Assembly: GCA_002862745.1 (NCBI GenBank)
Contig: PKDX01000021.1
Span: 100,523 to 145,575, forward strand
Direction: 5' to 3'
DNA from: Bacteroidota bacterium
Lineage (GTDB): Bacteria > Bacteroidota > Bacteroidia > Chitinophagales > UBA8649
DNA: 45,053 bases
A program made the translations under genes and the position numbers. The notes under the pieces were generated by a model. The model searched no databases. It saw only the letters and a program-made list of their open reading frames with translations, and had not been told where the DNA came from. Of this stretch, positions 1-45,053 are shown piece by piece; positions within the stretch are counted from its first letter, which is position 1; every line of letters begins with the position of its first letter.

Positions 1-173
1 ATTTGTTATCCATTGACAGGGATTGCATAGTATCCGACAAACGGTTTACCCACGTCAATAAATGGCTTGAGTCCAACGGATACGATATACATTTAGTAGA
101 TTACAGCGCAATTGGAAAGTTAGGGGGGCTATTGAGATGTTCTACGCTGCCCTTGGAAAGACAATTAGTATGA
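1..173 (+). CDS. C-terminal end of an arginine deiminase / amidinotransferase-family protein (partial)
   Basis: The reading frame is open from base 3 to a TGA at 171-173 and gives about 56 C-terminal residues. The tail contains the motif GGLLRCSTLPLER, which matches the catalytic-cysteine end of arginine deiminase, DDAH and amidinotransferase proteins (usually GGxxRCxTxPLxR). The start lies outside the window, so neither the exact substrate nor the family branch can be fixed. The stop overlaps the next gene's ATG as ATGA (170-173), so the two genes are probably co-transcribed and translationally coupled. The family call rests on this motif and on the related downstream gene. Confidence 0.8.
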   Translation, partial: LLSIDRDCIVSDKRFTHVNKWLESNGYDIHLVDYSAIGKLGGLLRCSTLPLERQLV

Positions 174-1090
174 CAAAGCAACGTAGCCGGCGTATTCTTA
201 TGATACGTCCAACCACTTTTCGAAAAAATGAAGAAACGGCAGTAAATAATGCCTTTCAGCAAGATGCTTCGGATTCCTCAGATGTACTTAGTCAAGCGCA
301 AGCAGAATTTGACAACCTTGTCGAAGTCCTGGAAAAAAACTTGATTGACGTTATCGTAATCTCAAGCATCAAGGAGGAGGACACCCCAGATGCCCTATTC
401 CCTAACAATTGGCTCTCCTTTCATTATGATGGCCATGTTGTGCTCTATCCCTTGTTCGCAGAAAATCGAAGAAGGGAACGCAGAGAGGAAATAATCGACC
501 AAGTAAGTGATAACAGCTATAAGCCTAATAACAGGCTCATCGATTTAACATCCTATGAAGACAAAGCGTTGTTTTTAGAGGGCACTGGAAGTATGGTGCT
601 CGATCGCGTACACCAGATTTGTTATGCAGCCATTGGTCCAAGGACCCACCAAGAAGTGCTCGACGTTTGGGGAGAGCGTTTAGGCTACAAGATTGTTTCT
701 TTTGAATCGCACCAAAACAGCCATGGCGATGATTTAATCTATCATACCAACGTCATGATGTCTATTGGCACAACCTGGGCTGCAATATGCGTGGAATCGA
801 TCCGTGACTTGGTGGCTTGTGAAAAAATTCTTGATCAGTTAATGAGCAGCAATAAGGAAATCATTGACCTCTCTTATGAGGAAATCTATGGTTTTGGAGG
901 GAACATCCTCGAGATAGAAAACCAACGAGGTGAATCCATCATTGTAATGAGTGAAACGGCCTTTAACGCCTTAAAAGTGGACACTAAAACCAAACTGAGT
1001 CGCCACGGTAAAATTGTATTTGCTCCTATTCCAACCATAGAAAAACTTGGTGGCGGTAGCGTTCGATGTATGATTGCGGAGTTATTTTAA
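170..1090 (+). CDS. ctlX: CtlX-type citrulline/arginine-deiminase-like hydrolase
   Basis: A 306-residue protein of the amidinotransferase/DDAH fold, most like the citrulline utilization hydrolase CtlX. Visible features are a substrate-loop motif around residues 74-81 (DALFPNNW), an acidic site LEGTGS (136-141), the catalytic His192 in HTNVMMS and the catalytic Cys300 in GGGSVRCM near the C-terminus. No signal peptide is seen, so it is presumably cytosolic and acts on guanidino or ureido compounds. An in-frame ATG at 137 would add 11 residues that lie inside the upstream gene. The ATG at 170 is preferred because it makes an ATGA overlap with the upstream stop and gives a normal family N-terminus. 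The 3' end overlaps the convergent DAHP synthase gene by 9 bp. The substrate is inferred from family membership. Confidence 0.85.
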   Translation: MTKQRSRRILMIRPTTFRKNEETAVNNAFQQDASDSSDVLSQAQAEFDNLVEVLEKNLIDVIVISSIKEEDTPDALFPNNWLSFHYDGHVVLYPLFAENRRRERREEIIDQVSDNSYKPNNRLIDLTSYEDKALFLEGTGSMVLDRVHQICYAAIGPRTHQEVLDVWGERLGYKIVSFESHQNSHGDDLIYHTNVMMSIGTTWAAICVESIRDLVACEKILDQLMSSNKEIIDLSYEEIYGFGGNILEIENQRGESIIVMSETAFNALKVDTKTKLSRHGKIVFAPIPTIEKLGGGSVRCMIAELF

Positions 1091-2092
1091 TCGTCGGCCA
1101 ACACCTGGAGCCATTTTACGAAGGCTTGCGGCTAACTCAGAGAACATCTCTGGATTGATTTGCTGGGCGGCATCACTTTTCGCCTCTGACGGATTGGGGT
1201 GACATTCAATCAATAAACCATCAATTCCCATCGCAAAGGATGCTCGGCTTAAATCCGCTACGCCAAATCGATAACCTATGGCATGGCTTGGATCAACCAC
1301 AATCGGCAAATTACAATGCTCTTTAAGCCAGGATACTCCACATAAGTCAAGCGTAAAACGGGTGGCCTTCTCAAAGGTCCGTATACCGCGTTCGCACAGA
1401 ATCACATTGGGATTACCTAACGAGAGAATAAACTCAGCGGCTTGAACAAACTCTTGTAAGGTCGAATTAAAGCCTCGTTTGAGTAATACTGGTTTACTTT
1501 GGTTACCACAAGCTCTTAAGATTCCATGATCATACATGGCTTTGGCCCCAATTTGAATGATATCAGCATGCTCAATAACATCTTGTACATGGCTTGCATC
1601 TCGGACTTCTGTGATTACCTTAAGATCATTAGCATCCGCTACTTCCCGCAGAATCTGTAAACCTTCAAGCCCTAATCCTTGAAATGAATAAGGCGATGTT
1701 CTTGGCTTATAGCATCCCCCACGTATAATGCGCACATCTTGCGTCTTACATAACGCAGCAATAGTTTCGATTTGCGCATTACTCTCCACAGAACAAGGTC
1801 CAGTCATGAGCCAAGTTGAATTGTCCTCCCCTCCTATAACCAAGTCCTCGGCAATACGAACTTCTGCTTTCTGATCTTGATAGCTTCTTGATGCAAACTG
1901 TATATCAGTATCCAAGACGACATAATCCTCAGCATACTGTGTTAAATCTGCAGGAAGCTCCTTCACCTTAGACGATAAGGTTAAGATAAATCCTGTATGC
2001 CATTGAGTATTGTGCGTAAGGATTGCCTGATGCGTCTGGGCTAACGTCTTGGCCTCATCATGGCCAATGGTTGTTTTGAGATGTACGATCAT
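1082..2092 (-). CDS. aroF: 3-deoxy-7-phosphoheptulonate (DAHP) synthase, type I-beta
   Basis: A 336-residue cytosolic enzyme that condenses phosphoenolpyruvate and erythrose 4-phosphate, the first step of the shikimate/aromatic pathway. The N-terminal ~75 residues look like the small ferredoxin-like regulatory domain of Thermotoga-type DAHP synthases. The barrel follows, with GPCSVES (PEP-site region), IRGGCYKPRTSPYSF, the lysine-bearing LLKRGF and a late VDPSHAIGYR metal/active-site segment. There is no chorismate mutase fusion. It is the last gene of a tightly packed minus-strand run, 30 nt after the epimerase/CBS gene. Its stop lies inside the end of the convergent ctlX gene. KDO-8-phosphate synthase is the nearest alternative family, but the N-terminal domain and SPYSF motif favour DAHP synthase. 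Confidence 0.93.
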   Translation of the reverse strand: MIVHLKTTIGHDEAKTLAQTHQAILTHNTQWHTGFILTLSSKVKELPADLTQYAEDYVVLDTDIQFASRSYQDQKAEVRIAEDLVIGGEDNSTWLMTGPCSVESNAQIETIAALCKTQDVRIIRGGCYKPRTSPYSFQGLGLEGLQILREVADANDLKVITEVRDASHVQDVIEHADIIQIGAKAMYDHGILRACGNQSKPVLLKRGFNSTLQEFVQAAEFILSLGNPNVILCERGIRTFEKATRFTLDLCGVSWLKEHCNLPIVVDPSHAIGYRFGVADLSRASFAMGIDGLLIECHPNPSEAKSDAAQQINPEMFSELAASLRKMAPGVGRRLK

Positions 2093-2122
2093 GAATCAAA
2101 AGTACTCCCTCTTCTTCTATAA

Positions 2123-3124
2123 TTAGAGACTATGGGCTAAATAGTTAAAATGAACCAAACCAGTAAATTCTTCCTCATCGATTACGGGGAGGAGATTTAA
2201 AGGCATGGCATGACGATTAAGGAGATCAATCATCTGTGAAAAGGTGGTCTCCGATTGTATAGATAAGGGATTATCATTCCACCAAGGCCTATTTGTATTC
2301 CCTGCTTTTTCTTGTAGCATGGCTCGTCGTAAGTCGGCATTTGTAGCCATACCAAGGCATTTACCCTGATCAACTACCATAAGCATACCCAATCCACCTC
2401 GATCAAGTACTTCTAGGGCATCCCAAACCGAACAATTTGATGGTATCTGAGCTACACTTTTTGCATCAATCATAAAATGCTTGGCTTGAACATCCACTTG
2501 TATATCAGGATGCAATAAATTGAGATAAGCCTGATAGGGATTATCAGAACGCATTAAATGAGCTCCCACCACAACATTAGAGATTCCTAAAATCTTAAGC
2601 ACTGAAGCAACCTCTGGACGAATACCCCCGTCAATAAGAAAAGAGGTTCCCGCCAACGCTCTGCGCCAACGGCCTATCACTTGAAACGCCTCATTGGGAA
2701 AGGCCCCACCGCTTTTCCCAGGAATCGTTGTCATTATGAGTAGAGCATCTAAGGACTCCATTTTTTGGGGCTGTAGATCAGCTAACGAAGTCCACCTATA
2801 GGCCAAGCCTTTTTTAACTCCCTGATAGGAAGATGGAATATTCTCGAAGGGATCAGAAGAAAGATCTTCCCCCTGAAAGTAAACACATGATATCGGACAG
2901 TCACCAAGAATTGGCCATAAATCATCCGATTTGGTCAGAACAGCATGAATCTCTACAATAAATCGGCCGTCTTCCTTAAGATGGGCTAAAACATCTTTTG
3001 CCATCATCAGGTTAGCGTCCGTTATATCGAGGTGGATATAAAAAACATTAAGCAATTCCAGTTTGGATAGACCGCTTTTCCAATCTTGACTTTCTTGAGC
3101 AAAAACTGAAGCGTGTACCCTCAT
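2123..3124 (-). CDS. Ribulose-phosphate 3-epimerase-like barrel fused to a CBS-domain pair
   Basis: A 333-residue protein with two parts. Residues ~1-210 resemble ribulose-5-phosphate 3-epimerase. The metal/catalytic positions appear kept: HLDITD (His/Asp pair near residue 31), VEIHAV (His), MTTIPGKSGGAF (in place of the usual MTVxPGFGGQ) and FLIDGGI (late Asp), followed by a phosphate-site-like VVVGAHLM. Residues ~218-333 form two CBS motifs; LGMATNADLRRAM and LPVIDEEEFTGLVHF resemble the CBS tail of KpsF/KdsD arabinose-5-phosphate isomerases. The gene starts 1 nt after the ABC transporter stop and sits 30 nt before DAHP synthase. Canonical Rpe proteins (~215-225 aa) lack CBS domains, so this may be a nucleotide-regulated or divergent sugar-phosphate epimerase. 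The fold is well supported; the exact substrate is not. Confidence 0.75.
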   Translation of the reverse strand: MRVHASVFAQESQDWKSGLSKLELLNVFYIHLDITDANLMMAKDVLAHLKEDGRFIVEIHAVLTKSDDLWPILGDCPISCVYFQGEDLSSDPFENIPSSYQGVKKGLAYRWTSLADLQPQKMESLDALLIMTTIPGKSGGAFPNEAFQVIGRWRRALAGTSFLIDGGIRPEVASVLKILGISNVVVGAHLMRSDNPYQAYLNLLHPDIQVDVQAKHFMIDAKSVAQIPSNCSVWDALEVLDRGGLGMLMVVDQGKCLGMATNADLRRAMLQEKAGNTNRPWWNDNPLSIQSETTFSQMIDLLNRHAMPLNLLPVIDEEEFTGLVHFNYLAHSL

Positions 3125-3125
3125 C

Positions 3126-4934
3126 TTAGGCCATTTGACGTTGCTGTAATTCTACCATAAGGTGGTAACGTTCTTTATTGGCCATCAGGCTTTCATGATT
3201 ACCAATCTCTTCTATTTTACCATGATGTAGCACAACTATCTTAGTCGCATTTCGAACCGTGGAAAGACGATGAGCAATAACAATTGTTGTTCGATTTTGC
3301 ATTAATCGCTCAAGGGCATCTTGAACAAGAGACTCCGATGCGCTATCCAAGGATGAAGTAGCCTCATCAAGCACTAAGATCTTAGGGTCTTTTAGAATAG
3401 CTCGTGCGATGGCGACACGCTGCTTTTGACCGCCAGATAGCTGCACCCCTCTTTCCCCAACCATGGTGTTTAATCCTTCAGGTAAACCATCAACAAACTC
3501 CATTACGTTAGCCTTTTGAGCCGCATTGATAATCTCTTCTGCTGAGGCATTCGGGCAACCATACGCAATATTATCTTGAATGCTGCCTCCAAAAAGAACC
3601 ACATCCTGAGGTACTATTCCAATATTCTGACGAATACTCTCCACTGGATAATCCTTTATTGATGCTCCATCAATGGTTATTTCTCCAGCATAATCAGGAT
3701 AGAATCCCGCCAATAGCTTAACCATTGTCGACTTTCCTGAGCCACTTGGTCCAACGATAGCCACATGATCACCTTTATCAATCTGAAGGCTAATACCATC
3801 TATGACAGGTATATCCTGGCGTGTTGGATAGGAAAACGATACGTTCTGAAAAGCAATGGATCGCTCGAATTGCATCGGCGGAGGAAGATCCGCATCAATA
3901 TTCATTTCGGTATCCTGGGATAATATTTCTTGCACGCGTTTTGTAGCACCAAATGTGCCTAGTAACACCACATAATAGTTCCCAAGGCTAGCAATAGCCC
4001 CTCCTATTACACCAGTTAAAAGAATAAACAAGGTCAAGTCACTTACAGATAGACCATCATATTTCACCATGAGTGCTCCACGCCATAGAACGGTCATCAG
4101 CGAGCCAAACATGAAGAAAATGATAAACACTACGAATACAGCACGAACCTTTCCGTATTTCATGGCTATAGAAATCATATCATTGATTGCCAATCGATAA
4201 CGCTGCATTTCAAATCGCTCATTGACAAATGCCTTTACCGTAGTGTATTGAGAAAATGCTTCTTCAGCAATCACATTCGTCTTGGCTAGGGATTCCTGAC
4301 GTTTTGAGGAAAAGCGCTTCACATACATACCTAAAGCCATCGCTACCAGAACCACAACAGGTATAATACTCAACATAAAAAGTGAAAGCTTGGGAGCCTC
4401 AATGAAAATGATGATAAGTCCTCCAAAAAAAAGAATGATCTGTCGAATGAGCTCTGGCAATGTATTGGAAAAGGTGGACTGCAGTTGCTCAATATCTGCT
4501 GTGAGCCGGGAAATTAGATCACCTGTGCGATTTCGTTCAATAAAGGAGACGTCTAGGGCAATAATTCGCTGAAACAAATCACGACGTAGATCTGCTATTC
4601 CATACTCACCGACCTTAGTAAAAAGGTAGATTCGTGTATAGGATACAACAGCCTGAAAAATCAATAACCCAGCAAAGACATAGATGTAGGTCTCAACCCC
4701 AGCTTGCGGGATGAACTTCGTCAAGATATGCTCATTTCCTTCAGCGGCCTGTGCCATTTCTCCAGCAAGCTTCATAACCACTAAGAACATACTCGCTGAG
4801 ATGCCTAACAAGATAAGCCCAGTAACAAAGGAAAAACGGTAACGCCAAACATAGCCCATGACATAGCGCGCTGCATTCCACTCTGCCTTTGAAGGGCGTC
4901 CTCTTTTAGGAGTTTCTCTTCTTCGGCGACTCAC
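3126..4934 (-). CDS. MsbA-like ABC exporter, fused permease/ATPase
   Basis: A 602-residue half-transporter, expected to act as a homodimer in the inner membrane. An N-terminal six-helix type I exporter domain (~30-330) contains the helix-coupling segment IAEEAFSQYTTVKAFVNE. The C-terminal ATPase carries Walker A GPSGSGKST (~residue 395), signature LSGGQKQRVAIARA (~500), Walker B ILVLDEATSSLD (~520) and the H-loop IVIAHRLST. Lipid or lipid-A export (MsbA) is a family-based guess and other hydrophobic substrates are possible. The start codon is GTG at 4932-4934, overlapping the bshB1 stop by 4 nt (GTGA), which implies translational coupling. The N-terminus is very basic (RRRRETPKRGRP), as is common before the first helix. 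Confidence 0.88.
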   Translation of the reverse strand: MSRRRRETPKRGRPSKAEWNAARYVMGYVWRYRFSFVTGLILLGISASMFLVVMKLAGEMAQAAEGNEHILTKFIPQAGVETYIYVFAGLLIFQAVVSYTRIYLFTKVGEYGIADLRRDLFQRIIALDVSFIERNRTGDLISRLTADIEQLQSTFSNTLPELIRQIILFFGGLIIIFIEAPKLSLFMLSIIPVVVLVAMALGMYVKRFSSKRQESLAKTNVIAEEAFSQYTTVKAFVNERFEMQRYRLAINDMISIAMKYGKVRAVFVVFIIFFMFGSLMTVLWRGALMVKYDGLSVSDLTLFILLTGVIGGAIASLGNYYVVLLGTFGATKRVQEILSQDTEMNIDADLPPPMQFERSIAFQNVSFSYPTRQDIPVIDGISLQIDKGDHVAIVGPSGSGKSTMVKLLAGFYPDYAGEITIDGASIKDYPVESIRQNIGIVPQDVVLFGGSIQDNIAYGCPNASAEEIINAAQKANVMEFVDGLPEGLNTMVGERGVQLSGGQKQRVAIARAILKDPKILVLDEATSSLDSASESLVQDALERLMQNRTTIVIAHRLSTVRNATKIVVLHHGKIEEIGNHESLMANKERYHLMVELQQRQMA

Positions 4935-5677
4935 GATAAACTGAGTATATTTTGAAGGCCTAATGGTCGATTACTCACAAATCCCTCCGCATAGTTAGCA
5001 CCTATTAAATTGCCGAATTCCGCATGGCGGCCCTTTAACATTTCAAGAAAGGTGGGCGTAGAAATAAAGGTCTTTTTATCCGAGTTATCAAACGCTTTAT
5101 CCTTTGTGTTCATCGAGTGAAACTGTGTCGAATAGGCCATAATGGCTTCCCACTTTTTATCCCAAAAGTCAGAGATGTTTACCACAAAACTTGGTTCAAT
5201 ATAGTCTGATTGGATGTAGTGGTATACCGCCTTGGGTCTATGTGCTTGCTGCACATTGCCCTGATCATCTCGAGTTTCTATTTTGACAAGTCCACTTAAA
5301 AAAGCTGCCTCACGAACAAGCTTTGCTGCCTGAGGATGATCGGGATGCCTATCCTTTACTGCGTTGGCCAAAACAATCTGGGGACGAGCACTTCGAATGG
5401 CTCGTATAACCGCCAATTTACTTTCCATAGAATCATCGATAAAACCATCAGAAAGTCCAAGATTTGCGCGGAATGTGACCCCTAAGATTTCCTGGGCCTT
5501 TGTTGATTCCATTTGTCGGCTCTCCTTATTACCCCGGGTGCCCAGCTCGCCATAGGTCAAATCCACAATTCCGGTAGACTGACCCTGTGCATTGGCAACA
5601 AGTAAGGTACCTCCACAACTGAGTTCCACATCATCTGGATGAGCCCCAAAAGCTAAAATGTCTACCGGGCGTATCAC
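4931..5677 (-). CDS. bshB1: Bacillithiol biosynthesis deacetylase BshB1
   Basis: A 248-residue PIG-L/LmbE-family zinc deacetylase. BshB1 removes the acetyl group from GlcNAc-malate to give GlcN-malate, the second step of bacillithiol synthesis. The zinc motif AHPDD lies at residues 12-16 and HPDHPQAA at 111-118, giving His13, Asp16 and His114 as expected ligands. YGELGTRG and the C-terminal KGRHAEFG match the BshB1 branch seen in Bacteroidota. The start is GTG at 5675-5677, sharing one base with the TAG stop of the START-domain gene; no better in-frame ATG lies nearby. A thioredoxin reductase two genes upstream suits a thiol-redox role, although bshA and bshC are not in the window. Confidence 0.9.
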   Translation of the reverse strand: MIRPVDILAFGAHPDDVELSCGGTLLVANAQGQSTGIVDLTYGELGTRGNKESRQMESTKAQEILGVTFRANLGLSDGFIDDSMESKLAVIRAIRSARPQIVLANAVKDRHPDHPQAAKLVREAAFLSGLVKIETRDDQGNVQQAHRPKAVYHYIQSDYIEPSFVVNISDFWDKKWEAIMAYSTQFHSMNTKDKAFDNSDKKTFISTPTFLEMLKGRHAEFGNLIGANYAEGFVSNRPLGLQNILSLS

Positions 5678-6252
5678 TATTCCAAATAGGATTTTAATCC
5701 TTTAAATATTTCAAACGGTTCTTTTATCGCTGCATTTCCCAACAACCAGCCAGGGACATTTCCGCCTGGATCAGTAGAATATTCCAGTGTTACCTCCACC
5801 CCATTGCTTTTCTGGACTAAACGATATTCCCCATCATAAATGGGTATTCGGACGATCCCTTCTTTTTCGTCTATGGCATCCGGGTCACTCGTCATCGGAA
5901 GCGTGTAACCATCGCTCGTTTTCTTTTGGCTAATCTCTACAATCACATCACGATCAGCAACTACTGGCGTTTTTACAATCATGTGGTATTTTGTTTTACT
6001 ACTTGACTCCGATAAAATAGTGACCTCCCCTGACTTTGGTTGCCACTTAGGATAAGTCAATGGATTCATCAAAGCATCTAATACGTCATCCATGTCTGCT
6101 TTGATTAAAGCGGTCACTTTAGAATCATCCATAGCACGACCGCTTGGACGAGTCCATACCTTGATGCCGCCTTCATTTTTCTGCAGCTCCCATGTTTGAG
6201 CATAGCTTGTAACACAAAGACAACAAACTATACTTAGTAATAATAATCTCAT
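5677..6252 (-). CDS. Secreted START/SRPBCC-domain protein
   Basis: A 191-residue protein with a signal peptide (MRLLLLSIVCCLCVTSYAQ) followed by a START-like lipid/ligand-binding helix-grip domain. Characteristic stretches are WELQKNEGGIKVWTRP near the mature N-terminus, KWQPKSGEVTIL, DRDVIVEI and GGNVPGWLLGNAAIKEPF near the C-terminus. The last resembles the NVPxWLxN segment of StAR-like START proteins. It is probably periplasmic and may bind a lipid or other hydrophobic ligand, but no ligand can be read from the sequence. It lies 42 nt after trxB and overlaps bshB1 by one base. The lipid exporter further down the run makes envelope lipid handling a reasonable but unproven guess. Confidence 0.8.
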   Translation of the reverse strand: MRLLLLSIVCCLCVTSYAQTWELQKNEGGIKVWTRPSGRAMDDSKVTALIKADMDDVLDALMNPLTYPKWQPKSGEVTILSESSSKTKYHMIVKTPVVADRDVIVEISQKKTSDGYTLPMTSDPDAIDEKEGIVRIPIYDGEYRLVQKSNGVEVTLEYSTDPGGNVPGWLLGNAAIKEPFEIFKGLKSYLE

Positions 6253-6294
6253 AGATTTTTTTTAGTGGCAATCGTTATAAAAAACATGCCAAGT

Positions 6295-7245
6295 TTATAC
6301 GTAGCCCTCCGCTGATAAATAGCGCTCCGCCTCTAAAGCTGCCATACAACCGGTACCCGCAGCGGTTACCGCTTGACGATAATGCTTGTCTTGGAGATCT
6401 CCTGCTGCAAAGACTCCTTCTACATTCGTAGCCGTAGAATCTGATGATGTTACCACATACCCTTGTTCGTCTGTATCAATAAATTCAGCAAAAACACCTG
6501 AATTTGGTTTGTGCCCGATGGCCACAAAAAATCCTTCAATTGGAATCTCTGTCAGCTCCCCTGTTTGATTATTTTTTACGCGCATTCCTTCGACGACCTG
6601 CTCCCCGAGAACTTCATCTGTCTCTGAATTCCAATGCACGGTAATCTTATCGGATTGCATTACCCGGTCTTGCATCACCTTAGATGCGCGCATTACATCT
6701 CTTCGCACAAGCATATGTACATGACTACAAATCTTAGAAAGGTAGAGGGCCTCTTCGCAGGCTGTATCTCCTCCCCCAACTACAGCCACGTCCCTATTGC
6801 GATAAAAAAAACCATCGCAGACCGCACAAGCTGATACACCTGAACCATTTAAACGCTTTTCGCTAGGTATTCCCAACCATTTTGCCGAAGCTCCTGTAGA
6901 CAAAATCACGGCATTTGCGGTAATCTCTTTTTCTCCATCAATCCAGAGTCGATGAGGTTTTTGACTGAAATCAACTTTTGTGATCATCCCGTAACGAATA
7001 TCTGCCCCCATACGTTCTGCCTGTTTTCTAAAATCCTCCATCATCTGAGGTCCAAGAATTCCATCTGAATACCCAGGATAATTTTCTACATCCGTGGTTT
7101 GCATCAATTGCCCCCCAGGCTCTAACCCTTGATACAATACAGGGTGTAAATTGGCCCTCGACGCATAAATCGCTGCCGTATATCCTGCAGGTCCTGAACC
7201 CACTATAAAGCACTCTACATGCTCTCTTTCTTTTACATCACTCAT
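6295..7245 (-). CDS. trxB: Thioredoxin-disulfide reductase
   Basis: A 316-residue flavoenzyme that passes electrons from NADPH to thioredoxin. The FAD-binding GSGPAGYTAAIYASRA starts near residue 17, the redox pair is Cys140/Cys143 in CAVCDGFF, the NADPH-binding GGGDTACEEA follows, and a C-terminal FAAGDLQD closes the FAD site. Length and domain order are those of the bacterial low-molecular-weight form. It lies 38 nt after the DUF4249 gene and 42 nt before the START gene. No -7 box of the Bacteroidota type was found in the short upstream gap, so expression from a distant upstream promoter is possible. Confidence 0.97.
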   Translation of the reverse strand: MSDVKEREHVECFIVGSGPAGYTAAIYASRANLHPVLYQGLEPGGQLMQTTDVENYPGYSDGILGPQMMEDFRKQAERMGADIRYGMITKVDFSQKPHRLWIDGEKEITANAVILSTGASAKWLGIPSEKRLNGSGVSACAVCDGFFYRNRDVAVVGGGDTACEEALYLSKICSHVHMLVRRDVMRASKVMQDRVMQSDKITVHWNSETDEVLGEQVVEGMRVKNNQTGELTEIPIEGFFVAIGHKPNSGVFAEFIDTDEQGYVVTSSDSTATNVEGVFAAGDLQDKHYRQAVTAAGTGCMAALEAERYLSAEGYV

Positions 7246-7283
7246 ACTGTTAAAATACTATTCGAAAGTATAATACGCCAACG

Positions 7284-8285
7284 CTAATTTGAACATATTA
7301 TATCTAAATAATTATGGGTATAGCACGCCCAAACTCCTAAAGCTCCTTCTACATTGCCCTTGACTTGAACAGGAGCCGTAAATGGGGTATCTCCCCCGTC
7401 ATTTTGGATGGAAGACCAAAAATCATAGATAGGCCGCGTTATATTCGACCACTGTAGGTATACCGTATCACCCACAACAAAGTATCCGAAAGTTTCAATA
7501 TCCTCACCTTGGGGATTAGCATAAGCCCTTTCTAAAGGCAAACTGAACTTCGCGCCGGATACACCAAAGATACGATCATCCCATACCGCTTGGGTTGGGC
7601 GATAGAACGGTTCGTCATTCCGAGCGGTTTGATACATAATCTGGTTTCCTATAAAATCCGGTATCGTCAGATGGACATAGACTACAGCGAGCGTATCGAT
7701 TGTAGAATTCTTTTCCCAAGTCAGTGAATCCGGTGAAATCGCAGGCACCATATAATCTACTGCTGATATCTGACTTCCATCTTCCGTTGTAATATCCAAG
7801 GTATAGCTTCTGCCCTCTGCCCCTGTAATCGAAGCATTTCCTGTAGTGAAATAATCAATAAGATCATTGACAGGCAATGTGTAGACGCAAACATTGGGTA
7901 CGTCTGCTGAATCAGCTAACGAGGGTTCTAAGCCAAATTCCTCAAGAAGTAAGGCCAATTCCTCATTCGTTAAGAATCCAGCTAAATCATTAATGCATAA
8001 CTCGTTGAGCGCTGTTGAATTCCCAGCATCATCACTTACTGTCATGGTTGCATTATGTACAAATAATCCCTCGAGATCATTAAAACTCTGGCTACCAAAA
8101 AAGGGCTGCGAGGTAGTTAAAAAGACAAAAGGAGGTTCACCCGAGGCGATTGATCCCTCAATAACATAGGATGACTGAGTATTAGGAAGATTGATTGTAA
8201 TTTCTTTTTCACAAGCAGAAGTCAGCACGCCGATTGCGATAACCCACAAACCAATAGACCGTTGAATGTTATGTATTGACATCAT
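7284..8285 (-). CDS. DUF4249 family lipoprotein
   Basis: A 333-residue predicted outer-membrane lipoprotein. The N-terminal signal ends in a lipobox LTSAC with Cys25 as the lipidated residue, followed by the early DUF4249 pattern EKEITINLP...YVIEGSI. The family is beta-rich, of unknown function, and in Bacteroidota is commonly encoded next to a TonB-dependent receptor. That is the case here: its ATG shares one base with the receptor's TAA stop. By analogy with SusD-type partners it may act as an accessory surface protein of that receptor; this is inference. No substrate clue is visible. Confidence 0.85.
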   Translation of the reverse strand: MMSIHNIQRSIGLWVIAIGVLTSACEKEITINLPNTQSSYVIEGSIASGEPPFVFLTTSQPFFGSQSFNDLEGLFVHNATMTVSDDAGNSTALNELCINDLAGFLTNEELALLLEEFGLEPSLADSADVPNVCVYTLPVNDLIDYFTTGNASITGAEGRSYTLDITTEDGSQISAVDYMVPAISPDSLTWEKNSTIDTLAVVYVHLTIPDFIGNQIMYQTARNDEPFYRPTQAVWDDRIFGVSGAKFSLPLERAYANPQGEDIETFGYFVVGDTVYLQWSNITRPIYDFWSSIQNDGGDTPFTAPVQVKGNVEGALGVWACYTHNYLDIICSN

Positions 8286-10669
8286 TAAAATTTAAAGTTC
8301 CAAGCTCCCGTAAATAAAACTGGAAACAACGAAGCCTGCTTTGCGCTTACCTCGAGATCACCCGCGGAAAGATCACCTTGAAAATCATAGTATATGAAAT
8401 ATGGGTTATAACGATTATAGGCATTGTACACCGACAAGGAAACGGCAGAATATCGTTTATCATCATCGCGAAGTAGCATGGTGGCCGACAGATCTAATCG
8501 ATGATATGCCGCCATCCTGTAGTCATTTCTTGGACCATATACATTCGTTACTTCACCCCCAATAAAATACCATTGTACGGGCAATGTGGTATTTTGACCA
8601 CTGCCATATACCCAGGTAGCACTGACATCCCATTTTTCATTCACATCATACATAACTACAATCGATGCGTCGTGACGTCGATCAAACTTCGCACGAAAAG
8701 GCGTCCCGTTGTTAATATCATCAAATCTGCGTTCACTCCATGAAAGCGTATACCCTACCCAACCATTAAATTTACCGTATCGCTTCTTGACAAAGAACTC
8801 AGCACCATAAGCATACCCATCGCCGTATACAAATTGATCTTCCGTTTCCTGTGTGCCATCATCATTGGCACCCTCAGCATATTCAATTTGGTTCCATAGT
8901 CTTCTATAATAGCCCTCCACAGACATTTCATAGGCATTATCCTTGAAGTTTTGGAAATAACCAATCGATCCTTGGACTGCAGTTTGTGGCTTCGAGCGGT
9001 CTGTACTTGGGACCCATAAGTCAGTAGGAAGTGTGGTTGTTGACTGAGAGACCAAGTGCATGTATTGTCGATTTAATGAAGTCCCACATTTAATGGATGC
9101 CGTTGGATTCAAAAGGAAACGCATACTTATCCTTGGCTCAAGACCATAATAGGTGGCAAAGGCCTCGTTTCTTCCTTTGGAAACCGTGTCGATGGGAAGT
9201 CCTGTGGTTTCATCATAATAGATTCTGTCTCCCGGTCCCACATTGGACCATAAACTTGCACGAAGTCCAAGATTTAGCTTCCACCAAGATGTTGCATCCC
9301 ATTCATCTCTGAAATAGATCGCCCCTTCGTGAGCCCATTTAGGATCTAAATCATTAGTAAAATCTTCCTCTCCTGAACCGAGCTCCACTTGATAGGGTGT
9401 AAATCGATGGAAAATGTACTCATAGCCAAAACGCGCATTGTGTCGCACAGATGGATAATAATCAAAGTGCCCTTTTATACCGTAATCTCGTATACCCGAC
9501 TGTAACTTAAATCGAAAGGTCTGGAACCCCGCATTGACTCTTGAGATATAATCATTAAAAACTAAGGTGGTATTTAAAAAGAGGCGAGGCTTAAACTGAT
9601 GATTCCAACGCATCGTGGCTGTCGTATTACCCCATGGAATTTCAAAGTTAAAATCACCATCTGATGAGCCAAAAGCAAATCGATCACGGCCGATATAACT
9701 CGAGATAAACAAACGGTCTTTATCTGTAAGCTTAGCGTTGATTTTTATATTTACATCAAAGAATGATGGAATTCTTCCTGAATTTCCTTGCTTACTTAAC
9801 ACAGGGTTGATGAGGTAGGGTAAGTAGGTGATTCGATTACTGATTAGAAAAGATGCCTTTTCCTTTTTGAGTGGCCCTTCAACTGTAAATCTTGAAGCGA
9901 TGGCCCCGATACCCCCTTCGGCATGAAATTCTTGCATATTACCTTCCCTCATCGAAACGTCCAAAACAGAAGATATCCGTCCGCCATACTCCGAAGGCAT
10001 GGTTCCTTTAATCAGTTTTGTACTCTTTATTGCATCCGAGTTAAATACACTAAAAAATCCAAGCAAGTGACCGGGATTATATACCGTAGCATTATCGAGT
10101 AACACGAGGTTTTGGTCAGGTCCTGATCCTCGAACGTAAAGTCCTGAGTTACCCTCACCACTACTCATAACCCCTGGCATGAGCTGCAAGGTTCGTAAGA
10201 TATCTGCTTCCCCAAAAAGAGCGGGTAGTTTTTTCACTGTCGAGGTTTCCACTTCAAGGACTCCCAAGTCAGTAGATGATACATTTTCATCTTCCTTTTC
10301 GCCAGTTACAACAACTTCTTGCAAAAAATCTTCATCAGAAGCTAACTCAAAATTGAGCACAATATTAGAATCAACAAGATTAACAACCTCGACAGCCTCT
10401 TGTAATCCTAAAAAGGAACATTGTATTTTATAGGAACCCGGAAGCAGAGACAAGGCATAATATCCATAGGTATTGGTGACTACAGCTATGTCTGTGTTTT
10501 CGACTTGGATAACAGCTCCTATCAAATCTTCACTCGACTCTGCCTCGAGTACATAGCCACTAATGAGTATTTTTTTTTGTGCTTGAAGGGAAGATGGACA
10601 ACACCAGAAAAAGGCAAACAAAAGCGTGGAAAGCACTACTAAACAAGAGGAGTTTGACCTTTTTTTCAT
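8285..10669 (-). CDS. TonB-dependent receptor with carboxypeptidase-like regulatory domain
   Basis: A 794-residue outer-membrane receptor. It has a signal peptide ending SSLQAQ, then a carboxypeptidase-regulatory-like beta domain (~35-115, ISGYVLEAESSEDLIGAV), a plug domain (~140-260) with LYVRGSGPDQNLVLLDNA and EYGGRISSVLDV, and a C-terminal beta barrel ending in aromatic NFKF. It imports a ligand with TonB energy; the ligand is unknown. The frame is open upstream to a TTG at 10681, but the ATG at 10667-10669 gives the typical MKK-type signal peptide and is preferred. It forms a pair with the overlapping DUF4249 lipoprotein and follows the T9SS subtilase by about 20 nt. Confidence 0.92.
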   Translation of the reverse strand: MKKRSNSSCLVVLSTLLFAFFWCCPSSLQAQKKILISGYVLEAESSEDLIGAVIQVENTDIAVVTNTYGYYALSLLPGSYKIQCSFLGLQEAVEVVNLVDSNIVLNFELASDEDFLQEVVVTGEKEDENVSSTDLGVLEVETSTVKKLPALFGEADILRTLQLMPGVMSSGEGNSGLYVRGSGPDQNLVLLDNATVYNPGHLLGFFSVFNSDAIKSTKLIKGTMPSEYGGRISSVLDVSMREGNMQEFHAEGGIGAIASRFTVEGPLKKEKASFLISNRITYLPYLINPVLSKQGNSGRIPSFFDVNIKINAKLTDKDRLFISSYIGRDRFAFGSSDGDFNFEIPWGNTTATMRWNHQFKPRLFLNTTLVFNDYISRVNAGFQTFRFKLQSGIRDYGIKGHFDYYPSVRHNARFGYEYIFHRFTPYQVELGSGEEDFTNDLDPKWAHEGAIYFRDEWDATSWWKLNLGLRASLWSNVGPGDRIYYDETTGLPIDTVSKGRNEAFATYYGLEPRISMRFLLNPTASIKCGTSLNRQYMHLVSQSTTTLPTDLWVPSTDRSKPQTAVQGSIGYFQNFKDNAYEMSVEGYYRRLWNQIEYAEGANDDGTQETEDQFVYGDGYAYGAEFFVKKRYGKFNGWVGYTLSWSERRFDDINNGTPFRAKFDRRHDASIVVMYDVNEKWDVSATWVYGSGQNTTLPVQWYFIGGEVTNVYGPRNDYRMAAYHRLDLSATMLLRDDDKRYSAVSLSVYNAYNRYNPYFIYYDFQGDLSAGDLEVSAKQASLFPVLFTGAWNFKF

Positions 10670-10688
10670 GATGGACCTCAAAAATAAG

Positions 10689-12356
10689 TTATCTCATAGG
10701 TATAACCACTTTTTTGTCATAAAGTTCCTCCCCGCTCTGCAAATCATAGACACGAACAAAAAACATCCCTTCCTTTAGCAAAGCACTTTCTAACGAAACA
10801 GGAATATCAATGGTTGAAGCGCCATAGGTATTAAAGCCATCTTCATAGATGAATTGTCCACTCATACTGAGAAGCACTACACCAATACTTTCCCGCCCGT
10901 CCGTATCGATCAGAAGGTTAAACTTGTCCTCGACAATTGGATTGGGATACAATTCTACTTTGCCATTGGCTTCCGCCGTGCGCCGCGCCATATACATGGC
11001 AAAAAAAGAAGGAATACCATAGCCATACTCATGATCAGGGCTGGAAAACTGATGGCTAAAGCGCTTTACATCGCTAAGGATCTCAAAAGGTGTTAACTCA
11101 GGATAAGCACTCCAATACGAAGCGCACAATCCGCTGACTAGAGGACTGCTAAACGACGTTCCATCCGCATAGGTCAAGAATCCATAAGGTGAGGTTGTGA
11201 GCACATCATATCCCACGCCCATGACATCAGGTTTTATACGACCATCAGCTGTAGGGCCTAATGAGGAGAACGACACCCGATTACCGTCCATAGTTGTAGC
11301 TCCTACCGCCAGAACACTATCTCCATCTGCAGGGGCTGTGACATATTGCCAATCATCATTCCCTGAATTACCGGCACTATTAACTACTAAAAATCCCTTT
11401 CTTGCTGCAAGGTCGGCCGCAATAGTAATTGGTGTCGTATTGCCGTCCATATCTTCAATTGTATGGTTTTGATCGGCAATATCAAACCCGGTCGAATAGC
11501 CAAGAGAAGTGTTTATCACTGAACGAATCCCCATGATACTATCCGCGTGTTCCGCAGCAATAGCCCACAAATACTCTTCATAGAGACCTTCAGAATCCGT
11601 ATCCTCTGTAACAAACAAATAAGCCTTACTTAGCGGAGCGGAACCAATCATTTGGCCCTCAAAATATCCCAGCATGGTGCCAAGTACTAAACTACCATGA
11701 CTACCCTCAGAAAAAACATCTGGGTCATCATCTACGAAGTCATAGACTGGGACAATACGACCATCATTTCGTGCTTGAGCAAGATATCCGGAGTTATCCA
11801 TTCCCTGAAAGCCGTTATCCATTACCGCAATCTCTATGCCTTGCCCTTGAAAACCATAAGCATGCAGCTCTATTCCTCCATGCATCCTAATGTTAAGGGC
11901 TGACTCGCCATACATCCCATCCCCTCCTTTATTCTGTCCTTTACTTCCCTTGCCTCGTCGCTTCTTGGATTTGCTTTGCGTCTTAACCATAAAGACGGTA
12001 TCTACAAAAGGTAAAGCGAGCAAAGAATCTATGGCTTCTGAAGTCTGAATTGTGCCGAGCATGCCATTGAGCCACTTACTCGTGTACTTACATTCAATCA
12101 ACGATTCTACTGCGGTTAAGTAGGAAGTAGGTATAGGTAAATCAGTACGCTCAATAGGAATGTCATAGGCAGCTCTCCTTGCGAGCGCATTCGGTGACAT
12201 AAAAAGGGCAGGATTGTCTACAGAAAATGCAGTAGCCTCCTTATCGGCAAACTGCAACCAGTAGATATCCTGAGCTCCTGCAGTAGAAACAACAAAGCAA
12301 CAAACCGCTAATGCTACCAGCCTATACTTATCAAACCAACCTTTAATCCCTATCAT
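10689..12356 (-). CDS. Secreted S8 subtilisin-like protease with type IX secretion sorting domain
   Basis: A 555-residue secreted serine protease. The order is signal peptide, a prodomain-like segment (~30-125), a basic glycine-rich linker (KSKKRRGKGSKGQNKGG, ~128-144), and the catalytic domain with Asp180 in AVMDNGF, His220 in GSHGSLVLGTM, oxyanion Asn330 in NSAGNSG and Ser401 in GTSFSSP. A C-terminal ~75-residue T9SS type A sorting domain begins at VELYPNP. It is therefore probably exported by T9SS and either surface-bound or released. A GTG at 12365 would add three residues; the ATG at 12354-12356 is preferred. It is the first gene of the minus-strand run leading to the TonB receptor, so peptide scavenging is a plausible but unproven link. 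Confidence 0.9.
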   Translation of the reverse strand: MIGIKGWFDKYRLVALAVCCFVVSTAGAQDIYWLQFADKEATAFSVDNPALFMSPNALARRAAYDIPIERTDLPIPTSYLTAVESLIECKYTSKWLNGMLGTIQTSEAIDSLLALPFVDTVFMVKTQSKSKKRRGKGSKGQNKGGDGMYGESALNIRMHGGIELHAYGFQGQGIEIAVMDNGFQGMDNSGYLAQARNDGRIVPVYDFVDDDPDVFSEGSHGSLVLGTMLGYFEGQMIGSAPLSKAYLFVTEDTDSEGLYEEYLWAIAAEHADSIMGIRSVINTSLGYSTGFDIADQNHTIEDMDGNTTPITIAADLAARKGFLVVNSAGNSGNDDWQYVTAPADGDSVLAVGATTMDGNRVSFSSLGPTADGRIKPDVMGVGYDVLTTSPYGFLTYADGTSFSSPLVSGLCASYWSAYPELTPFEILSDVKRFSHQFSSPDHEYGYGIPSFFAMYMARRTAEANGKVELYPNPIVEDKFNLLIDTDGRESIGVVLLSMSGQFIYEDGFNTYGASTIDIPVSLESALLKEGMFFVRVYDLQSGEELYDKKVVIPMR

Positions 12357-12384
12357 ATAATTCACGTAATTTACCTACATAACG

Positions 12385-12414
12385 AAAAAAGCACCAATAA
12401 AATTGGTGCTTTTT
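12385..12414 (-). terminator. Rho-independent terminator, possibly bidirectional
   Basis: A perfect 8-bp stem (GCACCAAT at 12391-12398 with ATTGGTGC at 12402-12409) closes a 3-nt loop and is flanked by six A on one side and five T on the other. It lies 27 nt past the stop of the small lipoprotein gene, so it would end that minus-strand transcript. It also sits just upstream of the subtilase start, separating the two units. Confidence 0.8.
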
Positions 12415-12440
12415 CATGGTTTCATGGATTACTTATTTCG

Positions 12441-12569
12441 TTATGCAGGCTTTTCAGTAGTATCTGAAAGATCTGCTTTGTAAGCTGGACATGTAGTGTG
12501 TTGGCAAGAAGTTACCACAGCTGCTGTGATGATTAGTGCCAAAGCCAAAATGATTTGTCGAGTTTTCAT
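12441..12569 (-). CDS. Small lipoprotein, 42 residues
   Basis: A short ORF beginning MKTRQIILALALIITAAVV and continuing into a lipobox-like VTSC, so cleavage would leave a mature peptide of about 20 residues with an N-terminal lipidated cysteine. The mature part contains QHTTCPAYKAD, i.e. a second cysteine in a CPAY motif, and ends in TEKPA. Short Bacteroidota lipoproteins with a CPAY-type tail are familiar by appearance, but no function is known to me. Support comes from the intact lipoprotein signal, a strong terminator 27 nt after the stop and its position alone in an otherwise empty intergenic region. A weak -7-like sequence (TAACTTTA on the minus strand, 12587-12594) lies upstream. Confidence 0.72.
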   Translation of the reverse strand: MKTRQIILALALIITAAVVTSCQHTTCPAYKADLSDTTEKPA

Positions 12570-12848
12570 AGCTTCTATGTTTAGTGTAAAGTTAATATTT
12601 AAAATTTTCCTTTGCTAGAGTGAATCGTAAGTTTTCAAGAACTTAGTAGTTTTTGTCTAGTAATCCTAACTCTACGATGAGTATCTGGACTACAGTTGAC
12701 AAGTAAAGAACGATTTGTTAAGCTGTTTTCTTATGTAAACCATCTAACAATATCTACATATACGGAAGGAAAAAGAGAAGGTTACAGACATATAGAATTT
12801 TTTTTCATGTGAATTAAAAGGGAATCCTTTAGTTGTATCTTTAGTGCC
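12570..12848. other. Intergenic region between divergent genes
   Basis: About 280 bp of AT-rich sequence between the small lipoprotein (minus) and the exonuclease (plus). I see no ORF with coding character, no RNA gene and no strong hairpin. TATCTTTA at 12836-12843 resembles a -7 box but ends 5 nt before the exonuclease ATG, so it would only fit a leaderless transcript. The region presumably holds both divergent promoters. Confidence 0.5.
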
Positions 12849-13613
12849 ATGCAATTGAAACGACCTTTAGCCTTTATTGATCTCGAAGCAACTGGTGTTG
12901 ATACCGTGAATGATCGCATTGTGGAGATTGGTATTGTCCTACTTGATCTTGAAGGTCAAGAAACAGAACACCGCTATTTAGTGAATCCCACCTGCCCTAT
13001 TCCAAAAGAAGCAAGTATGATTCACGGAATCAAAGATGAAGATGTGGCGAACTGCCCAACCTTTAAGGAAATTGCCCAAGAATTGTTTGATTTATTAAAT
13101 CCATGTGATTTCGCAGGATTTAGTTCGAATAATTACGACATCCCTCTCCTAGCCGAAGAATTTCTTCGTGCTGATCTTGTATTATCCTTTAAAGATAGAA
13201 GTCTAATCGATGTAAGGAACATTTTTGTTCTTAAGGAAAAGCGAGATCTAGCCTCAGCATATAAGTTCTACTGCGATCAAGAAATTGTAAATGCCCACAC
13301 CGCAATGGCAGATATTCGTGCCACCAAAGATGTGTTTTTTGCACAGTTAAAGAAATATGAGGATTTACCTGAGTCTATCGAGAAGCTACATAACTACTCA
13401 AATCAGCATCAGCTCAATCGAATTGACTTTGCAGGTCGCTTTGTTATGCGTAAGGGAGAGGCCACCTTCAATTTTGGCAAACATAAAGGACGTCCTGTAC
13501 GAGAGGTTCTAGTAAATGAGCCAGGATATTATGCCTGGATGATGAAAAATGATTTCCCAAGGGATACAAAAATGCGCTTGAAGGAAATTAAACTAAGTAT
13601 GAATTCGTTTTAG
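12849..13613 (+). CDS. DEDDh 3'-5' exonuclease with ExoX-like C-terminal domain
   Basis: A 254-residue protein related to the proofreading epsilon subunit of DNA polymerase III and to exonuclease X. The DEDDh motifs are visible: FIDLEATG (Asp11, Glu13), SNNYDIPLL (second Asp) and HTAMADIRAT (catalytic His and last Asp). The C-terminal ~50 residues, FNFGKHKGRPVREVL...YYAWMM, match the small domain often found after ExoX-type exonucleases. It probably trims single-stranded DNA 3' ends in repair or replication, or acts on RNA; the sequence does not decide. Its TAG stop is 5 nt before the glycosyltransferase ATG, so the two are co-transcribed. Confidence 0.88.
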   Translation: MQLKRPLAFIDLEATGVDTVNDRIVEIGIVLLDLEGQETEHRYLVNPTCPIPKEASMIHGIKDEDVANCPTFKEIAQELFDLLNPCDFAGFSSNNYDIPLLAEEFLRADLVLSFKDRSLIDVRNIFVLKEKRDLASAYKFYCDQEIVNAHTAMADIRATKDVFFAQLKKYEDLPESIEKLHNYSNQHQLNRIDFAGRFVMRKGEATFNFGKHKGRPVREVLVNEPGYYAWMMKNDFPRDTKMRLKEIKLSMNSF

Positions 13614-13618
13614 GGAAA

Positions 13619-14344
13619 ATGAATCCTTTAATCATCATCCCAACCTACAACGAGATTGAAAATCTCGACCGTATGATCCATGCCCTTATGGCGTTGGATC
13701 ACGAGGTGGACGTACTTGTAGTGGATGATGATTCACCTGACGGCACGGGAAAAGCTGCTGATGAACTTGCAAAGACTTTTCAAAACAGAGTATTCACCTT
13801 ACACAGACAAGGTAAGCTGGGTCTAGGCACAGCCTATATCGCTGGGTTTAAATGGGGAATGGATCGAGGGTATGATTTACTTACCGAAATGGATTGTGAT
13901 TTTTCTCATGACCCCAAAGAACTTAAGCACTTGATTCATGCTTGCCAAAGCGGATTTGACTATGCTATTGGCTCCCGCTATACAAAAGGCGGTGGATTTG
14001 AGAACTGGCCGTTTCATCGATGGGTATTATCAAAGTTTGCCAGTATATATGTACAAGTTATTCTCGGTCTACCCATTAAGGACAGCACGGCAGGATTTAT
14101 TTGCTATAGACGAGAAGTCTTAGAGCGTATTGGTCTTGATAGCGTGCAATTTGTAGGCTATGCTTTTCAGATAGAAATGAAATACAAGGCCTACATGCAT
14201 GGATTTAAACCCAAGGAACTGCCCATAACCTTTGCCGATCGTGAGTTTGGAAAGTCCAAGTTGTCCAATGGTATCATTAAAGAGGCAATGTTTGGCGTGT
14301 TCACACTCAGAAAAGTTGGAAAACAGATTCGGAAAAATCGATAA
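13619..14344 (+). CDS. GT2 glycosyltransferase, polyprenol-phosphate mannose synthase-like
   Basis: A 241-residue family 2 glycosyltransferase. The N-terminus LIIIPTYNEIENL, nucleotide-sugar site VVDDDSPDGTG, acidic metal/catalytic motif EMDCDFSHDP and IGSRYTKGGG are those of dolichyl/polyprenyl-phosphate mannose synthases (Dpm1/Ppm1). Such enzymes transfer mannose from GDP-mannose to a polyprenyl phosphate on the cytoplasmic membrane face, giving a donor for envelope or protein glycosylation. The protein ends soon after the catalytic domain (KVGKQIRKNR) and lacks the C-terminal membrane helices of longer relatives. The sugar specificity is inferred from family only. Confidence 0.88.
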   Translation: MNPLIIIPTYNEIENLDRMIHALMALDHEVDVLVVDDDSPDGTGKAADELAKTFQNRVFTLHRQGKLGLGTAYIAGFKWGMDRGYDLLTEMDCDFSHDPKELKHLIHACQSGFDYAIGSRYTKGGGFENWPFHRWVLSKFASIYVQVILGLPIKDSTAGFICYRREVLERIGLDSVQFVGYAFQIEMKYKAYMHGFKPKELPITFADREFGKSKLSNGIIKEAMFGVFTLRKVGKQIRKNR

Positions 14345-14406
14345 GCAACTTGTTTTCTCCGTCATCATAAACCGGCAATAAGAATCTACTAGCATCTTCT
14401 AAAAAC

Positions 14407-14439
14407 AAAAAAGGCGTCCCATAAGGACGCCCTTTTTTT
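14407..14439. terminator. Bidirectional Rho-independent terminator
   Basis: The 7-bp GC-rich stem GGCGTCC (14413-14419) / GGACGCC (14425-14431) has a 5-nt loop and is flanked by an A-run before it and a seven-T run after it. It lies between the convergent glycosyltransferase (ends 14344) and giant T9SS protein gene (ends 14455), and can terminate both. Confidence 0.88.
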
Positions 14440-14454
14440 CTTACGTAAAGAAGA

Positions 14455-17400
14455 TTACTCTTCTCGAAGTATTTCAATCACGTGACGCTTACCATCACGC
14501 TCAAGCTCTAGCATGTATACACCAGCCGCCTGCAGCGCACCCACCTCAAGGGTTAGAGTATTCGCTCCACGAACTACTGAGAATTCATTGCTGTATACCA
14601 ACTGGCTCGCTGCATCATAAAGTGAAACAGTCAATGCTCCCTCTGTCTCAGCTTCTAACTCTAAACCGAGAAGATCATTAAACGGAACTGGGAATACAGC
14701 TAATTGTGTAAGTCCATCTATATTCTCGATTCCCGTACAGAGCACTACATCCACTTCGAAGTTTGCCGTGGTAACACAACCTGTTGTCGTATCTGTGTAA
14801 GAGTATGTCAAGTTATGAGAACCTAAACCAGCAACATTAGGATCAAACAAGTTTCCAGATGCACCAGGACCTGTAAGAACTCCACCGATTGGTAAAAGGT
14901 TCAAGTCGATAACCGAATCCGATTCACAAATACTAGCACCTATGTTTCCATAATCAATATTGATTTCCGGTAAAACACTAAGGTTAGTGTATACCACAGA
15001 ATCACATCCACCCGAACTTAGTAGCGTATCAACATACGCTCCAGTTTGCGTATAAATACTCGATGGATTTGGCGTACCTCCTACAACGAAGGATTGACCA
15101 GTACAAATCACAGGACTTTGGAAGATCGTAAAGCTTGTCACAATAGACACATTGAAGGCTAACAAGCTATCACATCCAGCTGAAGTCTGAAGATTGACAG
15201 CATAAAACCCTGAGTCATATACCGTGACGCCATTAGGTAATGTATAACCATCTCCATCACACAATACAATATCTAGTGTATCCGTAAATGTTGGATTGAT
15301 AGTAAGATCAGTTACAATTACACTATCACATCCTGCTACCGTACTTAGCGCATCTGTGTAAAGGCCTGGTTGTATTACTACATTTCCACCCGGTAACGCG
15401 TAGGATGTTCCCTCACAAATTGCAACCTGCACTGTATCAAGCGTTGGGTTGTTAACCTCAATAGTGAACTGAGAGAAATCAGAAGCACAACCACCAGAGA
15501 CTGTGTAAGCCGTACTAGGTTCAGCACCGCAATACTCAATTCGAACGCTTAAGAAGTCTCCACCACACAACGTTGTATTGATGTTACCTGCAGCATCAAC
15601 CCCAGAGAACTGAATGACACCATCGGAGTTCCAAGCAGCCATTTGCGCTGCAGAAACCGCTACCGTATCATACAGTGTATCTCCACATTGTGTTGTACCA
15701 GCTACCCCACCAATAGATCCAAGGAGGTTTCCATTTTCATCTGACACATTCCACTGTTCTAAGTTCCCACCAGTGCCATCGATATCACCAAAACCAGAGA
15801 ATATGATCGTTGCACCACTTGGGAAGTTTCCTGGTAAGCCATTGATGCTAAAGGATGTGAGCGTGCTGTTCAGTGAACCGCCCGTTGCCACCTCCTCTAC
15901 TGCATAGCAAGAGGATCCTCGCTGCACGTAATAAGTCGTTGTAACCGCTGGTGAGAACGTAACTGTGTCGCCCATAGCCACCGCAGTAGTTGACGTATCC
16001 GAGAGATAGTACATCGTTTGTTCACCATTCATTGCAGGCGCTAAGGAAACATCCACCGAGTCACCAAGACATATAGAAGCGTTTGGCACTGCAACGGCCA
16101 TTGGCACTGCTTCTAAAGCAACAACAGTAAATGCAGTATCATTGGCTGAGATTCCGTCTTGTCCAGAAAGTACTTCGACCGTACCTAACAAGAGAAGTGG
16201 TGAATAACCATTTAACGTATTAATATATCCTATTGATAGGGTGTCAAACTGACCTGGAGCAAGAACCCCTGTGACTGCGCCTACAGACGCCTGCGTTGCA
16301 GATCCTGGACCATATAGTACATCAACCACAACAGAGGTCAGAGTATCTAATCCAAGGTTAGCTACGACAGCTATAATCTCACTAGAATCACTTCCACATC
16401 CATCGTTCGGTGAGAGGAATTCAATAAATGCCGCATCTACGTTAGGTATAGTTTGAATATTGATATTATCAATAAAGATGTCATTGTCCTCAATATCATC
16501 AATATTACCTTCAGTAGCATAAAATCCAACTTGGATGTTCTGCCCTACGTAGGCTGATAAATCAACTGTATCATTTTGACCTGTATTGGAGATAACAGAG
16601 GATGCATCATAGACAACTACTGGATTCCATGTTACTCCGCAATCTGTCGAAACATACACAGCAACCGTATCATCTGAACCAAGTGTACCTGATAACGTGC
16701 TAGCGAAATCAGTTAACGCAATATCATATGTAAAGGTGGTATTGGATTCTACTTCAAAGATTGGCGTAAGCATCCATGCATAATCACCAACATTAAATAG
16801 ATTAATGCGAGCACTCGTTCCGTTGACCCCACCAGCATTAGCAAAAAGATCATCGGTCCATCCTGAGAAACCAGCATTTTGCGGGATACCTTGACCTTCC
16901 CACTCAGTTAATGGACCAATGGCATCCAAGTTAGCGCCTGTAAATCCTGTAAAGTCTTCTTCGATTGGCAGTTGAGCTAATGGATCTACAACTACTTGAT
17001 AAGTAAGCGTGTCATTGAATGTATTAATATCCGTATTATTTACGAAAGCAATAAAATCATACGTTCCCACTTGAGATAAATCCAATGGACCAAGAGTTAA
17101 GGCCATTGAGTTACCGTTAAATGGTAGTAACGTATCACTTGGCAGAATAACTGTTTGGTTGAATGAGCCACCATTAGGTCCTAACTGAACAACATTTAAG
17201 GTGTTACCTAAGGAGTCCGTAAATAGCGTATCCGATCCGCCATTCACAATTTCTACTGTAACAAGCGCTGATGGATCATAACAACCCGGATTAGCTGGCG
17301 ACGTAAAGGCAGAAACAATGTAGTCCACGGGAGGTAGCACTGTGATTCCGATATCGTCAATTGCCATATCACTTGTGAAACCAGGCCCACGTGTTCCTCT

Positions 17401-20400
17401 CCATGTTACGGTGATGGTATCACCAGCATATGCAGATAAGTCTAGACCAACTTCAATCCAAGGGTCATCAATCGCTGTTTGTTGCTGTCCACTTAGGGAC
17501 CAGATAGAAACCGCACCACTGCCATTATCCACAAGGACTTCAAGGGTTCCCATATCACCACCAAACATATGATACCAGAAACTCAATTGATAACCTAATG
17601 AAGCATCATCCAGTGCGATTAATGGTGTTGTAATATCAGCAAAGTCTCCTTGAGAGGAGCCTGTAGCCTCCGTATAAAGATACGTTCCAAGTCCTGTCGT
17701 GTGGTCTCCTGAAGGCCCCGTTCCTCCAGAACCTGTCGTTCCTTGATCCGCTCTCCATGAAAAGGCCGATGTTGTTAAAGGATTGGCAGTCCAACAAGGA
17801 TCAAATGTTATGTTGGATAATGTTGTCTGTCCCCATGAAGAACCGCTAAATGTCTCGATAAAAGGCACAGCAAATACATCACAAGGTGTTATCACCGTTT
17901 GACTCAAGGCAAAAGATGTGTCAGGGCCTGTACAAACTGAAGTAATATAGAAATCATAGGATGTGTTACCAGTGAGACCTGAAACCGTCAAGTTATTCGT
18001 GCCTGACAAGACCGTTAAGATGGTACCCGTTCCAGGGACAAAGCCACTCGCGCCAAATTCTACAAAGAATGAATCAGTGGCCACAGGACCATCTATCCAT
18101 GTGAGATCAATGGTGTTTGGATCAACCGCTGTAGCTGTGAATGTCGCCGGAGGTGCACAAGGAACACAGGTTTCTACTTGAATAAGGTCTAATGCTAAGT
18201 CTCCCTCAAATCCTAGACCTGTTCCTCCGTAATTAAAGGAAACATTAATCGTACTTCCTGCATAAGCGCTTAAGTCAATTTCTTGATAGAGCCAAGGATC
18301 ATTGCCAGAAGTTTGTTGCTGTCCACTTAGTGAATAGGATGTTGGTGTAAAGGTCACACCTCCATCATCACTTACATCAACATTTAAGGTCCCTATATCT
18401 CCACCAAAAGCATGCACATAAAAAGATAAACGCACGGGAGCGAATGCCGTGGTTAAGTCGATAGCCGGTGAGATAAAACTTGCAATAACTGACTGATTAC
18501 CCGTTGCTTCGTAGCTTACAAAGCTTCCGGGCGCACCACTATGTGCTGCATTGGGTCCAGTACCTGTTGATGTAGGCGTGCCAGGGAACTCCCAACTTCC
18601 ATTACCCGCATTAATATCTCCAGTCCATCCATTGTTTGATTCCAAATCATCACTAAACACCAAGACAGCTGTACCTCCTGATGAACAGGATAATTCAGCG
18701 ACACCCGTAGTAAAGTTAACCGGCCCAACTACGAGCGAACTATCTACAGCACTACAAACCGTTTGAATGTACACATCATATGATGTTAGTGGAAGTAACC
18801 CTGTAATTGTCGCAGATGTAGATGCAGCGGGTAAAGTTACCGTTGTACCTGTGCCAACTGTAAAACCTGTAGGACCATATTCAAGAATAAATTCTTGAGT
18901 GGTCGGTGCTGGATTTACCCAAGTGATCAATGCATCTGTATTTGGAGAGGATACAGCAAGATTTGTTGGCTGAGGACATGTATTCTCCGTGACAATCACA
19001 TTGTCAAACGATACGCCGTCTCCTGAAGCCCAAGAGAAATTATCATTTTGTCCGAAACGAACTTGAAATGTCGATGTCGGTACCTGGCCTGCGGCTGAAA
19101 GCGCAGCATCAATGTCAAGGGGCCCAACGTTCACCACAACATTGCTCGGGCCAACAGTCCAATTGTACACTTCCACCCAGGTATCAGCATCTGAACCTCT
19201 TACCCATACTCTATCCTCAACATTTGTTTCATCACCATTTTCGATGTAATCAAAATAGAGTTCTAAAATAGTCGAAGTAGAGTAAGCCGATAAGTCTAGA
19301 TTTAGAATAACATAGTTTACCTCGAGAGTCCCTGAATTCCCATTGTCAAGGGTGAAGGCACCTATGCCTGAAGGAATTGCACCTGTGGCATTCGTCCCAA
19401 AATAAACAGCTCCCCCAGTAGTTTCAAATTCCCAACGATGATCCGCAGCACAATGCAGGTTACCATTTGTAGAACGCGTGGAATTCGTAATTGATTCAAA
19501 ATTTTCTACGTAGGGAAGTGTAATAGGAGCAATTGTTGCACATTCCGTTTCAAAACTGAACGAAATAGAATTAGCTGAGTCGCCCGCAGAACATACTGTC
19601 GTGATGTATACATCGTATGTGGCATTAGCTAGCAGTCCTGAAAGTAAAGCCGTATCCGCCGCCGAACTAACCGTCGTTCCACTTCCTTGAACAAATCCAC
19701 TCGGGCCATACTCAATCAAAAATTCTTGAAAAGTAGAGTTTGTATCATTAATTGCCACAAAGGCAGAATCTTCACCTATATCAAAGGCATTCGCAGAAAG
19801 CGCATCAAAACAAGTAGGAGGAGAAAAACAAGTAATCGTGTATAAAATTGGGGAGCTAAATCCAGACACGCAAGACAGCGAGAAATCTGAGATAACACCG
19901 AATGATAAATCTCCTGTAGTGCTTGTGAATGTCAAGCCGCTGATATCTCCAGAATTACCATACAGATCATAGAGTATATTACCTGTTCCATTGAGACCAT
20001 CAGTAACTGTTAACTCGTCATATGTGTTTTCAACGGTTCCAGAGATAAAATCTATCTGAATCCAATCGCCAGGATTATCCACTGTAAAATTATCATAGTT
20101 TACATTGAAGTTATCGTAACAGAGTGATGCTGTATCGCCACAAGCAAGAGAAGTAGTAAAACTCCCCGGTAAAGGTGAAGAAGTATCTCCAGCCGCACAA
20201 ATAGCTCGAATGTAGACATCGTAATCTGTTGAGGAAGAAAGTCCAGATAAGGTATAGGGGTTAGTGGAGGCTATCACACTAGCTCCCGTACCTTGGGCAA
20301 AACCCGATGAACCATATTCAATCTCCCACTCAGATGCTGTAGCATTATCCGTCCAACCGAAATCAGCACTCGTTACGCTCACACTATTCAAAGCAAACGT

Positions 20401-20976
20401 TGCTGGCGCTGAACATGAAGGACCATCATTGAAACATACCTCATCGATTAACTGATCAAGAAAGAAATCAGTACCAGCCCCTCCAGACTCCGTACGGAAG
20501 CGAACGCGAACTAATGTTGGGGTGTAATTTAGTCCTGTAAGGGGAACCTCTACATTTTGCCAGCCCGCTATATTGACAGAGCGAGTTAAGACAACATTCC
20601 AACCCGTACCATCCCAAACTTCTACAAAGAGATCGTTGTTTGGCGAAACTGTTCCGTTGTAAAAAGAGAAATGATCAAAGGTCATCTGCGGATATGTCAG
20701 AGCAGAGATATCGACATCTCCTATTTCCAAAACAACTCCTACATCACTGGCTGAGAAATCCATCCATGCATAACTTCCTGCAGGACGACCATTATTTGCA
20801 GCATCATAACCCGGTGTTCCAGAAAAAACCCATGGACCACCTGTAGTAGCACTTTGCGACCAGAGCGAAGGAAGGGCGCTCGAACTGAAATCTTCACAAA
20901 ATGGCGCATTTAAAGGTTGTGCGAAGAGTGCGCCTGAAACGAAGAGAGTAACGAGAAATAGTCCGATTTTTTTCAT
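14455..20976 (-). CDS. Giant modular T9SS cargo protein with fibronectin III and choice-of-anchor-type modules
   Basis: A 2173-residue secreted protein with a signal peptide (MKKIGLFLVTLFVSGALFAQ). It contains MAM/jelly-roll 'choice-of-anchor J'-like segments at ~25-185, 480-660, 765-940, 1030-1210 and 1330-1500. Four fibronectin type III domains lie at ~188-280, 388-478, 665-757 and 940-1030, each with an E(Y/F)GxxGFxxGTG strand. A CUB-like segment is at ~280-388. Later repeats carry CDGDGYTLPNG / AGCDSLLAFNV-type motifs (~1790-1990). A type A T9SS sorting domain closes the protein, from about FPVPFNDLLG to the end. It is likely displayed or released at the cell surface as an adhesin or glycan/protein-binding scaffold; no catalytic domain was recognised. 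It stands alone between a terminator and dapF. Confidence 0.9.
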   Translation of the reverse strand: MKKIGLFLVTLFVSGALFAQPLNAPFCEDFSSSALPSLWSQSATTGGPWVFSGTPGYDAANNGRPAGSYAWMDFSASDVGVVLEIGDVDISALTYPQMTFDHFSFYNGTVSPNNDLFVEVWDGTGWNVVLTRSVNIAGWQNVEVPLTGLNYTPTLVRVRFRTESGGAGTDFFLDQLIDEVCFNDGPSCSAPATFALNSVSVTSADFGWTDNATASEWEIEYGSSGFAQGTGASVIASTNPYTLSGLSSSTDYDVYIRAICAAGDTSSPLPGSFTTSLACGDTASLCYDNFNVNYDNFTVDNPGDWIQIDFISGTVENTYDELTVTDGLNGTGNILYDLYGNSGDISGLTFTSTTGDLSFGVISDFSLSCVSGFSSPILYTITCFSPPTCFDALSANAFDIGEDSAFVAINDTNSTFQEFLIEYGPSGFVQGSGTTVSSAADTALLSGLLANATYDVYITTVCSAGDSANSISFSFETECATIAPITLPYVENFESITNSTRSTNGNLHCAADHRWEFETTGGAVYFGTNATGAIPSGIGAFTLDNGNSGTLEVNYVILNLDLSAYSTSTILELYFDYIENGDETNVEDRVWVRGSDADTWVEVYNWTVGPSNVVVNVGPLDIDAALSAAGQVPTSTFQVRFGQNDNFSWASGDGVSFDNVIVTENTCPQPTNLAVSSPNTDALITWVNPAPTTQEFILEYGPTGFTVGTGTTVTLPAASTSATITGLLPLTSYDVYIQTVCSAVDSSLVVGPVNFTTGVAELSCSSGGTAVLVFSDDLESNNGWTGDINAGNGSWEFPGTPTSTGTGPNAAHSGAPGSFVSYEATGNQSVIASFISPAIDLTTAFAPVRLSFYVHAFGGDIGTLNVDVSDDGGVTFTPTSYSLSGQQQTSGNDPWLYQEIDLSAYAGSTINVSFNYGGTGLGFEGDLALDLIQVETCVPCAPPATFTATAVDPNTIDLTWIDGPVATDSFFVEFGASGFVPGTGTILTVLSGTNNLTVSGLTGNTSYDFYITSVCTGPDTSFALSQTVITPCDVFAVPFIETFSGSSWGQTTLSNITFDPCWTANPLTTSAFSWRADQGTTGSGGTGPSGDHTTGLGTYLYTEATGSSQGDFADITTPLIALDDASLGYQLSFWYHMFGGDMGTLEVLVDNGSGAVSIWSLSGQQQTAIDDPWIEVGLDLSAYAGDTITVTWRGTRGPGFTSDMAIDDIGITVLPPVDYIVSAFTSPANPGCYDPSALVTVEIVNGGSDTLFTDSLGNTLNVVQLGPNGGSFNQTVILPSDTLLPFNGNSMALTLGPLDLSQVGTYDFIAFVNNTDINTFNDTLTYQVVVDPLAQLPIEEDFTGFTGANLDAIGPLTEWEGQGIPQNAGFSGWTDDLFANAGGVNGTSARINLFNVGDYAWMLTPIFEVESNTTFTYDIALTDFASTLSGTLGSDDTVAVYVSTDCGVTWNPVVVYDASSVISNTGQNDTVDLSAYVGQNIQVGFYATEGNIDDIEDNDIFIDNINIQTIPNVDAAFIEFLSPNDGCGSDSSEIIAVVANLGLDTLTSVVVDVLYGPGSATQASVGAVTGVLAPGQFDTLSIGYINTLNGYSPLLLLGTVEVLSGQDGISANDTAFTVVALEAVPMAVAVPNASICLGDSVDVSLAPAMNGEQTMYYLSDTSTTAVAMGDTVTFSPAVTTTYYVQRGSSCYAVEEVATGGSLNSTLTSFSINGLPGNFPSGATIIFSGFGDIDGTGGNLEQWNVSDENGNLLGSIGGVAGTTQCGDTLYDTVAVSAAQMAAWNSDGVIQFSGVDAAGNINTTLCGGDFLSVRIEYCGAEPSTAYTVSGGCASDFSQFTIEVNNPTLDTVQVAICEGTSYALPGGNVVIQPGLYTDALSTVAGCDSVIVTDLTINPTFTDTLDIVLCDGDGYTLPNGVTVYDSGFYAVNLQTSAGCDSLLAFNVSIVTSFTIFQSPVICTGQSFVVGGTPNPSSIYTQTGAYVDTLLSSGGCDSVVYTNLSVLPEINIDYGNIGASICESDSVIDLNLLPIGGVLTGPGASGNLFDPNVAGLGSHNLTYSYTDTTTGCVTTANFEVDVVLCTGIENIDGLTQLAVFPVPFNDLLGLELEAETEGALTVSLYDAASQLVYSNEFSVVRGANTLTLEVGALQAAGVYMLELERDGKRHVIEILREE

Positions 20977-21053
20977 AGAATTTAATTTTTATCGCCTAAT
21001 TAATTTTTGAATAGAGTGCTACGGAAGATAGGGCTTTTTAGCGAATTGTTAAC

Positions 21054-21872
21054 CTATTTAATATCAAAAGTTAACTTTCCCTCAAAGGTTTTTTTAGCCG
21101 GGCCAGAAAGAATGACATTTTCGCCATTTTTGGGTGCAGTATTTTTCTTGAAAGAAGTTAACAAAACACCGCCGGCATTCTGAATCGATAAATCTTCATC
21201 GACCGATACCAATCCTTGATCTGCCAATACGACAAGAGCGGCGATATTTCCCGTTCCACAGGCTTCGGTTGGCGCTTCGACTCCTCGTTCATAGGTCAAA
21301 ATATGCCACATGTCTTGACTGGTTGATGTCGATTCTTTCCATAGGTAATTTACATTACATCCCTCCGGCTTAAATCGCTCATCCCATCGATACTGGTAGG
21401 CCTCTTGTATCCAGTTTTGATTTGGTTTTTTAAGGATTATCAAATGAGGAGAACCCGTGTCGACAAAAAACTGGTCATCGCCCAATGATTTCACCTTGGA
21501 TTGCTGAACGGGCACCTCAATAGACACATCAACTTGTCCATTCACCCTGCCTAGATATTCACCACCGAAAGCCAAGTAGGACACCCACTCCTCCTTGTCG
21601 ATAATACCCATGTCATGAGCAAACGCTAAAGCACAGCGACTGCCATTACCGCAAAGACTTCCCACTTCCCCATCAGCATTGTAATACACCATCTCGAAAG
21701 CAGCATTATCGGATGGCCTGATAATAATTATACCATCTGCTCCTATGCCGTAATGTCTTCGACACAAAGCCGCTCGTTGAGCAGGACTCCAATTTAGCAC
21801 TGGACTATCAAATCCGTTAATCATGATAAAATCATTTCCAGCCCCATGATATTTTACAAAAGAAAATGCCAT
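21054..21872 (-). CDS. dapF: Diaminopimelate epimerase
   Basis: A 272-residue cofactor-independent racemase that converts LL- to meso-diaminopimelate for lysine and peptidoglycan synthesis. The two catalytic cysteines are in the expected motifs: Cys74 in SLCGNGSRC and Cys205 in PTEACGTGN. HGAGNDF near the N-terminus and the ERGVE stretch before the second cysteine are family hallmarks. Length and motifs are normal, and the enzyme should be cytosolic. It is transcribed divergently from htrA across a 71-nt gap containing an inverted repeat. No other dap genes are nearby. Confidence 0.97.
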   Translation of the reverse strand: MAFSFVKYHGAGNDFIMINGFDSPVLNWSPAQRAALCRRHYGIGADGIIIIRPSDNAAFEMVYYNADGEVGSLCGNGSRCALAFAHDMGIIDKEEWVSYLAFGGEYLGRVNGQVDVSIEVPVQQSKVKSLGDDQFFVDTGSPHLIILKKPNQNWIQEAYQYRWDERFKPEGCNVNYLWKESTSTSQDMWHILTYERGVEAPTEACGTGNIAALVVLADQGLVSVDEDLSIQNAGGVLLTSFKKNTAPKNGENVILSGPAKKTFEGKLTFDIK

Positions 21873-21889
21873 ATTTTCCGTTTTAAGTA

Positions 21890-21921
21890 AAGTTGGTAAG
21901 AAATTTGAAGTACACCAACTT
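21890..21921. promoter_or_regulatory. Inverted repeat in the dapF/htrA divergent promoter region
   Basis: AAGTTGGT (21890-21897) and ACCAACTT (21914-21921) are perfect 8-bp inverted copies separated by 16 nt, in the 71-nt gap between the divergent starts. The half-site spacing (24 bp start to start) suits a dimeric regulator on one DNA face. It could also fold as a loose RNA hairpin in either leader. No protein can be assigned. Confidence 0.4.
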
Positions 21922-21943
21922 GATTTAAAAAAACAATCGCATT

Positions 21944-23446
21944 ATGTCTGCAACAAATCGAAAAGTAATCAATCTTGCCATCACGATCACAACAAGCTTA
22001 GCTACGTGCTTAATTGTACTTGGCATTGCATTTCAATTAGGGTCTCCCAAAAACACCCTAGAGGAAAATGGGGATAACACAACCTCAAATACTTCTTCAT
22101 TCGATGTGCACCCTGACTTTTATCAAAAAGCCAATTTTATGCTCCTCGACTCCCTTCCAAATTTTGTTGGAGCAGCACAAAATACCACAGAATGCGTTGT
22201 ACACATTCGATCTAAAAGCACCGCATCCTATCAACAGTCTCACCCATTTATGGATGATCCTATGTTTCGTTACTTTTTCGGTGATGAGTTTTCCAATCCC
22301 CAAGAATATGAAAGCGAAGCAACCGGATCAGGTGTCATTTTGTCTGAATCGGGATATATTGTCACCAACCACCATGTTATTGAAGGAGCTACTTCGCTCA
22401 CCGTTACGACTTGGGATAATGTAGAGTACGAAGCTACTCTTATTGGCTCTGATCCAGATACTGATCTTGCCCTCTTAAAAGTTGAAGGTGATAATTTGCC
22501 AGCAATCCGTGTAGGAAACTCCGATTCAGTGCAAGTTGGTGAATGGGTTCTTGCCGTGGGGAATCCTTTCAATCTTTCATCCACTGTTACTGCAGGTATC
22601 GTGAGCGCTAAGAGTCGCAACATCAATATAGGATCCGCCCAAACATCCGTAGAATCATTTATACAAACTGATGCAGCGGTTAACCCAGGAAATAGCGGGG
22701 GCGCATTGGTCAATGTAGATGGTTACCTCGTAGGCATTAACACAGCAATCGCCTCCCCTACTGGAAGTTACACAGGGTATTCCTTTGCTGTTCCTTCAAA
22801 CCTAATGCTCAAAGTCGTTAATGACTTAATGGAGTTTGGCATTGTTCAGCGCGGATTTTTAGGAGTAAGCATACAAGATGTGCCAAAAGACCTTGACTTA
22901 GGCGTAACGCTTGGAGCCTATGTTGCAGAAACTGTTGAAGGAGGTGCTGCGGATAAAGCTGGTGTACTTCCTGGTGATGTCATCATCGCTGTCGAGGGAC
23001 GACCTATTCGCTCAAGTGCATCTCTACAGGAACGAATTGCCTCTTTCCGTCCTGGAGATGAAGTCAATATTACCCTATGGAGAGATGGAGCATCCATTGA
23101 AAAAACCATTACGCTTCGGAATAAGGATAATGAAATGGGCCTAGTGGCAAAAAGTTCGGAAAAAGTTGAATCCCTTGGAATCTCAATTGCTGCACTTGAT
23201 GAAGATGATTTAAAAGAATACAATGTTAAGTATGGCATTAAAGTCACTCAGGTACATCCTGGAGTTGTTAGCAAATCGACAGATATCCGTCAAGGTTTTG
23301 TGGTTACGATGCTTAATGACCAACCGATTAAATCGGTAGAAGACTTTAATGATGCCATGGAAAATGCTGAAGGCAGAGTTATTCTTGAGGGTAAATACCA
23401 AGATTCTGAGCGAACTTATCTAAAAGCCTTTACCTTTGAGCAGTAA
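21944..23446 (+). CDS. HtrA/DegP-family periplasmic serine protease with two PDZ domains
   Basis: A 500-residue S1C protease. One N-terminal hydrophobic segment (~8-32) serves as signal or anchor. The protease domain has catalytic His144 in VTNHHVIEGA, Asp174 in DPDTDLALLKV and Ser251 in NPGNSGGALV. A PDZ domain (~300-385, GFLGVSIQDV) and a second, more divergent PDZ (~400-490) follow. HtrA proteins degrade or refold damaged envelope proteins during stress. The gene has its own upstream region shared with dapF and is followed after 27 nt by a CBS-domain gene on the same strand, probably in one transcript. DegP, DegQ or DegS subtype cannot be decided, though two PDZ domains argue against DegS. 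Confidence 0.93.
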   Translation: MSATNRKVINLAITITTSLATCLIVLGIAFQLGSPKNTLEENGDNTTSNTSSFDVHPDFYQKANFMLLDSLPNFVGAAQNTTECVVHIRSKSTASYQQSHPFMDDPMFRYFFGDEFSNPQEYESEATGSGVILSESGYIVTNHHVIEGATSLTVTTWDNVEYEATLIGSDPDTDLALLKVEGDNLPAIRVGNSDSVQVGEWVLAVGNPFNLSSTVTAGIVSAKSRNINIGSAQTSVESFIQTDAAVNPGNSGGALVNVDGYLVGINTAIASPTGSYTGYSFAVPSNLMLKVVNDLMEFGIVQRGFLGVSIQDVPKDLDLGVTLGAYVAETVEGGAADKAGVLPGDVIIAVEGRPIRSSASLQERIASFRPGDEVNITLWRDGASIEKTITLRNKDNEMGLVAKSSEKVESLGISIAALDEDDLKEYNVKYGIKVTQVHPGVVSKSTDIRQGFVVTMLNDQPIKSVEDFNDAMENAEGRVILEGKYQDSERTYLKAFTFEQ

Positions 23447-23473
23447 TTAATGTTAAACGTCTAATTCGGAATA

Positions 23474-23866
23474 ATGCAAAAGACTATAAATCAGTTGATG
23501 ACTAAAGAAGTCGTTGTTATCGATTTTAATACCAAGTTCTCTAAAATCATTGAATTCTTTCACGAGTTTCGAATGAACCACCTACCTGTGGTCTACAATG
23601 ACAAGCTTGTTGGTATGATAAGCCTTAGAGACGTCCTTAACACCTATTACAAGCACTTAGGTGATCCGTCATCCTTTACGATTGAAAACATTGACAACAA
23701 CTTCAAGGTTGAGAATATCATGACAAAGGAGGTGCATAGCATCAAAGCTGATGCAACTCAAGATGAAGCGGCCAATACATTTAAGAAGAACAAGTTCAGA
23801 TCCCTGCCTGTAACGAATAGCGAAGGGCAACTCATTGGGATTATAACTCCTCTGGATTTAATCTAG
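23474..23866 (+). CDS. Stand-alone CBS-domain-pair protein
   Basis: A 130-residue cytosolic protein made almost entirely of one CBS pair (Bateman module). The first repeat is about residues 7-60 (MTKEVVVIDFNTKFSKII...LPVVYNDKLVGMISLRDV) and the second about 78-130 (MTKEVHSIKADATQDEAA...LPVTNSEGQLIGIITPLDL). Such modules usually bind adenine nucleotides and regulate a partner. It lies 27 nt after htrA and before a convergent terminator, so co-expression with the protease is likely. The partner protein is not identifiable here. Confidence 0.88.
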   Translation: MQKTINQLMTKEVVVIDFNTKFSKIIEFFHEFRMNHLPVVYNDKLVGMISLRDVLNTYYKHLGDPSSFTIENIDNNFKVENIMTKEVHSIKADATQDEAANTFKKNKFRSLPVTNSEGQLIGIITPLDLI

Positions 23867-23880
23867 AAAGTCTTACTCGA

Positions 23881-23914
23881 AAGAAAAGAACTCAAGCCCA
23901 CAGTCGGGTTTGAG
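23881..23914 (-). terminator. Terminator hairpin after pdhB
   Basis: A 9-bp stem (CTCAAGCCC at 23891-23899 with GGGTTTGAG at 23906-23914, one G-U pair in RNA) closes a 6-nt loop. On the minus strand it is followed by the T-rich TTCTTTTCTT, as expected for a terminator of the pdhB transcript, which stops at 23956. On the plus strand there is no T-run. Confidence 0.6.
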
Positions 23915-23955
23915 ATCAATGATGCCTGCCTTTGTGGTTAAGAAGAGCTATCGAA

Positions 23956-24933
23956 TTATCCGTAGGTAACAGATTTTACAGCCTGTACTACACGATGCAC
24001 GCTTGGAAGGTAGTTTTCCACGAGATTTGGAGCGTAATGCATGGAAGCATCCGCACCATTTACCCGCAATACTGGGGCATCAAGGTAGTCAAAAGCTCTT
24101 CGCTGCAATTGGTAGGACACCTCTGAAGAGATTCCACCAAAAGGCCATGATTCATCGATTACTACACACCGATTGGTCTTCTTTACACTATCAACAATGG
24201 TATCGATATCTAGAGGACGAATCGTGCGAAGATCAATAACCTCAGCGCTAATTCCCGATTCCGCCAAGGCATCCGCTGCGTCATGAGCAACCTTCATCAT
24301 TTTATTGTAGGATATCAAGGTTACATCACTACCTTCTCTCTTGATGTCTGCTTTTCCTATCGGGATAATATATTCTCCTTCAGGAACAAGCCCCATATCA
24401 CCATACATCAACTCAGACTCCATAAAAATTACCGGGTCATTGTCACGAATCGCGCTTTTGAGTAATCCCTTGGCATCGGCTGGGTTCGAAGGAGATATCA
24501 CTTTGAGACCCGGGACGTTCGCCAACCAATTTTCAAATGTCTGTGAGTGCTGCGCACCTAGCTGACCCGCTGATCCAGAAGGACCACGAAAAACGATAGG
24601 ACAAGAAAATTGACCTCCCGACATAGCGAGCATTTTCGCCGCCGCATTAATGATTGGATCGAGCGCTAATACAGCAAAATTGAAGGTCATGAATTCAATA
24701 ATAGGTCGAGTCCCATTCGAAGAAGCTCCTACACCAAGGGCTGCGAAACCTAACTCACTGATTGGTGTGTCAATAACACGCTCAGGACCAAATTGGTCAA
24801 GCATACCTTCTGTCACCTTGTAGGCGCCATTATATTCAGCAATCTCCTCTCCCATTAAAAAGATCGACGGATCGCTAATCATTTCTTCGGTCATCGCTTC
24901 CCGAAGCGCGGCACGCATACTAAGTTCTTTCAT
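23956..24933 (-). CDS. pdhB: Pyruvate dehydrogenase E1 component, beta subunit
   Basis: A 325-residue E1-beta subunit of the 2-oxo acid dehydrogenase complex, which with E1-alpha and thiamine diphosphate decarboxylates pyruvate. Typical stretches are MREALREAM-like MRAALREAMTEEM at the start, MGEEIAEYNGAYKVT, DTPISELGFAALGVG, the cation-site FRGPSGSAGQLGAQHSQ and, in the C-terminal transketolase domain, VIDLRTIRPLDIDTI. The branched-chain E1-beta is the nearest alternative; the YNGAYKVT segment favours pyruvate dehydrogenase. The alpha subunit is not adjacent, so the gene seems monocistronic, with its own -7 box and terminator. Confidence 0.93.
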   Translation of the reverse strand: MKELSMRAALREAMTEEMISDPSIFLMGEEIAEYNGAYKVTEGMLDQFGPERVIDTPISELGFAALGVGASSNGTRPIIEFMTFNFAVLALDPIINAAAKMLAMSGGQFSCPIVFRGPSGSAGQLGAQHSQTFENWLANVPGLKVISPSNPADAKGLLKSAIRDNDPVIFMESELMYGDMGLVPEGEYIIPIGKADIKREGSDVTLISYNKMMKVAHDAADALAESGISAEVIDLRTIRPLDIDTIVDSVKKTNRCVVIDESWPFGGISSEVSYQLQRRAFDYLDAPVLRVNGADASMHYAPNLVENYLPSVHRVVQAVKSVTYG

Positions 24934-24954
24934 TGATTATTGTTTAGCAATATG

Positions 24955-24962
24955 CAAAGATA
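24955..24962 (-). promoter_or_regulatory. pdhB -7 box (TATCTTTG)
   Basis: On the minus strand TATCTTTG matches the Bacteroidota -7 consensus TAnnTTTG exactly and ends 21 nt before the pdhB ATG, giving a short leader. No clean TTG-type -33 element is visible at the usual spacing. Confidence 0.6.
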
Positions 24963-25028
24963 ATCCTTCCGATACTTTTATGAAATTAAGTTGTGCATTC
25001 ATGATAAAGCCCAATGTTACATAATTGT

Positions 25029-25036
25029 TACCTTTG
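25029..25036 (+). promoter_or_regulatory. -7 box (TACCTTTG) for the TonB receptor gene
   Basis: An exact TAnnTTTG match. It places transcription initiation near 25043, downstream of an in-frame ATG at 24991 and upstream of ATGs at 25048, 25063 and 25078. It therefore argues for one of the later starts. No good -33 TTG is seen. Confidence 0.55.
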
Positions 25037-25077
25037 GTTTACGAGTTATGAGACACTTGAAAATGCCCACTCATACA

Positions 25078-27570
25078 ATGCGGAGTTTCGTATTTTTTTC
25101 TGCCTTTGTTGCGACACTCTCCTTTAGCACATTCGCTCAGTCTTCTTTGACTGGAACCATACGATTTACAATAGATGAAGTATGTCCCGGGGCTGAAGTA
25201 AAGCTCACAGGACCTCAACAGTTCAGTGCGCTTTCCAATAGCGATGGAACCTATTCGTTCAATGATCTTACCGTTGCAGGAAGGTATATGCTCTCCGCGG
25301 GATTTTTAGGTTATGAAACCTTCTACGAGGAGTTTGAGATTAGCGATCAACAAATCCAGGAGGCTTCCGCAATGGTTATTGACCATGTGTTTGAAGAAGA
25401 CACCGAGATGGATGATATCATTGTCCAAGGCTGGGGAAAAAGTGGAAAACCCTTGGAAGAGGAAATTGTTTCCGTTGATGTAGTCAATACTCAATTGATT
25501 GAGTCCAATGCCATTATCAATGCCTCTGACGCCATTGAAAGAGTTCCTGGAATTGTCATTGTCGATGGACAAATTTCCGTTCGCGGTGGCGGTGGTTATG
25601 CCTACGGAACAGGAAGTCGCGTAACCCTTGTTATCGATGATGTACCCATTTTAACTCCTGAGCGAAACGAGATTCTATGGGATTTTGTACCCTTGGAGAC
25701 CACGGACCAAATTGAAGTTGTTAAAGGCTCATCCTCCGTACAATATGGCTCATCAGCACTCAATGGAATTGTTCATGCAAGAACTCGATGGCCCGAACGA
25801 AACAGCAAGGCTCAAACACGAATTCGAACCTTTTCTACCTTCTACGACAAGGCATACCAGGAAGATTATCGTTCAGCCCAATGGTGGCAAACACCGGATA
25901 CTGGAAATAGCTTTCAAAGCTTTCCTCATTCTGTAGGGTTCTCTTACTACAATGGCAAGCACTATGCGGAACGAAACCTCGATGTAGTCTTTGGTGCTTT
26001 CGCCACGACCGATCAAACCCATATCGTCGAAGAATTTAATCATCGAATCAGAGGGAGTGTGCGGATGCGTTGGACCCCGGAAAAGTTTGATCGCTTCAAT
26101 ATGCAACTCTCGGTATTGTCCATGTATCGACACCGCAGCAACATCTTTATATGGAATGGAGATTCTTCAGAGATTCTAATGCCGCTTGCTAGTTATCGAG
26201 TGCGTTACCAATACGCAATGATTGACCCAGTACTCACCTACTATTTAGGGGAAAAGCGTAATCAAAAACTTCAACTTATCTCTCGATTTTATCTCGATAA
26301 AGCCTTGAACGGAATTGGCAACCGGAATAATGAGTCCTACCAGATTTACAATGACCTTCGATACTTCAATGAGTTTGGCAACATTTTCAGCTTTGTGGGA
26401 GGCATTACGAACCGTCAAATGATTGTTCGTGCCAATGCTCTACGAGGATTCTTTCCTGACGGAACAAATACCTTTAGATATGGTGAGCTATCGGGATATG
26501 GTAATCTAGACATTAAGCTAGATCGCTTGGTAATCAATAGTGGATTTCGTTTTGAGTCCTACATTATCGATGAGCCTACCGCCCAGTTAATCAATGACAC
26601 ATCGATTAATTCAGTTGCTGACACCTTAAACCCTCAAGGTCGTTTTTTATTTTCCAAACCAGTGTTTAGTATTGGGGCCAACTACAGCCTCTCCAAGCGA
26701 AGTAATCTTCGAATAAGCTTTGGACAATCCTTTAGAGTGCCCTCCATTGCAGAGCGCTTTGTAGATCAAACAGTGGAGAATACCTTACGCATCCGCCCCA
26801 ACCCTACGATTCGTCCTGAGGCAGGATTCTCCATGGAGTTTGGCTATAAGTACCATACAACATTTAAAAAGACGCTAAATATCTATGCGGATGCTGCTAT
26901 ATTCTATCAGTCATTTACCGACATGATTGAGTTTCAGTTTGGCGTAGATCCGACTGACACCATCCCCCTCGGCTTTCAAGCAAATAATGTAAATAAGGCT
27001 AGAATCCTAGGCTATGAGCTATCCCTGAGTTCGAGTGGGAAAATCGGGAAAGTCCCTCTTAATGCGCTAATCGGCTACACCTATACGTTTGGCGGTGATG
27101 CCTCAAAAAATGAGGAATATAACCGCCTTGGCCCACTAATTCGCGATGCCTTCGGGGCATATCACATCAGCAATCAAGAACAAGCTGATTTTCAGCAGGT
27201 ACAACGAGAAAATTCCATTCTGTATGGTATTTTAAATTACCGCTGGAGGCACTTACTGAAAGCCGATGTAAATACAGGCTATGGTAAATGGACGGCAGGC
27301 TTTGTCTATCGCTATTACTCCTACTTAGACCGCATCGACGATGTCTTTACATTTGAGTCGTTCTCTTACACCGCTGCCTTAGGACGGTACAGGGAGAATC
27401 GACAGTTTAAAGGAGAGCACTTTCTTGACCTTAAGACGGGGATTAACTTCAATGAGAAAACATCCCTTTCCTTTGTGGCGCAGAATGTGTTTAATCGTTT
27501 TATCGTGATTCGACCTGGGAAGGCTAATCCCCCAAGAACATACACCCTGCAGGTAACCTTCGAATTCTAG
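25078..27570 (+). CDS. TonB-dependent receptor with carboxypeptidase-like N-terminal domain
   Basis: An outer-membrane receptor of about 830 residues. From the ATG at 25078 it starts with a clean signal peptide (MRSFVFFSAFVATLSFSTFAQ), then a carboxypeptidase-regulatory-like domain (~25-105), a plug domain with ERVPGIVIVDGQISVRGGGG and VVKGSSSVQYGSSALNGIV, and a large barrel ending VTFEF. In-frame ATGs at 24991, 25048 and 25063 would add up to 29 residues ahead of the signal peptide; the -7 box at 25029-25036 excludes the first. The ligand is unknown. No SusD-like or DUF4249 partner follows, unlike the other receptor in this window. An 8-bp stem hairpin follows its stop. Confidence 0.9.
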   Translation: MRSFVFFSAFVATLSFSTFAQSSLTGTIRFTIDEVCPGAEVKLTGPQQFSALSNSDGTYSFNDLTVAGRYMLSAGFLGYETFYEEFEISDQQIQEASAMVIDHVFEEDTEMDDIIVQGWGKSGKPLEEEIVSVDVVNTQLIESNAIINASDAIERVPGIVIVDGQISVRGGGGYAYGTGSRVTLVIDDVPILTPERNEILWDFVPLETTDQIEVVKGSSSVQYGSSALNGIVHARTRWPERNSKAQTRIRTFSTFYDKAYQEDYRSAQWWQTPDTGNSFQSFPHSVGFSYYNGKHYAERNLDVVFGAFATTDQTHIVEEFNHRIRGSVRMRWTPEKFDRFNMQLSVLSMYRHRSNIFIWNGDSSEILMPLASYRVRYQYAMIDPVLTYYLGEKRNQKLQLISRFYLDKALNGIGNRNNESYQIYNDLRYFNEFGNIFSFVGGITNRQMIVRANALRGFFPDGTNTFRYGELSGYGNLDIKLDRLVINSGFRFESYIIDEPTAQLINDTSINSVADTLNPQGRFLFSKPVFSIGANYSLSKRSNLRISFGQSFRVPSIAERFVDQTVENTLRIRPNPTIRPEAGFSMEFGYKYHTTFKKTLNIYADAAIFYQSFTDMIEFQFGVDPTDTIPLGFQANNVNKARILGYELSLSSSGKIGKVPLNALIGYTYTFGGDASKNEEYNRLGPLIRDAFGAYHISNQEQADFQQVQRENSILYGILNYRWRHLLKADVNTGYGKWTAGFVYRYYSYLDRIDDVFTFESFSYTAALGRYRENRQFKGEHFLDLKTGINFNEKTSLSFVAQNVFNRFIVIRPGKANPPRTYTLQVTFEF

Positions 27571-27593
27571 GAAATTGTGTACAAGACATGTGA

Positions 27594-27615
27594 ATAGCAT
27601 GGTTTTTCATGCTAT
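27594..27615 (+). terminator. Hairpin after the TonB receptor gene
   Basis: ATAGCATG (27594-27601) and CATGCTAT (27608-27615) form a perfect 8-bp stem with a GTTTTT loop, 24 nt after the receptor stop. It is followed by ATTTAAAAGG rather than a T-run, so it is a weak terminator at best. It could instead stabilise the transcript end or lie in the leader of the next gene. Confidence 0.4.
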
Positions 27616-27645
27616 ATTTAAAAGGAACCAAAATATCTTCGAAAC

Positions 27646-28482
27646 ATGTCAACTTTTGGAATGAGTTTGAGAGCTTCTGCTTTCACTTTTCTAGTATGCA
27701 TCACGTCCGCCTTGCATGCACAAAAAATAGAGCAGCCCAACCAAGCACCCGGCTACAAACCCATTGAAGAAGCTAAGAATAATTGGACGAGTCTTCTCGG
27801 ACATTGTGGAATAGAAGAAGCAGACTTTGAAACGTTTTGCCCCAATCTTCCATCATGGCAGACCGCATCAGACGAAACCTCTTTAGCCTATGCTATGCAA
27901 ACCTGGGAGCAGCAACATCCTGAGGAGGTTAAAGAATTTTGGGCCATAATGGAAGAAATGGACTGCAATGTAGGTTCAACCTCTCTATATCTGAATCCAG
28001 TCATCAAAAACGCCAAGCATCCTTGGTTGGAATGGGTGTTATCTAGTGGTCTTAATCAAGACGACATAAACCAAATAGCCCCTCATGCTCCTTTCTTTGA
28101 AGAGAAAGAATATAATGCGATGGAATTTGCCATTCGAAGATGGCAAGTTTTATATGGTCATGAATATGAGGCACTCATTAACCATGAAGCAATGATTGCC
28201 ATCAATCCAAACTATTCGGAATATCTCAATGTGCATCAGGTACCTGCCTTTTTGCAAGCCCTTCCTAATTCAACCAAACCTTCGATACAGCAACCTGCCA
28301 CAAATGAAACAGAATTAGCCGAAGAAATTGCACTCCAGTCATGGTACTTCATTTTTGAGCCACAGACATTTCAATCGATTTATGGATTCTATCCAGAATT
28401 CCCAAAAAATTTCGACGAAGAGGTTTTTAGGGAATTTGCCAAACGGACCGCGGCCACGTCAACTAAAGAAATATCCGAGTAA
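27646..28482 (+). CDS. Secreted protein of unknown function with internal ~55-residue repeats
   Basis: I do not recognise the family. The 278-residue product has a signal peptide (ending SALHAQ) and a mature part rich in Glu, Trp, Pro and aromatic residues. Two segments align by eye: residues 47-100 and 127-180. Each starts with a Trp, continues LL/VL...G(I/L)..(D)...P..P, then a helix-like A(M/I)..W and a second helix ending near E(F/L). A third, more degenerate copy may cover ~200-247 (ALQSWYFIFEPQTFQSIYG). No T9SS C-terminal domain, catalytic motif or lipobox is present, so a periplasmic location is likely. The gene ends 20 nt before the giant SprB-repeat gene and is probably co-transcribed with it, suggesting a role tied to that adhesin. 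Confidence 0.7.
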   Translation: MSTFGMSLRASAFTFLVCITSALHAQKIEQPNQAPGYKPIEEAKNNWTSLLGHCGIEEADFETFCPNLPSWQTASDETSLAYAMQTWEQQHPEEVKEFWAIMEEMDCNVGSTSLYLNPVIKNAKHPWLEWVLSSGLNQDDINQIAPHAPFFEEKEYNAMEFAIRRWQVLYGHEYEALINHEAMIAINPNYSEYLNVHQVPAFLQALPNSTKPSIQQPATNETELAEEIALQSWYFIFEPQTFQSIYGFYPEFPKNFDEEVFREFAKRTAATSTKEISE

Positions 28483-28502
28483 ATCAAACCGAACCAAACA
28501 CT

Positions 28503-31500
28503 ATGAAATCAAGAATTATAACTGTCCTTGCACTTACCATAAGCTTGAGCAAAGTTGTTTCTGCACAAACCGTTGGCGACGGATGTATGGATATCACTAT
28601 GGTTGTCGAGCGCTCGTATATATCTGCTTCGGAGGATAATGAATTCTTCGTTCTTGATGGAAATGATGAGCACGTATGGTATTGGTATGGTAGAGATCTT
28701 GGAGATCTCGACGGACAAGATTGGAGGTCGAGCGGATGTATCACCACAGATGGTCTAGGTATTACTCTTGCGGGTTGGTTAGATCATGCGGATCGAACAC
28801 TCTTTACCAACTCTTATGGTGTAAATGGCAGTGCCATTCCATCCGATGTTCCTCAATTTCTCAGTCTTCGAGGGCGATATTGGGGAGATGATTGTGGTAC
28901 CGGTAGTGTATGTGATTACAATGATAACTCATTTACCTGCCTTTTTTCTCCCGATGAACGTTATCGCGATGAAGTGTATTCCAACAGCATAAATTATCGG
29001 GCAATTGGTCCGCCAAACTCAAACAATTTAAGTCAATATATAGCCGGAGGAAGTGCTGCACCAGGAGCAGAAATTCGTACTCGTTGGACTTCACCTCGTC
29101 CTAGTTCCATACTCGCGAGTCCTCAGACTGCATGTTCAGGAGAAGTTGTCACACTCTACGCTGACGGCGCTGTGCAAGGAGGAGACTATGATTGGTACGA
29201 AGTAAATAGTGGTAGTGAAGTATTAATTGGAAGTGGCCAAAGTATCCTCGTAAGTCCAACTGTCCTCACAACCTACCGCGTATACACAACCAATGGAGGA
29301 ATACGATCAAATTGCTATCAAGAAATCGATGTAAACGTAGTAGGGTGTTCTCCCAATTGTCATACGGAAATTGCCCAGCTTCCTAGCGTTCAAAGCGTCG
29401 ACGGCAGTGCGCAAAACTTGATTCCGGTCACCTTTAATACCCAAAACTCTGGATTTGCCAATAACAGTCTTATTACTGACGTCGATGTGACGGTAACGTG
29501 GACTAAAACTGATGGTTCTTGTAGCTCTCAATCCAGTGGCAATGCTTTTCATGCCGAAACATTTATGGAATTGAGAGGACCATCTACCGCATGTTCCAAC
29601 ACAAGTTTGGTGGATGGAGACTTTTCTGGCGGTGCGGACATTCCGACAATTACCACCACATTTGATGAATCATCCTCAAACATTGTCGCGGGAACCCCGA
29701 CATCGACCACCTATAATCCAAGCGGAAATCTTGACAACTGCATAGGGGGCTCTCCCTTTGGACCTTGGTCGCTTTGGATTGGAGATAATGTTTCTTCTGA
29801 TCCACTATGCGTGAGTGCCTATCAAGTCGAAGTATGCGCTTGTGACCAACCCACCAATCCAACAGCTGCTACAGCAAGCCCTAACCGGGTGTGTTCGAAC
29901 GATCCAGGCTCGATTACATTAGTTGCAACTGGTGGAAGCGGAGAGGAAGTTCATTGGTTTAGTGGAGCATGTGCTTCTTCAGGACCTATTGCTATCGCAC
30001 TCAATGGTGATCCGATTTCGATTCCATCCCCGACGAGTACAACAACCTACTTTGCCCGTTGGTATTCAGGAGGCGTCTGTGGTTATTCCAGTGCATGCAT
30101 GCCGGTAACTGTAGTGGTTGACCAACCCTCTGTACCTGGAGACATTTTTGGAAGCCAAAGCGTCTTATGTCAGGGAGATGATCCACTTCCACTCGCCTTG
30201 ATTGGTAGTGTAGGTGTTGTTGATTTTTGGGAGGTGTCCACCGATGGAGGCGCATCGTATGCCCCATTAGCAGGAACATCAGGTAGTGCTGCCTATGACC
30301 CACCAGTAATATTGAGTGGGGGACTGTACAATTATCGTGTGCAGGTTTCCAACGGTGCGTGCGCCCCGCAAACCACACTACCCTATTCCATAAATATCAA
30401 TCCGCAACCTTCTTATGTAACTATAGAAATTCAGGATCCTGTAATCTGTACGGGAGAAACTACGGCCCTAGGGCTTATATCTCCTATCGGAAGTATTCAA
30501 TGGGAGATGTCGACCGACAATGTAAATTTCAGTCCCCTCAGCAATGAGACAAACTCTGTACTTCTCACACCGGTACTAACCAATACTAGCGCAAGTGACT
30601 CTACATACTATTTCAGAGCCACGTTGGGAAATGCTCCTTGTAATTCAATAACTACATCTACCAAATCCGTTACGGTCACTGCTAATCCTGTGGCAGGAGC
30701 AATATCCGCTGATCAAACGATTTGCGAAGGAGATCTTCCGAGTGCCGTGAGTGTATCCGGGACGCTAGGGAGTATTGAGTTTTGGGAAATTGATACAAAT
30801 GCATCCTTCACAAATCCTGTGGCCTTCGGAAGTGGACTGAGTTCTGTAAGTGGCTCATCCCTGGGTGCCCTTATACAGACCTCTTATGTGCGTGTTATTA
30901 CTGCAAATGGGGTCTGCTCAACTGATACTTCGGGAACCTTGACCATCAATGTCATAACACCTCCAATGAATACAATTGCCCTAGGAGACACAATCTGCAC
31001 AGGGGCTATTCCAGGAATTTTAGTGGGAGACCTGCCAAGTTTTGGAACAGGAACATATACCTATCTGTGGCAGGCAAAACCCATGTCCTCTTCAGTATTT
31101 ACCGATATTCCAAATTCAGACACTAAGGATCTAGACATGTCCTCTTATTCTACGAATACAGTATTCAGGAGAGTGGTCACAAGTGGACCTTGTACGGTCA
31201 TTAGCAACGAAGCCTATCTCGCCTTTAATCCTGTGCCGAGCATTAGCGTCGTTACCAGTACGGATGTCGACTGTAATGGTAATAGTTCTGGTAGTATTTC
31301 TGTCGCTGCAGTCAATGCCATACTCTACTCCATTGATGACGGTGTGACGTATCAAAATAGTCCTAATTTTAGTGGATTAGCCGCTGGTAGCTATGATGTC
31401 GTTGTTGAAAATATTGGTGGATGTCCTGCAAGTTATGCCTTAAATCCTGTGGTTATTAATGAACCTAACGCGCTTAGCGGCACAAGTACAAGCACCAATC

Positions 31501-34500
31501 CAAGCTGTGCAACTTCTGTAAACGGAAGTATCACGGTTTCAGCAAATGGAGGAACAGGACCTTACCAGTACTCCCTCAATGGAAATGCCTATCAGCCAAG
31601 TGCGACATTTAATGGCTTAGTTGCAGGAAACTACTCCATTGAGATTATCGATAGTCGTGGATGTACCTTCCAACTTTTAGATACCCTCTTTGATGCGTAC
31701 GGACTTGTTGTTAGCGTTGATTCAGTTGGAAATGCTTCTTGTGCTGGCCAAGTCAATGGGAGTGTTCAGCTCTCCGTAAGTGGAGGAGTTGCACCCTACT
31801 CCTTCTCACTAGATGGCGGAGTAACCGTGCAATCTGATTCGCTCTTTACCGGGCTTAATGCCGGAGTGTATAATATCCTTGTTGAAGATATTAATGGATG
31901 TTCCTCTACAACAGTGGTTTCGATAGGAACAGGTAGTCCTCTCGTAGTAATGATAGACTCAGTCAAGTTTCCATCATGCTTTGGATTCTCCGACGGAGAG
32001 GCCTATCCTGTTATTATGAATGGAACAGCACCCTATTCTTATAATTGGTCGGATGGAAGCTCCAGTGATACGCTTCTAGGAGTGACTTCAGGGGTTTACA
32101 ATCTAATTGTCACAGATGCCAATGGATGTAATGGCAATGCATCTACCACCTTATCGCACCCCTCACCACTTATCGTTTCGCTCAACAATAAAGTAGATGT
32201 TGATTGTTACAACGATAGTACAGGTAGCGCTGATGTGAATGTGGCTGGAGGTAGTCCTACCTACAGCTATGCTTGGGATTTAGCTGGGAGTGTTATCGCC
32301 AATACAGAAGATATTAGCAATTTGTTATCAGGCAGCTATCTATTTACGGCCACGGACGCCAACGGTTGCCAAACCTCATTACCTGTGCTGATAAACCAAC
32401 CCTCAAATCCCTTTATCATTAATACCACTGCGACGGATGCAAGCTGCGCTATGAGCTCGGATGGAAGTATCTCAATAGTTGGTTCCGGAGGAACATCACC
32501 CTATCAGTTTGCGTTATCACCCAATCCCTACCAGGCAAGTGGGAGCTTCGCAGGCCTTGATACTGGAACATACACTGTGAATGCCATCGATGCTAATGGA
32601 TGTTTTACCACACGTGATGAAACCATAAACCCTGCTTACGCTCTAAATCTTGTCTTAGATACAGCTGTAGGCATATCATGTGCAGGATTTACCGATGGAC
32701 AAATTATCGTTACCGCTACAGGAGGAGCAGGCCCCTATACCTATTCTATCGATGGGGGAATTACTTCCCAAAGTACCGGAGTCTTCTCTGGGCTTACTCC
32801 GGGTCATTATACCGTAACCGTAGAAGATCCTGAGGCGTGCTTGGCTTCGGTAACAGCATTTGTGGATGATGCGACTCCTGTTCAAGTAGTTATTGATTCC
32901 TTAGCCAATCCACTGTGCTATAACAGTGCAGATGGAAAGATTCATATCACAGCAATAGGAGGAAATGCTCCTTACACATACTCATGGTCGAATGGCAGTA
33001 TAGCAGAAGATCAAATAGCCATTCCTTTTGGAACCTATACCGTGGTCGCTCGAGACATCAACGGTTGCGAGGCCTCCAATTCAGCTACCTTGTATAATCC
33101 TTCTGAACTAACCGGGTATATCTCAAGTATCGATGATGTGCTGTGTTTCGGAGATTCCTCCGCATCTATTGATTTCTCAGTCAATGGAGGAACAGGACCG
33201 TACCTTTTTGACTGGACTAGCAATAATGGTTATGTCGCCTTTAGTGAGGACTTAATTAGCATTCCAGTTGGCGAATACTATATCCGCGTAACAGATGCCC
33301 ATGGCTGTACGCTCGATGATACCGCCATAATCAATGGTCCAACCTCCGCATTGATTGGCTCCATGTCTACTACTGATGTATTGTGCTATGGAGATCAAAC
33401 GGGAAGTGCTCAAGCCACAGTTGGCGGTGGTACTACTCCATACAGTTATCAATGGTCGAGTCAAAGCACAGGAAGTAGTTTGGTTGACAACCTTGGGGCT
33501 GGAGTTATCAATGTATTAGTAATTGATAGGAATGGCTGTCTTCTACCTCTTTCTGGTCTAGTAAATCAGCCCAGCGCTCCACTTGATGCTAGTATTTTGA
33601 ACTCAACGGATGTTGTCTGTTTTGGTCAGGCAGATGGAAGTATTGATGCCTTGGTTTCCGGAGGTACTTTACCCTATCAAATCAGCTGGACCAATGGGCA
33701 AAACAACCAAAATTCAATAACAGGATTAGGGCCTGACACCTACACTATTTACGTTATCGATGACAATAACTGCGCAGATAGTGCAACGGCCACAATCAAC
33801 GAGCCAGATTCACTGGCAGTTTCTATCTCAGGAACCTCACCCTCATGTTTTGGCAGTGATGATGGAATTGCTGTTGCCCAAGTTGGTGGTGGAATTTCAC
33901 CCTATACGTTAACATGGAATCATGGGGTCAATGGACTTATTGCCAATAATCTATCGGGAGACTCAACATATGTAGCCATTGCTACGGATGCTAATGGTTG
34001 TTTGGCCGAGGACTCGATCTATCTGAGTGAACCGGATTCTATTGAACTCATATTTACCACTGAAGGTGCAACCTGTCTCAATGGTAATGATGGTGTGGTC
34101 ACGGTTTCCGCTAGTGGCGGAACAGGACCTTTTATCTATGAACTCAATGGGTTTGCTCAAGATGATTCCATCTTTACAGATTTGGGACCTGGAGTGTACA
34201 CGGTGTATGTAGAAGATGTTTTCCGTTGCACGGAATACGGAACATTCACCATTGATCCTCTATCTACCCTTTCCATAGAAATGTATGGTACCAATACCTC
34301 AGGAGAAACACGCACAGATGTAGTCACCGCTGTCCGCGGCGAGCAAATCAACCTCGGTGTCAATCTCTTTACGCCAAGTGGTGTAGTTACATCCTATGTT
34401 TGGGATCCAGCAGGAGAAGGACAAGAGGGAGCCATCGATACGGCTGCTTGTCTTGATGCCGCTTCTTGCTCGAATCCGTTTATCATAGCTACAGAAGATG

Positions 34501-34904
34501 ATATGCTAAGCGTAGTAGTCTTTGAAGATGGTTGTCCATTTTACGACACATTGGAGCTTGTCGTAAATGAAGAAGCATTGGCCTACATACCCACTGCATT
34601 CAGTCCAGGAAACGCAGATGGCCGCTGTCTTAATGAATACTTTGAATACAATATTCAAGGTTGTTTAACAAGCCATGTAACCATTTATGATCGATGGGGT
34701 AATAAAGTATTTGAAAACAAAGCACAAGAGAATGGTCCATCAGATCCTGATGCCTTGGACTGCGATAATCCAAGAAATGCATGGGATGGAAGCTATCCAA
34801 ATGGAACAATGGCTTCCGTTGGAAGTTATGCCTACACGATTGAAGTAAATTACTTTGATGGGAGTAGTGAAACCCTCAAAGGAACCATTACCTTAGTGCG
34901 CTAG
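28503..34904 (+). CDS. Giant SprB-repeat surface protein with gliding-motility-associated C-terminal domain
   Basis: A 2133-residue secreted protein. It has a signal peptide (MKSRIITVLALTISLSKVVSAQ), a cysteine-containing N-terminal region (~22-200), an Ig-like segment (~205-280), a P-domain-like beta region (~285-445) and further Ig-like segments (~450-910). Thirteen tandem SprB-type repeats follow (~916-1923), each with a first Cys near position 10, GG.PY near 26-30 and a second Cys near 62-65. The end is a type B T9SS / gliding-motility-associated domain (YIPTAFSPGN..., VTIYDRWGNKVFEN, WDG, GSYAYTIEV). SprB of Flavobacterium is a mobile gliding adhesin; this protein is shorter, and whether it moves or simply adheres is unknown. 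It lies in a plus-strand set with the preceding unknown gene and the following ALDH gene. Confidence 0.93.
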   Translation: MKSRIITVLALTISLSKVVSAQTVGDGCMDITMVVERSYISASEDNEFFVLDGNDEHVWYWYGRDLGDLDGQDWRSSGCITTDGLGITLAGWLDHADRTLFTNSYGVNGSAIPSDVPQFLSLRGRYWGDDCGTGSVCDYNDNSFTCLFSPDERYRDEVYSNSINYRAIGPPNSNNLSQYIAGGSAAPGAEIRTRWTSPRPSSILASPQTACSGEVVTLYADGAVQGGDYDWYEVNSGSEVLIGSGQSILVSPTVLTTYRVYTTNGGIRSNCYQEIDVNVVGCSPNCHTEIAQLPSVQSVDGSAQNLIPVTFNTQNSGFANNSLITDVDVTVTWTKTDGSCSSQSSGNAFHAETFMELRGPSTACSNTSLVDGDFSGGADIPTITTTFDESSSNIVAGTPTSTTYNPSGNLDNCIGGSPFGPWSLWIGDNVSSDPLCVSAYQVEVCACDQPTNPTAATASPNRVCSNDPGSITLVATGGSGEEVHWFSGACASSGPIAIALNGDPISIPSPTSTTTYFARWYSGGVCGYSSACMPVTVVVDQPSVPGDIFGSQSVLCQGDDPLPLALIGSVGVVDFWEVSTDGGASYAPLAGTSGSAAYDPPVILSGGLYNYRVQVSNGACAPQTTLPYSININPQPSYVTIEIQDPVICTGETTALGLISPIGSIQWEMSTDNVNFSPLSNETNSVLLTPVLTNTSASDSTYYFRATLGNAPCNSITTSTKSVTVTANPVAGAISADQTICEGDLPSAVSVSGTLGSIEFWEIDTNASFTNPVAFGSGLSSVSGSSLGALIQTSYVRVITANGVCSTDTSGTLTINVITPPMNTIALGDTICTGAIPGILVGDLPSFGTGTYTYLWQAKPMSSSVFTDIPNSDTKDLDMSSYSTNTVFRRVVTSGPCTVISNEAYLAFNPVPSISVVTSTDVDCNGNSSGSISVAAVNAILYSIDDGVTYQNSPNFSGLAAGSYDVVVENIGGCPASYALNPVVINEPNALSGTSTSTNPSCATSVNGSITVSANGGTGPYQYSLNGNAYQPSATFNGLVAGNYSIEIIDSRGCTFQLLDTLFDAYGLVVSVDSVGNASCAGQVNGSVQLSVSGGVAPYSFSLDGGVTVQSDSLFTGLNAGVYNILVEDINGCSSTTVVSIGTGSPLVVMIDSVKFPSCFGFSDGEAYPVIMNGTAPYSYNWSDGSSSDTLLGVTSGVYNLIVTDANGCNGNASTTLSHPSPLIVSLNNKVDVDCYNDSTGSADVNVAGGSPTYSYAWDLAGSVIANTEDISNLLSGSYLFTATDANGCQTSLPVLINQPSNPFIINTTATDASCAMSSDGSISIVGSGGTSPYQFALSPNPYQASGSFAGLDTGTYTVNAIDANGCFTTRDETINPAYALNLVLDTAVGISCAGFTDGQIIVTATGGAGPYTYSIDGGITSQSTGVFSGLTPGHYTVTVEDPEACLASVTAFVDDATPVQVVIDSLANPLCYNSADGKIHITAIGGNAPYTYSWSNGSIAEDQIAIPFGTYTVVARDINGCEASNSATLYNPSELTGYISSIDDVLCFGDSSASIDFSVNGGTGPYLFDWTSNNGYVAFSEDLISIPVGEYYIRVTDAHGCTLDDTAIINGPTSALIGSMSTTDVLCYGDQTGSAQATVGGGTTPYSYQWSSQSTGSSLVDNLGAGVINVLVIDRNGCLLPLSGLVNQPSAPLDASILNSTDVVCFGQADGSIDALVSGGTLPYQISWTNGQNNQNSITGLGPDTYTIYVIDDNNCADSATATINEPDSLAVSISGTSPSCFGSDDGIAVAQVGGGISPYTLTWNHGVNGLIANNLSGDSTYVAIATDANGCLAEDSIYLSEPDSIELIFTTEGATCLNGNDGVVTVSASGGTGPFIYELNGFAQDDSIFTDLGPGVYTVYVEDVFRCTEYGTFTIDPLSTLSIEMYGTNTSGETRTDVVTAVRGEQINLGVNLFTPSGVVTSYVWDPAGEGQEGAIDTAACLDAASCSNPFIIATEDDMLSVVVFEDGCPFYDTLELVVNEEALAYIPTAFSPGNADGRCLNEYFEYNIQGCLTSHVTIYDRWGNKVFENKAQENGPSDPDALDCDNPRNAWDGSYPNGTMASVGSYAYTIEVNYFDGSSETLKGTITLVR
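31248..34271 (+). repeat. Thirteen tandem SprB-type repeats (about 233 bp each)
   Basis: In-frame protein repeats of 76-81 residues. Each has a first Cys followed by a (D/N)G(S/x)I-like strand, GG..PY.(Y/F), then either an S(L/I)(D/N)G type or a (N/S/D)W type strand, G.Y...V.D..GC and a hydrophobic linker. Copies 2-5 and 6-9 are matched sets of identical total length. The paired cysteines suggest one disulfide per repeat. Confidence 0.9.
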
Positions 34905-34916
34905 AAAGTACACACT

Positions 34917-36452
34917 ATGAATTTAGATTTCTTAAAAGAACTTGGTCTTAGTACTCTTAACTCCGGAACAAGCACAGGAGCCACTTGGGGAAAACAAGAC
35001 GAAGCTTCTCAAATCATAACCTCTCTATCACCTGTTGATGGCGAGGAAATAGGACAAGTATACTCGACTTCACCAGAGGCCTATGAAAATGTTGTAGAAG
35101 CCGCTGAAGAGGCTTTTAAGGAATGGCGCACTTGGCCAGCTCCAAAGCGAGGAGAAATCGTTCGTCAGATTGGAAATGCACTACGCGATAAAAAAGAAGC
35201 ATTAGGCAAACTGGTCTCCTATGAAATGGGAAAGAGTTACCAAGAAGGACTTGGTGAAGTGCAGGAGATGATTGACATCTGTGACTTCGCCGTAGGATTA
35301 TCCCGTCAGTTGTACGGATTAACAATGGTATCCGAGCGACCAAACCACAAGCTTTCAGAAAAGTGGCATCCACTCGGTGTTGTAGGAATAATCTCAGCAT
35401 TTAACTTTCCGGTCGCCGTATGGAGCTGGAATTCCATGATTGCTTGGGTGTGTGGTGATGTTTGTATTTGGAAGCCATCAGAAAAAGCACCTATTTGCGG
35501 TGTGGCGTGCCAAAAGATTGTTCAAGAAGTCTTTGCCGCCAACAATGTGCCCGAGGGTGTATCATGTCTTGTCAACGGAGACGCATCCGTCGGACAATGG
35601 ATGACGGAAGATCATCGACTTCCTTTGATTTCGGCTACGGGTTCTACTCGAATGGGTAAGGCTGTCGCTGCAACCGTTGGAGCACGACTTGGAAAAACTA
35701 TACTCGAACTCGGAGGAAACAATGCCATTATTGTATCTGAGCATGCAGACATTAAAATGACTACGATTGGCGCGGTGTTTGGCGCCGTTGGAACCTGTGG
35801 TCAGCGCTGTACCTCGACGAGACGTCTAATCATCCATAGCTCGAAGTATGATCAAGTTAAAGATGCCTTGGTTCAAGCCTACGCTCAACTTAAGATTGGG
35901 AATCCCCTGGATGCCTCAAACCATATTGGACCGCTTATTGATACCGATGCTGTCAAGATGTATTCTGACGCCTTAGATAACATCACTAAGCATGGCGGAA
36001 AGTTTGTCGTAGAAGGTGGTGTACTCCAAGGTGCAGGATATGAGTCAGGGTGTTACGTAAAACCTGCAATTGCTGAGGTTGAGCCAAATAACCCAATGGC
36101 TGAAGTAGAAACCTTCGCCCCGATTCTTTACCTTATGAAGTACGATAACTTGGAGGATGCCATTGACATTCAAAACAGCGTACCTCAAGGATTGTCCTCA
36201 GCGATTATGACTCAGAATGTCCGTGAGATGGAACTCTTCCTCAGTGAGAGTGGATCAGATTGTGGTATAGCCAATGTAAACATTGGTACGTCAGGAGCTG
36301 AAATTGGTGGTGCCTTTGGAGGTGAAAAAGAAACGGGTGGCGGTCGTGAATCAGGTTCTGATTCTTGGAAAGCTTACATGCGCCGTCAGACGAATACTGT
36401 AAACTACGGAACAGATCTTCCGTTAGCTCAAGGGATTGAGTTTAATCTCTAG
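34917..36452 (+). CDS. Aldehyde dehydrogenase, ALDH7 type (aminoadipate-semialdehyde dehydrogenase-like)
   Basis: A 511-residue NAD(P)-dependent aldehyde dehydrogenase. FNFPVAVWSWN (cofactor region), LELGGNN (general-base Glu) and GTCGQRCTSTRR with catalytic Cys298 match the ALDH7/antiquitin branch. That branch oxidises L-2-aminoadipate 6-semialdehyde (the open form of piperideine-6-carboxylate) in lysine breakdown. Length is normal and there is no signal peptide, so it is cytosolic. It starts 12 nt after the giant adhesin gene and may be read from the same transcript, although the functions have no obvious link. It converges on scpB with only 10 nt between stops. Confidence 0.88.
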   Translation: MNLDFLKELGLSTLNSGTSTGATWGKQDEASQIITSLSPVDGEEIGQVYSTSPEAYENVVEAAEEAFKEWRTWPAPKRGEIVRQIGNALRDKKEALGKLVSYEMGKSYQEGLGEVQEMIDICDFAVGLSRQLYGLTMVSERPNHKLSEKWHPLGVVGIISAFNFPVAVWSWNSMIAWVCGDVCIWKPSEKAPICGVACQKIVQEVFAANNVPEGVSCLVNGDASVGQWMTEDHRLPLISATGSTRMGKAVAATVGARLGKTILELGGNNAIIVSEHADIKMTTIGAVFGAVGTCGQRCTSTRRLIIHSSKYDQVKDALVQAYAQLKIGNPLDASNHIGPLIDTDAVKMYSDALDNITKHGGKFVVEGGVLQGAGYESGCYVKPAIAEVEPNNPMAEVETFAPILYLMKYDNLEDAIDIQNSVPQGLSSAIMTQNVREMELFLSESGSDCGIANVNIGTSGAEIGGAFGGEKETGGGRESGSDSWKAYMRRQTNTVNYGTDLPLAQGIEFNL

Positions 36453-36462
36453 ATCGGTAATC

Positions 36463-37128
36463 TTAATCTTGGGGTGCTTCGGTACGCTCTATTTCCTCCC
36501 CTTCTTGGGTATCGGGACTAGCATTGGCTGCCAACAGCGCATCTTCAAGTTCTAGCTTAGGTAGCTTATCCAACGATTCAATGCCAAATTGATCGAGAAA
36601 TCGTTGGGTTACCGCATAGAGGTTGGGACGCCCTAACTCCTCCGCCTGGCCAATTACCTTAAGTAATTCCAATTCAAGCAGTTTATGTACAGCATAATCA
36701 CTTTGTACTCCACGTATGGATTCGATGGTACGTTTTGTTGTCGGCTCATTGTAGGCCACAATAGCAAGGGTCTCCAACGCACTTCGGCTTAACTTTTTTT
36801 GAGCAAGCTGCTTCAGTCCATGCAATAGGATGGGATGAAAATCCTTTTTGGTCAATAACTGATAGCGATTACCATAACAATGGATTTCTATGGCTGCCTG
36901 TCGTTCTTTAAGGCGTTGACCTAGTTCATCCAAGGCCTGCTTCATATCCTCGTGCGTCACCTCCTGAAGCTGCAGAATGTTCTCAGCACATGCTTTCTTT
37001 GGTATGGCCTCTGCATAACTATTGACCATATCCACTAATTCTTCAAGGGTGTGCCCAGTATCCGACGCAAAAAGCAAAGCCTCTACAGCCGACAATAATG
37101 AGTGATCCTGTTCGTGTGGATGATCCAT
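36463..37128 (-). CDS. scpB: Segregation and condensation protein B (SMC-ScpAB complex)
   Basis: A 221-residue ScpB. Together with ScpA (kleisin) and SMC it forms the bacterial condensin that organises the chromosome. The two winged-helix regions are visible: the first from SLLSAVEALLFASD, the second around SRSALETLAIVAYNEPTTKRTIESIRG and LEELGRPNLYAVTQRFLDQFG. A TTG at 37143 would add five residues (MYFPI), but the ATG at 37126-37128 gives the typical start. The acidic C-terminal tail is unstructured. It lies 44 nt after atpG on the same strand and could be read through from the ATP synthase operon. Confidence 0.93.
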   Translation of the reverse strand: MDHPHEQDHSLLSAVEALLFASDTGHTLEELVDMVNSYAEAIPKKACAENILQLQEVTHEDMKQALDELGQRLKERQAAIEIHCYGNRYQLLTKKDFHPILLHGLKQLAQKKLSRSALETLAIVAYNEPTTKRTIESIRGVQSDYAVHKLLELELLKVIGQAEELGRPNLYAVTQRFLDQFGIESLDKLPKLELEDALLAANASPDTQEGEEIERTEAPQD

Positions 37129-37172
37129 AATGGGAAAATACAAATAGCCTGACGTTCTTAGAGAATCTAAGC

Positions 37173-38054
37173 TTATCCTTCCTCAAGTGCAGCAGCCCCT
37201 CCGACGATCTCAAGGATCTCATTGGTAATGGCCGCTTGGCGCTCTCGGTTGTACTGAAGTTTCAGGTCACGCAAGAGTTCATTCGCATTTTCCGTAGCCT
37301 GCTCCATAGCTACCATTCGAGCCCCGTGTTCCGAAGCGTTGGTATCCAACATAAAGCGGAACATGGTTGTGCGAAGAATCTTAGGGATTAAGATATCCAA
37401 TAATTCAGCTTGGTTTGGCTCAAAGATATAATCTGCTGAAGTAGAAGATGGATCATCACTTTCCTCACTATCCATAGAGACAGGTAGGTATTGCACTGCA
37501 TCAATTTTTTGAGTCGCCGCATTCACAAATTCTGAGAATACCACTTTAACCTCATCATAAGTACCGTCAGAAAAGCCTTTTATTGCGAATTCCGCAATGG
37601 CCGCTGCCCCTTCAAATTCAATATTAGCAAAGTTTGTCCAAAAGGTATCAATGACTTCAACCTCTTCTCTTTGAGCAAATTCATAGGCTTTCTTGCCCAC
37701 TGGAAGTATATCGTAGCGAATGGCACTATTGCTCGCCATCACCTCCTTCGCTTGCTTCATCAAGTTCGCATTAAAGGCGCCGCATAATCCTCGATCAGAA
37801 GTCATAACAATCAATAATCCACGCTTGGGATTGTCAACGGAACGATTTAGACCCAGATCTAGCTCCACTCCATCGAGATTAGCCATCACGTTCTCCAACA
37901 TATTCGACAGAACTTGACTGTAGGGACGCATTTGGGTAATACTATCTTGAGCACGCTTCAGTTTACTAGCCGCTACAAGCTTCATAGCCTTTGTAATCTG
38001 CTGTGTAGTAACAACCGAGGATATACGCTCTCTAACTTCTTTCAGGTTCGCCAT
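37173..38054 (-). CDS. atpG: ATP synthase F1 gamma subunit
   Basis: A 293-residue central-stalk subunit that rotates inside the alpha3beta3 head. Its N-terminal helix MANLKEVRERISSVVTTQQITKAMKLVAASKLKRAQ and the C-terminal ATENANELLRDLKLQYNRERQAAITNEILEIVGGA carry the highly conserved ends that form the coiled-coil shaft. MTSDRGLCGAFN is the conserved Rossmann-like segment. Last gene of the atpBEFHAG set, 11 nt after atpA. The beta and epsilon genes (atpD, atpC) do not follow, which fits the split F-ATPase gene arrangement of Bacteroidota. Confidence 0.97.
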   Translation of the reverse strand: MANLKEVRERISSVVTTQQITKAMKLVAASKLKRAQDSITQMRPYSQVLSNMLENVMANLDGVELDLGLNRSVDNPKRGLLIVMTSDRGLCGAFNANLMKQAKEVMASNSAIRYDILPVGKKAYEFAQREEVEVIDTFWTNFANIEFEGAAAIAEFAIKGFSDGTYDEVKVVFSEFVNAATQKIDAVQYLPVSMDSEESDDPSSTSADYIFEPNQAELLDILIPKILRTTMFRFMLDTNASEHGARMVAMEQATENANELLRDLKLQYNRERQAAITNEILEIVGGAAALEEG

Positions 38055-38065
38055 AGTAGGACTTT

Positions 38066-39646
38066 TTAGTTGTAGCTAGGAATAATGTCCTTCGCTAGTT
38101 GTTCTAAAACATCAGTGATTTCAGGAACCATTTTCTTACTCGTACGAATCAATTCCAAGGTCTCAGGATGCCGAGCCTTTAGCTGGTCGAGGAAATCTTT
38201 TTCAAAGGCCTTAATCTTGTTAACAGGAACTTCCCTCAATAGATTCTTTGTACCGAGATAGATAATCGCAACCTGACGTTCCACTGAGAATGGATCAAAC
38301 TGAGCCTGCTTGAGAATCTCAACGTTTCGAGCTCCTTTATCAAGTACAGCTTTCGTAGATGCATCGAGATCAGAACCAAACTTAGAGAAAGCTTCCAACT
38401 CTCGATACTGGGCAAGGTCCAACTTGAGTGTCCCGGCCACTTTTTTCATGGTTTTAATCTGCGCATTACCACCTACACGAGAAACTGATATACCCACGTT
38501 AATCGCAGGACGCACACCAGCATTAAATAAGTTTGACTCAAGGAAAATCTGGCCATCAGTAATCGAGATTACATTCGTAGGAATATAAGCAGAAACGTCT
38601 CCAGCCTGTGTCTCAATGATAGGAAGTGCTGTAAGCGACCCTCCTCCTTTGACTTTTCCTTGTAACGAATCAGGAATATCATTCATGGCTTGAGCAATGT
38701 TATCATTACTGTTCACCTTAGCAGCACGCTCTAATAAGCGGCTATGCAGATAGAATACATCCCCTGGATAGGCCTCACGTCCTGGAGGACGACGAAGGAG
38801 AAGAGAGACTTCTCGGTAGGCCACAGCCTGCTTTGATAAATCATCATAGACGATAAGCGCTGGACGACCTGTATCGCGGAAATACTCCCCAATCGCAGCT
38901 CCCGCAAACGGAGCATAGAATACCTGTGGTGCAGGATCCGAGGCCGTTGCAGCTACGATTACCGTGTAGTCCATTGCACCGTTCTCTTGAAGCGTGCGCG
39001 CCACTTGAGCCACGGTAGAACCTTTTTGACCACAAGCTACATATACGCAGAAAACAGGCTCGCCACGATCATAAAATTCTTTTTGATTGATGATGGTATC
39101 AATAGCCACAGCAGTCTTACCTGTTTGGCGGTCACCAATGATAAGCTCCCGCTGACCACGGCCAATTGGAATCATGGCATCAATCGCCTTAATCCCTGTT
39201 TGCATAGGCTCGTCAACCGGTTGACGATAGATAACCCCAGGAGCCTTTCGCTCGATAGGCATCTCGTACAATTCGCCTTGGATTGGTCCATCACCATCGA
39301 TTGGCTCACCTAACGTGTTCACCACACGACCAAGCATACCATCGCCCACTTTTACCGAAGCAATTCGCTTCGTACGGCGTACCGCATCGCCCTCTTTGAT
39401 ACCTTCGGCTGGTCCCATCAATACCACCCCAACATTATCTTCCTCAAGGTTTAAGGCGATGGCTTGAACACCATTTTCGAACTCGACAAGCTCACCTGCT
39501 TGGATTTCAGTTAATCCATAAACCCGAGCAATACCATCTCCTACTTGTAGTACGGAGCCCACCTCTTCAAGTTCTTGAGCTGTATTGGTCCCTGCGAGTT
39601 GTTCGCGGAGAATCGAGGAAATTTCTTCTGGTCTTACACTAGACAT
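38066..39646 (-). CDS. atpA: ATP synthase F1 alpha subunit
   Basis: A 526-residue alpha subunit of the catalytic head, which binds nucleotide at non-catalytic sites. The P-loop GDRQTGKTA lies near residues 171-179, [16 protein letters not shown] is the Walker B region, and [12 protein letters not shown] with [10 protein letters not shown] are signature stretches. The length is slightly longer than the ~510 residues usual in other phyla because of small internal insertions. Start and stop spacing (10 nt after atpH, 11 nt before atpG) fits one operon. Confidence 0.98.
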
Positions 39647-39656
39647 AATTCAGATT

Positions 39657-40220
39657 TTAAGCATCAATAATTTCGACGTAATCGTCGGTTAAAAATTCAT
39701 TTTGTAGTAAGGAAAGCTTGCGTTTGACAGAGTTGTCAAGGAGTTTGTCGTCAATGCGAACGGTAAATCCTCCTAAAAGACTCTTATCCACTTCATGGGT
39801 GGTCACTACTTCAGCACCACCCATCGCTTTAATTTTTTCTTCAAGGGTTTTAATGGTCGACTCATTAAGGGGAACAGCAGAGGTAATGTGCGCCTTAACA
39901 ATTCCCTTTAATTTCAACACCTGCTGCTCAAATTCGAGTAAAATCTCATGAACGAACGACTCTCGCCCACGAGAAATTAACAGATGAATAAAACCCGATA
40001 AAACGTTATGGAAACGTCCATTATCTATAGCATTAAATACAGCAATCTTTTTTGATTTGTCGATTACTGGATTCCTAAAGAAGGCCTTGAAATCGTTCGA
40101 TGAACTGAGGTTTTCCTCAAGTTCCTTTACTGAAGCATATACAGCATCAACCACATTTTGCTCTGTGGCTAATCCAAGCATTGCTTTGGCATAACGACTT
40201 GCTAAACGTTGATTAGCCAT
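39657..40220 (-). CDS. atpH: ATP synthase F1 delta subunit
   Basis: A 187-residue delta/OSCP subunit that links the peripheral stalk to the alpha subunits. The N-terminal helical domain starts with RLASRYAKAMLGLA, and the C-terminal GGFTVRIDDKLLDNSVKRKLSLL is the conserved signature. Its ATG directly abuts the atpF stop (0 nt spacing), and atpA follows after 10 nt. Length is normal. Confidence 0.95.
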   Translation of the reverse strand: MANQRLASRYAKAMLGLATEQNVVDAVYASVKELEENLSSSNDFKAFFRNPVIDKSKKIAVFNAIDNGRFHNVLSGFIHLLISRGRESFVHEILLEFEQQVLKLKGIVKAHITSAVPLNESTIKTLEEKIKAMGGAEVVTTHEVDKSLLGGFTVRIDDKLLDNSVKRKLSLLQNEFLTDDYVEIIDA

Positions 40221-40760
40221 CTAGTTTAGTTTTGCTTTATTGGCTAAGTCCTCAGCATATTTTTGCTGTTTACCTTCGCCCTCTAACTCACGTTCCAACA
40301 CCCGCTTAGCGATATCCAAGGCTAATTGCGCAGAGGTATTTCTTAATTCAGCCATCATCGCCTCTTGCTTAATGGTAAGCTCTTCATCAGCGCGCTGCAT
40401 AATTTTGGCAGCCTCCTCTTGGGCGGCTTCTTTAGCTTCATCGATTATACCCTTCTTTACTTTCTGGGCTTCTCGAATGATTGCCGCGCGTTCTTCTTTA
40501 GCTTCCTTTAGAATCGCATCGTTTTCTGATTTGAGCGACGCCATTTCTTCTCGCGCTTGCTCAGCAGATTTTAGGGCTTTTTCTATCCCTTCTTCACGGC
40601 TCTTTAAGGCCTTACCAATCGGTTTGAAGGCCACCTTTCCGAGAATTATCCAAGTAACAAGGAAAATAAAGAGCGTCCAAAATAGAAGTCCTAATTGATT
40701 AGGATCCATGATCGGAAGAGACCCTCCACCCTCTGAAAGTATTATGAGATGATTGAACAT
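40221..40760 (-). CDS. atpF: ATP synthase F0 b subunit
   Basis: A 179-residue peripheral-stalk subunit. A single membrane helix (~22-45, FWTLFIFLVTWIILGKVAF) is followed by KPIGKALKSREEGIEKAL and a long charged coiled-coil (~55-165) that dimerises and reaches the delta subunit. The short extension before the helix is normal for this phylum. The gap to the upstream atpE is 62 nt and contains a strong inverted repeat, whereas the gaps downstream are 0-11 nt. Confidence 0.95.
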   Translation of the reverse strand: MFNHLIILSEGGGSLPIMDPNQLGLLFWTLFIFLVTWIILGKVAFKPIGKALKSREEGIEKALKSAEQAREEMASLKSENDAILKEAKEERAAIIREAQKVKKGIIDEAKEAAQEEAAKIMQRADEELTIKQEAMMAELRNTSAQLALDIAKRVLERELEGEGKQQKYAEDLANKAKLN

Positions 40761-40776
40761 AGGATTATAATTTAAA

Positions 40777-40813
40777 GGGGGGAGTAACTAAGGCTATCCC
40801 AAAGCCTCCCCCC
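40777..40813 (-). other. Stem-loop between atpE and atpF
   Basis: GGGGGGAG (40777-40784) and CTCCCCCC (40806-40813) form a perfect 8-bp, very G/C-rich stem around a 21-nt loop. On the minus strand it comes 9 nt after the atpE stop and is followed by TTTAAATT. It may stabilise the 3' end of an atpB-atpE mRNA or act as a leaky terminator that lowers atpF and later genes relative to atpE. Confidence 0.65.
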
Positions 40814-40822
40814 ATTTTTCAC

Positions 40823-41041
<219 letters not shown>

Positions 41042-41045
41042 TTAT

Positions 41046-41063
41046 GGATAGCACGTGCTATCC
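41046..41063 (-). other. 18-bp perfect palindrome just upstream of atpE
   Basis: GGATAGCACGTGCTATCC reads the same on both strands and lies 7 nt before the atpE ATG, within the atpB-atpE gap. As RNA it can fold into a 7-bp stem with an ACGT loop; as DNA it could be an operator. In the transcript it would sit at the ribosome landing site. Confidence 0.65.
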
Positions 41064-41080
41064 TGGTGAAAAAATAAAAA

Positions 41081-42274
41081 TTAGTGATGTTCTGCATGTT
41101 CATGGTGATCTTCAATTGCTAAACCGATAAACACGGCAGATAAATTCGTAAAAATAAATGCTTGAATGGCTGCAACGAGCAATTCCATAACATTCATAAA
41201 GAGTCCAAAGGCTGTAGTAACAATTCCCCCGGTAATCCCTCCTGAAAGGCTTTCCCCTGAATTCCCGAAAATAAAGACGAGACTTACAAGGCTTAATATG
41301 ATAATGTGGCCCGCTGCGATATTCGCAAAAAGACGCACCATAAGCGCAAAAGGCTTGGTGAAGATGCCTATTACCTCGATAGGAACTACAATTGGGTAAA
41401 GCAACAGAGGTACATCAGGCATTAGAATATGTTTCCAATAGTCTTTGTTAGCGCGTAAAAGGATAACCACTAAGATGATCAAGGCCAAGGCCGCAGTCAC
41501 CATAATGTTTCCTGTAACGTTCGCACTGCCAGGGAAGATTGGAATAAGGCCTACAAGATTGAGACTCCAAATAAAGAAGAATAAAGTGAGTAAGAAAGGC
41601 ATGTAGGCATCTGTTTTCTTACCCAAGTATGGTCTTGCCACTTGATCGCGGATAAATAGCACAATCGGTTCAAAGAAGCCTTGTATACCCTTTGGCGCTT
41701 GACCTTCGCGGCGGCGATATCCTTTAGCGACCGTTGTAAAAATGACGATAAGAAGCAGACTCGCCAGCAACATCGTAAAGACATTTTTTGTAATGCTAAA
41801 ATCAATGATAGATGTTTCCTCATCAATTGGGAGAACACGTCCGTGGTGCATATGGAATCCTTCGACCTCATTTGTGGAGTTACCATGGTGATCTAGGTCA
41901 AATTCAGTAGAAAATCCGGTAAACCATGATCCTTCGGTTTTATTGTAAATGATGACGGGAAGAGGAATATAGATATCGCCAACAATGTGAAAAGCATTAG
42001 CATCTCCAATGTGGTGCATAATCATTTCGCCAGCATTGAATCCTTCTTCATGCGCTGCGTGATCATCAGATGAGTGGTCTTTATGACTATCGACTTCATG
42101 TGAATCGTGTGAAGATGCTTCCACGGCAACATGGAGATGCTCCTCATGATGAGCATCTTTTTCAGCTTGCACCTTGTTAGGCACTAAGAAGAAAACCAAA
42201 GACAATATAGACATCAGCATGATGGCCAAAGACCATTGCATGGTAGTGTTTCTTTTTTTCACCATAAGACCCAT
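41081..42274 (-). CDS. atpB: ATP synthase F0 a subunit with His-rich N-terminal extension
   Basis: A 397-residue a subunit that forms the proton half-channels. An N-terminal signal-like helix (~13-37) is followed by a His/Asp/Glu-rich extracytoplasmic region (~38-155), then five or six membrane helices. The essential arginine is Arg314 in FALMVRLFANIAAGH. The C-terminal tail DHHEHAEHH is again His-rich. The long N-terminal extension is common in Bacteroidota a subunits and explains the length compared with ~270 residues in E. coli. It is the first gene of the operon; no atpI-like gene lies upstream in the window. An exact -7 box lies 27 nt upstream. Confidence 0.96.
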   Translation of the reverse strand: MGLMVKKRNTTMQWSLAIMLMSILSLVFFLVPNKVQAEKDAHHEEHLHVAVEASSHDSHEVDSHKDHSSDDHAAHEEGFNAGEMIMHHIGDANAFHIVGDIYIPLPVIIYNKTEGSWFTGFSTEFDLDHHGNSTNEVEGFHMHHGRVLPIDEETSIIDFSITKNVFTMLLASLLLIVIFTTVAKGYRRREGQAPKGIQGFFEPIVLFIRDQVARPYLGKKTDAYMPFLLTLFFFIWSLNLVGLIPIFPGSANVTGNIMVTAALALIILVVILLRANKDYWKHILMPDVPLLLYPIVVPIEVIGIFTKPFALMVRLFANIAAGHIIILSLVSLVFIFGNSGESLSGGITGGIVTTAFGLFMNVMELLVAAIQAFIFTNLSAVFIGLAIEDHHEHAEHH

Positions 42275-42300
42275 TAAATACGTCTTCTTTTAATGTGCCT

Positions 42301-42308
42301 CAAAGGTA
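42301..42308 (-). promoter_or_regulatory. ATP synthase operon -7 box (TACCTTTG)
   Basis: On the minus strand TACCTTTG matches the Bacteroidota TAnnTTTG element exactly and ends 26 nt before the atpB ATG, giving a leader of about 20 nt. A clear TTG -33 element is not visible at the expected spacing. Confidence 0.6.
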
Positions 42309-42350
42309 TATAGCTTTTTACTTTTTTCGAGTGGTTTATCAAAGTTTTAG

Positions 42351-42374
42351 AAGGACTTATCAACATGAGTCCTT
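42351..42374 (+). other. Hairpin in the atpB / OmpA-gene divergent region
   Basis: AAGGACT (42351-42357) and AGTCCTT (42368-42374) form a 7-bp stem with a 10-nt loop, followed by TTAT on the plus strand. It lies between divergent genes, where a terminator is not needed, so it may be an operator or simply chance. Nothing else notable is seen in the 189-bp gap apart from the promoters. Confidence 0.3.
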
Positions 42375-42411
42375 TTATCTTGTTGGAGGCCATTTAAGCA
42401 CGTCTATCTTC

Positions 42412-42441
42412 TTGAGATTTTCTGAAGATATTTCTACCTTG
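42412..42441 (+). promoter_or_regulatory. Candidate promoter for the OmpA-family gene
   Basis: TTG at 42412-42414, a 20-nt spacer, then TACCTTG at 42435-42441 resembles the Bacteroidota TTG-N19-TAnnTTTG promoter with one T missing in the -7 box. It places initiation about 15 nt before the ATG at 42464. Confidence 0.4.
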
Positions 42442-42463
42442 TAAGCCTTAAAAATTACTTTCT

Positions 42464-45053
42464 ATGAGGTTTGGATCTTCCGCGTTTTTCAAGAATATCA
42501 TTTTTACAACATTTATCCTTGTGGCCTCGGCAGGCAATCGACAAGGCGCTTTGATGGCGCAAGGTTTTATGGGCTTTCATTCCGATAACTACAGCGGTGT
42601 CCACTCCCTCCAGTGGAATCCAGCCTTGCTTGTGGACAATCGCCTTGCCTTCCAAATGAATTTAAGCTCGAGTCATTTCACCGTCACCAATAACTACATC
42701 GGCATTAATGCCCCTTCATTTCTTGGGGATATCGAGGGAGCTGTAAACAACTCGAATTTCGTGGATGACTTTCTTGTTGAGCGCCTGAATGGCAAAGATA
42801 AAAGTGGTTTGGTGCGTGCTAATTACACCTTGCCGCTAAGTTTTATGGTTTCCTTCGGAAAAAAGAAGAAACAGTCCTTAGGGTTTTACTCGGCTATCAG
42901 GAGCCATGCGAGCATTGATGGATTTGATGAGGATTTAGCAAGAATGGTCTACAATGAGTTATCCATCGACGAATTGCTCAATCAAAGCATCGTCAGCCAA
43001 AATATATCCATCGACGCAGGGGCTTGGGAAGAATATGGCTTAAGCTATGGACGGCAAGTATTCGACAACGGAAAGCACTTTATAAGCAGTGCAGCAACCT
43101 TAAAAATTACTCGTGGACGATCTGCCGCGTATCTCTACAGCGATAACCTCGATGTCACCTTTCCTTCCGACAGCATGATATCCATAACAAACAGTGATAT
43201 CCGTTTTGGCTATGCGGACCTTTTCTCCAATATCGATGCCTTTGAGCCAGGAGCTGGATTTCAAAATGTATCCTCCTTTTTTCAAAATGGTGTGAGCGTA
43301 GGAATGGATTTGGGATTTGTGTACGAATGGCGGCCTAATATTGAAGACTATCGGTACACGTTGGATGGAGATACTAATTATTTCCGACCCGACCGAAACA
43401 AATACAAGTTGCGCCTTGGCGTAAGTATCATGGATATCGGAAACACACGGTATTCAAGAAGTGATTATCTCCAAGGTAATGGAGGTCTTGAATCCATCTA
43501 TGCTGATGCGCCAAACGTTTTAATTGACGACTTTGCTGTGGCTATCAATCGATTTCAAAATGATGGTCTTGATGGGTTATCGGATAGTCTAAGTTCCATC
43601 TATGTAGTTACGGATGGAGGTAGCGAGACATTCACCATGACCCTACCCTTCCGAATCAATGCATTCGCAGATTATGCTTTGGGTAAAAACTTCTACACGA
43701 ACTTCAGCATGTCCATTGCACCAGCCTTTCGGAAAAATCCAGAAAAAAGCCGAGACATCAGTGAGTTTTCTCTAACCCCTAGATATGAGAACCATTGGTT
43801 TGGATTTTACCTTCCTGTATCGATTAACACCAATGGCAATGCTCATTTAGGTGCCGGTATGCGTTTGGGACCATTGGTCGTTGGGACAAATGATTTTACC
43901 CCGCTCTTTAGAGAAACAACCTATGATGCTAATTTTTATGCAGCGCTGAACATTCCTATTCGTAAGCGTCTACGCGACAAAGACCGTGATCATGTCTCCA
44001 ATTCAGTTGACGAATGCAGAAGAGTCCCGGGCTCTTGGGAAGGCCTAGGATGTCCTGACTTAGATAAAGACGGACTCAATGACGATGTGGACGAGTGCCC
44101 GAGAGATTCAGGATTATTGGCATTAAATGGCTGCCCAGATCTTGATGGTGATGGTATAGCGAATCATTTGGATTCTTGTATAGACGTCTATGGATTGATT
44201 GAACTCGATGGATGCCCAGACACCGATCTCGATGGCATTACCGATGCAGAAGACAACTGTCCAGAAGTAGCTGGATCACGGGAGATGAATGGATGTCCAG
44301 ACCAAGATTTTGACGGAATTACTGATGCAGAAGATGTTTGTCCAACAAGATTTGGAATGCTCATCTATAATGGATGTCCAGACTCTGACAATGATAGCAT
44401 TCCTGACCCACAAGATTCTTGTGCCTTTGCTGCAGGTCCAGCAGCAAACAATGGTTGCCCATACGGCGATGCTGATGGCGATGGGTTAAATGATGGCGAA
44501 GATGAGTGCCCAGAGACTTTTGGCCCTGCAGATAACTTGGGTTGTCCTTATCCAGATTCTGATGGTGACGGAGTTAATGACCCTGCTGATGACTGTCCTG
44601 AAATCTTTGGACCAATGGATAATAAAGGCTGTCCATACCCAGACACTGATGGTGACGGACTCAATGATATGGAGGATGAATGCCCAAAAACGTTTGGACT
44701 TATCGAACTTCAAGGATGTCCTAAAGTAGAAGAAGAAGTTAAAGAAGTACTCGATACAGCATTTAACAATCTTAGCTTTAATACAGGTAACGCAATTATC
44801 TTAGAAGAATCCTATGCAAGTCTTGAAAAACTTGTAGAAGTGCTGAGTGCGGATTCGACCTTTAAACTAAGAATCGAGGGGCACACAGATGACGTAGGCG
44901 CTGAGAGCATGAATGCCATTCTCTCTCAAAATAGAGCGCAAGCTGTTGCCAATTACCTCATTGAAAAAGGTATTGAAGAAACGCGTTTAGAAGTCGAAGG
45001 TTATGGTGAAACGAAACCGGTCGTGCCCAATGATAGTCCAGAAAATCGAGCAA
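42464..45053 (+). CDS. OmpA-family outer-membrane protein: DUF5723-like region, TSP3 repeats, OmpA domain (3' end outside window)
   Basis: The frame is open from ATG 42464 to the window edge, giving at least 863 residues. An N-terminal signal-like segment (FTTFILVASAG) is followed by a region of about 490 residues rich in aromatic beta strands (QWNPALLVDNR, GLSYGR, FADYAL) that resembles DUF5723 outer-membrane barrels. Nine thrombospondin type 3 repeats come next (residues ~505-753), then the start of an OmpA C-terminal peptidoglycan-binding domain with LSFNTGNAIIL, IEGHTDDVGAESMN and LSQNRAQAVANYL. The protein should span or sit in the outer membrane, with a calcium-binding stalk reaching the cell wall. 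The stop codon is not in the window; from the family, only some 30-60 residues are probably missing. Confidence 0.88.
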   Translation, partial: MRFGSSAFFKNIIFTTFILVASAGNRQGALMAQGFMGFHSDNYSGVHSLQWNPALLVDNRLAFQMNLSSSHFTVTNNYIGINAPSFLGDIEGAVNNSNFVDDFLVERLNGKDKSGLVRANYTLPLSFMVSFGKKKKQSLGFYSAIRSHASIDGFDEDLARMVYNELSIDELLNQSIVSQNISIDAGAWEEYGLSYGRQVFDNGKHFISSAATLKITRGRSAAYLYSDNLDVTFPSDSMISITNSDIRFGYADLFSNIDAFEPGAGFQNVSSFFQNGVSVGMDLGFVYEWRPNIEDYRYTLDGDTNYFRPDRNKYKLRLGVSIMDIGNTRYSRSDYLQGNGGLESIYADAPNVLIDDFAVAINRFQNDGLDGLSDSLSSIYVVTDGGSETFTMTLPFRINAFADYALGKNFYTNFSMSIAPAFRKNPEKSRDISEFSLTPRYENHWFGFYLPVSINTNGNAHLGAGMRLGPLVVGTNDFTPLFRETTYDANFYAALNIPIRKRLRDKDRDHVSNSVDECRRVPGSWEGLGCPDLDKDGLNDDVDECPRDSGLLALNGCPDLDGDGIANHLDSCIDVYGLIELDGCPDTDLDGITDAEDNCPEVAGSREMNGCPDQDFDGITDAEDVCPTRFGMLIYNGCPDSDNDSIPDPQDSCAFAAGPAANNGCPYGDADGDGLNDGEDECPETFGPADNLGCPYPDSDGDGVNDPADDCPEIFGPMDNKGCPYPDTDGDGLNDMEDECPKTFGLIELQGCPKVEEEVKEVLDTAFNNLSFNTGNAIILEESYASLEKLVEVLSADSTFKLRIEGHTDDVGAESMNAILSQNRAQAVANYLIEKGIEETRLEVEGYGETKPVVPNDSPENRA
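43976..44722 (+). repeat. Nine thrombospondin type 3-like calcium-binding repeats
   Basis: In-frame units of 27 residues, three of them extended to 29 by a CPYG/CPYP ending. The pattern is DxDxDGxxDxxDxCPxxxG......GCP. The aspartates coordinate calcium in known TSP3 repeats and each unit carries two cysteines. The first unit (DKDRDHVSN) and the sixth (CAFAAG) are the most degenerate. Confidence 0.9.

Follow-up and report, generated by a model that had tools for sequence, protein, structure and literature searches.

The sugar Kdo links lipid A with the remaining lipopolysaccharide and is near-universal in the lipopolysaccharide of Gram-negative bacteria. The textbook route to Kdo 8-phosphate consists of KdsD and KdsA (PMC9478572), and rescue of a kdsD gutQ mutant of E. 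coli K-12 is an established assay for the formation of D-arabinose 5-phosphate (A5P) (PMC11301363). The window analyzed here, i.e., the whole stretch of 45,053 nucleotides from a Bacteroidota genome, encodes a protein (Rpe-CBS) in which a barrel of the ribulose-phosphate epimerase (Rpe) type is fused to a pair of CBS domains, and beside it a protein resembling DAHP synthases (c1). The comparisons described below make it likely that Rpe-CBS and c1 replace KdsD and KdsA in Kdo synthesis, with the CBS pair as a sensor of CMP-Kdo or a nucleotide.

Table 1. Features of the Rpe-CBS and c1 genes in the window
Feature	Position	Strand	Basis
Rpe-CBS fusion gene, 333 aa	2123..3124	(-)	ORF, Pfam matches, homologues, structure model
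Rpe-like (beta/alpha)8 barrel, residues 1 to about 205	2510..3124	(-)	2fli alignment, invariance in 62 sequences, fold match
CBS pair of KdsD/KpsF type, residues about 213-333	2126..2488	(-)	TIGR00393 match, profile search
c1 (336 aa), putative Kdo 8-phosphate synthase that may also act as DAHP synthase	1082..2092	(-)	Profile scores, linkage
GAKAMYD motif of c1, in the position of GAR in DAHP synthases and of IPAFLCRQTDLL in KdsA	1529..1549	(-)	Alignments

The open reading frame of Rpe-CBS starts with ATG and comprises 333 codons. Pfam matches to the protein were Ribul_P_3_epim over residues 3-189 (E 2.6e-15; 56.8 bits, cut-off 21.1) and a CBS domain (E 3.4e-10), and the best NCBIfam match of the tail was the kpsF model TIGR00393 (residues 212-325, E 8.9e-9). 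A SIS domain was absent from Rpe-CBS in the Pfam scan, and the score against the Rpe equivalog model TIGR01163 was 38.3 bits, below the cut-off of 212.6. By domain content, Rpe-CBS is neither an Rpe, as it scores below the equivalog cut-off and lacks two of the loop motifs, nor a KdsD, as it has no SIS domain. Full-length homologues are present in 21 of 61 genomes (the window's own genome and its relatives) and in 80 GTDB loci, mostly of Bacteroidota, and the fusion is therefore not a product of chance; identity to the homologues outside the window's genus is 23-31%. When a sample of the phylum was searched with profile A2, nearly all of the 395 genomes matched through canonical Rpe or a CBS domain alone, and for this reason the fusion was not counted from this tally; among the matches listed, full-length Rpe-CBS was found only in the window's own genome and in G097. 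The open-access literature, the sole literature covered, yielded no description of this fusion family as an enzyme or of a replacement of KdsD and KdsA in Bacteroidota.

To characterize the two parts of the protein, an AlphaFold model of Rpe-CBS was built from 62 relatives (pLDDT 88.9, pTM 0.87) and searched with Foldseek. The top matches of the barrel were the Rpe crystal structures 2fli, 3ovr, and 3ovq (TMt 0.76-0.77 for 2fli and 3ovr), Rpe and not another TIM-barrel family being the best match, and the first match of the CBS part was 3k2v, the CBS pair of an arabinose 5-phosphate isomerase, with 4o9k close behind. A search of the PDB with the family profile likewise retrieved 3k2v and 3fna, and the best CBS chain, above all other CBS proteins, was that of the arabinose 5-phosphate isomerase 4o9k (E 5.5e-12). 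In the alignment to 2fli, residues H31, D33, H60, and D165 of Rpe-CBS fall on the metal and acid/base residues of Rpe. All four are invariant in 62 Rpe-CBS sequences, as are S6, Q84, E86, G106, M131, T133, P135-G136, S138-G140, G166-G167, and G187. The original prediction had described an Rpe-like barrel with intact HLD (H31/D33), IHA (H60), and LIDGGI (D165-G167) positions and a KdsD-type CBS tail, and these data bear out both parts of that description, the barrel by its Pfam match, fold, and invariant residues and the tail by its matches to TIGR00393, 4o9k, and 3k2v. It had also been right that the MDG and PGFGGQ loops differ, with TDAN and PGKSGG standing in those places. Both loops are remodeled across the family, DCND or ITDA replacing MDGxFVPN after strand 2 and PGxSGG replacing PGFGGQ after strand 6, and the window's genus differs from other Rpe-CBS proteins at several positions (I34, T35, L163, and A188). 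A second, canonical rpe, a point raised by the original prediction, is indeed present in the window's genome (L001) and encodes all of the motifs, so that plain Rpe activity of Rpe-CBS would not be needed; Rpe-CBS retains the catalytic residues of Rpe, but probably not its substrate.

The gaps that had been reported around the fusion, 1 nt to an ABC exporter gene (3126-4934) and 30 nt to c1, were confirmed. The MsbA-like exporter had been thought relevant; however, in no genus but that of the window does it adjoin the fusion, and it was rejected as a functional partner. Upstream of the exporter lies a gene for a BshB1 bacillithiol deacetylase (4931-5677(-); TIGR04001 over cut-off), and a gene for a CtlX-type citrulline utilisation hydrolase (137-1090(+); NCBIfam NF046062 over cut-off) is convergent with c1. 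Linkage was counted in 78 analyzed loci of the 80 GTDB loci: the fusion is linked to c1 in 73, in 72 of which it is directly upstream of c1, and a KdsC-like phosphatase gene is near in 62, usually right after c1. The usual order is thus the fusion, c1 (most often with a 4-nt overlap), and the KdsC-like gene. One genome (G010) has kdsB, rpe-CBS, c1, and a kdsC-like gene in one row on one strand, two more loci (L106 and L115) have a KdsB-like gene near the fusion, and G034, where c1 is on another contig, still has an overlap between the fusion and a KdsC-like gene. The window's genus has no KdsC-like gene directly beside c1.

The relation of the fusion to the known Kdo genes was examined in 57 genomes, 56 of the window's order and G097, of which 22 are fusion-positive (21 by homologue search, and G097 via the profile search of the phylum sample). 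KdsA (TIGR01362 over cut-off) was found in none of the 22 fusion-positive genomes and in 33 of the 35 fusion-negative genomes, the two exceptions being G014, which is without any KdsB match, and G045, in which both KdsD and KdsB are present. Similarly, KdsD (TIGR00393) was found in 0 of 22 fusion-positive genomes and in 30 of 35 fusion-negative genomes, 25 of them over cut-off and five by matches near 1e-50 that cover the SIS part alone and lie beside kdsA. Fisher tests, in which the genomes are treated as independent though they are related, gave p values of 7.9e-14 for KdsA and 2.3e-11 for KdsD, and the switch is visible within single families, namely f8 (G031 and G055 versus G012 and G043) and f14 (G018 versus G033 and G057). 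SIS proteins of the window's genome were considered as a hidden KdsD and rejected, as their sequences resemble those of GlmS, GmhA, MurQ, and a phosphosugar isomerase. Four of the five fusion-negative genomes with no KdsD match belong to family f19 (G023, G036, G048, and G060) and possess KdsA, and A5P can therefore also come from other sources. Among 47 further carriers reached via the GTDB loci, one (G449, a Crocinitomicaceae MAG) has a KdsA over cut-off; this KdsA (L163) is of gammaproteobacterial type, lies on a separate contig, and is probably bin contamination. The carriers include a cultured organism, Brumimicrobium salinarum LHR20 (L049).

The later steps of the pathway are kept in the carriers. 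KdsB-like matches are present in all 22 fusion-positive genomes, most of them over the Kdo cut-off, and those below it, in the window's genus and G004, are divergent, partial, or split. WaaA is present in 20 of the 22, the window's genome included, and is missing in G010 (80% complete) and G097. The KdsB-like gene of the window's genome (L188:5325-6047(-)) scores 105.9 bits against TIGR00466, versus a cut-off of 155.2, and appears to encode a divergent CMP-Kdo synthetase. Since the conserved partners of the fusion are c1 and the KdsC-like phosphatase, and the carriers are without KdsA and KdsD, the Kdo pathway is the natural reading. The original prediction of a regulated epimerase that steers pentose phosphate to DAHP and aromatics does not agree with this pattern, and aromatic synthesis was rejected on co-occurrence as the main role, with the proviso that c1 may also make DAHP.

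By profile scores, c1 exceeds the cut-offs of two DAHP synthase models, NF006421 (360.6 bits, cut-off 335) and TIGR01361 (317.7 bits, cut-off 267.75), and falls below that of the KDO8P synthase model TIGR01362 (113.2 bits, cut-off 314). It keeps the erythrose 4-phosphate motif KPRT[ST], here KPRTS. On the other hand, GAK[AS]MYD occurs in 80 of 80 c1 sequences, and c1 lacks the GAR[NS]xQN motif (mostly GARNSQN) of the DAHP synthases of relatives. In Aquifex KdsA, an arginine in this loop touches the A5P of the next subunit. The c1 proteins form a single clade of their own (SH-aLRT 100), which takes in proteins of G012 and G043, both of which carry KdsA and KdsD but no fusion; there, the c1-type genes (G012:C2:697835-698563, L186; G043:C35:18550-19269, L187) sit between dapF and valS. 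In 13 of the carriers scanned, c1 is the sole PF00793 protein, and the window's genome encodes a separate DAHPS-chorismate mutase protein. In G008, of which 2.17 Mb (nearly the whole genome) was read, aroA, aroB, aroC, and aroK are present along with two KdsC-like places; trpA, trpB, trpC, pheA, tyrA, and kdsD were not found at E 1e-3 in these 2.17 Mb, nor was a type II DAHP synthase motif. This genome therefore combines chorismate genes with no detected genes for aromatic amino acid synthesis. Because no DAHPS-family protein other than c1 was found beside these four aro genes, c1 probably makes DAHP as well in G008, and a dual synthase is the simplest reading there.

In the replacement of KdsD and KdsA proposed here, Rpe-CBS would be a non-orthologous substitute for KdsD that supplies A5P, and c1, derived from DAHP synthases, would condense A5P and PEP to Kdo 8-phosphate in KdsA's stead. 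A KdsC-type phosphatase would then dephosphorylate Kdo 8-phosphate, KdsB would activate and WaaA would transfer the Kdo, and the CBS pair would probably sense CMP-Kdo or a nucleotide as feedback. The substrate, product, and effector of Rpe-CBS are read here from fold, residues, linkage, and co-occurrence, all drawn from sequence. A5P is not supplied by the pentose phosphate pathway, which would explain a dedicated enzyme, and feedback by CMP-Kdo is plausible, because 4o9k, whose CBS pair belongs to this type, was solved with a ligand, CMP-Kdo. Rpe takes a proton from beside the carbonyl and puts it back on the opposite face; in Rpe-CBS, this two-aspartate, metal-assisted proton transfer may have moved one carbon along the sugar chain. 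The reaction would be either a C2 epimerization of ribose 5-phosphate (aldehyde form) to A5P, or a 1,2-isomerization at C1/C2 of ribulose 5-phosphate to A5P, which is the KdsD reaction and accords with the earlier hint, supported here, that Rpe and KdsD share ribulose 5-phosphate. The invariance of both aspartates fits a two-face reaction, but it is no proof, since the aspartates also bind metal. A more specific version is possible but rather doubtful: Rpe-CBS would be a ribose 5-phosphate 2-epimerase that forms A5P in one step from ribose 5-phosphate, with feedback by CMP-Kdo, and in some genomes c1 would act as a dual DAHP/Kdo 8-phosphate synthase for both Kdo and shikimate synthesis; to our knowledge, such 2-epimerase chemistry has no precedent in the Rpe fold.

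It should be noted that several points count against the replacement of KdsD and KdsA: c1 scores as a DAHP synthase and not as KdsA, and keeps KPRT[ST] and not KANRSS; in at least one carrier (G008), it probably makes DAHP too; it occurs together with KdsA and KdsD in G012 and G043; the f19 genomes have KdsA without KdsD; and in the window's genus no KdsC-like gene adjoins the pair. An alternative is a pathway to another 3-deoxy-ulosonic acid instead of Kdo, in which the substrate of c1 would be an aldose phosphate such as erythrose 4-phosphate, provided by Rpe-CBS. The KPRTS motif kept in c1 agrees with such a pathway, as do the KdsC-like protein of L040, for which the KDN-9-phosphatase model scores slightly above the KdsC models, and the divergent, below-cut-off KdsB of the window's genus; however, we regard it as unlikely, given that KdsB is above the Kdo cut-off in most carriers and WaaA is present. 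Furthermore, the pentose phosphate pathway already yields erythrose 4-phosphate and ribose 5-phosphate as intermediates, for which no dedicated enzyme is required, and a dedicated partner enzyme therefore suggests a sugar outside that pathway, such as A5P.

Somewhat less probable again is that a regulated ribulose 5-phosphate 3-epimerase and a DAHP synthase together feed the shikimate pathway, with KdsA missing for an unrelated reason. The curated models do call c1 a DAHP synthase, and the gene content of G008 would be in keeping with this role; however, it would not account for the lack of KdsA and KdsD in genomes that retain KdsB and WaaA, for the linkage to KdsC and KdsB genes, or for the KdsD-type CBS pair, and the window's genome encodes a DAHPS-chorismate mutase protein and a canonical Rpe separately. 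That A5P is instead made by a promiscuous enzyme, for example GlmS, with Rpe-CBS regulating or acting otherwise in Kdo metabolism, is very improbable, for although eukaryotic GFATs can make A5P and rescue an E. coli API mutant (PMC11301363), and the four f19 genomes manage with neither KdsD nor the fusion, the strict replacement pattern and the invariant catalytic residues of Rpe-CBS would go unexplained.

If Rpe-CBS and c1 do replace KdsD and KdsA, many Bacteroidota would use an undescribed route to a sugar needed by most Gram-negative bacteria, and the annotations of these genomes ('second epimerase', 'DAHP synthase') would change. An epimerase fold would have been recruited for A5P synthesis, and the two enzymes would be a clear example of non-orthologous replacement in a pair, in which the regulatory CBS domain was retained.

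Compared with KdsD, KpsF, and GutQ, Rpe-CBS has the same type of CBS pair, but its catalytic domain is an Rpe barrel and not SIS; in addition, it adjoins kdsC-like genes, as kdsD adjoins kdsC in E. coli K-12, and by co-occurrence it would occupy the pathway position of KdsD. With Rpe (PF00834, TIGR01163), it shares the barrel fold and the conserved S6, H31, D33, H60, M131, D165-GG, and G187; however, its beta2 loop is short and without MDGxFVPN, PGFGGQ has become PGxSGG, Q84 stands where the genome's own canonical Rpe has His, a CBS pair has been added, and the fusion coexists with that canonical Rpe. The partner c1 belongs to the same superfamily as KdsA (TIGR01362) and, by mutual exclusion, would hold the same place in the pathway, but it has KPRTS for KANRSS and IGAKAMYD for the IPAFLCRQTDLL loop. 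Like the type I-beta DAHP synthases (NF006421, TIGR01361), c1 passes both cut-offs and has KPRTS; in contrast to them, it forms its own clade and carries GAK[AS]MYD where the compared DAHP synthases have GAR.
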